In this document: positions 1 through 64,000 of the stretch, piece after piece | Position numbering within the stretch: the first letter of the stretch is position 1 | Layout of the letters: every line of letters begins with the position of its first letter | NCBI GenBank assembly: GCA_018881555.1 | Contig: JACAXG010000021.1 | Span: forward strand, 9,127,909 to 9,191,908 | Reading direction: 5' to 3' | Source: Amblyornis subalaris | Taxonomy: Eukaryota; Chordata; Aves; Passeriformes; Ptilonorhynchidae | DNA: 64,000 nt | Notes under the pieces: generated by a model | What the model saw: the letters and a program-made list of their open reading frames with translations, nothing else | The model's database searches: none | What the model was told of the DNA's origin: nothing | Position numbers and translations under genes: made by a program

Positions 1-3000
1 GGAACCCTGTGCCACAGGACGCTGNGGCTGCTTAGTATTTACACGGCTACAGACTTGAAAGAAAGAAGAAAAGATATTCTGTAGGAAACTATATGCACAA
101 ATGTCACCTCTGGTTGAGGAGGGTGGTGAGGTGGGGGCATTTTCTGGGGTAGGTGACTGTATGCCAGTCCCATCTCCTCCTCCTCCTCAGTGGCAGAGTC
201 TGCTCCTGCCAGGCTTCAAAGTCAGCCAGTAGCTCCAAATAGGCATGTGCACCAGCAACTACCCCTGCNATGCCAGCACTGCCTTGTATATGTGTTCATT
301 GCCTCTACACTTCCAAGAATTCCTCCATGTGGAGGCCTCAGTGCTGACTTGGCCCTCATGTTTTTGATGTTGAGGCCAGGGGTGACTCCATTCACCTCCT
401 GAGCTACTCAGGGAGTAGCTTGAAATCTGGGCTGCTTGCTGATCTATCTGCATGGCTGCATATGGGCATCCTATAGATCCTCCCTGTCCTCAGTATGTGG
501 GTGCTGGGGCCCTGCAAGGAGAACCCTGGGCCATAAGGGCTGTCTGGCATCCATCATGTCCCTTGGCACAGCCAGGCTGAGCCTAAATCATCCTTGATTG
601 CTGTGTGGAGAGGTTGGTCACAAAGGCATGGCTCAGGCTCAGGTTTCTGAAGTGTGTGAGGTCTGTATTGGGTGGCAGGCTGGTGTTCATGTGTCATAGG
701 AACAAAGTGAGTTTGGTTTGAGCTCTGCTGCAGGCTTATGATGGGTATATTACATACGTAATTATCTTTTGAAATTTAGGAATGTGTTAGGAAAGCAAAG
801 GTAAGTGTCCTCCAGTGATTGGTAACCCTCACATGGTAAACCTCAACCCAGCAAGCCAAAGAGAATGCAGCTGAAGCAGCAAGACTCNGCAGAAGTAACA
901 TCAGTGACGACGAGGACGTTTAAGCATGTTGGTATCTCACCATTTCCTGAGCTAGATTTCAGTGAGCTTGTTCAAGTAAAGGGGAGAGGAAACAGAAGTT
1001 GTAGATGCTTTGAGAGCTTGCTCTGGCTGTAGCTGCATGCCAGCCTGGCAGGACCTGACCACATGTTTTCAGTTAACCCCGGGCAGGATGTGCAGACAGC
1101 TCCGGACACATGAGGAGCCTGAAGATGTGTTTGCTTTTGTGGCTGCTCACATCAGTGCCTGCTGTAATAATAGCTCGGTCTGTTACTGGCCAGCATTGAT
1201 TGCATGTTCCTTTCTGACANGATCACAGCAGAGTAGCTCCGAGGCTGGATGAGTGGAGGAACTGAAAGTGCCATGGGAGCTGGGTGCTGAGTGGGGAGGT
1301 GAATGAAGACGACAAAACCCCTTTGAAAGGAAAGTGGTTGCCATCTGCAATGGGAGGGAAGTTGCTTTCTACCAAAGGGTCCCCTAGGAGCAATGCCTGC
1401 CTTGCCCTGGCATGTCCTGCAGACACTCCAAGGCAGGCTGGTCAGCATCTGTCCTCAGTCAAGAGTGGCCTGGGAGTGTGCTGGCAGGCTACAGCAGTGG
1501 GTGTCACAGGCCTTTGCTCCCCACTGAGGGACAGTGAGTATTGTTGGTGTGAGACCTGTCCTGGTGTGCCTACAGCTCTCCTGTTTGTGCTGCTACTGGA
1601 AGTGNTTGAACCATCCTTGTAAAGTTTTTCCAAAATGGGTTGCCAGAGTGTTCTACCCTGGGTGGTTTCATTGCCACTGAGTGACATTTGGCAATATATT
1701 GGTGATGGTCTTGCCCAAGGGCAGGCTGCTCAGCAAACCTGGCCCTGGCGGTACCACTAAGCCAAATACATCAGGGCCAAACCTCAATCATATACAGCTC
1801 TTGTGAATCCTGAAAGCCTTTTTCAGATCTTCACCACAGAGCCTCCATAGACCTTGTTTTGAAGAGAGATGTTTTGTCCTTTCCTGGCTTTAAACAGTTC
1901 CCCAAAATAAACCCTCTGCTATTTACCAGCATTGTTTTCTTTCTGGTGTTGAATGCTGATAAATAATCAGACCCATTATATTGTATTCATGTCTGCCCTG
2001 GTAGCAAATAATTACTACAATTACTACCAAATNAAAATGCTTCTGTTTCTCCTGGTGTCATTAGCACGTCCCAAACATTTTGTTCTTGTGGTTTAAGGTG
2101 CAGTAATAACATGGTCCAAGTGCAACACCCGGTTGAGGGGAGCTTCCCAGCACAGCAAGCTTCCCAGCCGTGATTGCCTCTGAGATGCTGCTGATTTTCA
2201 ATCACAGTGTCAGATCCTCCTCTACCACAGGGAGAGCAACTGCTTAGCCTGTGATTTACCCAATTTATTCCAGTAATAACCGGGCTGGCTGTGTAGCCAT
2301 CTGTCTGCTTTACATGCTCCTCCTGCCCCCCACCCTCTGCCACCACACAGAGTGAACCGTGTCTCTGTCCTTGCGGCAGCAGAGCAAAGGCTTTGCCCAG
2401 GACATGGAGCAGGTCTCTGTGCACTGAGAAGGGGACAAATGTTCCTCCCTCTGCTTACCCAGAAGCAGCAATAGATGGCTCCCCTCTCTGCTGACCTCTG
2501 GATGCCAGGGCTGCCAACAGTGGGGCCTGCTGCAGATATTTCCACCAGGCAGGGCAGGAAAGCTCCCTTCTCAGATAGGGCAGGGTAGCTTATCAAGGTT
2601 TTGACTGCACCCTGGCCCAAGTGAGGGGAGCTATGGCCAATTGGCNAGGGGGAAACTGAGGCAGGGAGTAGCTAAGGCAAGGACGTAACACAAAGATAGT
2701 GGAAAGATACACATTAGCCTGAAACTGAGTCCACGGATATGAAAACCATCATGATCACATGGCTCTGTCTGTGAAGAAAAACATTGTATTGACTGGATCA
2801 TTATAAAGCCTCTAATTGAAGAGTAGAGTCCTCTCTGCCCTGTGTAATGTTGCTCAAACAGACCTGCACACAGCTCCTTCAAAGCAGATGTTAGCCAGGG
2901 TACAGACCTAGATCAACAGTCATTCAGGATCAGTATTGCTTGAAACCACTGGGTAAAATCAAATATAAATAGAGCAGAGAGCATTTGAAGCAATTAGGGT

Positions 3001-6000
3001 CTCGGNGGAGATTCATTCCCCGTAACGAAGCCAAGGAAAGGGGAGACGATGCATCATGTCTGTAATGCAACGAGGACATGCAGAAGCTGGATTACTCAGA
3101 AAACTCGGAGCAGCACGTATGGTTCCTATTAAATCACCCGACCTTTCCATCTCCAGTGGTATTTCTGGGGCTTTCATTACTGTGGTGCTCTACAAACTGT
3201 AGCCTTGTGATTGCCCCTAGGAGACAACACAATATTGAGGTAAATAGGATTTTTACCTGTGTACACCAAAATACTGAGTTTTACAGCTATTTTTGAACCC
3301 CACTGGTACTGCACAGAGGAAAGGTCCTCCCTTTGGAGCTGAAATGCAGAACAGAGTAAGCAAATCATTTGGGTTGTTAGCAAAATTGTTGGTTGTGTGA
3401 AGACTTTCAGCTGTGGCTGAAATGGAAAGGAAAGCAGGTGGCAGAAGTGTCTGCACTACCTGGGGTGCTTGAGGTAGATACTGCAGAGTGGTTAACCATC
3501 CAAATTTATCCCAGGTGACTGGGATCATCTGAAGCACCAGTTAAAAGAAGCACATGTCCTATAATTTGTGGCTGTGGGAATCCAATCTCTTTGTGCCTTG
3601 GTCTATAGGCAGTGCTGTCTAAACACATGAACAAGGTATTTAGGGAGGCTTCACACTTCCCATCACTCCTTCAATGAGCTTTGTCCACGTGCCAAAGGGT
3701 GTTATAGCTGTTCTTTAGCAGGGAACTGGGGCAGTTGAGAGGCTTTGCCCAGCGCTGGGTTGGGCTATAGGAACCTGGACTGCAGCCCCATCCAGGGTGT
3801 GCAGGATGAGACCTGAGAGTCCCTCCACACCTCTNCATTCCCTCTCATGAGGGAACACAGGCCAGGAGAGAGCAAGAGCTGCTCCATGAAGCTCCCCTGT
3901 TCTGGACCCAGGACTCCAGGGTACCCCACCAAAGTCACCTCCTGGTGCTGAGCTGGGGATGCTGCCAAGGGCTTCCTGCATGACCAGGCCTTTGCTCTGT
4001 GAGTGATGCTGCTGCTCTGTGGAGGTGAGGCTGACCAAGGCTCTTGGGCTCGTTGCAGTGTGCCAGGAAATGGTCTGGACATGAACCATAGGCTTTGGTC
4101 TTCTCAGCTGGGGTCACCTGGTTGCTTNCCACTGTAAGAGGCTGGGTACCACAGACTGAGTGACTCTTCATCTCACCCTCCCATGGCATCTCGCAGAGGC
4201 ATCTCTTGCCGGAGAAATACCTGCCAAAGTTTTGGACCTTTCCTTTCAGTAGCCACTCAGAAATTAGTCTTCTAAGACATGTACTGGTTGGAAGCCCCCA
4301 TCAGGCTTTGGAGATGCCAGCACTGCCTCTTCCTGATGGATGTGCCACCTATGCAGAGCCCACTGGTGGCCTGGTCTTGATGGTCCTGCATCAACCAGAA
4401 GAACAACACGTTTTGTCTTGGTGCGGGCAGAGACAATTTATGTACTGCAAAGGAGCAGTACTTTTCTTCCCTCTGAAAAAGGAAAAGTTTCTTGATCTCT
4501 GAATCACTCCATCGCCTCCCTCTGGATCAGGTAAATAATCTGGGCTTCCTGAGCTTGTGACAGGAAGAGCAGGGATGGAAATACAAGAGTGTAGCTCAAG
4601 TCGTCCTTTCATGTCATGTGCTTGGCTGGGCCAGGCCATTGGGGATGTGCAGCCGTGGTGGGGACTCCCTTCATGGTGGGGACAAAGGGAAGTGTCCCAT
4701 TTCTTTTCAATGCTGTGTCCAGGTGTCTTACCACAGCTGCCGGCATAGACTTGGACCTGCATCTGTGAAGAGCAGAAAGACCCTGAGACCAATGCCAGGC
4801 AGATGGGGATGTGCCTGAGCTGATGTGGCCTTGAACCAAAGATAACCCCTGAAGACGGTGAAACACATGGAGCTGCCTTCAGGTCAGCAGATCCCCACAG
4901 TGCCTGCAGTCAACATGAGCCTCTTGCTTCTCAGGGATTTACCTGGAACAGCCACTTGGTTGATTCTGGGGCAAAATAGGGAAGGGCAGGAAGGTTGCAC
5001 TGGCAAGGGTGGCAAAGTGCTGTTCCCACTGTGTAATCAGTTCCTGAAGAGGAAAAGCAAACAGCAAAGATCTGCTTGACTTCTCTTTCCTTTCTTTCCC
5101 TTTTATAATCTAAGAGGGAAGAGTGAGCAGCAAGACCCATTTGCAGCTCAGGGGTGCACAGCAAAGAAGTGCCTGCAGCCAAAAGCAGGACTGGTGGTGC
5201 CTGTGAGGAAGAAGAGGTTCTTCTCCCTGTAGGTTTATAAACTCTTGGCTCACAAAACAGGAGGACAAAGTGCATTGCCAAAACGGCATTGTGCTTGATG
5301 TCTGGGTCAGAGAAGCTCCAGCTGGGCCTGGGCAGCCCCTTTGACTTCCCCACCCCTTGACAGCCAGCCAGCAGCTGGGGGCCAGGCTGGCACCTCACCC
5401 CCGGCAGGGATGGGAAGGTGAAGGGACCATGGGAAAACCCAGCTCTGGCTGCTGCTGAGAGTCTGGCAGCAGCTGCAGTTTGGAAAATATTTCTCCACCC
5501 ACGTGCCTTCCCCTCTCTGTCCCTGCCATGGTCTGCCTCAGCTGCATGAAGGCAGCAGTGACTGGCTGGCCCAATGGACTGGGGACTCATGGATGAACCA
5601 GCCACCCCAAGTGCCTGATGGCTGGATATGAGGACCAGCTACAGAGCATGTGATGGGAATTACAGCTGGGTAAGCTCAATGCCGTGTTAACCCCATGGGG
5701 CACAAGCAGGTCTCGGTTGCACAAAGCACGAGCTCTGCTCTGTCCTCCCCCAGGGTGGTGCCTGGCACTGCTGGGACTGCAGTCCTGGAGGGGTGACAAT
5801 GCAAAGCCACCCCTCACCTGTCTTGTCCAGGGCACCAGACACCCTGCCATAAAAGCAGCCTTTCCCCATGTGCCCCTGTGTGTTGCCATTTATTACATTG
5901 CTAGGGGAAAAGGTGGGCCTGGCACTTTTGGGGATTTTGGGGTGTGAGCTGGGTAGTCACCAGGGTGGGCTCAGAGGATGGCAGCACTAGGGAGACTGGA

Positions 6001-9000
6001 TATTTCTCGTGGTACAGTGCCCTACGTGCAATAAAAACAAATCAGTCCATTTTGGTCAAAGCCAACAGAACCTTTTGGAAAAGCCTGCCCTAAGAGGAGA
6101 TGCTGTTCCCAGAGCATCCTACAATCTCTGGATAATGCTGCAGTTGGTGTCAGTGCACACAATTAACTGCTACAGCATTAGCAGCCCCAGAGATTTCAAA
6201 ATCTCAAAGAAGGCCTCAAATCTCACAGCACTGGCTTGAAAAATAGATTAAAAACTGGGCAGTTTGAACTCTGGTTACTCTGGGTTTTGAAAACTTTTGG
6301 ACTTAGCTGGGCTGCATTTTCAGGTACCCTTTGCATTGCAATGGCAAGGCCACAATAATTACAGCAGAGAAGGGAGCTTATTTTTTGAAGGAAGCCGAGA
6401 TTATCATATATTTATATTTACAGGGAGGAGGCTTTAACAATTCCCTAGGCTCTGAGTCTGTTAAAAATTGCAACAGCCCCTGACAGGATAAAAGATCAAC
6501 CTCAGACCAATTTAGCTGTGTGGTTACTGATCACCTCCTCTAAATGAGCAAGAAGTGGACTTGCCTTTGCCTTGTCTAGGAACTCTCTATATGTTTGCAG
6601 ATGTGCCGACAAAGCATTGTTTCCATTGGCAAGGAGGGTGAAAGTGAAGTGAATCTCATTGCCCAGGAAGGCATAAAGGCAGGCTAATAAATAATCAGGT
6701 GGTGAAATAGCTACTTGGCAATAAGTGGCAATAAGTGGTGAGGCAATTGCAGTGCAATAAAGGCCAATAAGAGAATATGATGTCATGTGTGTCTCTGCTT
6801 GGCCAAAGTGTGCCACTCACTGCAGAAAATAGCAAAGAACTGTAAAAACAAAATATATTTGTCTTTCAGCTGGAAACTGAGGCAATAATCACTATGGTGA
6901 AGTAGCAACCAAGCTTTTGGTTGGACATCTCATTTCTTCTCCCAAGGAAGACTCTGCCACACATCGACTGGGAAGGCTGGAAGCTGGGATACAAAGTGAA
7001 CGTCAGCTTCCTCTTTATGTGCTCCAGCCTCTGAGCAGCTGTGGGGCTGGAGCAAACCTAGAGGGAGACCCTGAGGGTGTGTTTCACAGGGGCCACAGCT
7101 TGCTGTGTTATGGTCCTTTCTCCCCTCCCAGNTCCTCCATATTGAAGTGGAGAGTGAGCCGTTGGGAGATGGAAAAATATAAATATATAGGGTTTAGAGC
7201 CTTAAGTAATGGCTGGGGGGGGAGGGTGGAGGAACAAGGCAACTGAAGACGGGGAAATCTTCCCAATGTCCTTGCAGGGAGATCAGTCAGAAGGCCAGAC
7301 TCACCACAAAAGTGAAAACCAAGGAGTGAGGCTTGCAAGTCTCTGGTTCCATGGGTTTTGCTCCCGATTTTGCAGGTACCTATTGCTGCGCAGCAATCCC
7401 TGGGCCAGCAGTGTTTTTTGCTGGGCATCCTCAAAAGCAAAGCCCCTACAATTGCCAGCCTTTAGCAGTGCTTCCACTTGTCCTAAATTTCTGCGGAGCG
7501 ACCCATAGATGCTGCCAAGGCTCCACCCTAGAGACAGCCACCCTTGACAGGGGAGATGGGATCAGGTCTCATCAACACTTGTGAAACAGTTTGGGGGTGA
7601 ATTATAGAAATAGAATGATTCTTTAGATTCTGGGAAAGATGTCCCAAACCTCCTCACAGACCCTTTAAAAAGACAAAAATCCAAAGAAGAAGACAAACAA
7701 AGCACCCAGCAGCCCGTGTTGGAGGATGTTAGGAATTACTTTTGAAGGTGCTTGTTTGCCTGCATAAGGACAGACGTACCTTCCTCTAACAATGCTGTAG
7801 AAAAAAACACCCTCCTCCAAGTTTGGGGTGCTCTGGAGGGCAGCCACGCTGGAATTGTGATTAAGTGTTTTGGGCCATGCCTTTCACTGCAGCCTGCCAG
7901 ATAAATATTTACAGCTGACCACGAAGAAGCAGGGGGGGAAGGAGAGGAGAGACATCTGTAAATTCTTTGGGGCCTTGCTGTGTTTTAATTTTAATTTAGT
8001 TCTTTTTTTTGGTTGTTTTTCCATCCACACATCATTGTCTCTTTCTCTCAACCCACAGACAGCTAAAGAAAAGAGTTTTGAGAGAAAGAGGTTATGTCTA
8101 AAATCTCAGGGGATAGATCCTGCTTGCAGTGACCGTGGCATAAAATCTGGAGCTGTGATAAACCAGTGCTGCAGAGAGCAGACCACAACCTTTGGTTTAC
8201 TAACTGGNGTAAATCTAATGTAATGTTATTGATCTCTGTGGATTTACTCTGAGTCTCATTGCCTCCTCCCTTGTTTTCTTCACANTTTTCCTTATCCATG
8301 CGAAGTCAGTGCCTGTGTGGCTGTAAAATGCCAGTGAATTGCAGTGTTACACCCACTTCTCAGTGGTGTAAATAATGCCCTCCATTTGGCCTCTGTTCTC
8401 AAAAGAAAGCAATTCTCCGTGCCCAGTGGGAGAGCATCAGCCAGAGCATCAGCCAGAGCATCTCCTCCCACCGATCCCAGCTGCCAAGGTGTCCGTAGCT
8501 GAGCCCTCTGAAGAGTGGGGCAACCTAGAATGACTTCTATAAATGAGGGCCCTCAACCCTGGGGGGTCTCTGCATTTTGATCTATGAGCATATATGTCCT
8601 GCTCAGAAACATATGCAGGAATCTATAGCTATAAAAGCCACTGCACCACCCTGTAATCCAGCCCAGATGTGCCTCTCCTTTCATGGCACACTCAGGGGAC
8701 CCCTCTGAGCTGAGGCAGGCAGGGATGGAAAGCATTGTTCAAGTTCACTCACCCCATGGAAAGTGACCCTTGCAGAGGTCCAGAGCAAGAAGGCTGGTGA
8801 GAACGATTGACTTTGGGATGGGGACTGGAGCATGAGTCAACTGATGCCAGCCCCTGCTGTCATCAGATGCCTTATGAGGCCACTGGCACACGCCAGGAGG
8901 CTGGCAAACTCTGGGCCTCTCTGAGAGACAAACATCAACGTGTGCAGTGCAAACCCCGGTCTCACTTGAGCTCCCAAAGCTCAATGCAGAGATTATGCAG

Positions 9001-10080
9001 GCAGCTGAGCCTCCAGTGATAATATGGTGGGGCTAGTCACCTCCATAAAGGCTTTAAACTTGGGAAACAGAGGCCAAGTAATGAGACTCTGGGAGGGTAA
9101 TTTCATGATGATCCATTTGGGAGAACAGGGGAAAGACTTTATGCTTTGTTGTAGGTCACATTTGCAAGCGAGCTACCAGGATCTCCTCCTCCCCATGTGG
9201 TAGCAGCTGGGGCTTGAGACTTATCCCTGCTCTTATCGGTGATGTTCTAAGTAGCCAAAAAAGTAGCATTTCAAAAAACTTNTGCGATGGCTGCAAAGTC
9301 ATCTGGGAAGTTACTCTTTCTGTTAGTGTCATAAAGTTGCATGGCCCTAAATAGAAAGTGTGGAGGCAAAGGTCTTGTCCCCAGGGCTTTGCAGTCTCAG
9401 CGCAAAGAGTGCGGTTATAAAGCAAGTCACGGAGCGCAGGAAGGAAATTTATGGCTCGGAAGATGGATAAATAATACGCCAAGATCAACAGTAGTGGTAA
9501 TGTTGAACTGTACCAAGTGGAGTTCCTCTGCTGTTACAGGGCTGTAACAGGCTTGGAACCTTGCACTGAAACGAGCCAACTGCTGGGGAGCTGCTGCAGN
9601 GTTGAGGCCCTGGCACGGGCACCACCAACACCTGAGAACATGAAGAAGCTGTTTGGATGGGAGAGAGCAGTGCCACATAATAGGAATGTGTCTTCCCCAA
9701 CACGACTTTACTCCTGGGGTCAGCACTGGGTTGTGACGAAGATGGGGGTTTTACGGTCACGGTCTCACGCATCACCTCCCAGCAGTGATGTGACCTCATG
9801 GGGTGCTGACGTGGCTCTAACTTTTCTTTTGTAGACCATCTGGAAGCCTCTTGGGCCTCCAGATGTGGTGAGAGGAGGATTGGGCTTTATGTAGCTCTCA
9901 GAGGGTGGAAGGAGACAAAATTCAAAATCTTGGCAACTTTTTTGTGGCTCCTCTCAGCTTTCCCATATGTCTCCTTACTTCTGTTTAACTTTCTTCTCTT
10001 CTCTTGTCCTGCAAAGTCAAGTCACTCCAGTGTTTACTTTCTCTGTTTTCTGCTCAAGCTGTTAAGCATGTCCTAGGTCA
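1..10080. other. Intergenic, no gene recognised
   Basis: Mixed unique sequence with near-neutral GC. Open frames up to 224 codons occur but have no conserved features or splice structure. Scattered decayed SINE-like bits (for example GGAAACTGAGGCA near 2652). Confidence 0.6.
8431..8462. repeat. 12-bp tandem repeat (2.7 copies)
   Basis: AGAGCATCAGCC repeated, with a partial third copy. Confidence 0.9.
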
Positions 10081-10250
10081 TCCCTGCTAATGGATCACAT
10101 AAAAGAGAGGTGGAAATTCTTTGGTGGATGTGTCTCGAAGGAGAGGTTGGAAAAACATATCAGAAGCAGTATAGGGATACCTGATGCAGTCTTGGGANTG
10201 CTAATGGACTAAATGACCTCCTGTAGTCTTTTCCAGCCCCAGTTTCTGAG
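10081..10250 (+). mobile_element. CR1 LINE fragment (sense, 3' end)
   Basis: The end reads like the CR1 3' region: GACTAAATGACCTCCTGTAG then TCTTTTCCAGCCC, the avian CR1 tail with many substitutions. One ambiguous base at 10198. Confidence 0.6.
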
Positions 10251-13200
10251 CTCCTCTGACCCCTAAATTCTATTCTGTACTTGCTGTACAGAGCAAGTAG
10301 CCAGTGTTTAGTCCCATACTAATTCTCCATGTGAACTGTCTGAAAGCAGAAATGATTGTTTGGAGGAACATCCTGGCCACCCCCAGCCGCTCCCAGGCAC
10401 TGGACAACCAGCCCCTGTATGTGACCTGAGACTCCAGAGACAAACTTACCTCCTTTCCTCAGGGTTTGCTCTTTGAATACCTTTGAAGCTCCAGCTCCTG
10501 GAGTGCTGTGCTTATAGGTGGCTCTCATCTCTCACATCCTCAAAGCAATGACAACAGGGGTCCTGAGGGGAGAGGAAAGCTTGCATGTAGCCTTCACAGC
10601 AAGAAAGCAAACCAAAGACCTCAACCCTTCAAAAAGAAATCTCACATTTTATGAAGGATCTTCTGATTTTAGTTGAGAGAGTTGCCTGAAGCTTGGCTTT
10701 GGCAATCCTCACGGTTAGAAGACCTAGTGTGAGTGGGACCTGAGAAGCAGCTGGAGAACAAGCCCTTCTAAGATGGCTAAAAGGAGCCCGGAAAATTATT
10801 ATGGAGGGACGCATAGTGGGCAGCGGAGGATCAGCGTTTTGCTCAGCCCTTTTGCCTGTGACACANAACTGCATCTGTCCAAACACTGGCGATTCCCTCT
10901 GCTGGCCGACTCAAACCAACGAGGGGCAGCACAGTGTGCACCCGTCTCCCGCCAGAATGGAGAGCTTCCCGGTTCCCTCCGTGTCGGGCTGGCTCACCAG
11001 AGCTTGCACCGGGTCAGATTTCGGGGTCTGGGCTCTGCGTGTGTGCACTCGCGTGTGCTTTTAACTCAGTCTGAAGGCTTTGCAGGAAATTAATTTGTGT
11101 CAAACGGTTGGGTTTTGTCCTCCCTTTGGTTTTTGGAAGGCAGGGGTTGGAGGATGCTGTTGATTCAATATGCTGCAGCTACTGCCNTGCTCTTCTGGCC
11201 CCACAGCTCTGTATGCCTGGTGCAGCTCTTCCCCAGGAAGCAAATAAGCNAGGGGAAACCTCCTGGTGACAGCCCAGCCATTCTGGGCATAGGTGTCAGG
11301 AAGGAGCACAAAAAGCAGCAGAAGTTTGAATTGATGCTTGCTCAATGGCAGGGTAGCAAGAGGCTGGATTATCCAGAAAATGAGTAAGAATGACAGGCAG
11401 CAACCTTCTGGCTGTTCCCCAGGATTTAATGCCACGCTGTGATCTCCAACGTGCGCATCACACAGCAAGTGCTGTAGCTGATCTGTTTGCAGTGTAGGTG
11501 ACACACTCATGGATCTCCTCAGTCCTACTGTAATCCTGTGAGTTCATGTAAGTCAGAGGTTTGATCCAGGTTGGCCCTTGGTTGACAATCCTCGGAGTAG
11601 AGGCCAACGTGTCTCCAGACATGACAGCCTCTTTTCTGGCTCAGTAGGATTGATTGCTCTAGCCTACTGTGACAGAGCTCTGTGAATATTGACTCCTGGA
11701 GACTGAGCTGATGAAACAGGGACTTCACATTGCTGCGACCAGGAAATATGATCCTGGGCCATGCGTTCCTCTCACACCAGATTTCACTCTCTTTCTTTGA
11801 GTTGTGGATTTTTTTATTTGTTGCCCCAAATTGCTGCGCTTAGAGATCATGTTTGCTTGCTAATCTACAGCAATTTTGCTGGCCCAGGGCAGCTGCATTT
11901 GGGAATTAAGTGGGTGATGCACTGCTGAGTAACGTGCAGTTCATAAATGCTCTGATCCTTTCTGCTCAATGGCTCTGGGAGGCCTGTGGACACAGCTGTT
12001 CAGCCACTGGAGTGGTGAAGTGATCAGTGCCTCATTTTTTTTCCACTGTCAACAATTGTCTGTGAAACCCACACGCGAAGTATCCAGAGCAGGCTTACAC
12101 AAAGGATGACAAATATCTATTGCCCTCACTTACTCTGCTGGTTCAGGGTCTGAAGGCTGCACAGTAGATCTCATGGACGTGACCCTGCTGAGGTTCCTGT
12201 GGGTACAAGGAAGATATCATGCAATAAAATTCCTTTCCTTTTCTCTCACTGTGCTTTAAAAATAAACAAACTCTATTGCTTATAACCACTTCCTGCCCCA
12301 ACCATTGAACAATTAATTCTGCCACTGTGACCTTAAATTCTGCTGTTTACCAGTGGTCACACCTCCGACGGTGTTCTTTTACCAAAAAAGCTTTGCTCAT
12401 GTGTGCATCTCTATTGCCTCTGTATTGCATGTTACAGCCATCCATGACCTCTCTAATGTCCAGTGCCAGAGGCAAGGCAGCAACCACAGCACAGTGGGTT
12501 CAGTAGGACCTGCATGTGTGTTGGAGTGTGCACACACATGCGGTGGGGTACTATGCTGCAGATCAAAGGGAAAATGAATCTCTAAAATGTTTAGTTTATA
12601 AAGTGTATTGTTGTTGCTCTGCCGCCCAAGGTCTTCAAAGGGTCCCAGATTTATTGTCTCAGCACAGTTCAGAGATATTTGCTGTAGATTAAAAATGGAA
12701 GAAATAGGAAGGGGGCCAGGCATGTAGATTACTGAGTAAAAATAGAAGCTCTTACATTTGTTTGCTGTATGAATTTGGGTTTTGTTGCTTTCCTTCCCCC
12801 TGCTAGTTCTCTTCTCCCCTCCCCCTTACATTTGTTCCTAAGAGCCAAGGGGTCACGTCTGTGTTTTCTTGTGTGGCCACATGCAGTATGTCCTGACAGC
12901 TCTGCTATCTCTTAGGTAGAAACTGAGATTATCCAGGCATGGCTTTTGGAAAGGAAAACTCACTACAGGCAAATCTGTAATGCTTTTAGTACTGGAGGTA
13001 CCGTTTAATCTCAGCCCCTGACTGTTTCTCTCCCCACAGCTCCTCTGCTTGGAGGAAAGTCATCAACTCAACACATGACAAAGAAATTAACTCTCCTTTG
13101 TGGCCACAGATTTTAAAGAGAACAGCAGTCATTTGAATCCTGCTCAGCTGGTCATGTAATGTAGCCTGGAGAGCCTGGGCCATGCCGTCCAGTTTATTGG

Positions 13201-16200
13201 CATGACGAGGTTGGCATGTCCCTGGCAGGATCTGACCAGGCACTGGCGGTGATGGTGCCCGTGGGCAGGCACAGAATGCACCTGCACTGCCTGGGCCCAG
13301 GTAGGGGGTTTGTCCAGAGCTTCTGCCCTCACTTACACCCTGTATACTGACTTTCCACACCAAACCCATGAGGACATCCCAACCTGGCAGTCTCCAGTCA
13401 CTCCTTTCTGCAATGTAGCTGGGTAGTGTTGCGGGATGGCAGGGAAAAGCATGGGCTGTGAGGTGAGGAGAGATGAAAAGCATGAAAACACAATTTCTTT
13501 TCACCTTTACTTGCCTGCACTGAGCTCTTTCTCCCAGTTCCAGTGGGCAGATGGAGGTTTGTTCACACCATCACAATCGGGCTTTGCCATGGAATGGGGC
13601 AGGGTTGTCCACATTCACAACTGAGGGAAAATATAAGATCTCAAATACTTCTCACCACCCCTTACTGATTACCTCCTAGGCTAAATGTGCTGGATATATC
13701 CTCACTGGGGCACTGGCTATGGCTTGTTAGGCAAAATCTCTGGGTCAAGCATCGGTATCAACAGAGCCTATCTCCAAAAGCTTTCACTGCAGGTTGAGAA
13801 GGCAGCCACAAGGAGGGAGATACAAATCCACAGAGGAAAAGTGCTGAAGGCTTTTGAACCAGAGATGGTATTGAGCCCCTTGTGTTTGATTTATGGCTCT
13901 GGTTCTCCAAAAAGCTTTACTCCAAATGGTAAATTCCCCTGTGCAACTCTGAGCACTTCCTGGCAGGCCTAGACAGATTTAAAAGGCTAAGATTTGGGAT
14001 CCTACATCCTATCACTCAAGGGGAGCATAATCTTCATGCTAAGAGTGAGCCCTAGCTGTGTGAATCTTACAGCCACAGATATTAGGATAAATACTTCATC
14101 CATCTTGTGACCCTGTTGGGAGACAGAGCATCCCAAACAAGTCTCCTGCTAGTGCCCATCTTTCAGGCACTCCAGCTAGCCATCTAGTAGCTTTCAGCTG
14201 AAGAGCTGGAAACTGTCCCTGTCTTGCCAGCTGCCGGGAACCCCACTCAGCTGTGTTTGTGGTGTTGCATAATCTTATGAGTGTTCACCCCACATCCATC
14301 TTGTCACCTTTTACCTCTGCATCCTGTTGACCCCTGCAAAGGCTGCCATACATTAAAAAAATCGCTGTCTTCAGTGAGGTTGAGGTATAGATTTTAATAT
14401 CATAATTACAGCATGTAAACAAAATACCACTTGATTATTGAAACCATATTCAGTGAAGCTGAGCTCCCATGCAAGAGATACATATGCATTTAATTGCTGT
14501 TAAACTTCTGCAAATGTACTTTCAGTAAGGCACTGGTATTATTTAACACACAGATCAAAACAACTACTTAAATCTAGAGCCAATGCTGGAGATTAATCAA
14601 TGTGGGCTTTGGCCATTTCCCTGTGCAACTGATTATTTGTGGGATGCTTCCTGCATTTTGGCAGCTGGTGGGACTGTGCCATGCCCACATCCAGCTCCAG
14701 CCATTGCTCAGACCCATCCATTGGATTCACTTGAGCTCTCCTCATGGGAGAGCAGATGAGACATGGCTGCTCTCAACAACAGTGGCCAGGCTGTCATACC
14801 TGCAGGGTTGGCTCTGGGAATTGTCTTGTGAATGCCAGCAGAGCTGGATGCTGCCATGGGGACAGTGAGGGTGATGCTGCCTTTGCCAGGATGCCCCCCG
14901 GCCGGGCAGTGTGTCCATCACATCCCTACTGCCTCTCCTATGGCTGCTCTGTCGCCTGTGGCTTGACTGCTCCCTTCTGCTGCTGACATCTGGAGCAACA
15001 ACATATACAAAAGTCTTTAAAAAGCAAAAACATACACAGAAGAATGAGATTAGGTTCTTTTGAGCCTCTTCCAGGCCCAGCCTCCCCCAGAGCTCTTTGC
15101 TATGTTTTGCTTTGTACATTCGGAGGAGAAGAGCTTGGGTAGAGAAAAAAGGACATTTTACAGATTAATGAAGCCTAGATTTGATCCAGGTGTTGCTTCC
15201 CGGGTCTTTTCAAACTCTGGTGACAATTGAAGATGTTTTGCAGAGCCCAGAGGGTGGTGGGGAAGCCTGGGACAGCTTACAGATGTGTGATTTCCCTGGC
15301 CTTTCCAGCCTGACAACCCGGTCATGGCTGTCTTTGGCTCACTGCAGCAAGACCTCTGCAAAAGCAGCGAGGTGCCCCAGTAAGAGCCCTTGTGGCTTGT
15401 GAACACTGACAGGAAGTGCTCTGGGTGGCAGGGCAGCAGCAGTGGCGGTGGCGCAGAGCCTCCCGCGCTAGTCCTGGCTCAGGAGATCCTGGTGAAGGAC
15501 AGCAGTGCCCCTCTGTGTCTGCCAGTGCTGCCCACCTCACCAGGTGCAGCTTCTGTCACCTCAAAAATACCTTCCTCAAAATCTGAGGCGCTGTTATGCT
15601 CATTTTACATATAGATCCTCAAAAATGTTTCAACATCCAACCTCCAGTTAAACCCAGAGAACTCAGAACTTAAATGCCTCCTTGGATCTAAGTGATTTGC
15701 TGATAACACATTGTAAATGAAATTCTGACCTTCCAAACCGTTTGCTGGTGGCCTTGCCCCAAGGCATCTGTTTCTGCCAGAGTACAGGTCCCTGCTCCCA
15801 CACAAGGCAGCCAAACAGCTTGTGGCTTCTTGGTGGGGCTTGCCTCTGCCTCCAGCCCGGTCAATGCTCTCCTGTGGCACCGGGATGGCCTGAGAGGCTG
15901 TAGGGATGGGCTGTGCTCAGACAAGATAGGACATCAAAGGCCTGGCCACACACGGCAGGAGATATTCTACAGGTTTTTTTTCTTTTTCCCTCTTCACAGC
16001 AATGGGGTGCCACCCGTGTGGTTTTTGGCAGTTCCCAGTGGGAATAATTACATTGTGCATGCCTTAAATTCCCTCTTTTGCAATGACAACTGGATGCAAT
16101 TTCCTTAGGAGTCTCACAAATGAAGCTCTCACATTGTTGGAAGCCATTCAGTGAGTGCTGCAATATGTTCAGAGGTGGCTGCTTTTCAGCAGGACCCCAA

Positions 16201-16892
16201 GCGATTTCTAGAAACTTTTCCATAGCCTGTTGTGCACCTTGGGACCCACTCAGTGGGTGATACAGGGGAGCTCTGGGCAGGGTCTCTCAGCTAAATGCAA
16301 GCTTATTATTGCTACCCTGCAGAATACCAAGATAGCCTGGTTGGAGGCACATGCTCACACCACAGAGAGTGTGAAATGCAAACCTGAAGATTTAAAGATT
16401 TCATATGTTGCTGGGATATTGCTCAGGAAATGCCAAACCAGAACTGAAACCTGTGCTTGATGTTTGATTCTCATTCATGCTTAACATAAATATTACTCTT
16501 GGTAACGAAACATTCCCCAGAGTAGCTCCGTGGAGCTAACGATAAGTCTTTGCAGAGGACTTTGTGACCTACTTGCCTGTGACAGCAAAGGCCTAGATGC
16601 AGCCCACCAGGTCTCTTCTATTCTCATTGCCCTGTGATTAAAGAGGGCAGGCCCCTCAGGGAAGTGGGTTTTGAGACCACATGCACATGCATTAAGATGG
16701 TCTGTTTGGCAGGAGGGGAAATAGTCCTTTTGATCTGGAGACATGGAGGAAAGAATAAATATTTCCCCCAACAAAGGTCTGGAGGACATGGAGGAAAATG
16801 GTCTTCTAAAATGGGAAGTACCACCTCCCTCCCGCCTGCACACTGTGCTGTGCTGAATATGGCCAGCACCAGGCTCAGCAGCAGATCAGGCT
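10251..16892. other. Intergenic, no gene recognised
   Basis: No recognised exon, RNA gene or recent repeat. No ambiguous bases after 11250. Confidence 0.6.
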
Positions 16893-16993
16893 CTGAGCAA
16901 CCTGATCTAGCTGAAGATGTCCCTGCTCGCTGCAGGTGGGTTGGTCTAGGTGACCTTTAAAGCTCCCTGCCAATTCAAACATCCTATGATTTG
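16893..16993 (+). mobile_element. CR1 LINE fragment (sense, 3' end)
   Basis: GAGCAACCTGATCTAGCTGA, then GGTTGGTCTAGGTGACCTTT and a terminal ATCCTATGATTT: the classic CR1 3' terminus. Confidence 0.85.
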
Positions 16994-17199
16994 GTGCTAC
17001 TTTCAGACTTCTTCTGTTGACTTGTGAAGACTTTCATACCAACACCCCACCCAAGAGCTTGACCACTGAAGGACAGCCTGCAATGGCCTTTCAGAATGTT
17101 CTCCAAGCAGCTCGTGAAAGAGCATGGTGACTCTAGAGACCTGATGAAGCCCCAGCTCCTGCCAAGCGTGTGGTCAAATGATCTGGGCAATGCATATCA

Positions 17200-17286
17200 G
17201 GAGAGGACAGGAGAGGAGAGGAGAGGACAGGAGAGGAGAGGAGAGGAGAGGAGAGGAGAGGAGAGGAGAGGAGAGGAGAGGAGAAA
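17200..17286. repeat. (GGAGA)n pentamer array
   Basis: About 17 copies of a 5-bp purine unit with two GGACA variants near the left end. All purine on the plus strand, so it is a mirror-like purine tract. Confidence 0.97.
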
Positions 17287-20200
17287 AGAATACCATTAAG
17301 ACTTGAAAAACAAGGTCCAGTGGTGGTAAATGACAGACAAAGGAGAAGCAATATGTATTGTGGTTGGAGGGAAGGGGTAAAAGAAAGAGCACGCTTCTGT
17401 CGTTTGTAATTTGGGAGGGAGGTCTTGCACAGATATTTTATTCCAAGTGCCTGATCTTTGCCCTATCTGGGGAACATAGGAATTAACTCATATATTAAGC
17501 AAATGCTTTGGTCTCACTGGAAAGCAGCTTGCACTTATCTGGAGCAAGTGAGGCCTTGGGCAAAAGCCCATTTCAAACAGCACCTTTGGGAAACTGTGCA
17601 AATGGTTCTGCATAAAGAAACGCTATCTCATTCCTCAAGCATGGCTAGAAAGGAGCTGCCTGAATGGCTGAGTATGGAGGTATGGGCATGGTCCAGTAGA
17701 GCAGTGAGGACATTTTGGGAGCTGTGGTGGGCTCTGCTGACCTGAGAGAGTCAATTGTACCACAGTACTTGATGAACAGTGCTGGCCTTCCAACAGAAGT
17801 GCCACACAGGTATTGCTGTGTTCGTGCCGCTGTTTTTCCCATTTTCTGGCAGCGGTAGCACCTCAGGTGTTCTTAGGGAAGGGCAGCCATCTCTCCATGC
17901 TCTGACACAGCACAGGACTTGCCAGCCTGTGGCCCATGGAGTTCCAAGGCACCCAACAGTGCTCAGCAAATGTACAAAGTACAATACAAACCATAACCTT
18001 CCTGCATTTGCAGTCCAGTGCATGCAATCAAAGTCGGGGAATATAAAGGAATAAACAGGCCCTTAAAACTGAGCTTCACTTTTACTTGGACCTAAGTACA
18101 AATCACTGTGGCTACTGTGCCATGGAATGTCTTCAGTTTATGCAGGAAAGGCTGAGCAGACCTTTGAATAAACAACATGCAAGATGCTAGTCTAACATTT
18201 ACAAGGCAGAAACCAGGAGAACAAGATGGAAGCATGGTAAGCACATGCATGGTTGTGAGGTGATCCAGGTGCTCAGAATCAAACTCTGCTCTGCCATTCA
18301 ATACTCTGTGGGACCTCAGAGCTGCTGTTGGGCTTTGAAGAGTTCATCAAGGCTGTACTCATTCCTGTGGGCCCTGCAGGATTGTGTTCTGCACAGCATT
18401 GCAGGCTGGTGCTCTGGGACACTGCTGGATAAGGACTTACGGAGCACTGGGGACAAAGGAAGAATGTCTCAACCTCAATAGATTCAGTAGAAAAAAAAAT
18501 ACCTTTCTGCATACAGGGTGGAAACTTAAAGGTGCTGGCCACACTGAAACCCAAGAGCAGCTACAGGTTACAATGGCTTTCCAACACCTGCCCTAATTTC
18601 TTTCTGGTTTCACACCTTAGTTGCTGTGGGAAGAGGAAATTTGCCCCACAAGGAAGGAACCAGGGCATTCTCTCTGTTTCTATTTCATTTCCCTCAGTGT
18701 TTGCTTATTCTTGGGGAGCTTCACTGCCCATCCAGTTGTCAAAGCATCAGGTACTCCTAGTCAACATCCTGGCCTTGGACCATAACTGCCAAAAATGGAA
18801 GAGTTGGCTTTACTGTGGATCTTTTGGGTGTTAGCAATATTTGGAGATACAGTCCCATGCTGGTGGTGCCTGTGTGGTCTAATTACCCTGTATTGCTACT
18901 CTCGCCTGCCCACTTACTTGCACGTTAATTTATTTGTCCCAAGATGCGCTTGCGCATCTGTTCCTTATTTCCTGGGTATGTATTTATTTTCTTGCTGAAT
19001 ACTGAAAGGGAAGGAGATGAAATGCATTGAAGATCTTGATTTACAGCTTCAGCATTTCCCTAAATCTGTTAAGAGCTGTGTTCTCATCTCCCCCTCCTCT
19101 CTACCCTCTGTGGTGGCAGGGAGATGTAGCAAGCTGTGACACAGACACAAAAGCAGAGACAGACCTCGCCACTTCACTGACCACAGCAGATAACGGGAGC
19201 TATCTGCCCTGCACCCAATCCTCAGCGTACTTCTTGTGATGTCTTGACCCTCTAGTGCAGCATCATATGCTCACCATTTGGTTCTTCCAGCAACTCTCCT
19301 GTGTCATTTTGAAGTTGCTGACATAACTGGTGGTGGTGATGCACAGGGGCTAGTCTGGGATAAAGCTTTTCCAAGGCAAGGAAGAAAAGATTGCAGCAGG
19401 TCAGAGTAGCTTCAGCTTAAACAGCCACTGCTCTGCTTGTCCCCATGGATGCCCAGCCACCTCTTCCTTGTGGTGCTTCGCTACAAGGAAGCAACTTCTG
19501 TCGGTGGAACAGACCCAACCTGACTCCACGATGAATTCCATCACGTTTCTTCTCCTACATTTGCCATGCTTTGGCCAATGATGCCTCACATGTACATGTG
19601 TCAGAGCAAGCCTGTGCCACCGGAAGGGAGGGGATAACTCACAAGCAAAGCTCAGGACAGGATGATTCCCTGAACAGACGTGACACCCAGACTGCTCCAG
19701 GAGGTCACAGTCCCGACTGGACTGTCCTACTCACCAAACCTTCATGTTTGATTTGCTCTGCCTGGTCGGTATCACAAGGAAAAGCATCTGCTGGTTGATC
19801 CAAAAGGTCGATGTGTCAGTGGTTGGTTAGGAAATGCTCTGTCAGAGTCTGAGTACCTCCCAATCCCTTGAAAAGGAACTTCTTTTGGTGGTGGAAAATG
19901 TTCTTTCTGGTTCCCCAACAGCATATACTTGCCAATCCATGCTGCTGTAATGGAGAGGGGTTTGAGTCAGCTGGGAAAGCACTGAGGACACTGAGATAGG
20001 TCATCTCCTCCTGCTGCTTCTGAGGACCTGTATGATGAGTAGCAAGCTTTCCCAAGCAGGAATGATGCCACTCTGGGGTTTACTGAACCATTTCTCCTGT
20101 GCTCCCCCAGGTTTTTCCTCTAAATGACATTAAAACAGCCGAAGTAATGGGAAGAGCATTTCTCAGCTTCTGGAAAAACCTTTTCTTAGGTTTATGAAGC

Positions 20201-21766
20201 AGCTTATTTGAACAGGTTGTGTTCAACCACTTGCCTCACTTCACCCTTGTCTGGGCTTGGATGGTGAAATGGAAAACAGAGTCCAGCTCATACCCTTGGC
20301 TGTTTTTGGGAAATCCTGCCACTGCATGTGTCAAGCCCATGTGCTTGGACCTCTCGGGAGCAGCAGAGGCAGGAGAGGTCTGGAGGTCCTCTGGAAGACT
20401 TCTGGAGGAAGCAGCAGGACTGGCACTCCTGACGAGGATAATTTCTGTTGGGGGACTGAAGAGCAAACATCCCTTACCTTTAATTTTACTGGCAAAGGAA
20501 GGTCACAGGCACCTAGGAGAAGCTTCTCCCTCACATGTGGCACATGAAAATTCCCTATCAGGTTGGCAGCCACAGTTGAGTTGGAGGAGGGACCCCATGC
20601 ATCCCTGGTGTCCCTCCTGGCAAAGCTGGCATGAACTGTTCATGATGGCACATGAGCTGAGGACCCCTGCGAAGCACCCTGGTATCATCTCCCTGCCCTA
20701 GCTGGCCTGAGGAATCTGTGCCAGTTGAACCCAGCCTGCTGCTTGGAAAACCCCTGGCTGTGCCATGGGACTAAGTGAAATCTCGTTTCCCAGCCTGACG
20801 GACAGATTGTTAAATATACAATGATTTACCAGCTCTTTCGCTGCAATAACTGTTCACACATTGTGTCTTTGCCTCTTTCACTGTTTTTATGATTCATGCT
20901 ATTTGGTTGCCCAATGAACATGTCCAAAATGAGGTTTCTAAGCCCCAGGCTTTCCTTTCTCCTCTTTCCCCTTTTTCTTTGCCTGGTTTATGGGCCTGAG
21001 AGAAGTGTTTCCAATCACGATAATATCTTCATGTTTTGTTGACAAAAGGTCAACCTAGGAATAAGCCAAACTGCTTTTAGGAAAAATATTTGCTTATTTA
21101 GTAAGGGGATGTGTGTAGGAGATCAAATTTATGAGGGTGAAATTGAATCTGGTTATTTGAAGGATTCTGAAATAAAAGCTTCCCACCCACTCACAAGGGG
21201 AAGAACAAGACTTATAAATTGCTTTATGCTGAAGGGAATGTAGAAATAAACTAAGTTTCTGTGCAAAAGGTAACAGGATCCAAAGGAAGAACTAAAACCA
21301 GAATTTAAGACACAACAGCCCGTTTACTCCGTCATGCACAGTGCTCATTTCACACTATCCTTTCTTACAGAAGAAAGGTCATCATTTTCCCCAGTATCTG
21401 ACCTTCCAGTTCCACAACAACCATCCTTAGCCTTTGGTCAAACACTTGCTCAGACTCACAAAAGAAAGATTCAGCAGCTTAACTGGTCACTTAGCTGGGG
21501 AATCTCTTCTGTAGCATGATTTCTCTGGTTTGACTTTAAATTGCAGTTCCAAATCAGGTCTTGCACACCCTTTCGTGAGAACGGCCCATGCCAGGAACCC
21601 TGCTCAGTTCAAGAGGAAATTTGCATGAATAGCAGNGCTGAACACTTGTGTCTGGAAAGTCCTGTCCCAAAGGTCTTCTCTCTTTTCCCTGAAAAGCTAG
21701 CGAACAGTGCAACAGGCTAAGTCATGCTTTTCCATACAGAATATGAAGAGGGAATGTGCCACGTAC
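17287..21766. other. Intergenic, nothing recognised
   Basis: Unique sequence; no recognised exon or mobile element. Confidence 0.6.
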
Positions 21767-21842
21767 ATGCATATATGTGTCTTCATATATTTTAAAAGTG
21801 TATATGTGAATGTGCATGTGTGTGTATATACATGTGTATGAA
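21767..21842. repeat. TG/TA-rich imperfect microsatellite
   Basis: Mixed TATATGTG, GTGTGTATATA and CATGTGTATG stretch, imperfect. Confidence 0.75.
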
Positions 21843-22060
21843 TTAGAATANTTCAGGCTGGAAAACACCTCTGGAGGTCATTATGTTTAATCCCTGGAAA
21901 GCCAGCCCAGCCCTGATCAGATTGTTCAGGCCCTTGTCCAGTTAAGTACTGAGCCTCTCGAGGTGTGAAGAATTTTTTCTGATACCTAATTGGAATTTTC
22001 CTTCCTGCACCTTGTAACTGTTGCCTGTGTCCTACCACCGTGCACCCCTGAGGACAGTCT
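21843..22060 (-). mobile_element. CR1 LINE fragment (antisense)
   Basis: Starts with TTAGAATANTTCAGGCTGGA and continues with CTCTGGAGGTCATTATGTTT, then a Leu-rich CR1 3'-UTR-like segment; reads as the reverse complement of a CR1 3' end. A CA microsatellite follows directly. Confidence 0.75.
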
Positions 22061-22088
22061 GACATACACATGTATGAGTGTATCTGCA

Positions 22089-22146
22089 AACACACACACA
22101 TATAAACACACACAAACACACACACACACACGCGCACGCGCACACA
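22089..22146. repeat. (CA)n microsatellite, compound with CG/CGCA
   Basis: CA repeats interrupted by TATAA and AAA, ending in CGCGCACGCG; adjoins an antisense CR1. Confidence 0.95.
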
Positions 22147-25100
22147 GACATGGTTTCTTTTGTTCTGTGCATCTGAGGTTCCTTCCTCTGTGCATCCAAG
22201 GGATAGCAAGCAAGTGGAGCCTTGGTCTGGCCCAGTGCAGCTATTCCTGTTTCTAGTAAGCTCTGAGTGACTGTGGGGAGGATCTGGCATTTACTTCCGT
22301 CTGCTGTTGCACAGCTCCAGTTCCTTTGTATTATTTAGACACATGCCCCCCTCATGGCTTAGGACATGACATTTCTTTCCTCTTTAAGCATGATTATTGC
22401 AAAACAGAAATTGGAGCAAGAACTACAGTTAAAAAACCTCTTTAATGAAGTCCCATTGACACTGGATGCTTGTTAAAAAGCACAACAGAACATTAAGCAG
22501 GTCTTCGCAGCTATTAGAGACGAAGACGAGTCATTATTGAAAGAGTTCCTCTGGTTTGACTGAACCCTACTGTCATTTTGGCAATTTCCAGATAAAGAGG
22601 AAGCAGGATACAACAATGAAATCCAATTTCCTGTAGATTTTATATAATTTTTAAACAAGATAACAATATTGTTTTTAGATGCTCAGTATTGTTGGTAGAT
22701 ACTCTGCATCTCTCTCTGTATGTAGCCACCACAGATCAGCACTGTAGGACTGGAAATGAGCTATCATAAGGTGCTGCTGGACACAGGACTTGCTTGGGCA
22801 TAGCTGCATGTCTTGGGCTTAGAGCCATGAGAAGAATGAAGCCAAACTATCTCCCAGCATAGAGGCAAAAATGATGAAGCTGCTTGATTGTGAAACAATC
22901 TTCTTGCTGGGGAAACCGCTCGGGATTTCATAGTTGTTCTGTCCCCAAACACACCATAGCTGGCGTGACTTAGCCTGCGAAAGGATGATTAGAGAGAAAT
23001 ACATGGCTAGTGTTCACAGGCACGGAAACTATTTCTGATAGAGATTAATCTATCTGTACCTGTGGACTACCCAGTCAATTTTCTCCCTAATGGATGTTAG
23101 AGGTTTTTTTCATTTGTGCTTTTCTCATTTTGTAACATGAAAGCAATCATACAGTCACAGCTGTAACCTCTCACCATTATGCTGTACTCTAAGAAGAGCA
23201 CATCTTCACGTTTGTCTTTGGGGAGTGACCGGGGCCTATTCCAAAGAGGATTTTAGTTACCCTGGTGCCACAACAGCTAACCAGGGTAAATTTTTGGCNT
23301 AATAAAATTGTATCTCCCGTCCATTTGCTCTCAGTGGCCCATCCAAATATATAGAAAGCTTTTTTGTAGTAATTCCAAGCATAGCTTAAATTCTGCCATT
23401 TTGTACACAAGAGAGATCCTGTCATCCTCCCCTCTCTCCCTCCCACTCCAAACACCAACCCCATCTCCAGAGGGAGGGGACAGTTGGTTGCACCTGGCTA
23501 ACAAAGCTCTTCACAAAAGCCCTCATGTACTGCCAGTGTCTTTCAGAGAGATCAGGGTTTCACCCACTGAGTACAGCTGCATTTCTGTGAAATTAGCCAC
23601 ATTTTACTCTGGATGTGTTGGGCAGCAAGAGGTAAATGCCATAGGGAAGTCAGGTGTTGGGAGTTGGTCAGGGTGCAATCTCAGTAGCTGATTCTGCTTG
23701 GGCCAGAGCCTGGCCTGTTTAATACTTGTCTGTATNCTTTGAGCAGTCGAGGAGAACGCGCAGAGCACCAGTGCTTCACACCATGTCTCCTCGTCTGACT
23801 GCTTCGCAGGAGCAGATGACAGTTCTCAGGCAAATCTGCTAATTTGGAGAGAAAACGGTTTCATCTGTCTTGCGGTGAGACACCTGAGAAGCCAAGGGAG
23901 CTGTTCCAGGAGAAAGCACAGAGAAGGTCTGTGTACTTACAGCTGTGCTTTCAGCACTGGAAAATAAATCATCTTTCCACCACAGACCCCATTATAGCTA
24001 CCCTCACATGTAAGAGCAATCAGGATGTTACTGCCTTGCTGTCATAGAGCAGCCTGAATGGCTGTTTCTTGAAGAGGTGTAATGGGAGTGGGGTGATTAT
24101 TTGTGGTTGGGGAATAAGGGTATGAATGAGTGAGTTATGAGATTTCAGATAAATATTCCTCTGGCTTTTTGCAAAGAAGTGTCGTCTCACCCCATCATGA
24201 GCTGACAACTCTGCCATTTCCCGCCCAAAGAAATTTATAAGAGCAACTCTCAGCTCTTCCCTGACTCCTCTCTGATTAGGGAGAAAAGAAGGGAGAGATT
24301 TGGCAGCGGCTGCCCAGTGTTGTGCCACTTCATGCTGCTAGCTCAGAACCCAAGCAGCCTGCTCAGCTCTGCTTGAATGGCAAACACACCTCCTGCCCAG
24401 GACAGCTACCACTGTGGGAGCCAACCCTTCCTGGCACAGGATGGAGCTAAACCCNGTTTAGCCAAAGATATTGCCCGTTTCATTCTGCACTGGATGGACC
24501 GCCCCCCCCCCAAAAGAAAGATGTTTCAGAACCCAAAGAAAAGGAGAAGCAAGGAAACACGTACACCCCTCCTGCCCCACCACCCCCAAAACCCCAAATT
24601 CTGATTCAGTTTCTCCTTAATGGATGGAAAAAATCATTGTTCACGCTGGTTTCTGGTCAAGTTCAACTCCCAGCAGAACCACTTGTACAACTCAGGAGCA
24701 GGACAAAAGTATGAAGGGAGTGTTTTGCCATATGGGTAAGCAGAGTTGGGCTTGAGGATGAAGATGAATAAGGGAAGAGGCTCAGCACAACGATGTCCTG
24801 CCCCATGGGAAGCAATGAAGCTTGAACTGATTTCAATGTACAGGAAAAGCAACAGCAGAACAGAGAAACAGCAGCAGCAGAGAAACAAATCCAATGAACT
24901 CTGGTGTGAGAAAAGATACAAGATCAAATTAAATCAGGAAGGCTGTTGTCAAGGGATGACTTCAAGACATGTCTGCTAGTCCCTGGCTTCTGCATGAAAA
25001 GAAAATGATCACTTGCCAAACAGAAGAAACTATAAGAAACCACTGGATAAATCTTTCCCTTTTGGAACTGCCCTTTTGGAGCAAACTCTGCTCTGCTTTT

Positions 25101-27659
25101 ATTACACATGCCAGCTCTTAAAATCTTCCGTATGTATGAAGATTTTTGCAGTTCACATGAACATGAATTTTTGTCAGAGTCATAGATTGCACTTAAACCA
25201 AAGTACTGCACACACTGCTCGTTGACCATACAGTCAGGGCTTCAGCTTTGGCTATCTTACAAGCCTTATATCTTTGTATACAGGGGTGTAAACANGGTCC
25301 ATACAAAAAGAGAAGTTCTTTGCCTTGAATCCGAGGGAGTTGGTGAGCCTTCTAATGTGCATCCAAGCACCCTCATCGCTTGGGCCAGCACAGATGAGTT
25401 TTGATCTGCTGTTCTTGTACATAATCTCCATTAGACTTCCCTTGAGCAATCACCTGCAGGTGGATTCATATCACACGCTATTCTTAGCCTACATGTCTCA
25501 TTTCTGGGTGTTACAAGAAACTGGATTAGAAACAGGTACTCAGCATAAACAGGCGAGCCGCTNGAAATGCCCTAAAACTGCAGTTTCAGCAGACTGCATC
25601 CAGCAAAAGAACAAACTTGAGTTTCAAGTGGTTTAACAGGTCAAAGCAGAGGAACAAAGTAATACATTCATGGTTGAAAGTGTGCATACACCTGCATATA
25701 CATCCACACAGCTGCACAATCAACAAAACACTTCCACAATTTAAAAGCCTAATTAAGCAAATCAGGCTGATATGTAGATCTTTTCTTTAACTTAAAGAAC
25801 ATTTTTAACATCTTACCTCACATTCGCTCCACTGAAAATGAAATTAAGAGCTCTTAAGACAGTATTTCATTTTCAGAATATAAACCTAGATAAATTCAGA
25901 AAATAAACCTAGAGATGTCCAGCCTCATCATGTCTACAGCTATTCTGAGTGTGTATTCTGTGCCTCAGAACAGCAGAATGTGATGCTATACAGGTATCAA
26001 AATATAAATTCTTCATGCATAGAAGTGCAGCCAGCTGCCCAAATATTAGGTGCTCAAGGGCCTTAGGGCATTGATGCCTCATAAATTTAGGAGTATTTAT
26101 TAGGTGAATACAGAACTGGAAGTTTTGTAGCAGTGGAAAGTAAGTATGATAATGAGGTAAACACATGTTCCAAAGAAAATACGAGCTAATGGTGCACTTT
26201 GTGGAGGAGACAGCAGCTTTAAACAATCACTTCGTGAATGCTGGAGCAAGGCCTGTGAGCTGCTACAGGATGGGCTGCTTGTTAATGACATCTCTCTGCA
26301 TCCTGTAGCTTTTTTAGCTCTGTAAGCCCAGTCTGACAAGTAGGTAACCAATGGGTGTTCTGCTCCTTATGAATGCTCCTTTCTGTTCCAAAAAGTGGAG
26401 TGTTACATGTAGCTTCAGTTTTCCTTCAATAAGTAAGAGGAAGCATCCTTCAGGGGACCATAACCACAGGTACAGTCAGGATTCCCTCGTTGCGTCGGAG
26501 ACCTCAGGTGTGGTGAAGACTGTGCATCGTGAGCTCCATCTGGAGGTTGTTTGCTCTATTCTGTGGTTTTGGAAGAAATGGAGAGAAAATGCAGCAGTGC
26601 TGGGTCAAGGTCACCGAGACCCAGGGTCATCTGGAAAAAAATGATCTTGCAAACCAGCAGAGCTGGCTAATGTGGGGGTGTCACGAAGAGAATGGTGGGT
26701 GGTGGGATGAGCTCTATTTGCCTATGGTAAGGGGGACTTTACAGCCTTTACACCTGAGATGAAGCCTTTGCTGTCAATTTCCTTATCCATTGGTCATCGC
26801 AGCACACATGAGACAGAAAACACAGCACACAGTCAAGATTGTCCTGTGAGACTGCCTATGGTGGAAGCAGCTGCCCTCCCAAGTCCCAAGGGTGCATATT
26901 TGAAAGTTTGTCTTTACCTCCACCCTCAAAAGTAAAGGGCATGGTGGAGGAGACATCAACTCAGTCTGTGCCTTCCACAGAGCATACACAGCAGTGGGAA
27001 AGGTCATTGTAGAGGTCCAGGGCTAGATAGCATGTGGAAAAGTAGAGGTTTGGTAATTTGAATGAGGTATTGATGCATGAGGCTTACAAAGCAGTTGTCT
27101 GAGATGTAGAGCAAGTTTCTGATGACTTATGCCAAATGTCCATCCTGGTGGTTTTGCTCAGCTCTTTCCCACAGCTGTCTGCATGCACAGCTTCAACTGC
27201 AGTCTTCCACTGTTATCTTAAGGACTACGAATTCTGAAAAAAGTTTCAGACTGAGTCATTTTGGTTGTACAAAGTCAGAGAGAGCTGAGGTGTGATCAGG
27301 CTTTCCGCCCACTACTCTGACAGTAAAAGCTGTTGGGAGTGGGGTACACAGGACCCCGCAGCCTCTCTCCATNCTAATGTTAGACACAAATTAGTGCTGC
27401 ATGGTTGAGCTAAAACCCACCAGTGACGGTTCTTTCTGTTTTGCCAGAGGTCTCTACAGTGCTTGTAGCAGTGAGGGGTCAGACTAGCGCAGAACTGTTG
27501 AGCAGAGCAAGAGAGCTCCATGAAAAACCAGAGTGTTCTGTGCANAGGAAGGTCATGCTGAGTGGGATCTCTTTGTTCGAGGACCTGCTGTGTGTTAATG
27601 TGCTCATCATCCTCCTATCCGAATGGAAAAAAATGCTGGGGGATTCTTAAGCCAAGAAC
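22147..27659. other. Intergenic, nothing recognised
   Basis: Searched by eye for remains of Maverick capsid, protease, integrase or ATPase genes next to the polymerase fossil and for MRPL33; neither was seen. Confidence 0.55.
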
Positions 27660-27753
27660 AGTCCTAGATATCCCAAGAGCCCTTTCCTCTTCCAATGCAG
27701 CGAACATCATTGTGGGGTTAGAGAGGGCGGGAAAAGTATTTGGGGTGAGAAAT

Positions 27754-27960
27754 GTCTGTGAGATTTGCCATACACCCTATAATCACACCCATAGCTGTAA
27801 ATATTATTGCCAGCTCTGCTTGCTGCATGACCATGCACTTAACACTGCCACGAGAAGCAGATGTCCCAGCCGCAGACTCCTGCACTGGCCTGGGGAACCC
27901 AGATTGTTTGGCTGTGATTTTATGTGGAAAAGCATCTCAAAGGTAGCGGCTGGAAGCATG
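27754..27960 (+). pseudogene. Cys/His-rich N-terminal block of the polymerase fossil
   Basis: A stretch with closely spaced Cys and His (CEICH, SCKYYCQLC, LHDH) in an open frame beginning upstream at 27562. Polymerases of this group carry a zinc-ligand-rich region before the exonuclease domain. Alone it would be weak evidence, but its spacing to the exonuclease motifs fits. Confidence 0.6.
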
Positions 27961-28089
27961 TCCTGTGCCATGAACAGGCCTGTAACGCAAGCCAGCAGCA
28001 GCGCTCCATGCCTGGGATCAAAACCCCACGAGCAGAGCAGGGCTCTCTTCTCGAGATGGGACACGCGCAGGAAACCGTGCACAGCCCAA

Positions 28090-28640
28090 ATTACATTTTT
28101 GCCACGGATTTAGTGCCGGATGCCCCACGGGATGAAGGAGTGGAAAGGAAAACTGAAGGAGAATGGGAGCTTAAGGGGACATGTGGACTTCAGTCAGCGG
28201 CTTAACGACACACAGTTTCAGGGCTACGCTTCTCTAACGCTGGAGGCTACGACGGCTGCTCAGTTGCCAGCCAGCTTCTGAAAGAAAAAACCTGTCTGCA
28301 ATTAATTACCCAGGGTGTTAAACTGATGTGCAAGCAGTTTTCATTTTCATAGACTCTTTACATTTTTTACTCATGAAACTAAGCAGTCTTGCCTAAGTCA
28401 TGGGTATCAAGGGCTGCAAAATTTATTTCCTCCATGTTTTCAACACTGCTTAAAATCAGACTTACATAGGGCCTCTTCCACAAGAGGATTATGACAGAGT
28501 GCACAGCATGGTGCTTAAGGAAAAAAAAGCAATTCTTGACATGTACACAGACCATCAGGAGATCTTTGACATGCAGTAAGAGCTGAGTTACTACTGCCAG
28601 CAAGATGTAAAAATTTGGAGGGAGGCCTGCAGATCATAGA
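28090..28640 (+). pseudogene. Exonuclease-domain remnant of the polymerase fossil
   Basis: Three motif-like patches in the right order: a YIF..D patch at 28092, YDG at 28248 and YCQQD at 28592, the last matching the Tyr-x-x-x-Asp exonuclease III pattern. The first two share a frame and the third is shifted. The second acidic residue of motif I appears lost. Confidence 0.7.
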
Positions 28641-29099
28641 TAAGATCGTGGTGATGGCCTGTCACACAGTGGATGAGAAAGAAAGTGATGAAAAAGTGAA
28701 GGTTTATTGCTGTGTAGATCCCTTTCTGTGTAATATGGTGACCTCTACTCCAATGTCCACATACTGGTTTATAGTTTTATTGGAAGAAAAAGAGATATTT
28801 GATGAATGACACATATACCTGGCCAAAAAGGAGAATATTCAAACCTGTCATGCTTTACACAGCTGTTGAGTATCAAGTGAGAAACTGCTCCGGGATGGCA
28901 AAGTGATCATCAATGGGAGGACAACTACTTTCAAATATAATGGGTGATTTTTCCGTGGTTTTATTGAATGCCACCATGAAAATGACTGGAACCATGCAGT
29001 GGGGATCACCTTTGGGTGCTCGTTTTACACAATGAAACAAAAGACGGGTGGCCTAACGAGAGCAGGTTTTACCATCAGGCCCGTATGGGAGCACAAGTG

Positions 29100-30110
29100 A
29101 GCTGCTATGAAAAGAAACAGATGGGGAGCTCACGGTCTTAGCCAGGACCAAACTGTCCAGGCCCTTATCCCCAAAGATGTGTTTTCTGGCAGCAGGTCAA
29201 TACCATTTGTCTGTACTACAAAGCAGCCCCCAATGAAAAGATACACTGACCACCTACTTTAGGACAGTAAAAATAAAGGTGTACTTACATGGGCTCTTTT
29301 CCCCACTGCTTCTCACAAGCATAAATGGCAAATTATTTTCTTCCCTGTCTGAAACCTGCCAGGCCTGCTGCTGAGGAATAGAAGTCCCTTGCAGTTGCCT
29401 GGTACACCCTGGAGCTGAACAAGGCTCTGGGGAAGGCCTACATCTGTGAATCCTATGAGATCTGGCATTTTGAAGAGAGGCAATAGCCTTTCCTTGGATT
29501 ACATAAAGATATGCCTCTGCCAGAAGCAGGAAGCTTTAGGCTGCCCAGCCTGGCGTGCAGATGCAGACAAAACCCCTGCTACATATACTGAAGATTACAG
29601 GCACAAAGATGATGCTATTTTGTAGCTTGAGCATGTCAAGTAAACCCCTACGAAATGCCAAACTGCCACTGTTGAGCAGGCTGTGGGGTAGAAGTGGAGT
29701 GAGCTCCATTGCTCCAACACTACCATTGCGACATCCAAGGTGTTGTGTGGTTATCCCTTCACCCCAGCTCCTGACATGCCCTCCTGTGACTTGTCCATGA
29801 GGATGCAGCCACCGGCCCGTGGAAGCACCAAAGGATGCCTGTCCCTGATGTGCAAGACTGCCATTTCTACAGTTCCCTTCGCCCCTGCATGGTTGTGCCT
29901 GGAGCTGTACAAACCCTCAGCCATCCTCTGTGACCTTGCCTTTACCACAGCAGAGGCTCTGGGACAACTGTGAGTCATCCAGGGCATTGCCCCAGGCAGG
30001 GACAATTTAAGTGAGCTGATGAGTGATGACCACGTTACTGAGTCGGAGGCTTCAGGTCCCAAGGGGTGCTTAAAAGTTGAAGGCTGGACTCCAAGTGCAA
30101 CAAACAGAAA
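29100..30110 (+). pseudogene. Polymerase (palm/thumb) remnant of the polymerase fossil
   Basis: Family-typical blocks survive in order (LYYKAAPNEKIH, then INGKLF near 29322, then YEIWHFEERQ, then a Lys-rich YIK...KQEA segment near 29500). A TGA follows the first and a TAG the third. The catalytic YxDTDS-type motif is not recognisable; its expected position near 29900 is badly eroded. Confidence 0.75.
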
Positions 30111-30120
30111 AGATTCATTT

Positions 30121-30989
30121 TTCTGTGAAACCCCAGAGGGGCTGGGCAGGGACAGGCAAGCCTGGCAGTGCCCCCAGGGTCTCGGCAGCCCCTTGGGGGA
30201 CTCCATAGCCCTGGGGCATACTCCAGCTTGCTCACACCTTCCCTCCTCTCTTCAACTCTCTCCCCACCCCAAAGAGGTCTTGATGTGCAGGCCCAGAAGG
30301 TTGGGGGACATGTACTTGCCCTTTGCTTTTATTTAATTACTTCCATTCACCTTGACTGAGGAGGTTGCCCTTTCTGAAATGGAGGCGACTGCCTGCACTG
30401 ATGGACTCTGGGGTACAGGGAAAACATTAGGTCCTTCCAATAAACACTTGCAGCACTGTCACCTCTACATAATGATGCCTATTTGTAGCACTAACAACTC
30501 TTGCTGGCAAAGAATTTCATAGCCTAATCCCACAGACATTCAAAACTATATTAGTGATAAATTAAGAGCAGGCATACCTTAAACAGCATTAAGATGGCAC
30601 TTTGCTCATGTTGTGACACAAGAATAACAGAGTTCATTATAAGGTTTTCCACAATATCCTTCCATTGTTTCTTCTGTTACCCCCAACTTAAGCAGTGCCA
30701 GCCTCTTCAGTTCTTTGGCATTTCTGCACCTTTATAACATTGTATGCTCAATATTTCCTCTCCTCTCCATACCAGGTATCCCAATAACTGAGNAAGGGAG
30801 AAATGAAAACAATTTTCTTTTCAAAACATAAGTTCTTCTTTTTTCCATAGGAAGGGGAAAAAAAAAAGGACCTTCAAGTTTTAGGTTGTGTTTACCACGA
30901 CAGTATTTTCCAACAGCAGCCACAGAAACAAACCAGTAGTGTTTCTTATTTTAATTGCATAAACCCAACCTCAATAAATTTTATCAAGC
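30121..30989. other. Gap between polymerase fossil and SLC4A1AP 3' end
   Basis: Unique sequence with no recognised gene. The left part may be the eroded C-terminal end of the polymerase fossil. Confidence 0.5.
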
Positions 30990-31326
30990 CTGTAAGTATA
31001 CAGAGGTGTATTCTTTTAATATTTTTTGCATACTGTTATTTACAAAAGGAAAAATGAGCCTACAGTTTCAAGCCAAATAAAAAAAACTCCAAGACTAAAA
31101 GTGAAAGAGGCTGAAGAATGTGTGGGCTTTTACTTTAAAAAAAAGTATCTGGAAGACAAACAGAGGACACACAGGAAGAGCTAAGAGCCAGAGCAGCTGC
31201 TGATGCCCTTGAATTTGAAACAGCATCTGAAAAATCAAGTCTCTTATCCCTCACTTAGTGTGTGGTGAAAGAGTCCAAAATAGAGCACTCCTTCAAGCCT
31301 CAGATGTCCTCTGGGTCACTTGAAGC
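30990..31326 (-). other. SLC4A1AP: Probable SLC4A1AP 3' untranslated region
   Basis: Follows the stop codon on the minus strand. I see no AATAAA in the first 300 nt, but an ATTAAA variant (plus-strand TTTAAT near 31014, a second near 30949) could serve as the polyadenylation signal. Extent is inferred only. Confidence 0.4.
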
Positions 31327-31376
31327 TTAGTAGCCGTATTTTTCATTGAGATGAGTCTTGCCATCACCACTTTGAC
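31327..31376 (-). CDS. SLC4A1AP: SLC4A1AP exon 14 (terminal coding exon)
   Basis: Encodes [16 protein letters not shown] followed by TAA (stop at 31329-31327), the conserved carboxy terminus of kanadaptin. Acceptor TTTAG|GTCAAA. Confidence 0.95.
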
Positions 31377-34300
31377 CTAAAGGACAAAGAGGAAGTGTTG
31401 CATTATTCCTTTTTCCCTTCATCTAAGAGAAATGTGTATCCCTGTATGAAATAGTCTCTAGGTAGCACCAGCCATACAAGCATAAAGGATAAAAAGTCAG
31501 ACTGCATATTGCAATTCAGTATGTCTTTTGATTTACACTTATAATTAATTTCTATTTTACTAACAGTGTTAAGATAACATCAGGCACTCCTGGTTTCGTG
31601 GCTGTTTGGTTTTTTTTTTTCTGGAGTCTTCATAATGCCAGCTTAGAAGGTAAGTTTGACTATCATCAGGCAGAGCCAGAAAATGGAGCTCCCTCTTATG
31701 GATGCAGCTCACTTAACTATCCCAGATCAGACCGCAAGAGTTACTGAATCCAGTATTCTGTTCCTGTGGATTCATATGCCAGAAACGTGCAGTCTTTTCA
31801 TTGAAGGATGATTCACCAGATTACAGTTTTCTTCAGTGAAATTTATTCTTATTTTTTTAATTCCCTTTGGAGCCTGCCTATATTATAACCTTGCAACAGA
31901 CTTACAAAAATTATTGTAATGAATCTACGAAGTGAAGGCTAAGCTTTGAAGTTATTATGAAAACTTCAATGCATAAAAATGAATTTTCTATTTTAGAGGA
32001 ACTGAACATTCATTACCCTGTTTAAAATAACCTCACCTAGCTAAAAACACCTTGAAACTAAAGTTAAAAAATTATTCAAGTTTAATGTGTGTTGTATGTG
32101 TGCATCGATTATTCAGCGCATTCACCAAAGCATTACCAAGACTTCTCTCCAAAACACCTGACCCAATGTTTGTATTCCGGTGATTTTTACAAAAAACTGC
32201 AAAGAAACATTTTTGGATTTCACAGACTTCTAAGAAAACTGAGAATACTAACACTGCTGCAGGTTTATCCCTAGGGAAGGTTTGAGCTTGTCTTTCAACT
32301 AGATTATCATACCACCATATGTGAATGGAGTTAGTTCTCTCAGGTGTTACAGAACTGAGAAACAAACTCCTGGTGTATCTGTCCATTGCCATGAAGCTAC
32401 TACAGACATGGTCTGTATTTCACTGCAAGATTTGCATGGTCATACAGCAAACATGGGGACTAACATGCCAAAAACATCAGGTTCTGTGTAAAGGGCTCCT
32501 GAACCAGCTTTTTCTCAAGGACTTACAAGGACACCTTGACTACTTATTAGGAAGATTCCCAAGTTATATGACTAAAACCAGTAAGGAAATGATTGATACC
32601 TGCAGGAGGAATCCATATGCAGTAGTCTGGGTCATCATCTGGGTACTGTGAGGAAAAAAAAGGTTGNTGGACCTGAAAAAGGAGAGAAGATTTTTAAGGT
32701 GCTGCACCCCTCCACCAATGTGTCACAGCCACTAAATCTCTCACTAATTCCAATACTGAGAGGTGAGGGTTATTTCTGCAAGAGTCAGGGATGAAAACAG
32801 TAATACAGGAGAAAGATCAAGCCTTCAAACAGATCCAGTTAATTTCCAGTAGAGTCCCAGACTAATAGAAATGCTGGTTAGAGGGGACCTCTGGAGGTCA
32901 TCCAGCCTAATTTCTCCCTCAAAACACAACCTGTCCACTTCTGGACAGTTTAATCTTAATATTTGGTGGTGTCATTTGACACAGAATTTCTTCATGCAGG
33001 GAAAAGCTTTAGAGTAGGATTTTCAGTAAGTGCTTTACAGATTTCAATGCACAATACCACTGAAAACTTTGGGTTTAAGGTGACTTTCAAACTGGAGTAT
33101 ATAAAAGTTCAGCTGTTATATACGGATAACTTAGTTTTCAAAAAAAAAAAAGAACACTCATTTTTTTCAGATCTCACTGGCATCTTGAAATGTTAAAGCA
33201 AACCAAAACAGGTCACTTGCAATGCAGTTGTTGACACAGCAGTATCTTTTTGTCCCAAGATTCTTAAGTTTTGCCACATCAGCATCATTTTCTCAACAAC
33301 TTCTCTTTTCAACAACTGCAGGTAAAAAAATCATACAATCGTAGAGTGCAAGACTTAAGAGCTCAAAATAATGCCAAGTTATTCAGCAGTGATTTGCATT
33401 ACTCTGTATTATCATTACAGTCTTAAGTTATGCAGTTGAAGCAAATTTTCATTCCTTCAAAATCTTTCCTTCCCCAAACTAACATCTAAAATAGCTTTTT
33501 TAGAAGACTAATGTTTTCCAAAACACTAGACTGCAGAGTTGTACAGCTTTTAAATATGGCTTGTGAACAATCACTTGAAAATTGTTTTTCCATTTTTACA
33601 TGATTAAAAGTTACTGAAATATTAAAAAAAAAAAGAAAGAGCTGACTTCTAGTTGATACTTTCCATGCAAGATTTGAGCCCAAAGGCAGAGACAGCATGC
33701 GGAAAAAGTGATTTGTGATGGGAGAAAGACTACTTCTAAGCCATCTGGCATTTGGAGAATGCTCAGTGTTAGAGTGAACTCTGTCCTGATGAGAGGTGCT
33801 GACTTGACTGCCTCAGCATGAAAAATTGCCTTGTCCTCCCGTATTCATAAAAGCGGTAAAATTTGGACTTTAGCAGTATAAATATACTCTTGATTTCTTT
33901 CGCATCTTTAGCAAGGCCAGCAACAAAGGACAATTCTAAAGACTGTGCCTACCCAACACTTGGGTCCTCTGCCAGGACTAACAGGGCAGCAGTCAGCACA
34001 CACAGGCTGCAGGGAGCTGAGGCTCAGTAAGTGCTGCAGGGCTAAAATTAGATGGTGACCACAAAGAAACTGTCCCAGTGTTCAGAACTCCAAGGCCCAC
34101 CGAGTCCAATCATCTCCTCTGATGGCAGCCAGCAGAAGGGTGGGATGCCCTCTGAAGGAAAGAGCCTCACAATAATCACTAGGCTGTCAGAGAAGATCCT
34201 TCCCAGCTCCAGGAANGCAACAATTGACTGAGTCCCAAAACGTGCAAAGCTCACATACTTTACATTTTAATACAAATCTTAAGCACCAGAGAAACATTAT

Positions 34301-37300
34301 CTGGTATACCCACTCAAATTTAGTGATTACTTGGTTGCAAAAGACAATGATCTCTTACTCATCTCTTTCTACATCTTACACAGAAGGATGAGGTTTGATG
34401 CAGAATAGCTAGAGCTTTAGTACAGCATGTTCTGTGTCAGTCAATATGTGTTTCCCAGGCTACTCTCCAAGGAAAGCTTTGCAATGACATTCCAAAGCCT
34501 GGAGAGCACCCATGTTCTACAACATTTGTGATACAGGAGAAGCAGCAATTAGTAACTGCCAAGTGAAAAGGTGAAAAAAGTAAGTTTGTGATTGAACAGA
34601 GAACCTCTAGCATGCCTGAAATGCTGTGCTTTGCCGTTTCATTGGGGACCCTAAAATCTGTGTTCAATGGCAGTGTATGGTTCTACATTTGGGTTTTAGT
34701 CAGCAGACAAGCACTATTATCACCAAGTAATACTCCATCCAATCGTTACTATTTCACTGAAAAAAGAGCCTATAAATGATTTCCCCTTAAGCTGCAGGAG
34801 TCATGGTGTCATAACTGACCTTGCTTGAGCTATTGATTTTCTTAACTTTCTCAGATGCCTCTTCAGGTTCCTTATTTATTACCTTGGATGCTGGGAAGAA
34901 AGCAGATTTGTTTTATGACACAGCACAAATGACCAATTCTACAGAAATAAACTTATAGGAAGTTCACCTAAAAATGAATACATCCATAAGGAAATCCAAG
35001 ATAGTTCACTGTAATGCAATTTATACTTAAGAATAATATTGTTGAACATCTTGTTGTTTTTCATAGATTTAACTTATGTTAAACACAGTCAGTCATGTAT
35101 CTGAACGCAGTTTAATAACATCCTCTATCAGTGATTCTGTAACATTAACTTTAGTTAATGGCAGATGTTTATTTTCTAAAAGACACTATCTGCAATCACT
35201 GCAGCGATTGATTTAGAAAGGAAGGAATAGGAAATGGGCAGGACCAAAATGCTCTGTTTTTAAAAAAAACCCACCAAACTTTAGAGCTGATGGGTAAGAA
35301 GAATTCCTTGGTTTTCTGCCACTTAGTTTGGGAAATATTGTTACTCTTATGGCTTAAGTCTATGGGTGAGATGATGAGGACAGGAGAACATCCTTAGCAG
35401 TCTGAGTTATGAAAAAATAGAAAAGTCATCCAGATCTCCTCCATGTACACCCAACATTCTTCATTTTGAAGATCTGACTTTTTGTGCATATGTGTAGAGG
35501 TGTCATCTAGGTCAATAACAGATTATTACCTAATGTTAGATTATTACCTAATGTTAGGTAGCATTTGGCACTTTATAAAAGAAAGTTCTGTCCTTCTGTA
35601 AAGAGCTACTGCAAGAGAATAAGGGAGGAAAAAGCATCATCTTATTCTCCTAAATTAAAATAATTTTTCTCCTCATGCTATTTTTTTAAAACAAAGGATC
35701 TCAAAGCAGCTAATGACTATGAAAAGCAAGGAGAGCTGTAATACAGTGGAATTGACCTGTCTTTATCATACACTTCCACCTTCCCAAGCAAAACACAATC
35801 TTTCAGTTCAATTCNACATTCCTTAAGCTCTAGATTAGGCTCGGTTTCCTTTGACCCACATAAGACAGTAAGTCTTTTAGTCAGTTTCTAAATCCACATG
35901 CTACTACAAAATAGCCTATACTGTACTGTTCACCTTGAGATTGCTCTTGTGAGGGTCCCATCTGAGATTCATTCCTCAGTACCTTTGGCTCAGGCAGAAA
36001 ATCAACCTCTGTAAAAGAAAAAAGAAAGAGCTGGGTAGGCACTGCAGGAACTCTGATGAGCACAGTGCATCCCCGAGACCAAGTACCAAAGGGAACTCTT
36101 TGCTACATTTATCTCAGGAAGAACTCTTCTCTCAAAAGTCTTCCAAATTATTTCATCCACCAAGCCCACTGCAACACAATANAGAAAAACCTGTGGCCTG
36201 TTAAAACACTTTTCAACAGCAATCTGTCCAGCATCTAGCCAAAAAGCTACAACTAGCTTTCTGTCATCAAGCATATTGTTCACTGAGAAACATCATTACT
36301 GAGTTTTCAAATACATCAAGCTGATACAGAAAAGGAGGGATTGGAGATACCTCAAAGATACAAGACACTTTTCCATTACCACTTCTAAAATTATTTTATC
36401 TGCTTACAAATGGATCTGACGTTTTGCAGAGACATTTGTTTTCTTATTAAGTTGCTTTTACTGCCAACAAAATATTGCAGGCGTTTCCACATGGACAAAC
36501 AATATAATGGAAACAGGGCTTATCAAAAGAGGACATTCTTACATCCAGGAGGTTTATTCTATTTCACCAACAAGTATGAAAAACTGACTGCCAAGCACAG
36601 TTTCAACTAGAACCATGTGAAACTCAGCTGCTGCCACACAGACTCTGGACTCATGGCAAATAAACTATGGAAAAGAAATGGGCTAGAGAACCTGTGATTC
36701 AAGTGTTAGGTTCACACAGCTCTTACAAATTCAGCAGTAACAGACTCATCTTCAGTACCAGAAAAATCAAAAACAATGGTTTACCATCCTGAAGGGATCC
36801 TAGATTCTTGTTATTGCAAGGACAACCATNAGGAGCATTGGCGTCTTTTCCTGTTTCTTTCTCTGTTGTCATTTTCATTTCCAGGTTTGACACATTGCTG
36901 TTTACTGCATCTACTTCTTGCTGCTCTTCCATTTCTTCCTCTTCCTCCTCTTCCTCCTCCTCCGGTCCATCATCTTTCATTTTTAACAAGCTTTCAGGGA
37001 TGTCTGGACGCTTAACAGGCAACTTCTGCAAGACAAAGACTTGTGCATCAGTGCCAAGATAGAGGTAGATGTCACAGCTACCCATCACAGGAGAAAGCAC
37101 ACACACTACTGCCAGAGACAGCTGGTAAGGAAACACTCTCAGGATGATGAATAGTTAGGTTTTAGGCAAACGTTATTCGTAGAGNTGGAAGATGAAAAAA
37201 TATGTCTAGTCCATAAACAAGGAATGCCATCTTTTCATGAGGGACACTGGAAACTGAATCAATCTTGGATATGATCTTGGCTATCAAGACTGAAGAAAAA

Positions 37301-40300
37301 CAGGAAAGTAAAGCACCAGCTGCTGACATAGAGCAGTGGTTCAGCCTGATGTCCCCAGACTGCCTCTACTTGATCCACTGCCGGTTGACCACAGCTGTGC
37401 CCCGGGAAGCCGGCTGTACAAGGACACAGAATGGCAGCTGCACGCAACAAACAATATTCAACAGCCCCTGCTTGCTGTTCGTGCACCTTCCACTGCCACA
37501 CCCCGCACTTCCATGCTGTTTCCATGCATGTGAGAAGACACAGTTGCAACCTACAGCCTCCACAGCCTGAGAAGGTGTCTGAGAAATAGCCACTTATGGG
37601 TCCAACTTACCCCTAGGCTTCCAGTTTTCAGTTTGAATTTGCTCCCCCCTTTCATTGCACCAAAGAGAGGCAGGTTCATCTTTTTAGGCTTGTTCTCTGC
37701 ATTCAGACTGTAACTCCCACTCCTAACAGAAATTAGATACAAAGGAAAACAGTGTACAAAGTATCACACAAATCTTAGACATACAAACACAAAAAAGCCC
37801 CCAAAAGTCTGCATACTATGAGTGGATATATAAAAATCCTTTTATTTTTCTCCCACTTGCAACATCCAAAGAGGAAGCTGCAAGAGATGAGTTCTCCATC
37901 CTACATACATGTTGTAGGAGTCAGGCATGTGCCATAACAGGAAGCAAAAAATAAACAAACCAGAAAAAAACCCTCTGTATTACACAGACTCTCTCAAATT
38001 CAACTACATGCATACATACATATTTATATATAAAAACACACTTGGAGGCCAAACCTTAATTTAAGTGAATTAATTAAGTAATTAAACCTCTAATCAAACT
38101 GCCACAGGTAAATTATGAACCCAGCACACACCCTCTCAAACTGCAGTGGTACTTCTAGGCAGTAGTTGCCCAGCCACTACATTTGACTTCCAAATTTATT
38201 TCATTATGTGGAAGTGGGTTTCATGTGGTACATAATATCTGTAAAATTCTTCAGTTCCTTTTGGATACAGGTTTGGAAAAAGTTAAAGAAGCTAACACTA
38301 TGCTTCCAATCCCTTATCCATGTTATCCTGCCAGTTTGGGCTCATCTTACTCCAGTGTTGTGTATTTGCCTCAGCCACAGATGCTGCAATAGCCCAAAGG
38401 CACAGCAGCTCTTTAAAGAGATGAGCCAGGCAGTTTGGAAGGCTGTCCTGCTTTTGTGATTGGAAAGCTGTCTATTTACTGGGCTTCCACAACTGCCCAT
38501 GGATAACAACAAAGGGAAAAGTGATTGTTTTATGTTTTCACCAAGACTTACTGGGGCTTCAGCTCAGGCAGTTCTGCAGGCTTGACAAGCTTTATTAACC
38601 CTTTCAGTCTCTGCTGCTCTTTCTTCAGCTCAAACGACCGCAAGTGAAGCTTCTTTCGTGCCACACTGTCTAAGGTGCTTCCTGATTTTATTTCGGTCAT
38701 GAATTCATCCAAGGAATCTTGAGCTGCTGGATGGGACTGGACTAGGCAAAGTAAAGGGGAGATATATAATGTTATGGTGGGGAGATGAGAACTCTAATCA
38801 TCAGGTCCTGCCTTTGGAGAATAAAGTACATAGGAACAACTATCGTCTCTGAGTTTCTGTTGAATAGTGAAATAATGGAAGTTGTTAGCCCTGGAAAGAT
38901 GAAAGCATTTCTCCTAACAAAAGCCTGAAAGTAAACTTTAATCCACTTACCTAACAAAGCCTCTTTTAAACCTAAATGTTGCTTTTTGAGTGCTATTCCA
39001 GGTTGTTCATCTAACTTCTAGATCTGCTCTCCCTAAAAAAGTGGCTTAGGGTTTTTTTTGTAGTCACAGACTAAAATAATCCCAGCCACAAGGAAACCTA
39101 CACCACTGCATAGGGAATCCCACTTTGACTTTCCTGGAATGTTTATGTCATAATATTTGCAAAGTTCAAAATCAATCAATGCTGCCTTCTACCCCTGAAA
39201 AAGTGCATACAAAACTAATTTCATGCATTAGGCCAATCACACAGAATTTACCGTTTTTTGATTGGATTTTTGACAAGAAGCCTACTTTGTACTTGAAGAG
39301 TAATGACAGTCTTTCTACTCCACCTAATTTCAAATATTAACAATTCTATGCATATTTGACTAGTTAAAATAAAACTCAGGAGGTAAAACTAAATCTTTAA
39401 TGACTAAGAAAAATAAATACAGAATTCTAACACCTGGATTTAAAATACTCAAACCAAAAGATCCAAAAAAATGCCTTTCCTGGGCTTGAGCAGTGCTTGA
39501 GAAGTTTTCATATGGTGTTCAAAAATAACTTGGAGGCAAACAAAGAAAAATATTCCTGCCGGAATTTTCACAAGCCTTTTGACAGATGGTTTTCTGCCTT
39601 TTAATATATATGAAAAGTGGCAAATCCAATACGTATTTTCTGCCTTACAAGTGTTTTTGTATATATGCACAAGCATAATTATTTGATCAATGAGTTATTT
39701 TCAGTTCAGCTTGAGCTAATTAAGCAGCACTTGAAATTTTAAATGCGTACAAATAAAATAGTCTAAGTTATTTTACAGAGTACATATTCAAGCAGTTTTA
39801 CAAGACTTACATATTTAGAGGAAAGTCTAATAAGACTCATGCTTACAAATGGATTCAATTGAAAAGGATATTTCTGATGTAAAACAAAATAGAGCTTATC
39901 ATTTGAAAATATATGAAAGCCATAACAATAACTGTTCTACGACCTATAGAATTAATAGGCTTCAAAAGGTAAGAGCTGTAGCACCCACCTCCACACAAGC
40001 ATAAATGATGACAAAACATGTCATAAAAGAAATCCTCATAGAAATACTCTTCTTTTCGTCACAACTATTAATACGAACCAAGATAAAAACCAACAATGAA
40101 AAGGTACTGTTAACCATCAGTCTGAAACTCCTTGCAGGCAGGAGCTGAGCAGAACGGTAATTTGATTTAAACATCAAATTACAAAGATGTGGTTTAGTGA
40201 CTAGTGACATAATTAAGAACAATTAAAGCTCCCCAATGAAATCCATAGCTTGCTGCTGCACTGCAGGGAGCATAAGTGCTTCAGTCAGTGAGTGACGTTA

Positions 40301-43300
40301 CGGGAGTCAGATCACCCCTTCTTGCAAATTGGATTCTCTGCTCGATTCCACCAACAGCGCCTAATACCAGGTACTTCAGCTTGCAGGGTTACAGTTAGCA
40401 TTTGTTATCTGTTGCAACAGCTTTCTGCACTATTGAAGTAAAATTTGACATTACTCGGAGGTGAATCAATCATGTCTATTATACTTTATGTGACAAAAAG
40501 CTACAGGGCTATTTACTGCACCATCAACTTATTGATATTTTCTTCTGAACTGGCAATCGAAGATGAGACTGAAGAGCTCTATATACTTGATCTGCATTTA
40601 GCTGCGTCAGTGAATGAGAGATACCAAGTCAGTCCATCAGTAATTAGTTCTGAAGAACCCCAGGGAACAATTTCAGGAACTTCTACTGAGATTTTTTTAG
40701 ACAATTACTTAATTTCTCCAAGTGCTTGGTAAGAGGTGTTGCAATTTAGCCTGTCAGTCACTTGCTGGTGTCTCTACACTTCTGTTTTTAGACTATATAA
40801 AATCATTTAGAGCAAACAAAAGTGCATTAAGGTTTCAGGACTGTATGTAAGTCAGCAGCTTTGCCAGACAGCTCATGACATTGCTAAGAAGGATCCATGG
40901 TCAATAACCCTGCTCCTGGCTTTCTCAACATCTGTGATTAACCTAAAGCATTCAAATAAGAGAAAACCCAAGGATCTAGAAAACACCCAAACAAACCAGC
41001 TGATTGATGCAATATTTGCTATGTTTGTTTTATCCTGGCCTAGTTCTAGGGAATTCCTATCCAACACTGAATTATTCTGTACTTCAGTAAGTGCCATGAC
41101 TGCAATTTTTTTCAAGGCTCTAAACTAGCTGTGTAACCACCAGGAACTTAAAAAAAGTGTATTGGGTTTGCATGGCCAGGTTTTGGCAGGGAGGGGGCCT
41201 ACAGCATTATATGGCATTAGTAGAACTGTAAAAATGAACTGACTCTTCCTTCACCCAGCCTCTACTACAATATGATTCAACAGTCTTGTTGAGAAACAAT
41301 ATCAGTAGAAAAAAAGGCATCAGAACATATGAAAGCTTGGAATTACACCTCTCAGACAACGTAAGCATTAGCTTCTCTTGCTAGTCAATTGTTAACTACT
41401 TATCAACACAATCATGCTGAAAACACTTCCTTCAAACACACTGAACATCAGTTAGACTGCCTGGTGGAACGGTGCTGCCTTTTGATCACGGGTCTGGTAC
41501 AATCAATCACCAACAAAAATGTCGATACGAATGAGTTTTGGTGTGGAGCTGAATTACTAGAAAGAAACACAGCCATACAATGCACAGAAGATAGCTCAGC
41601 TGTCACCTTGCTGCTAGGCTTCTTGGAGAGAAATTTCTGACAAACTGATGCTGCAGTATTTATTAATGCCAACTCTGTTAAAAAAGCTTTTTATGAAGAA
41701 CCAGCCTAAACACATTTCCTTCCTGTCTTCCTTTTACTCCACAAGACATCATCAGTAAGAGAAAGCAAAATGCAGCTATTTGTATAGTATGCTTTTAAAT
41801 CTAACTCACTAACAGATACAATCACTAGTCTGGAAAGGCTCTGCCTTTGTACACAAAGGCATAATCCTAGAACCTGAACGGCACCCTCGTGTGCTGGCAC
41901 ATTCACTGAACATATGGGCTAAGCGTCAACTGCTTCATCTCCACATTTCTGTCTGCCCACCTGTTCTTTTTACAGTGTGTTTACAATGAGAGAAGTGAAA
42001 TAAAAGATACTACCTTTTCTGTCAGTTTTTTCCTCTTCCCTTACAAATGTTTTTTAAGGGAGTGGAAAAAACAGGGTTCCTCAAATTGGGTCACTTTCAC
42101 CAATATGGGCAGATAAACAGTAATAATACTCACTCTCTTAAAACTCCAGGAGCTTGTACACTTGCCATCTTACTTTAACTTAGATGTTGCTTGCTTTGGA
42201 AAAAGCTGCATTCATTAGCAAGTGACTATAAACACAGAGTACATAAACTATTGGATGAAGAACGTAAGTATTCTCTCAAGCTAACTCAGTGACCTGCACA
42301 CCTTCCTATCCCTTTGTGAAAAGTGGAAAAAAACCCCAAAAAACCATCCTTTGAAGAGAGAAATCCCTGAGATAATTTTCATCTCTGTACTTTTCTTTAT
42401 GGAAAGCNCTATGATCAAATAAACTTCATGCCTTACCTTTCCCTGAAGCCTTCAGCTTCTCTGTTATCTCGGAAAGCTCATTTTCAGCTTCTTTTAGCTT
42501 TGTGACCTATCAGAGAACAACATGCTTAGAAGACTTTATCTTCTTAAAATCTCATTTTATTTAGTTACTCAAATATCCTACTAATTCACTTCCACTTTTC
42601 TACTTCTGATCTTTGACCAGGACTTCCTGGGCTGAAATAAATTGTGAGTCTAGATTGTTCCTAAACAATTTATCCATCCTTTGACACACTGTTTAAATAA
42701 TTTTCTTTCTGAAACACAAAAATACATATAATTCTTCTGCAGCAGTATTATACCACCACTGTACCCTCCAACCCCTCCTATCCATCACATCCTATTGTCT
42801 TTGTAGGATTTTTAGTTGTCATACACCTATCAATCCAGGATTCTTATTCCTTGAAGCAGAATGAGATACTTCTTTGAGATGTGTCTTGTGCACTTGAAAG
42901 CTTGCAATTATTTTCTGATGCTTTAAAACTATTTAAAAAGTATCCTGTTCTGGCATTTCATTCACCCACTGCCATGATCCACTGAGATTTCTTCTTTGTC
43001 ATAATACAGGCATGAGAGTAACCCCAATATGTCATAATAATTATTCCTACCAGGGAGTCATAAGTCTCTGGTTTTTCTTCTATTTTACCAGCTTTCTTCA
43101 TTCTGTTCAGTCGTTTCTTTTCTACAGCACCAGTTCGATCAAGGAAGGTGTCATCGTCACTGTCATAAAAATCCTCATCTTCCCAGTTCTTTGATTTCCT
43201 TTTTCGGGATACTGAGAAAGGTAAGAGAAAAGGCAAGAAACAAAATGATTTGCACACCACTCAGCAATAAAGCAAATACAAGACAGCAATCTCAAATCCC

Positions 43301-46300
43301 TCATTTAGGGCTTTTACAATGATCACAGTTATTCACCTGCTTCTTGTCTCAGTACTCCTCGAGCATCAAGCAGCCTGCAAGCTTCCAGTGCGCACTGTAT
43401 CATTGCATCCTTTTTCTTTCCTGAATGGAGAACCTCTGCCACCAGCTGCTTCCCTGATGCATCATCCACAGGCAACCTGTTCAGTTTGAAAGGTCAGAGA
43501 ACAGCTCAGATACAAACAACTTTTCAAGGATGCCACTCAGATATTTTACAATGGTATTGTTCTTCCCATTTCATTTTAATCTTTTTTTTCTGGGTTCAGT
43601 ATTTCCACTTTTCATTTCATACAGAACCAATCAAAACACAAGCACGATTTCCTAAATCATGCAAGTAAATTTGTATTCCACTAGGCCAAACAATAATTTT
43701 TCCTCTGTTTATTTCACTGGAAATACAAGAATTAAAAAAGTTAAATGTCAATCCCTGAATCACTTTAAGTATCAGTATCTTGTATCCATGCAACACCAGT
43801 AACAAATATTTTCCATGCTGAAGCAAAGGATTTGTAAGCAGTACAATCATTGCCATGTTGAAACTTATCTTCCACAGACTTAATTTCCACCTCATGTTCT
43901 CCTGTCTTGTAAAAGAATGATGTTAGTGGACTCTAGCAGGAACCCATCAAAAATTGCCTTATACCACACAGGAACTGAAATTGGGCACACAGTAGAATTA
44001 AGGTTGGGGTTTTTTTGATCTCTCCCATTAGAAATTTAAAGAGATTGTTTCATAGTTGCTTCTCTTGTTTTTCAGTTTCACATATTTCTCAAAACGAGAG
44101 GAGCTGAAAGAACCTAGACTCTTGCTTTCCTGATTTTCATCTCTTAGGAAAACTAAATGCTGCCAGAACAGAAAGGAGTGCAGACACTGAACTAGGCACT
44201 GATCATTGAACTTCTGTGTCAGTATCAGGGCTTATGTCTAATTCCAGCTGGCCTCTTCACCAAGTGTGACACAACAAGTAATTCCTTCTGCTTTTGTTTG
44301 TAAATTCAATGAAGTCAACTTCCATGTCTCAAAGTGAATGGAGATATACATACTTGATCCTGCACAGCCAGCTATTATGCCCCCGATCATCATACTCGTA
44401 TTCTAACTCTTCTCCTAGAAAAGAAAAGAAAGTTGGTGTAGTAACCAAAATTGAAATAAGCAGGAATAATCTTACAGCAGAGAAGAATGTCATGGCTAAA
44501 CCAAAGGGATAAATTGTTTGTTACATATCAAAGGACTGATTTTGCCTTACTTGTTTTTTTTTTTAAAGCCACGGGATCTTCAATTGGTATTATGCTCATA
44601 ATCAAAATCAAGGCTTTTTCAGATCGAAAAATCTCTAAGTGGCCTGTTTANGAACATGTAGTTCAAAGACAAAATCATCTCGTCTCTGTATGTTTTAAAG
44701 TAAATNACACTGAAGTAACAACAGTTTGCAATCTGAATTCACAGATACCGTTCACCTTGAAGATTGATTTTTCACTTTAGCAAATAAGTGAATATTCTTT
44801 AAGTTTCACTAGCAACCACCAAAACTTTAGACCACTAAATTATTGTCTTTTGTCTTTTTATACCATCCCATTTTACAGTTTTATACAATTACAGCCATCT
44901 CCAAAGTAAATAGTCTGGAAATTGATGGGGTTTGATTTTTCAGCATAGCTTCAAAGTATGGGTGAAGTCTGAGTGTCACTCCAGAACACAAGGTGCTCAC
45001 TGCAACTCCCAGTCTAGGAATTAGTAACTAAGTCTCAGATATGGTGAACCTAATGTTAATAAAAAAACCCAAACCAAATCACTACCAACCCCCACCAAAA
45101 CCTCACTAACAAAAAAGTTTTGATCCCACATCACACCTTAAATCCCCCTGCAAAAATAAGCAACAAAATAACACTTAGCTAAATAGCAAAACATCACATG
45201 TAATGAAAAAGAGAGAAAAAAATTACCTTCTCTATCAAAAAAGCCTTGTAGGGCCTTCCTAGGGTCTTTCATATAAAAGGCATCTTGAACATCCTGAAAA
45301 TCAACAGCAATAGGGTTTTCTTCAACCTCGTCCTCCTCAGCATCCTCACCTAGAACACATACGAAGTGCAAAAAAGAAAAAAAGCAAAGCATTAGAAAGA
45401 GAATACCAGTATATTTCAACTTTCATTAGTTTGAAATGACAGTTATGTCATCCTAAAATTACTTCCCTTAACTTTGACATTGTTTCTGTACCCGATAAAT
45501 ATTCCCTTTCTTTTGCTATTAGTTATTCCAACATAAGATACAGTTCTGCAGATCCATGTCAGTTTCAGTACTTTCAAAGGTTTATGTGCTTACACATTTT
45601 CATTCAAATAAACCCAACTCACTTTGTTTCAAAAAGCTAATTACAATTTATCTAGCTTTAGCTTGTGGACTTCCTGTTTAAATGTNAAGAGAGAAATACT
45701 GCACAGAAGTCTCAAGCAATTAAACATCACGTCTTGGGCAAAAGCATGGACACCATTACAGGAACAAAGCAAATAACATTAACTTAAACTCTCAGATTCA
45801 CGGCCTTTTACAGGCATAGGCAAATTACCTCCTGTTTAAAAGGAGATCACTGCATATAAGCTTGTCTTGTCACATACCCTCCTTTTCAACAGGAAAAGGA
45901 TGAATTTGTACTCAAAAACTTTGACTGGATTGTGATTCTTGGCAGCCAGCTGGAATATCAACCCTAGTACTCAGTGAAAACTAGCTTCCAGACTTTCTAA
46001 TGCCTATCAATTTATACATCATCACTTACCCATTCCCCACGAGCAGCTCATTTCACTATTCTGACTCCTTTCACTTCTCTCCTCTTTTTCATCTTCCTCA
46101 TCAGAGTCCTCTCCCAACATTGTCTTTTCTAATTTTGCTTGCTGCTGCTTACGCAGTGCCTTCAGTTCAGTCACAGTTAATTCTGACTCAGACTCCTGGT
46201 CCTCTTTGGGTCCCTAAGTCCAAACAGAAAATTAGCAGAAGTGTTTTTAAAAAAGCCCAAACAAGGATTTCCAACACACATGCAGATTACATATAATAAC

Positions 46301-47472
46301 ATAAACACAGCATTACCCTGCTCTTCAAAAACTAGAATCATGAGACCATTAGTTATGGTGTGCATTCCAAAATATATTAGCTTTAATGGCATTTTAAAAA
46401 GCAGGGCAGGAAGAAATAAGCATTATTATGTACTGGTAGTCAGATCTATCTCAAATATAACTGTAATTTAAAGGCTGAAGGCAAAAATTCCCGTCGGAGT
46501 TACATGGGTGAATTTGAGGAATGAGCAGCTTCTGAAGTGCTTGTACAGCACACCATGTGCTGTCAAAGCTCCTACTAATACACGCTCCCCTTGTTCACAA
46601 AGAAATATCAGTTCTTTACTTTACCGGGGCATCATACTGTTGGAAAGGCATCCCTAATACACCACGCTGTTGGAGAGAAATGCCTTTTTCACTCACTGCA
46701 CATCAGCAGAAGCCCGCAGCCCCACTCCATCCTTCAGCCCCACACCTCACCGCAGAGCCGGCAGCAGATACCCACAGCTTTTCTCCCAGTAAAACAACCA
46801 CGGCAGCGCTGGGCTGCTTCCGAACCGCCTCACACCTCGGGCAGTCACCCGATGGAGCCGGGTAAATTCCTGAGCCCGATCCGGGCGAGCCTTTGCCACT
46901 CCCGCACACGCTCCGGAGCCGCCCGCGCCCGAGCCCTGACCCACCTGCAGGAGGAAGAGGCGGGAGCTGCCGCCGAAGCGCAGCCCGTGGCCCACCCGCA
47001 CCCGGCAGTAGGTGCGGGGCGGCACCCGCGCCTTGTTGAGGAAGGTGCCGTGGGTGCTGCCCAGGTCGTACACGTAGAACCCGGCGGCATCGGCGCCGCT
47101 GGGGTCGTCGGGGTCGCCGCCGGCGCCGCGGTACTGCAGCACGGCGTGGTGCCGCGACACCGAGGGGTGCTCCAAGGACAGGGCGCAGCCGGGCAGCCGC
47201 CCCACCAGGAACCAGCTGCCGTCCTCCAGCCGCACCGAGCCCAGCAGCACGCCGCCCTTCAGCACCTCCAGCCCGTATCCGGAGCCGGCGGGCGGGCGGC
47301 TGCCCCACGGCGGCTCCTCGTAGCGCGGCGCGGGCGGCGCGGCGGCGGCGGCGCGGGGGGGTCCCGGCGGGCCGGACCCCGGGTCGCCGGGCCCGGGGGC
47401 GGCGGGCAGCGGGCGGCTCGGGCGCTTGAAGGCGGCGGGCTCGGCGGGCTCGGCCTCCGCGGCGTCCGCCAT
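31327..47472 (-). CDS. SLC4A1AP: SLC4A1AP (kanadaptin), complete 14-exon coding region
   Basis: Coding exons (high to low): 47472-46945, 46213-46030, 45349-45227, 44414-44354, 43476-43337, 43211-43051, 42506-42437, 38741-38552, 37722-37611, 37025-36785, 36008-35934, 34890-34820, 32645-32600, 31376-31327. They sum to 2,052 nt, 683 residues plus stop, and every junction is GT-AG with matching phase. Domains: low-complexity Ala/Pro N-terminus (1-62), FHA phosphothreonine-binding domain (about 66-176), charged linker, dsRBD-like domain (about 268-345), basic and acidic coiled regions, a run of ten Glu in exon 10, and a conserved C-terminus ending in KYGY. Human kanadaptin is about 796 residues; the difference is mostly in the low-complexity N-terminus and the acidic tail. 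Family knowledge: a nuclear protein first described as an adaptor for the anion exchanger SLC4A1, a role since disputed; links to splicing have been reported. It is divergent with SUPT7L. One ambiguous base lies in exon 10 (36830). Confidence 0.97.
32600..32645 (-). CDS. SLC4A1AP: SLC4A1AP exon 13 (46-nt microexon)
   Basis: Encodes [15 protein letters not shown] and one base of the next Gly, a near-perfect match to the end of human kanadaptin. Acceptor CACAG|TACCCA after an eight-T tract, donor GCAG|GTATCA. Confidence 0.93.
32863..32945 (-). mobile_element. CR1 LINE fragment (antisense)
   Basis: AATAGAAATGCTGGTTAGAG then GGGACCTCTGGAGGTCATCC and CAACCTGTCCA: a short reverse-complement CR1 3' piece inside SLC4A1AP intron 12. 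Confidence 0.7.
34820..34890 (-). CDS. SLC4A1AP: SLC4A1AP exon 12 (71 nt)
   Basis: Predicted exon for residues 629-652, Lys/Glu/Ser-rich and ending KKINSSSK just before the conserved YPDDDPDY of exon 13. Acceptor CCCAG|CATCC, donor CAAG|GTCAGT. Phase fits both sides. Human has extra Pro/Gly residues here that this exon lacks. Confidence 0.8.
35521..35556. repeat. Perfect 2 x 18-bp tandem repeat
   Basis: GATTATTACCTAATGTTA occurs twice without change, in an SLC4A1AP intron. Confidence 0.95.
35934..36008 (-). CDS. SLC4A1AP: SLC4A1AP exon 11 (75 nt)
   Basis: Predicted exon for residues 604-628 and one base of 629 ([20 protein letters not shown] and following). Similarity to human is weak here, but acceptor TACAG|AGGTTG, donor CAAG|GTGAAC and exact phase agreement with exons 10 and 12 support it. 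It could be alternatively used, since it is 75 nt and frame-neutral. Confidence 0.75.
36785..37025 (-). CDS. SLC4A1AP: SLC4A1AP exon 10 (acidic run)
   Basis: Encodes residues 524-603 and one base of 604. It opens with [19 protein letters not shown], matching human, then has ten consecutive Glu codons (GAG/GAA mixed) and a poorly conserved acidic or polar tail. An ambiguous base at 36830 leaves one residue undefined. Acceptor TGCAG|AAGTTG, donor GATG|GTAAAC. The GAR-repeat DNA is a likely length-variable site. Confidence 0.92.
36937..36962. repeat. SLC4A1AP: Coding GAR trinucleotide run (polyglutamate)
   Basis: TCCTCTTCCTCC-type DNA on the plus strand encodes ten Glu on the minus strand within SLC4A1AP exon 10. 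Confidence 0.8.
37611..37722 (-). CDS. SLC4A1AP: SLC4A1AP exon 9
   Basis: Encodes residues 486-523, including the signature [18 protein letters not shown], which is almost identical to human. Acceptor GTTAG|GAGTGG, donor AGGG|GTAAGT; ends in phase 0. Confidence 0.95.
38552..38741 (-). CDS. SLC4A1AP: SLC4A1AP exon 8
   Basis: Encodes residues 423-485 and two bases of 486. Contains [20 protein letters not shown] and the basic helix [20 protein letters not shown], both conserved with human. Acceptor CCTAG|TCCAGT, donor CCCA|GTAAGT. Confidence 0.95.
38742..42436 (-). other. SLC4A1AP: SLC4A1AP intron 7 (3.7 kb)
   Basis: Longest intron of the gene. It carries an LTR fragment at about 41157-41215 and a plus-strand open stretch at 40445-40732 that I cannot identify. 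The rest is AT-rich unique sequence. Confidence 0.6.
41157..41215 (+). mobile_element. Avian ERVL-like LTR fragment
   Basis: GTGTATTGGGTTTGCATGGC then CAGGTTTTGGCAGG and a G-run with CCTACAG closely resembles the 5' end of an LTR common in bird genomes. Only the first 60 bp or so are recognisable. No partner LTR or internal region seen. Confidence 0.6.
42437..42506 (-). CDS. SLC4A1AP: SLC4A1AP exon 7 (70 nt)
   Basis: Encodes residues 400-422 and one base of 423: [20 protein letters not shown], a predicted coiled-coil segment. Acceptor GATAG|GTCACA, donor AAAG|GTAAGG. It is followed by the gene's longest intron (3.7 kb). Confidence 0.92.
43051..43211 (-). CDS. SLC4A1AP: SLC4A1AP exon 6
   Basis: Encodes residues 346-399: a basic RKRKSKNW patch (possible nuclear localisation signal), the highly conserved [17 protein letters not shown] segment, and a [12 protein letters not shown] basic helix. 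Acceptor CTCAG|TATCCC, donor CCTG|GTAGGA. Nearly every residue matches the mammalian protein. Confidence 0.96.
43337..43476 (-). CDS. SLC4A1AP: SLC4A1AP exon 5
   Basis: Encodes residues 299-345 and one base of 346, completing the dsRBD-like domain: [20 protein letters not shown], then [20 protein letters not shown], the final helix. Acceptor AACAG|GTTGCC, donor GCAG|GTGAAT. Confidence 0.95.
44354..44414 (-). CDS. SLC4A1AP: SLC4A1AP exon 4 (61 nt)
   Basis: Short exon for residues 279-298 and two bases of 299: [19 protein letters not shown], the first beta strands of the dsRBD-like domain. Acceptor TCTAG|GAGAAG, donor TCAA|GTATGT. Found by homology and phase; too short to stand out as an open frame. 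Confidence 0.93.
45227..45349 (-). CDS. SLC4A1AP: SLC4A1AP exon 3
   Basis: Encodes residues 238-278 and one base of 279. After an acidic lead it carries [15 protein letters not shown], the strongly conserved entry to the dsRBD-like domain. Acceptor TCTAG|GTGAGG, donor GAAG|GTAATT. Confidence 0.95.
46030..46213 (-). CDS. SLC4A1AP: SLC4A1AP exon 2
   Basis: Encodes residues 177-237 and one base of 238: the [17 protein letters not shown] helical segment, an acidic [13 protein letters not shown] stretch and a CSWGMG end that matches the human protein. Acceptor CTTAG|GGACCC, donor ATGG|GTAAGT. Confidence 0.94.
46945..47472 (-). CDS. SLC4A1AP: SLC4A1AP exon 1 (start codon, FHA domain)
   Basis: Encodes residues 1-176 and ends in phase 0 at a CAG|GTGGGT donor. 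The start codon at 47472-47470 sits in a good context (GGGAAG before ATGG). Residues 1-62 are Ala/Pro/Gly-rich. The FHA fold follows: the GR pair at 91-92, the SVSRHHA phosphopeptide-binding segment near 104-110, and [11 protein letters not shown] at 136-146, all hallmark FHA loops. The exon lies wholly inside the CpG island, which explains its extreme GC content and long shadow frames. Confidence 0.96.
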
Positions 47473-47476
47473 CTTC
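47461..47476 (-). promoter_or_regulatory. SLC4A1AP: YY1-like site overlapping the SLC4A1AP start codon
   Basis: The minus strand reads GGGAAGATGGCGGACG. AAGATGGCGG matches the core of the YY1 motif, which typically lies just downstream of transcription starts and often includes the initiator ATG. Function is inferred from the match and position. Confidence 0.5.
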
Positions 47477-47981
47477 CCGGGTCCGCTCCCAAACGGAGTC
47501 CTCCGGGGACGCGCGCCGCGGCGCTGCAGTGCCGGGGGTAGGGCGCAGCTCCGGGGGTCGCGCCGCCGCCGCCCAGCGCGGCCCGGGGCAGCGTGAGGGG
47601 CGAGTCAGGGAGGGCGGTGGCGACGGGCGAGGCTGCACCGGCGGCGGCGGGCGCTTCCCTCCTCCCGGCGCCAAGGAGTGCGGGTGCCCGGGGAGCCGCT
47701 CCCGGTGGCGGACCGGCACGCAGTTCCGGCTGGGTGGCTGGAGCGGAGCGGAGCCGGGGGGTACCCGGGGGGTACGCGGGGGGCGGGCAGGCTGGGGGTG
47801 CGGGGGCAACCGCGGGCCTGGGGAGGGAGAGAAGGCGGGCNAGCCAAGTGCGGCCCCCCGAATTTCTCTACGCCGTGGGTCACGCTCAGCGAGGCCCAGG
47901 TGGGCCCACACCAGCCTTTGGTACACACAGAAACAATTTCCGTCTCACGAGTGCGTTTGTTTCTGCTCCCTCTCCCCTCAG

Positions 47982-48230
47982 GAAAAGCCTCGTTGCGACC
48001 TGTTAAATGCCGCAGTGGCGACTTGATGCCGTCGAGGACACCGCACTGGTCAGCGAGGCGCTGAGCGACAGCCTGCTTGGCAGCCGTAATTGGCTTTACT
48101 TGGAGCATCATCCCAGCCCCGGTGTCTGTTGCTTTCCAAAGTGCTTTTCCTTGCAACAAGGGCCCTTCGTACCCACAGTATTTGGTAGCCTTCTTCTGGG
48201 CTCTGAGCACAACGGGTGATCTATGTAAAA
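47982..48230 (+). other. SUPT7L: Probable SUPT7L 5' leader in the first coding exon
   Basis: A good 3' splice site (CTCCCTCTCCCCTCAG ending at 47981) lies 250 nt before the start codon, suggesting that an upstream non-coding exon in the CpG island joins here; GCCCAG|GTGGGC near 47899 is one candidate donor. The leader contains a 70-codon upstream ORF. Confidence 0.55.
48007..48219 (+). other. Upstream ORF in the SUPT7L leader (70 codons)
   Basis: Opens at ATG 48007 (MPQWRLDAVEDTALVSEA...) and ends at TGA 48217-48219, only 11 nt before the SUPT7L ATG. Its frame differs from the main ORF. If the leader is transcribed as predicted, ribosomes would have to reinitiate or leaky-scan. It resembles no protein I know, and its high GC content could leave it open by chance. 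Confidence 0.45.
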
Positions 48231-48643
48231 ATGCTGCGATACTGGGGCGAGATCCCGGTGTCCTCTAACCAGGCCAACCGCAGCTCCTTTGACTTGCTGC
48301 AGCGTGAGTTCCGTACTGTAGAAGTCCAGGATCCTCCACTGCACCAACCATCTGCGAACAAACCGCGTCCGACCACCATGCTGGACATCCCATCCGAGCC
48401 CTGCAGCCTCACCATTCACACCATCCAGCTCATCCAGCACAACCGGCGGCTGCGCAGCCTCATCGCCACGGCTCAGGCTCAAAACCAGCAGCAAGCAGAG
48501 GGCATAAAAACTGAAGAGAATGAACCTCTGCCGTCTTGTCCGGCCTCTCCGCCTCTCCCTGATGACCTGCTTCCTCTGGATAGCAAAACCCCCAAAATGC
48601 CATTTCAGCTGAGGCACAGTGACCCAGAGAGTGATTTCTACAG
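48231..48643 (+). CDS. SUPT7L: SUPT7L coding exon 1
   Basis: Residues 1-137 and two bases of Arg138. Contains the N-terminal RYWGEIP block, the HPTIQ-like helix TIHTIQLIQHNRRLR, a Gln-rich AQAQNQQQ stretch and an IKTE sumoylation-consensus tetrapeptide. Donor CTACAG|GTGTGT. Confidence 0.96.
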
Positions 48644-51600
48644 GTGTGTTGGTATTTCTTTAGGTTAGTTCCTGGCTGAAGGAAAGCAGAGTGTTTTAAA
48701 ATATATATGTAGTTATGTTGATTCTCTTAGGCTGAAGGGTCAGACAGTTGTATGTAAAGTATAAAACAGGCTTTGGAAAGGAAATACGTAGATTTTTCTT
48801 GTATGAATAACATGCACATCGTTTAAAGTAAACGTGCCTTTGTTTCTTGTCCATAAAGTGTGGATGTGTAGTGCTGATTTCTATCTTGTTAGTGCTATGC
48901 TAAATGCTTGTGAATAGTTTTGCTATCTGCAGTGGTATTTTGACAGCTTTAGTTACAGGATGTGAAATCTCTTCTATTTAGGTCACTTACAACTAAAGTT
49001 GTGTTATTGTAATTGAAAACCCAGAAGACACATGACTAGGTTTTAGCTGTTTAGCTGTAGGTTCTGAAAAGATAATTTGAAACATATTTGTAAGATTTCA
49101 GTGGCCAAGTGATGCCAGGGGATTTTTTCAACCAAGTAAGGCATCACAAGGACCTGTGACATAGTAACTATCCCATTCCACCCAGTTTGTTGGTGGTTTT
49201 CCAGTCAGTGGTGAAAATGAGTGCAGGCGAAGGGAATTCTTGACTCTGGTACTGGCTCCACCAGCCAAGGGCTGGAGAAAATGTAAAGAAAAGTTGTGTT
49301 GCTTCTACCTCTGCTGCCAGCCTTCGATTAANTAGTATTGCCACCACCTCCCTTTCTACTCTTCTGACAGGCACTGAATTCACAAGGAGGTGTTGCATTT
49401 CTTGCAGGATCTCGCAATACATTGTAGGTTATGTGCGTTTAAATTAAGGGAATAATCCTTGCCACGATGTGCACTAATGAACATTTTGTAGGAGAGGAGA
49501 ACACATTTTCCTTTTCAAAATGGGTAAATGTGCATCAATGAAATACAATTTATCAGTTAAATGCCACTGAGATCTTTAATGGCCTGAGGTTATATAAAAT
49601 GCATTTTACTGAAAGATGTTGCATTTTGTAAGAGTCTCTCTGAACAGTAGAGTGATCCTTTAGTGCTGTCTCTGGAGGAACCATCATCCTTCTCCGAAGA
49701 TACAAAGTAATTAGCAGAGAGGGGTGAAGGGAAATACAAGTGTGAGAGTCAAGTCAGGCTCTGTGACTCCTGCGCTGTGGTTTATAGAACTGAGAAGTGT
49801 TCTGCTCTGTCCTCCTCGGTGGCTTTAGCTTGAAGTTCAGTTTTCTATGGCTTTGGCCATGTTTTGAGGGCTACTTTGTCTTTTTGTTGTTCCTTCCGAG
49901 TTTCTGGGGTCCGGGCGAAGAAATGTTATTTAGTGGTCAGCCACGTGGGGGAGTTTAAGGACTACNCTGTGAAAACTGGAGAGAGTTTCAAAATGAAATG
50001 TTTTGTGGCTGACAGAGAGTGGATTTATAATGAACTGCAGTGTATTCTAGAATTTAATTGTGTGCTTGCTAACCCAAACACATTTATGCTTTTCCAGGAG
50101 GGNGGCTTTGAGTTTGTTGTTGCATGCTTGTCCTTAACTGTTTTAAGACACATGAATTAAGAATAGCAGCTGTTCAATCGGTGCTGTTCTAGTAGCAAAA
50201 ATTAAGTTCTGTGATTTGCCAATGCTACTTAGTGTATAAAATCAAATTAAAGGAAGAACATTCTTCCCCCCATAAAACATGGTGCTGCCTTCTGAAGTAC
50301 AGTTGTCAGAATTACAGTATTCAACTAAATCCATATTTTAATTCCATATTTTTTGTCAGTAACCTGGGTCTGAGAAGCAGTGTGTAGGTACCTTTACGCA
50401 CAGGGAGAAAGGAAGGTAAGAGTAGCCAGCCTGAATCAGATCACAGGTTTATTTAATATAGGCATGTTCTCCTTTATTTCCTTGTTATTAATTTTCATCT
50501 TTTGATACATGGCCCCTTTGTCTTTTATTTTGTTATCCCCTGCACTAATTTTGGTTTTCCTCTGCCCTGTCCTATACCTGTAACCGGTACGTCCTCATAT
50601 GATGAGGAAGAGGCAGAACCTAATTTATGACTATTTTTGAGTTGATTTGGTCTTTTCAATCCCTGTACAAAGTCTGTACTACCAATGGTTTTATAATCAC
50701 TACACTATTCCTCTCCTACACTTTTCNGGACTGTTTATAAATATGTTGAAGCAAACATGTTAAAAAATACGTTGATTTTAGCACAGATTCCTGAGGGAAG
50801 ATGTGGACTCCACAGTGGAGATCTCTGACATACTTGCTTGTTGATAGATTCGGAGGACTTTAGTAGATTTGTGAAGCAGGTTTTACACTTAAAAAAAACC
50901 TCTCTAGATTCTTTCTGAGCATAACATATTTACTTGTGCATCCTCTAGTTCTTCAAATTTCCCTGATGCACCTAAATATATCAGGCTTCCCAGCCTGCAG
51001 TTTTTCACATCTCTTCTGAAGCTATTAAAAGAAAATGTTTTCCCATATTCTGTCTTCTGGTCCTCATGGGCCAAGGTAGTTTGAAGCAAGAGGTGATTCA
51101 CCACAGCTATTCAGCTNTTTCATCCTTGAATTCCTTTAGTATTCTTGGATNAATTACCATCTGGTCCTGGTGATTTCCAGTTCTTGATGTTACAGTTCTT
51201 GGAATGCACANTAAGGGATTAACATTTGGTTTTGGTTGATGTAGAAATAGAAAATAAGCTTAAAGCATAATTGATGAAGAACAAATAAGGAACTGTAGAC
51301 TTAAAACTACCATTTCAACAGGATACTCTTACCATAATACAGATGCTAGCTTTTCCATCTTCTCTGCTCGGCTTCCTCAGATTAGCCTGGAGCCATCTTC
51401 AAAAGAAGCCTAACCTACTCATGTGCCTCTTTAGGTGCTTTTTGCTGTGTGTGCATGGTTGGTTTCTGAACAGATTTCTCAGTCATTCTGTCATTTGCAT
51501 TCCTGACCACGCTGGATTGCATTGAAAGGTAATCTGTAAACAAAATTGGGAGCTTGCAATGGGGAGACAGTTGATGGCAGAAGGACTTGTAGNTAAGAAA

Positions 51601-54600
51601 TGCCTGTACAGAAGTAGAGGAGCACGTGGCTGGTGGGATAGCAGTTTTAATGTAGGAAGGATTCTGAGCAGTGGTAATTAAAGTGGGCAGAACACACTTC
51701 CCCTGATGAACTAAGCACTTTGACTTAGCCTGTTTCTAAACTGACTGGTCTGGGTTATGCCACTGAGACCCAATTTGTTTTTGCCATTATCTATTGAGCA
51801 GTTTCTTTTCATACCTGTGCAGCCCTCTGTAGACATAGCAGAAGTATTTAAAAAGAGCCTTATGCAGGATGAGGTGTAAAGGGGCTCTTTTTTGAAAGAA
51901 AACAACTTTCTGGTTTGAGTTAGTGTGGTGTGTTCTCTCATGCACTCTCTGACTGGTATAATCTTGTTTATCCAGTGTTCTCCTTTATTTTACTGCTTTG
52001 GAGAAAATGACTCTGAAGCAACGTTGAAGCACCTCATTTGGTAGAAATTCAGNTTCACAGTGTAATGTTTCATCAAATTGTCCTGTTTATAAGAAAAACA
52101 GTCCCTCCCTCCATCTGCTGCTGGGTTATGCTCACCTAGGAGGGAGCAGAGCACTTCAATTCATTACTGCAGTTGAGTGAACCTTGGCTGCTGATCCTTG
52201 TGCTGACCTAGCCCAAACACTGTCCCCTGAAGACAGTTACATGGGAAATGAACCACGAGCTCCTCTTTCCTTTAAGAAAAACAGCCTTACAGGACAGGAG
52301 GTTGGGGGAATGGATTGTGCTNTCTTTATGGGGTGGCTTGTTGTCATTTAACTGACTGACACAGAAAATGGGCCTTTTGTGAGTTCTGAGAATTTACTAA
52401 TTCTGAAAATAAGTCTGATTGGTATAAATGGACACTATTTTCCTGTCTTCTGTTGTGAAGTTCTGCATGTTTTTGGAAGTGGTGAGAGAAGGGTGGCCTT
52501 TGGGTCTAATGAATTTGTAGCTTGGTAGGTAGACTTCTGTCTGGAATATCGTCTNGTGTTGGTGACCCATATATAAATATATAGCACTCTGTTAGAAATG
52601 CAGAATTGGAGAGTGGCAAGTTGGGTGATATTTGTGATAAACTTCATACTATATACCCTGTAGAGGTGATCACCTCTGAATAACAGGCCCAATTCCCTAT
52701 CCTGTTAATCTCTGTGACGGAACTTTAAGGGTTAGAGCACTCATGTTTACTTGTGTTAATATGACTGTGCTAATATATTAGGTAGATTTGGCTTTGGATG
52801 GTTGCTGGATGGAGAGCCTTTCAGGAAAAGAGCTAAGTGCTGCAGGGGGTGGCATCCTGCATAATGATAATATGTGGAAGGGTGCTTTTGTAGGTGCTGA
52901 GTGTCTGGATGATGTCTAAGACAAAGACTCTTTAGCTGTGATCATCAGGGAAAAGAAGAAGTCTGCCTGTCCTTTTTGGCAAGGCTTGACATTAGGTAGC
53001 TGCTCTCGACCTAAATGTGTCTATATGACTGTTTTTGTTCGTGTGCGTTCTTACCAGAAAGTACGTAGAAGTTAAAGGAGATGAAGAAAAATTATTTTCT
53101 CATTTGTTGGTTTCCACTAACATCTGCAACAATATCTCAATTTTTGCTCTCTGTTCTGGCTTTTAATCATATTTCTCTATTGTTTATTGTGAGAAACAGG
53201 AAAACAAGAGAAGAAAACATAAGAAAAACAAATTGATTGACTTTACCAAGAGCAAGAGGTGGAGATTTGGATTTGAGTACAGTACCTGAAATGTCTTTTC
53301 TCTTTGTCTTTAATTGATAAGATTTCAAGTTGATTATATGCCTTCCAGCGTAGTGACCTAGCTGCATTTTAATGCTCGCNATTAGTTTCTTTTCCTCTAG
53401 GAGTTTAAAAGAGACACAATATTCTCTGCTGCTTCTGAGCAGTGATATGCATTGCTAAATGGTTGTTGTATTCTACTTTGCAAGGGGCTAAGCATCCTGC
53501 TTGGGATTGCCGAAGTCTGTGTCTAATTAAAGTTTGCCCATAGTGTTTTGAGTGAATGTCCCAGTATTAATAGTAGCCTGGTGGTCAGTTTTGGTAACAT
53601 AAGATGCTTTCAACTGATGGCTGCTGGACAGCTAGGTACGTCCTTTATATGTACTGAAAAAGAAGAAATTTTTTTTATAGACATAAATTTTGAGGATTGC
53701 TTTCTGGTTGATTTTCTTTGATGGTTGTTTATTTCTGTTGTAACCTCTTGGTCCTGGTGTTGTGTGAGACATATGGCTGTTTGTGAACTTCAGAATCCTG
53801 TCACTGAGATGGAGGGGGGAGTGAGGGAGATGTAAAAATAGCGTGGGTGACACTTGGTTTGTAAAGAAACTGATGATCTTTTAATTCATCTTGTCAGGGT
53901 GCCTGCTGTCTTCTCTGCAAAGTAGTTACATAATTGAGTAGGAATTGGGATGCAAGTCATTTTCCATCAATTAATAACTGGGATGAATCCATGNCCTGAG
54001 ATTCACGTGCTGTTCTTAATACCGACTTAGAAATATGATCATATGCCGCTCTTAATATAGTGTGATTCCCTCTTTATTTGAATAATCAGAAAGTGTTGAG
54101 CTGCTCTTCTTAAAAATGAATGATTTTCATCCTGATAGCTCTAAGTTTCACCTTCCTTTTCACGCCTCTTCACATTTTTACTGCTGTGTTTCAGTGGTTT
54201 TCTATGCGTCGGTTCTGAGGATCAGGGGAAGCTGAGGCTCTGTGGCCCAGCTTCTCAGTGAGACTGAAGGGTACCTCATGCACTTGTTGGAGAGACAGAG
54301 AAGTGAGAATTTTATCAAGGCATCACTATTGTCTGTGTACTGTTTAATCAGGTCCTGTTACTGGAAAGAGTGTGTGGTGATATGCAAGTAATCTAGGGTA
54401 AGAGCGAGTAGAATCTCAGGGTGGGATGTGGAAGATGTTGGGAGAAATTGATCAGAAGCAAATGGAGAGTGAAATTGTTAGCTCAATTCTGCCCTTGGTG
54501 CTGAATGGAGTGTAAAAAGTATATAAATACCATACTTAGCAGTAATGGAATTTGATTTTTTGACATCAGCATTTGAAGTCCATGTTGCTGATATGGGCAA

Positions 54601-57600
54601 ATAGAGTACATGCACTTAATTGTGAGCTGAGGAATCTGGCAGATATGTTTCCCTATCAGAGGCCTTTGCCTTAACTCCTCTTTTTTCTCTGTGGAATTTC
54701 TATTTGTTAATTTGTGTTGACGAAAAATTTGGTTGGCTGACTATAAATGAATGATGTTTGAAGTGCTCATGTCAGTTGTTCTTCATCTCCTCCATCCTGT
54801 GTGGTCACTCCTTCCTGCTTAGCAACAGAAAAGAGAGGTCTCAAACCCAAGGCTAGGGAATGCTGCTTTATGGCAGAAAACCCAAGACCAGGGAATGTTG
54901 CTTTGTGGCAGAACCTCTTCAGGCCTCCTCCCAGGGCGTGGTGTTTGCATCTTAGGTTGGGGATACTTCTTTCAGTGTCATGCCTAGTGACTATTGGAAA
55001 TGAGGGCAGGGAGAGAGCCTTTTTGCCTACACTATACCTGTATGAAATATATGTTATCCCATTTCTTGCTTTTTTATGTGTGTCTTTTACATTAGAAATT
55101 CCAATCTTGTCTATCCCAGAAGCCTTTGTATCTGACTATTAGGCCTGTGACATCAGAGATAATAAGAAAGAGAAATGTAATTAACTGAGAGGGGAAATTA
55201 TTTACATTCATGTTATTTAAAATGCCTTTTTTTGTTTGTGTCAAGGACCCATTTAATTCACATCTCCAGGAGAAAAGCTCTTGGGTGGGCAGAGAGATGC
55301 TTAAGGGTTCAGAAGATTTGCATCCCGCATTCATGAATCACCCAAAGAATCTTGTGGCATTAGAAGGGAAAATGAAAACTGGAAGTGATAATTTGGAGGG
55401 AGGAGGAGAAAGAAAAGCAGACAAACCCTTATTAGGTGGTGTTTAGATGTAACAGAGAAGCTGTGGAGAACCCCAAACCCTCTGCTTTACCTTTGTACAT
55501 CACCTTATTATTGACAGTACCTCTTCAACTGATAGACTCCTTCAAAGTTTTAAAAGTTTTTTTTTTTGGGCTTTCTGTTTTTTAGAGGAAAAGGNGAGCC
55601 AGTGACGGAGCTGAGTTGGTCCTCCTGCCGGCAGCTCCTGTACCAGTCAATGGCCACCATCCTGGCTCACACAGGCTTTGAGTGCGCCAACGAGAGTGTC
55701 CTGGAGACACTGACAGACATCGCCCACGAGTACTGCCTCAAGTTCACCAANCTGCTGCGCTTCGCTGTGGACCGGGAAGCTCGACTCGGGCACACCCCTT
55801 TCCCTGATGTCATGGAGCAGGTCTTCCATGAGGTGGGCATTGGCAGCGTGCTCTCACTGCAGAAGTTCTGGCAGCACCGCATTAAGGATTATCACAGCTA
55901 CATGCTTCAGGTGAGAAGAGCATTAGGGACCTGACAGCACCAAGAAATGTACCCCCGGTGCAATTGCTTATTCCTGTGGCAAGTCCTGAGACTTACTGAG
56001 GGGAAATCTGACTGGAAAACCTCCTGGGTGTGGAGAGGAGTCATCAAAGGAAAGAGAACAGGAATTTTTTGACAGAGCCCCTTATTTGTGTCCTTACTGA
56101 GACTAAGGATGCTCTGCTGATGGCTTGCTTGAGTTTAAGAAGAGTTGCCCAGCTCTTGAATTACCCAGACAAAATTATCAAGTAGAGGTAAAATCAGACC
56201 TGGCTGGTGAACTGAATTTTCTGCTTTAGTGGAATATTTGGCTGGTTAACATTTTGAAAAACAAGAAACCAGACATAAATTTCTGGGCTGTAGAATGGTT
56301 TGTGTTCACTTAAGCAATAAGTGAAGGAGTGCCTTCCTTAAGCTTTAGGTGTATAGCGCAATATTTTGCTGATCTGAGTTGTCACACAGGTGCTACCTTC
56401 TTCTTATATAAATATAACATCATAAAGGTCTGTCTTTGTTAGAAACATTCCTGTTCAAAATACCGGTTCTGTTCATTTTTGTTTGAATGTTTTTGTTCAG
56501 ATGTTGTGTCCTTTTGGAATTTGCATTTTTTGCATCATTCTGCTGATGCAGTTCACTCTCGTCCTGCAGCTGATCATTGTCTTAACTGGTTTTGTTCTTT
56601 ATGCAGGACTGAGGTCCACAGTAGCCTCTGTATTTGGAAGTATGTCTAGAAGGGGGAAATAGGCTTTGCTATTCTTTTTCCTCCTTGTTTCTGCTGTTAA
56701 AAAGTTTTGAGATTTTCCTGAGCACAGTTCACTGACTGTTGGGATTTAGTTGTATAAACAGGCATGTGTTAGAAGCAGTTGAAACATGAAATTTTTAAAT
56801 TTAATTGTTTACTGTTGTTAAGTTTCTGGAAATACAGGGTAGTTCTAAATACCATTCCTGTATTTGTTTCACTTCTCTGACTGGAGAAAACTTCTCTGTT
56901 TTTTGCTGTGAATCTGACAGAAGGCCCAGTGGTGCCTAAGAGCTGTTGAAGATCTGAGGTGCTTGGTTGTTAATGGTGGGGTGAATTTCTTACTGGAGGA
57001 TGGGGACGGTCTTGAAAGCCAAAGAGTAAGACTGAGACACTCTGCTTTTGTTTCGTGCTCTGTTTAAATTTCTGGTCCTCATCATCTCTGTTTGTAAAAT
57101 AAAGGTGCTCATATTTATCGGTCAGATATTAGTGGATTAAACCTCTTATTAAAGTCCCTTGTTACAGCACAGAAGGTGCACTTAAAGGGGAAAAAAATAA
57201 ATCTCTCCTGTGTAGCTGCTAAGTTGTTTACTTGTTCATTCAGGTCAGATGTTAATAATGTTCAGGGAACAGAGTGCACTGCAATGTAATTGCCATCAGA
57301 GCCTCTGAAGTCACTCTCACCTTTCTGGCCTCTTTTTCACCCACTGATCTTTGACAGGTTAGCAAGCAGCTCTCTGAAGAATACGAGAAAATTGTCAACC
57401 CTGAAAAGGCAGCAGAAGACACAAAACCTGTGAAGATAAAGGAGGAACCTGTTAGTGATATTACTTTCCCCATAAGTGAGGAGCTGGAAGGAGATCTGGC
57501 TTCTGGTGACCAATCTTTGCCTGTTGGAGTTCTTGGAGCTCAAAGTGAACGCTTCTCTGCCAACTTGGAAGTAGAAGCTTCCCCGCAGACTTCAGGTAGG

Positions 57601-60600
57601 GGTTTCTTGCTACTCATGCAAACAGTCCATCAGCAGTTCCATGTGATTTTCCTTCCCCTGGCTAGTTTTGGATTTGTNTTCAGAGATTCATATTCTTCAA
57701 AAGTTAGAAGCCATGTTCCTTACATAGTTTAGGTCCTGAATGAGTTCTGAAAATAGGAATGGTACTTGGTGCTGTCCTCCATGTTCAGAACTTACCCTGG
57801 TAACAACAGTCACTGTTTTATGAAAGCTTATCAGTGACTTATCAGTGAAATGGGCTCCTGGGAATCCCTCTAGCATCTCTACCCCAAAGCCTGCTGTACT
57901 TGGCTGAGGCCATGGAAGGTAAAACGGTGAGTGGAGTAATGGGGTTATGGAGACTGCACTCTTTTCTTCAAAGTGCCATCCCTTGGTGTTGGCATTGAAG
58001 CACGCTGCTGGCAAGCATGGGAGAATCTGCTATGGCTGTGCCTTTTCTATATCTACATAGAAGTTTCATTGTGTTCGCTGCTTAGTGAAGCTGAACTTCC
58101 TGGGAAATGAAGAAGACTTTGTTTTCCAAAGAAAGGCAGTTTTGATTTTGTATAGAGCCTTCTGAACTCTGGAAATCCCTGCAATAATAACTGTTTCACT
58201 TAAAAATCTGGTTAAAAAACAATGAAGCCTGTCCTCCTATTAACCCTAAGCTAAGTAACATATACAGTGATGTTAGAGTATACCTCTGAGTCCATTATTT
58301 TTTTTTGCATTGCATTGTGATGAGCTTTAAAAAAAGCATAAATCCATCTAACATTTTTCTGAAAGCTCATACCTCTGAAATGTGAAGTGTTTGTATTTTT
58401 GTGGGAGAGGGAACAGCAGACTCCTCTGGCCCATCTGGGCTTGCGAGTGATTCATGTGGAAAGCTTTGTATTAGCATCTACCACTTGAGACCCAGAGGTT
58501 AGCATGCTAGCTGTATATTAAATGCCTCTTGCCTCTCTGATACAGAATTGATGTTTTCTAATTAAGAATACAAGTGCTCTGTTCCTCCTTGAAAATCCCT
58601 CTTCACTTCACAAGAGCCTTTGGAAATCTCATCGCTGTGAGAAGTCCCAGTCTAGACCTGGGCAGGCTGGAGAGTGTAATATCCTAAGGAGTGAGAAAAA
58701 GCTGCTGCAGTTAGGACACTACCATCTCAAAATGCAGGTGTGAGGCCTGCAGGGAGGGCAGCCAGGCTTCAGTGTCTTAGGGCAAAACTCTTTACAGCCT
58801 TCCATGTTTGTCCTGTGTTTCTGTGGATGCCTGACGTGGCAGTTGTGGGCTGGCTGCTTACTCTTATTGCAGTTGGAGAAACGGAGGCAAAATTGGGGAC
58901 CTTGTTCCTCCACTTATCAGGATAACATGAAGATTAGCTTATTTGTAAAGTACTTTGAAGTTAAAGTGCTTTGAAGATGAAACATCCTGTGTTGATGCTT
59001 AAGTACTTTTAGTCATTAGTGACACTCAGTGACAGGTGACACCTGAAAGGAATAAGGCTGAGCAATGAAGAGCAAGTGATGAAGGAAAGACACAGTTTAG
59101 TTTAGTGAGCACCTTTGATTATTATGTAGACTGGAGCTGTAACTGTGGAACTGATAGCATGTTAATGATGTGTCCACTGTTATTGAGAGGGATGCATTTA
59201 CTTATTCATAACACAGGAAGAACTTTCATTAAGGCAACTGAGCTAATGTGGGCTCTGTTACCATAAAGGTCTCATAAACCCTGGTTTGAGCTAAACTGAT
59301 CTGGAAAAGATTACTGACTTGTTCAGAAAGGAGAATTCTTAGCACAGACATGTTGGAAGATTTGTTCTCTTTGTTATTTCTGCTCATAAGGGACTATTGT
59401 TACTACTATATTGATAATAGGGAATAGTAATAGGTTTGGCTCAGTACAAGAGGTTTGGTTGTGCTTTCAAACTGCAGCCATGCTCCTTGAGACATGGAGT
59501 TTGGAAAACGTANACTGGTTTCCTATTTTGTTTGTTTGTTTTTAATGTTTTTGTATGGGGCTTTTGTTGTGGTTTGGTTTTGTTTGTTTGTTTTGTTTTT
59601 AAATTTTTTTTATTTTCCATGTGGATTTAACACCACACAAGAGGGACCAGATTTAAAAGTGAGAACATTTCACAGTTTTTTCCATTCTGGGCTNTTTATG
59701 CCCATCTCAGCAAGGAGACCAATTAGTGTATTTTTAATAGGANTTTTGTCTCTCTTAAAACTTAGAATAAACAGAAATAATGCAATCTATAATTACTGCT
59801 CTTGGGGGGAAAAACATTTGCTATTATCAAGGAATATTGGTTTTGTAATCTTGTACAGAAAATCTTCAGTCAGTGTTCATATTACATACTAATCCAAAAT
59901 TTTTTTACAAGAAAGGGAGGGGGGAAACTATTTCCCAGGAGGGTATCTGTGAGGTTAAGCCAAGANGATTTCTTTCCATTCTGCTGAAGGATGGGATGAG
60001 ACCTGTGGGTGTTGAGTGCAAGGCAGGCAGGTGTCTGACTGCAGCTCTGAAGTCCCTGCATTTCAGTGCCAAAAGTGGTATTTGGGACTGTTCATCTGCC
60101 TACTCCTCTGCCCTCTCACTGCACCTGTCCTGCAGAAGTCCAGTATGTCTGACAGTTGCAAGGACCTCATAAGGACTTCTGGACTGCCTTAAAGTCCTGC
60201 TTATGCAGTCTCTAGTCCATGTGCAGTTGGTGTACTCACTGCTGCTGAGACACTCCTTCTGGAGAGTGATGTGAAGTTGTTTCTCATGGAGAAAATCACA
60301 TGAAGACCAGCAGTGAAAGGATACCATCATATTTTTTAGAGTGGCAATTGCTGGGCTATTAAAACAAATAAAGCAAGAGATATTTTTTATTAATCANAGT
60401 GCTTGGTATGTTTTGTTTGTTTTCCCCCCAGCGTAGCTTTGCTTTTGCTCCATCTTTACCTTTGCTGCTGTCCCTTGTATCTGTGTGCTGTTTGTGGTTT
60501 ATCTTTTTACTCAGTTACTGCTGTGTGCTTTTCCCTTCTCTAGGGGCTGAGGTGAATGCTTCCCCACTCTGGAACTTGGCACAGGTGAAAATGGAGCCAC

Positions 60601-60806
60601 AGGAAAATGAGGAGGCTAATGTACATGGCCACGGGGTCCTAGGCAGTGATGTCTTTGAGGAACCAATGTCAGGCATGAGTGAAGCTGGGATGCCACAAAG
60701 CCCCAATGGCTCTGAGAGCAGCTACGGTTCTCATTCTGCTGACAGTCTGATGGGATCCTCACCTGTCTTCAACCAGCGCTGCAAGAAAAAGATGAAGAAG
60801 ATGTGA
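48231..60806 (+). CDS. SUPT7L: SUPT7L (STAF65-gamma), complete 4-exon coding region
   Basis: Coding exons 48231-48643, 55586-55910, 57358-57595 and 60544-60806 sum to 1,239 nt: 412 residues plus stop, against 414 in human. All junctions are GT-AG and in phase. The product is the SPT7-like core subunit of the SAGA/STAGA histone acetyltransferase complex, nuclear, pairing through a bromodomain-associated (Bromo_TP) histone fold with another SAGA subunit. The fold is in exon 2, about residues 148-225. The protein is highly conserved: blocks such as PPLHQPSANKP, LDIPSEPCSLTIHTIQLIQH, TPFPDVMEQVFHEVGIGSV and MSGMSEAGMPQSP match human closely. The ATG at 48231 gives MLRYWGEIP against human MNLQRYWGEIP; an in-frame GTG lies 15 nt upstream but the ATG is preferred. 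Ambiguous bases at 55595 and 55751 fall at third codon positions. Confidence 0.97.
50560..51220 (-). mobile_element. Ancient L3/CR1-type LINE remnant
   Basis: Segments such as GTTTATAAATATGTTGAAGC, TTAGCACAGATTCCTGAGG and CCATCTGGTCCTGGTGATTT occur in the order seen in old L3/CR1 coding sequence read in reverse. Heavily decayed; lies in SUPT7L intron 1. Confidence 0.55.
54844..54913. repeat. Diverged 2 x 35-bp tandem duplication
   Basis: Two copies starting AACCCAAG and ending TGGCAGAA, identical at most positions, in SUPT7L intron 1. Confidence 0.9.
55586..55910 (+). CDS. SUPT7L: SUPT7L coding exon 2 (histone-fold domain)
   Basis: Completes Arg138 and encodes the next 108 codons, spanning the Bromo_TP histone fold: LSWSSCRQLLYQSMATILAH, then NESVLETLTDIAHEYCLKFT and LLRFAVDREARLG. 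Acceptor TTTTAG|AGGAAA after a long T tract, donor TTCAG|GTGAGA. Ambiguous bases at 55595 (GGN) and 55751 (AAN) are both wobble positions. Confidence 0.97.
55911..57357 (+). other. SUPT7L: SUPT7L intron 2
   Basis: AT-rich intron with no recognised repeat or conserved reading frame. Confidence 0.6.
57358..57595 (+). CDS. SUPT7L: SUPT7L coding exon 3
   Basis: Encodes VSKQLSEEYEKIVNPEKAAE and onward to NLEVEASPQTS, with VKIKEEPVSD (sumoylation consensus) in the middle. Acceptor GACAG|GTTAGC, donor TTCAG|GTAGGG. Confidence 0.96.
57596..60543 (+). other. SUPT7L: SUPT7L intron 3
   Basis: Mostly unique. Contains an old SINE-like tail (58860-58990) and a G/T-rich low-complexity stretch at about 59525-59615. 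Confidence 0.6.
58860..58990 (+). mobile_element. Ancient SINE-like remnant
   Basis: GGAGAAACGGAGGCA followed by TTTGTAAAGTACTTTGAAG and a second GTGCTTTGAAGATGAA resembles the tail of old amniote MIR/CORE-SINE elements. Decayed; lies in SUPT7L intron 3. Confidence 0.4.
60544..60806 (+). CDS. SUPT7L: SUPT7L coding exon 4 (terminal)
   Basis: Encodes AEVNASPLWNLAQVKMEPQE through to the basic end CKKKMKKM, then TGA at 60804-60806. Acceptor TCTAG|GGGCTG. Closely matches the end of human SUPT7L, including the Ser-rich SYGSHSADSLMGSSPVFNQR block. Confidence 0.96.
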
Positions 60807-61640
60807 AAAGGAACAGTCTTTTTATGTAGTCCTGATGGTATGCAATAGACTTGAAAGGAACTAGGAGAGTACTGTGATGATTCCAACACAGGGCTGGCTC
60901 CTGTGTATGAGGGACCTGCATAAAATTACTCTGAGAGGTTTGATGTGTAGTGCACTTCAGCTCCTCTCTGCCAGCTTCTGTACTCCATCCTGATCCATGA
61001 GATTGAAGATCACCCTTTACATTTGATGGTGGCATGGCTTGCTTTGGCAGATTAATGAGGAATGTGCTGGTGAAAAGTAGTTGTGAGGAGATTTGCTAAG
61101 TTACAGAACCATTGAATAGTTTGGTTTAAAGGGACCTTGTGGCATTTCTATTCCAGCCTTCCTGTCGGAGCACAGCTAATTAGAGCAGGTTGCTGAGAGC
61201 TTTGTCCATTTGTTTTGAGTATCTACAAGGATGGTGATGCCAAACCTCTTTGGGCAACATTTTCCCNTATTTGAAAACCCTCATAGTAAGAAAAAAGTAT
61301 ATTCTTGCATCTAGTGGAATTTCCCATGTTCCAGCTTGTGTTCATTGCCTCTTGTTCTGTCATTGTTCATCTCTGGGAAGAGTCTGACTGTCTTCTCTAA
61401 CCTGGCTATTAATTGGTTATATACGATGAGATAGATCTCTTTTTAGCCTTTTCTCTTCTTAAGCGTGGAGAAACCGTGTTCCCTGAGCTCTCCTTACTCA
61501 CCCTGTGCTCCAGCCTGTGCAACCAGTTTTTGTGGCCTTCCACTGAAATTGCTGCACTGCCCTTGTAAGGGAGAGCACAAAAGTGGATGCAGTCCTCCAA
61601 ACACAGTCTCACAATCGCTGAATAAAGAGGAAAAATAATT
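60807..61640 (+). other. SUPT7L: Probable SUPT7L 3' untranslated region
   Basis: The first AATAAA I find after the stop codon is at 61621-61626, inside a CR1 insertion. If used, the 3' UTR is about 830 nt and its second half is CR1-derived. A weaker, earlier site may exist. Extent is inferred. Confidence 0.4.
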
Positions 61641-61705
61641 TCCCTTGGTGTCCTGGCTACATGCTTGCTGACTGTTGTGGGCAGCAAGAGAGTCATAAGT
61701 CAGGG
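61095..61705 (-). mobile_element. CR1 LINE, 0.6-kb 3' portion (antisense)
   Basis: Long diverged CR1: CATTGAATAGTTTGGTTTAA at the start, the GGGCAACATTTTCCC segment, TCTCTTCTTAAGCGTGGAGA, and GTGGATGCAGTCCTCCAAAC near the end, all in CR1 order. It overlaps the likely SUPT7L 3' UTR. Confidence 0.85.
61621..61626 (+). terminator. SUPT7L: Candidate polyadenylation signal for SUPT7L
   Basis: AATAAA followed by an A-rich then T-containing stretch. It lies in antisense CR1 sequence, so it would be a transposon-supplied signal. Confidence 0.35.
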
Positions 61706-62211
61706 TACTTCAGCTGGAGAGCCATTTCTGATTATGATGATGACGACAATGACAACCTAGNAAAGATGCTATAGAGTGGTCTCACAGTGCCATTAGCCAG
61801 CTCCTTCAGTGCCTTTGCATTCATCCTGTTGCTTTCAATGGGCTTAAGTTCTCACTAACTCANTCTTCCTCTGCTGTAAGCCATGCTTTATTCCTACACA
61901 CTGCTAGAAGGCTCGAGGACCTGGCAGAACTTATCAGTGAAAACAGGCAAAAAAGGTGTTGTGTACATCAACCTCAAAGTACAAAGAACACCCTTTGTTA
62001 CCATATTGCCTGCATTGTTGAACAGTAAACCCATATTTTCTTTAACCTTTCTTTTGCTTCCAGTGTACTTAAAGAAGCCCTCTTCACATTTCTTACCAAT
62101 TTCAACGCTAGCTGAGCTTTGGCTTTTCCAATTGTCACTCCATACTTGGTCTAGTGCTTGCTGCCGGCCAGCCCATCCTCACTTCCACTTCTGTGTTCCT
62201 TTTNGTTTGTG
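61706..62211. other. Intergenic gap between CR1 and exon-like frame
   Basis: Includes a short imperfect GAT/GAC stretch (about 61731-61756); nothing else seen. Confidence 0.5.
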
Positions 62212-62416
62212 TTTGAGATCAGTCAAGAGTTCCTTGATCGTCTGTGCTGGCCTTCTGTTCTGCCTGCTGTAATTTCTGCATGTCAGAAAGGACTGGTTTT
62301 TTACTTTGAGAAAGCTGTCTTTGAAGATAAGGCAGCATACTTGGGGGCCGGGGCAGTCCTTCATGAAATTCTGTTGAGACATTCCTTGAATAAACCAAAA
62401 TATGTTGACCTAAAGG
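62212..62416 (+). CDS. Possible exon of an unidentified gene
   Basis: Open stretch flanked by a T-rich tract ending TTTGAG at 62217 and an AAG|GTACAG donor at 62416. The frame reads SQEFLDRLCWPSVLPAVISA and continues to LRHSLNKPKYVDLK, which looks protein-like (amphipathic, low codon bias noise) but I do not recognise it. It is not GPN1, the expected human neighbour, which should be on the opposite strand. No second exon was found before the window end. It may be an exon, a retrocopy fragment or a chance frame. Confidence 0.35.
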
Positions 62417-63904
62417 TACAGGACTCTGTCTTGTGCATGTTTCTCAGGATTTTAAATGCCACAATTCTGTATCTTCTGCAGCCAAGGAGACAAGTTCTCC
62501 ACCAATTCTTCCTTGTTAGAAACCAGACCAGCAGAGCTTAATCCCTCGTTGATTACTTGACCATTTGGTCAGGGAAGTTGATGTTGTTTTCAGGAGAGAA
62601 TGAAACAGCTTTTACTATTGGTGTGAGCCCATACTGGCAATGCAAACTTTTCCTTTGCTGTCATTGGATTGAGTGCAGCAACTTCAGGCTGGCTGAGCTT
62701 TCATATTCAAGGTTGTTATCTTGACAACTTAGTCTGAAACAGAATCTATTTTGCTGCTTGCTTTTATGGCTCAGCTGACTGATGGCATTTTTTTTGTTCT
62801 GCACAATCCTCAGTTGATCAACTCGGTCTTTAACTTGATTCAGTGTGTCTCTCTCTCAAAAGAGGTAGAATGAACATGAATCAAGAATGAACAGTCACTT
62901 AAACTGCCTTTATACCTGTAACCCCTTGGGATGTTTGAGGGAAATTTACCAAACCTCCCATTTATCTTAACAATTGCAGGTTTATCTTTTGAAAGAATGA
63001 GCTTCAGGCATAGAATTTTTGTTTCTGTATAACATGCCTGGCCTTAATTCTTTTTTCCTAACTGTATTTCTCTTCCGCTTTATGGAAGTGGAATCCAAAC
63101 ATAAAATTCCTCAATGCCTAATAAGAATGTGTGACCACAGGCTTTTATGGACAATGGAGTTAAAATTGTCCGTCATAGTTTTAAAGGTCTCTCCTGGGGG
63201 GTAAATTCTCACTATTTTAAGCCTAGTCAGTAGAAGAGCATACCAGGGAATCTTTATTTTGATTCCCCCTGAGTCACCATTAGCCAAGCTGCAATGTCCC
63301 TGTTTTCTCAGCTGTAAAGAAAGAATAGGAATATTTGCCATTTAGAAGTGTGTTTGAGATTTAGTTACTATGCAAAAAAAAGGCACANTAATCATTCAGA
63401 GAGTTTTATGAGAGTTGTGAGCTTTTATTCCATTTTGGTTGGACTGTTGCTGGTGGAGAATGCTTAGATGGTCACTGAAATGTTGCAGTTCTAAATGGCA
63501 CATGTTTTAAGCAAAACTGCTGATCACAAAGAAGTACAGCACAACTCTGCTGTTCAACTGCCCAGGTACAAGGAAGGCATTTGGGGTGGTATCTTCTCAC
63601 TCAGCTTTAGATGTCTGCATCTAAACTTGTTCCTTTGGGCCCCACTTGCAGCTGAAGAGAAATAGTCATTCTTGGGTCACTCTCCTTTTGGCCTTGAAGT
63701 AGAAGTATAAAGCAGGTCGAATGACTGGTACTTGCAGAAATGTCTGTTTCTCCTTTGTGTGCCCATAAAGTGAGTTCAACTTGACTATCTCAGCTGAACA
63801 CATCCACACCGTTGGTATCTGAGTTCAGTGTTGTGACTTACGCCCTTCCTGGGTGGGAATCAGAGGAGACTTCCTCCTTCTGGGCCAGTGGAGGAAGTCC
63901 ACTG
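62417..63904. other. Intergenic or intronic tail of the window
   Basis: No further exon for the frame at 62.2 kb, no GPN1 exon; one MIR-like fragment. Confidence 0.5.
63285..63345 (-). mobile_element. Ancient MIR-like SINE fragment
   Basis: CCCTGTTTTCTCAGCTGTAA then AGAAAGAATAGGAATATT resembles the MIR segment CTCAGTTTCC-CATCTGTAAA, with substitutions. Confidence 0.4.
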
Positions 63905-64000
63905 CTTTCCTTTTCCTTTTCCTTTTCCTTTTCCTTTTCCTTTTCCTTTTCCTTTTCCTTTTCCTTTTCCTTTTCCTTTTCCTTTTCCTTTTCCTTTTCC
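63905..64000. repeat. (TTTTCC)n hexamer array, open at the window end
   Basis: About 16 near-perfect copies of a 6-bp pyrimidine unit running into the window boundary; true length unknown. Confidence 0.97.

What the first reader, a model, noticed from the sequence alone, without database searches (positions are those of the whole stretch)
27660..30120. Colinear fossil of a Maverick/Polinton-adintovirus type DNA polymerase in a bird intergenic region
Cys/His-rich block, three exonuclease-like motifs and several polymerase blocks occur in the right order and roughly the right spacing on one strand over 2.4 kb, with at least five frame changes and many stops. Chance could give one such motif, not a colinear set. 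Large self-synthesising DNA transposons and related viruses are scarce in bird genomes, so a readable copy next to a conserved gene could date an invasion of the lineage. The order is seen in the sequence; the family assignment rests on recalled motifs.
Basis: partly seen in the sequence, partly recalled or inferred. Interest (0 to 1): 0.85.

Follow-up and report, generated by a model that had tools for sequence, protein, structure and literature searches.

The report
Dead viral DNA polymerase gene
A stretch near two ordinary genes looks like the broken remains of the DNA-copying gene of an ancient virus-like element; similar remains are already known from birds, so this is one more example rather than a new kind of thing.

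Summary
Window 27.66-30.12 kb (+) most likely holds a badly decayed protein-primed DNA polymerase B (pPolB) gene, probably of Maverick/Polinton (adintovirus) type.

Support: its Cys/His piece matches four protein clusters from unnamed contigs (E 1e-45 to 2e-66); these run into other window frames or across a window stop. Profiles from 13 phage pPolBs place the window's best same-frame ExoII-ExoIII pair at 28337/28583; 1 of 3000 region and 2 of 150 window resamples do as well. A block pair at 29394/29488 ranks 5 of 128000; 8 of 1000 region resamples reach it.

Against: no polymerase hit in Pfam, PHROGs or NCBIfam; motifs A, B, C and block V do not show, and a ten-block chain peaks elsewhere. 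No Maverick PolB could be fetched, so the family name rests on recall and published bird Mavericks. No Maverick integrase, capsid gene or TIR was found; a target-site duplication was not searched for.

Degraded Mavericks in birds are in print, so 'scarce' is too strong. New member of a known kind; I did not see this locus in print.

The parts
27562..28110 (+). stop-free 183-aa piece, frame 1, with the Cys/His block (about 27751-27870)
   Evidence: four proteins match at E 1.4e-45 to 1.6e-66; aligned
27918..28202 (+). stop-free piece, frame 0, overlapping the former; two of the four relatives run into this frame
   Evidence: P0001 at 27990-28202; P0004 at 27978-28028
28322..28393 (+). frame 2 piece carrying the exonuclease-II-like block (28337-28384)
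   Evidence: phage pPolB profile: 2nd best position of the six-frame window; 3 of 3000 region resamples reach it
28397..28576 (+). two further stop-free pieces in frame 2 between the two exonuclease blocks; polymerase-like by recall only
   Evidence: read; no Pfam or PHROGs hit for 28454-28576
28580..28636 (+). frame 2 piece with the exonuclease-III-like block (28583-28627)
   Evidence: partner of 28337 in the best same-frame pair of the window; weak alone (score 1.0, 52nd in the truncated list)
28870..29246 (+). pieces in frames 1 and 0 read as the middle part of the polymerase; recall only
   Evidence: no polymerase hit for the pieces scanned here
29237..29371 (+). frame 2 piece read as a block of the polymerase domain; recall only
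   Evidence: block V of the phage profiles does not find it; no database match
29382..29483 (+). frame 0 piece with polymerase-domain block T (29394-29471)
   Evidence: best place for block T in the region, rank 51 alone; with block F rank 5 of 128000, 8 of 1000 region resamples
29419..29622 (+). frame 1 piece with polymerase-domain block F (29488-29538)
   Evidence: best place for block F in the region, rank 16 alone; paired with T
29692..30120 (+). frame 1 pieces (29692-29970 and the start of 29974-30333) read as the polymerase C-terminal part; recall only
   Evidence: motifs B and C do not stand out here with the phage profiles

Best explanation
27.66-30.12 kb is the relic of one protein-primed DNA polymerase B gene that came in with a Maverick/Polinton (adintovirus-type) element, which copies its linear DNA with a protein primer and inserts through its own integrase (established knowledge of the family, not shown here). 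After insertion near SLC4A1AP and SUPT7L the copy died and has drifted without evident selection on the protein: stops and indels broke it into pieces in three frames, and the rest of the element is no longer recognisable. It makes no full polymerase now. Shown: Cys/His piece shared with four other sequences, broken frames, two block pairs in the right order. Inferred: Maverick origin, orthology, neutral drift.
For: Four proteins match 27562-28110 at E 1.4e-45 to 1.6e-66 among 14 candidates; they run into another window frame (P0001, P0004) or across a window stop (P0002, P0003), as dead lineages do. ExoII-ExoIII pair: best of the window, 1 of 3000 region and 2 of 150 window resamples, 1st in 22 of 30 settings. 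T-F pair: rank 5 of 128000, 8 of 1000. The two pairs stand in the order of the gene. Degraded Mavericks are published from many birds. By recall, pieces in 28.2-30.06 kb read as consecutive blocks of vertebrate Maverick PolB.
Against: No piece hits a polymerase model in Pfam, PHROGs or NCBIfam. Motifs A, B, C and block V do not show; the ten-block chain is higher at 57 kb and on the minus strand near 33 kb. The ExoII-ExoIII spacing (82 aa) exceeds that of the 15 references (30-67 aa), and a higher ExoIII score lies at 28787, beyond the spacing allowed. With three Varidnaviria references alone the pair ranks 16th-96th. The T-F score is negative. Blocks were chosen after I had read the sequence. 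No Maverick integrase, ATPase, protease or capsid gene and no TIR was found.
Confidence: 0.87

Rival explanations
1. Chance: only the Cys/His piece is a real old sequence shared by several genomes; the polymerase blocks are chance likenesses in decayed intergenic DNA.
For: Ten-block chain not the window's best; A, B, C, V not found; no polymerase hit in any library; blocks picked after reading.
Against: Two block pairs at resample rates of 1 of 3000 and 8 of 1000 in the same 2.4 kb, same strand, right order; the first stable in 22 of 30 settings.
Confidence: 0.07
2. Relic of another virus with a protein-primed PolB (adenovirus-like or an unknown relative), integrated by accident rather than by a Maverick integrase.
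For: The tests used phage pPolBs only and cannot tell branches apart; no integrase, capsid gene or TIR was found.
Against: Mavericks are the pPolB elements reported as fossils in bird genomes in the passages read; the recalled family-specific blocks fit Mavericks.
Confidence: 0.04
3. Pseudogene or lost exons of a host zinc-finger gene.
For: Cys/His-rich piece open in several contigs; weak zinc-ribbon and RING matches for two relatives (E 0.32-3.8).
Against: None of the zinc matches is significant; relatives break frame differently; it does not explain the downstream block pairs.
Confidence: 0.02

Closest known systems
Degraded Maverick/Polinton copies in birds (PMC8097293, passages; PMC4992247, passages)
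   Same: Broken protein-primed PolB relics in bird chromosomes, shared between species
   Different: Those of chicken and turkey lie on chromosomes 2 and Z, with integrase and capsid remains on 2; this one is a polymerase relic near SLC4A1AP/SUPT7L. Whether this locus is in those papers' tables could not be read (no supplement look-ups).
Placental Maverick fossils on human chromosomes 7 and 8 (PMC9683012, parts 1-2 of 6 read, and passages)
   Same: PolB relic with stops and frameshifts, no TIR, neutral drift
   Different: There 8 and 4 of 9 core proteins were traced and orthology shown by synteny; here only PolB and no synteny test
Very old Polinton protein fossils of tetrapods (PMC9004415, passages)
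   Same: Polinton protein fragments kept as fossils in vertebrate genomes
   Different: Other genes and loci in the rows seen (near ZBTB20, ZFP64, CBLN4); aged by cross-species alignment
Phage protein-primed PolBs, e.g. PRD1 and phi29 (loci L033, L032)
   Same: ExoII and ExoIII block order; spacing of blocks T and F
   Different: Intact genes; 470-763 aa in the 15 aligned; too distant to name the branch

Membership tests
Protein-primed DNA polymerase B (pPolB) | exonuclease blocks ExoII and ExoIII in order | tested here: met
   (1 of 3000 region resamples; rank 1 in 22 of 30 settings); spacing longer than in the references
Protein-primed DNA polymerase B (pPolB) | exonuclease motif ExoI | tested here: inconclusive
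   only as part of the ten-block chain; absent from the two chains traced at the relic
Protein-primed DNA polymerase B (pPolB) | polymerase motifs A, B, C | tested here: not met
   no site in the region stands out; erosion or deletion would explain it but that is inference
Protein-primed DNA polymerase B (pPolB) | other polymerase-domain blocks at reference spacing | tested here: inconclusive
   T-F pair 8 of 1000; block V absent and ten-block chain not best
Protein-primed DNA polymerase B (pPolB) | hit to PF03175 or another curated polymerase model | tested here: not met
   single stop-free pieces only; short pieces can fail HMMER's filters
Maverick/Polinton (adintovirus) | PolB closest to Maverick PolBs | not testable with these tools
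   no reference PolB of the family obtained
Maverick/Polinton (adintovirus) | retroviral-like integrase, packaging ATPase, adenoviral-like protease, capsid genes nearby | tested here: not met
   Pfam scan of 137 pieces (48 aa or more) and 119 pieces (50 aa or more), 18.1-46.7 kb, both strands, E up to 1: no such model; two peptidase models of other families at E 0.1 and 0.17; decayed pieces could be missed
Maverick/Polinton (adintovirus) | long terminal inverted repeats | tested here: not met
   Searches (20-40 kb; 8-46.5 kb): only arm pairs of 23-34 nt, 71-79% complementary
Maverick/Polinton (adintovirus) | 6-bp target-site duplication | not tested
   no element ends were found to test

The most novel reading that the evidence does not exclude
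One insertion older than the crown birds, whose Cys/His block has been kept by selection (as DNA or as a short reading frame) while the rest decayed: over the 10 pairs of five sequences the block keeps 414 of 523 compared residues (79%) against 108 of 164 (66%) upstream and 306 of 472 (65%) downstream. The pairs are not independent, open frames were selected by the search, and the flanks hold frame changes, so drift explains it as well.
Probability: 0.06. Interest if true: 0.6.

Novelty: new member of a known kind. Interest (0 to 1): 0.33.

Why it matters
Why Mavericks died out in birds and mammals is called a mystery in PMC9683012 (passages). A relic that can be followed beside two conserved genes could give a minimum date for one insertion and a neutral marker. 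The lesson of method is that family searches with single pieces missed this fossil, while block pairs and matches from other contigs showed it.

Tried and rejected
Tried without result: Pfam on 20 chosen pieces (two non-polymerase matches at E 0.12 and 0.15) and on 256 listed pieces (137 + 119; 254 different), PHROGs on 10 (two families of unknown function, E 0.076 and 0.18), NCBIfam on the 137, Rfam and tRNA on the window (none), solved structures with two pieces (one chance match at E 0.34), phage records with two pieces (2 records at E 1, hypothetical protein; none). Collection patterns: viral contigs (0; 28: 1; 33: 1; 45: 0) and genome contigs (29); judged by eye, L001, L002 and L003-L031 show no polymerase context. 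The search for related loci with a 68-aa piece: 10 stretches, none confirmed. Protein search with a 45-aa piece: 1 candidate, none scored; a second round from P0002 gave the same four.

Rejected: naming the branch by the phage profiles (too distant); dating by protein identity (species unknown); host MRPL33 next to the relic (one chance match).

Choices and rows dropped: one search listed 40 of 263 records; I fetched 14 of the 40, chosen by eye for variety, plus phi29 and PRD1 by accession. 15 of these 16 were aligned (L042 left out, its gene being annotated in two parts). BadAargau2 and Goe6 were left out of the profiles except in the 'all 15' set. L034 and L035 were not used. One search kept the top 12 positions per frame, so its lower ranks are lower bounds. 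One search used only ExoII sites scoring above 4, another the top 60 per frame.

Full report
What is there. The + strand of 27.66-30.12 kb has no intact reading frame: the 27400-30450 stretch splits into 56 stop-free pieces of 18 aa or more, the longest 183 aa. That longest piece (27562-28110, frame 1) carries a Cys/His block. Reading the pieces by eye, I recognise in frames 1, 0 and 2, in order, what look to me like blocks of a vertebrate Maverick DNA polymerase up to about 30.06 kb. That recognition is recall, so I looked for tests that do not rest on it.

Test 1, relatives. A search of about 5.8 billion proteins with the 183-aa piece gave 4 hits among 14 candidates, E 1.6e-66 to 1.4e-45, 68-77% identity over 62-79% of the query; in the multiple alignment identity to the window is 65-77%. 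A second round from one relative returned the same four. Their sources are unnamed contigs. Placed back on the window, P0001 and P0004 run into another frame, and P0002 and P0003 read through a place where the window has a stop. The sequence is therefore shared by several contigs and broken differently, as expected of a dead gene. That they are the same insertion in other species is inference; their surroundings could not be fetched.

Test 2, phage polymerases. Since no Maverick PolB could be had, I fetched protein-primed PolBs of phages, aligned 15 and made profiles from 13. The ExoII profile puts 28337-28384 second of the six-frame window. With a spacing of 30-120 aa, the best same-frame ExoII-ExoIII pair of the whole window, both strands, is 28337 with 28583; its score is reached in 2 of 150 resampled windows and 1 of 3000 resampled regions, and ExoII alone in 3 of 3000 regions. 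Over 30 settings of references, block limits and spacing the place ranks 1st in 22, 3rd in 2, and 16th to 96th in the 6 settings with only PRD1, Vibrio phage 1.249 and RickRoss. Further down, block T is best in the region at 29394 and block F at 29488 (ranks 51 and 16 alone); as a pair at reference spacing they rank 5 of 128000, with 8 of 1000 region resamples.

Results against. The exonuclease spacing of 82 aa is longer than the 30-67 aa of the references; ExoIII scores only 1.0 at 28583 and 3.5 at 28787 in the same frame, which lies beyond the spacing allowed. The T-F pair scores -4.8. Motifs A, B and C show no standing site in the region, block V none, ExoI has no place in the two chains traced there, and a chain of ten blocks is best at 57 kb (28.0), then on the minus strand near 33 kb (24.2), then at the relic (24.0), of 818 windows. 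Pfam, PHROGs and NCBIfam gave no polymerase. The blocks were chosen after I had seen the sequence, so the resample counts are not clean probabilities.

Surroundings. At 46.7-47.6 kb (-) lies the FHA-domain exon of SLC4A1AP (kanadaptin), and at 48.2-48.7 kb (+) SUPT7L (STAGA 65 gamma), with a Bromo_TP exon at 55.6 kb that I take for the same gene. An exon at 36.7 kb (-) looks like the SLC4A1AP C-terminal part (recall; one search gave only matches at E 0.16 and 0.19). The relic lies about 6.6 kb beyond it, on the opposite strand. Of 256 listed pieces (254 different) from 18.1 to 46.7 kb none hits an integrase, packaging ATPase, adenoviral-like protease or capsid model at E up to 1; two other peptidase models appear at E 0.1 and 0.17. 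Inverted repeats are limited to 23-34 nt arms.

What is known. Defective Mavericks are reported in palaeognaths, penguins, swifts, hummingbirds, owls, cormorants, ibises and the hoatzin, with orthologous loci in palaeognaths and penguins (PMC8097293, passages); chicken and turkey have Polinton remnants on chromosomes 2 and Z, including PolB (PMC4992247, passages); placental mammals have two such loci (PMC9683012); older fragments predate the split of amphibians and amniotes (PMC9004415, passages). A search for papers with at least two of Polinton, Maverick, SLC4A1AP and SUPT7L found 141 and listed 8, none of the 8 with either gene name. Supplementary tables could not be read, so the locus may be listed there.

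Verdict. A decayed protein-primed PolB gene is well supported; its Maverick origin is likely but untested. It is one more case of a known kind. Interest is modest and would rise with an orthology date or with proof that the Cys/His block is under selection.

Noticed in passing
46747-48665: SLC4A1AP (minus) and SUPT7L (plus) stand head to head, supported by solved-structure matches.
   Followed up: yes
63906-64000: Perfect TTTCCT hexamer array of 15.8 copies running to the window end.
   Followed up: no
17199-17284: AGGAG pentamer array, 17.2 copies, 95% match.
   Followed up: no
54843-54913: Two copies of a 35-bp unit, 88% match, between the SUPT7L exon at 48 kb and the Bromo_TP exon at 55.6 kb.
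   Followed up: no
1-64000: 66 ambiguous bases (N) in the window; those seen in 27000-31000 stand singly.
   Followed up: no
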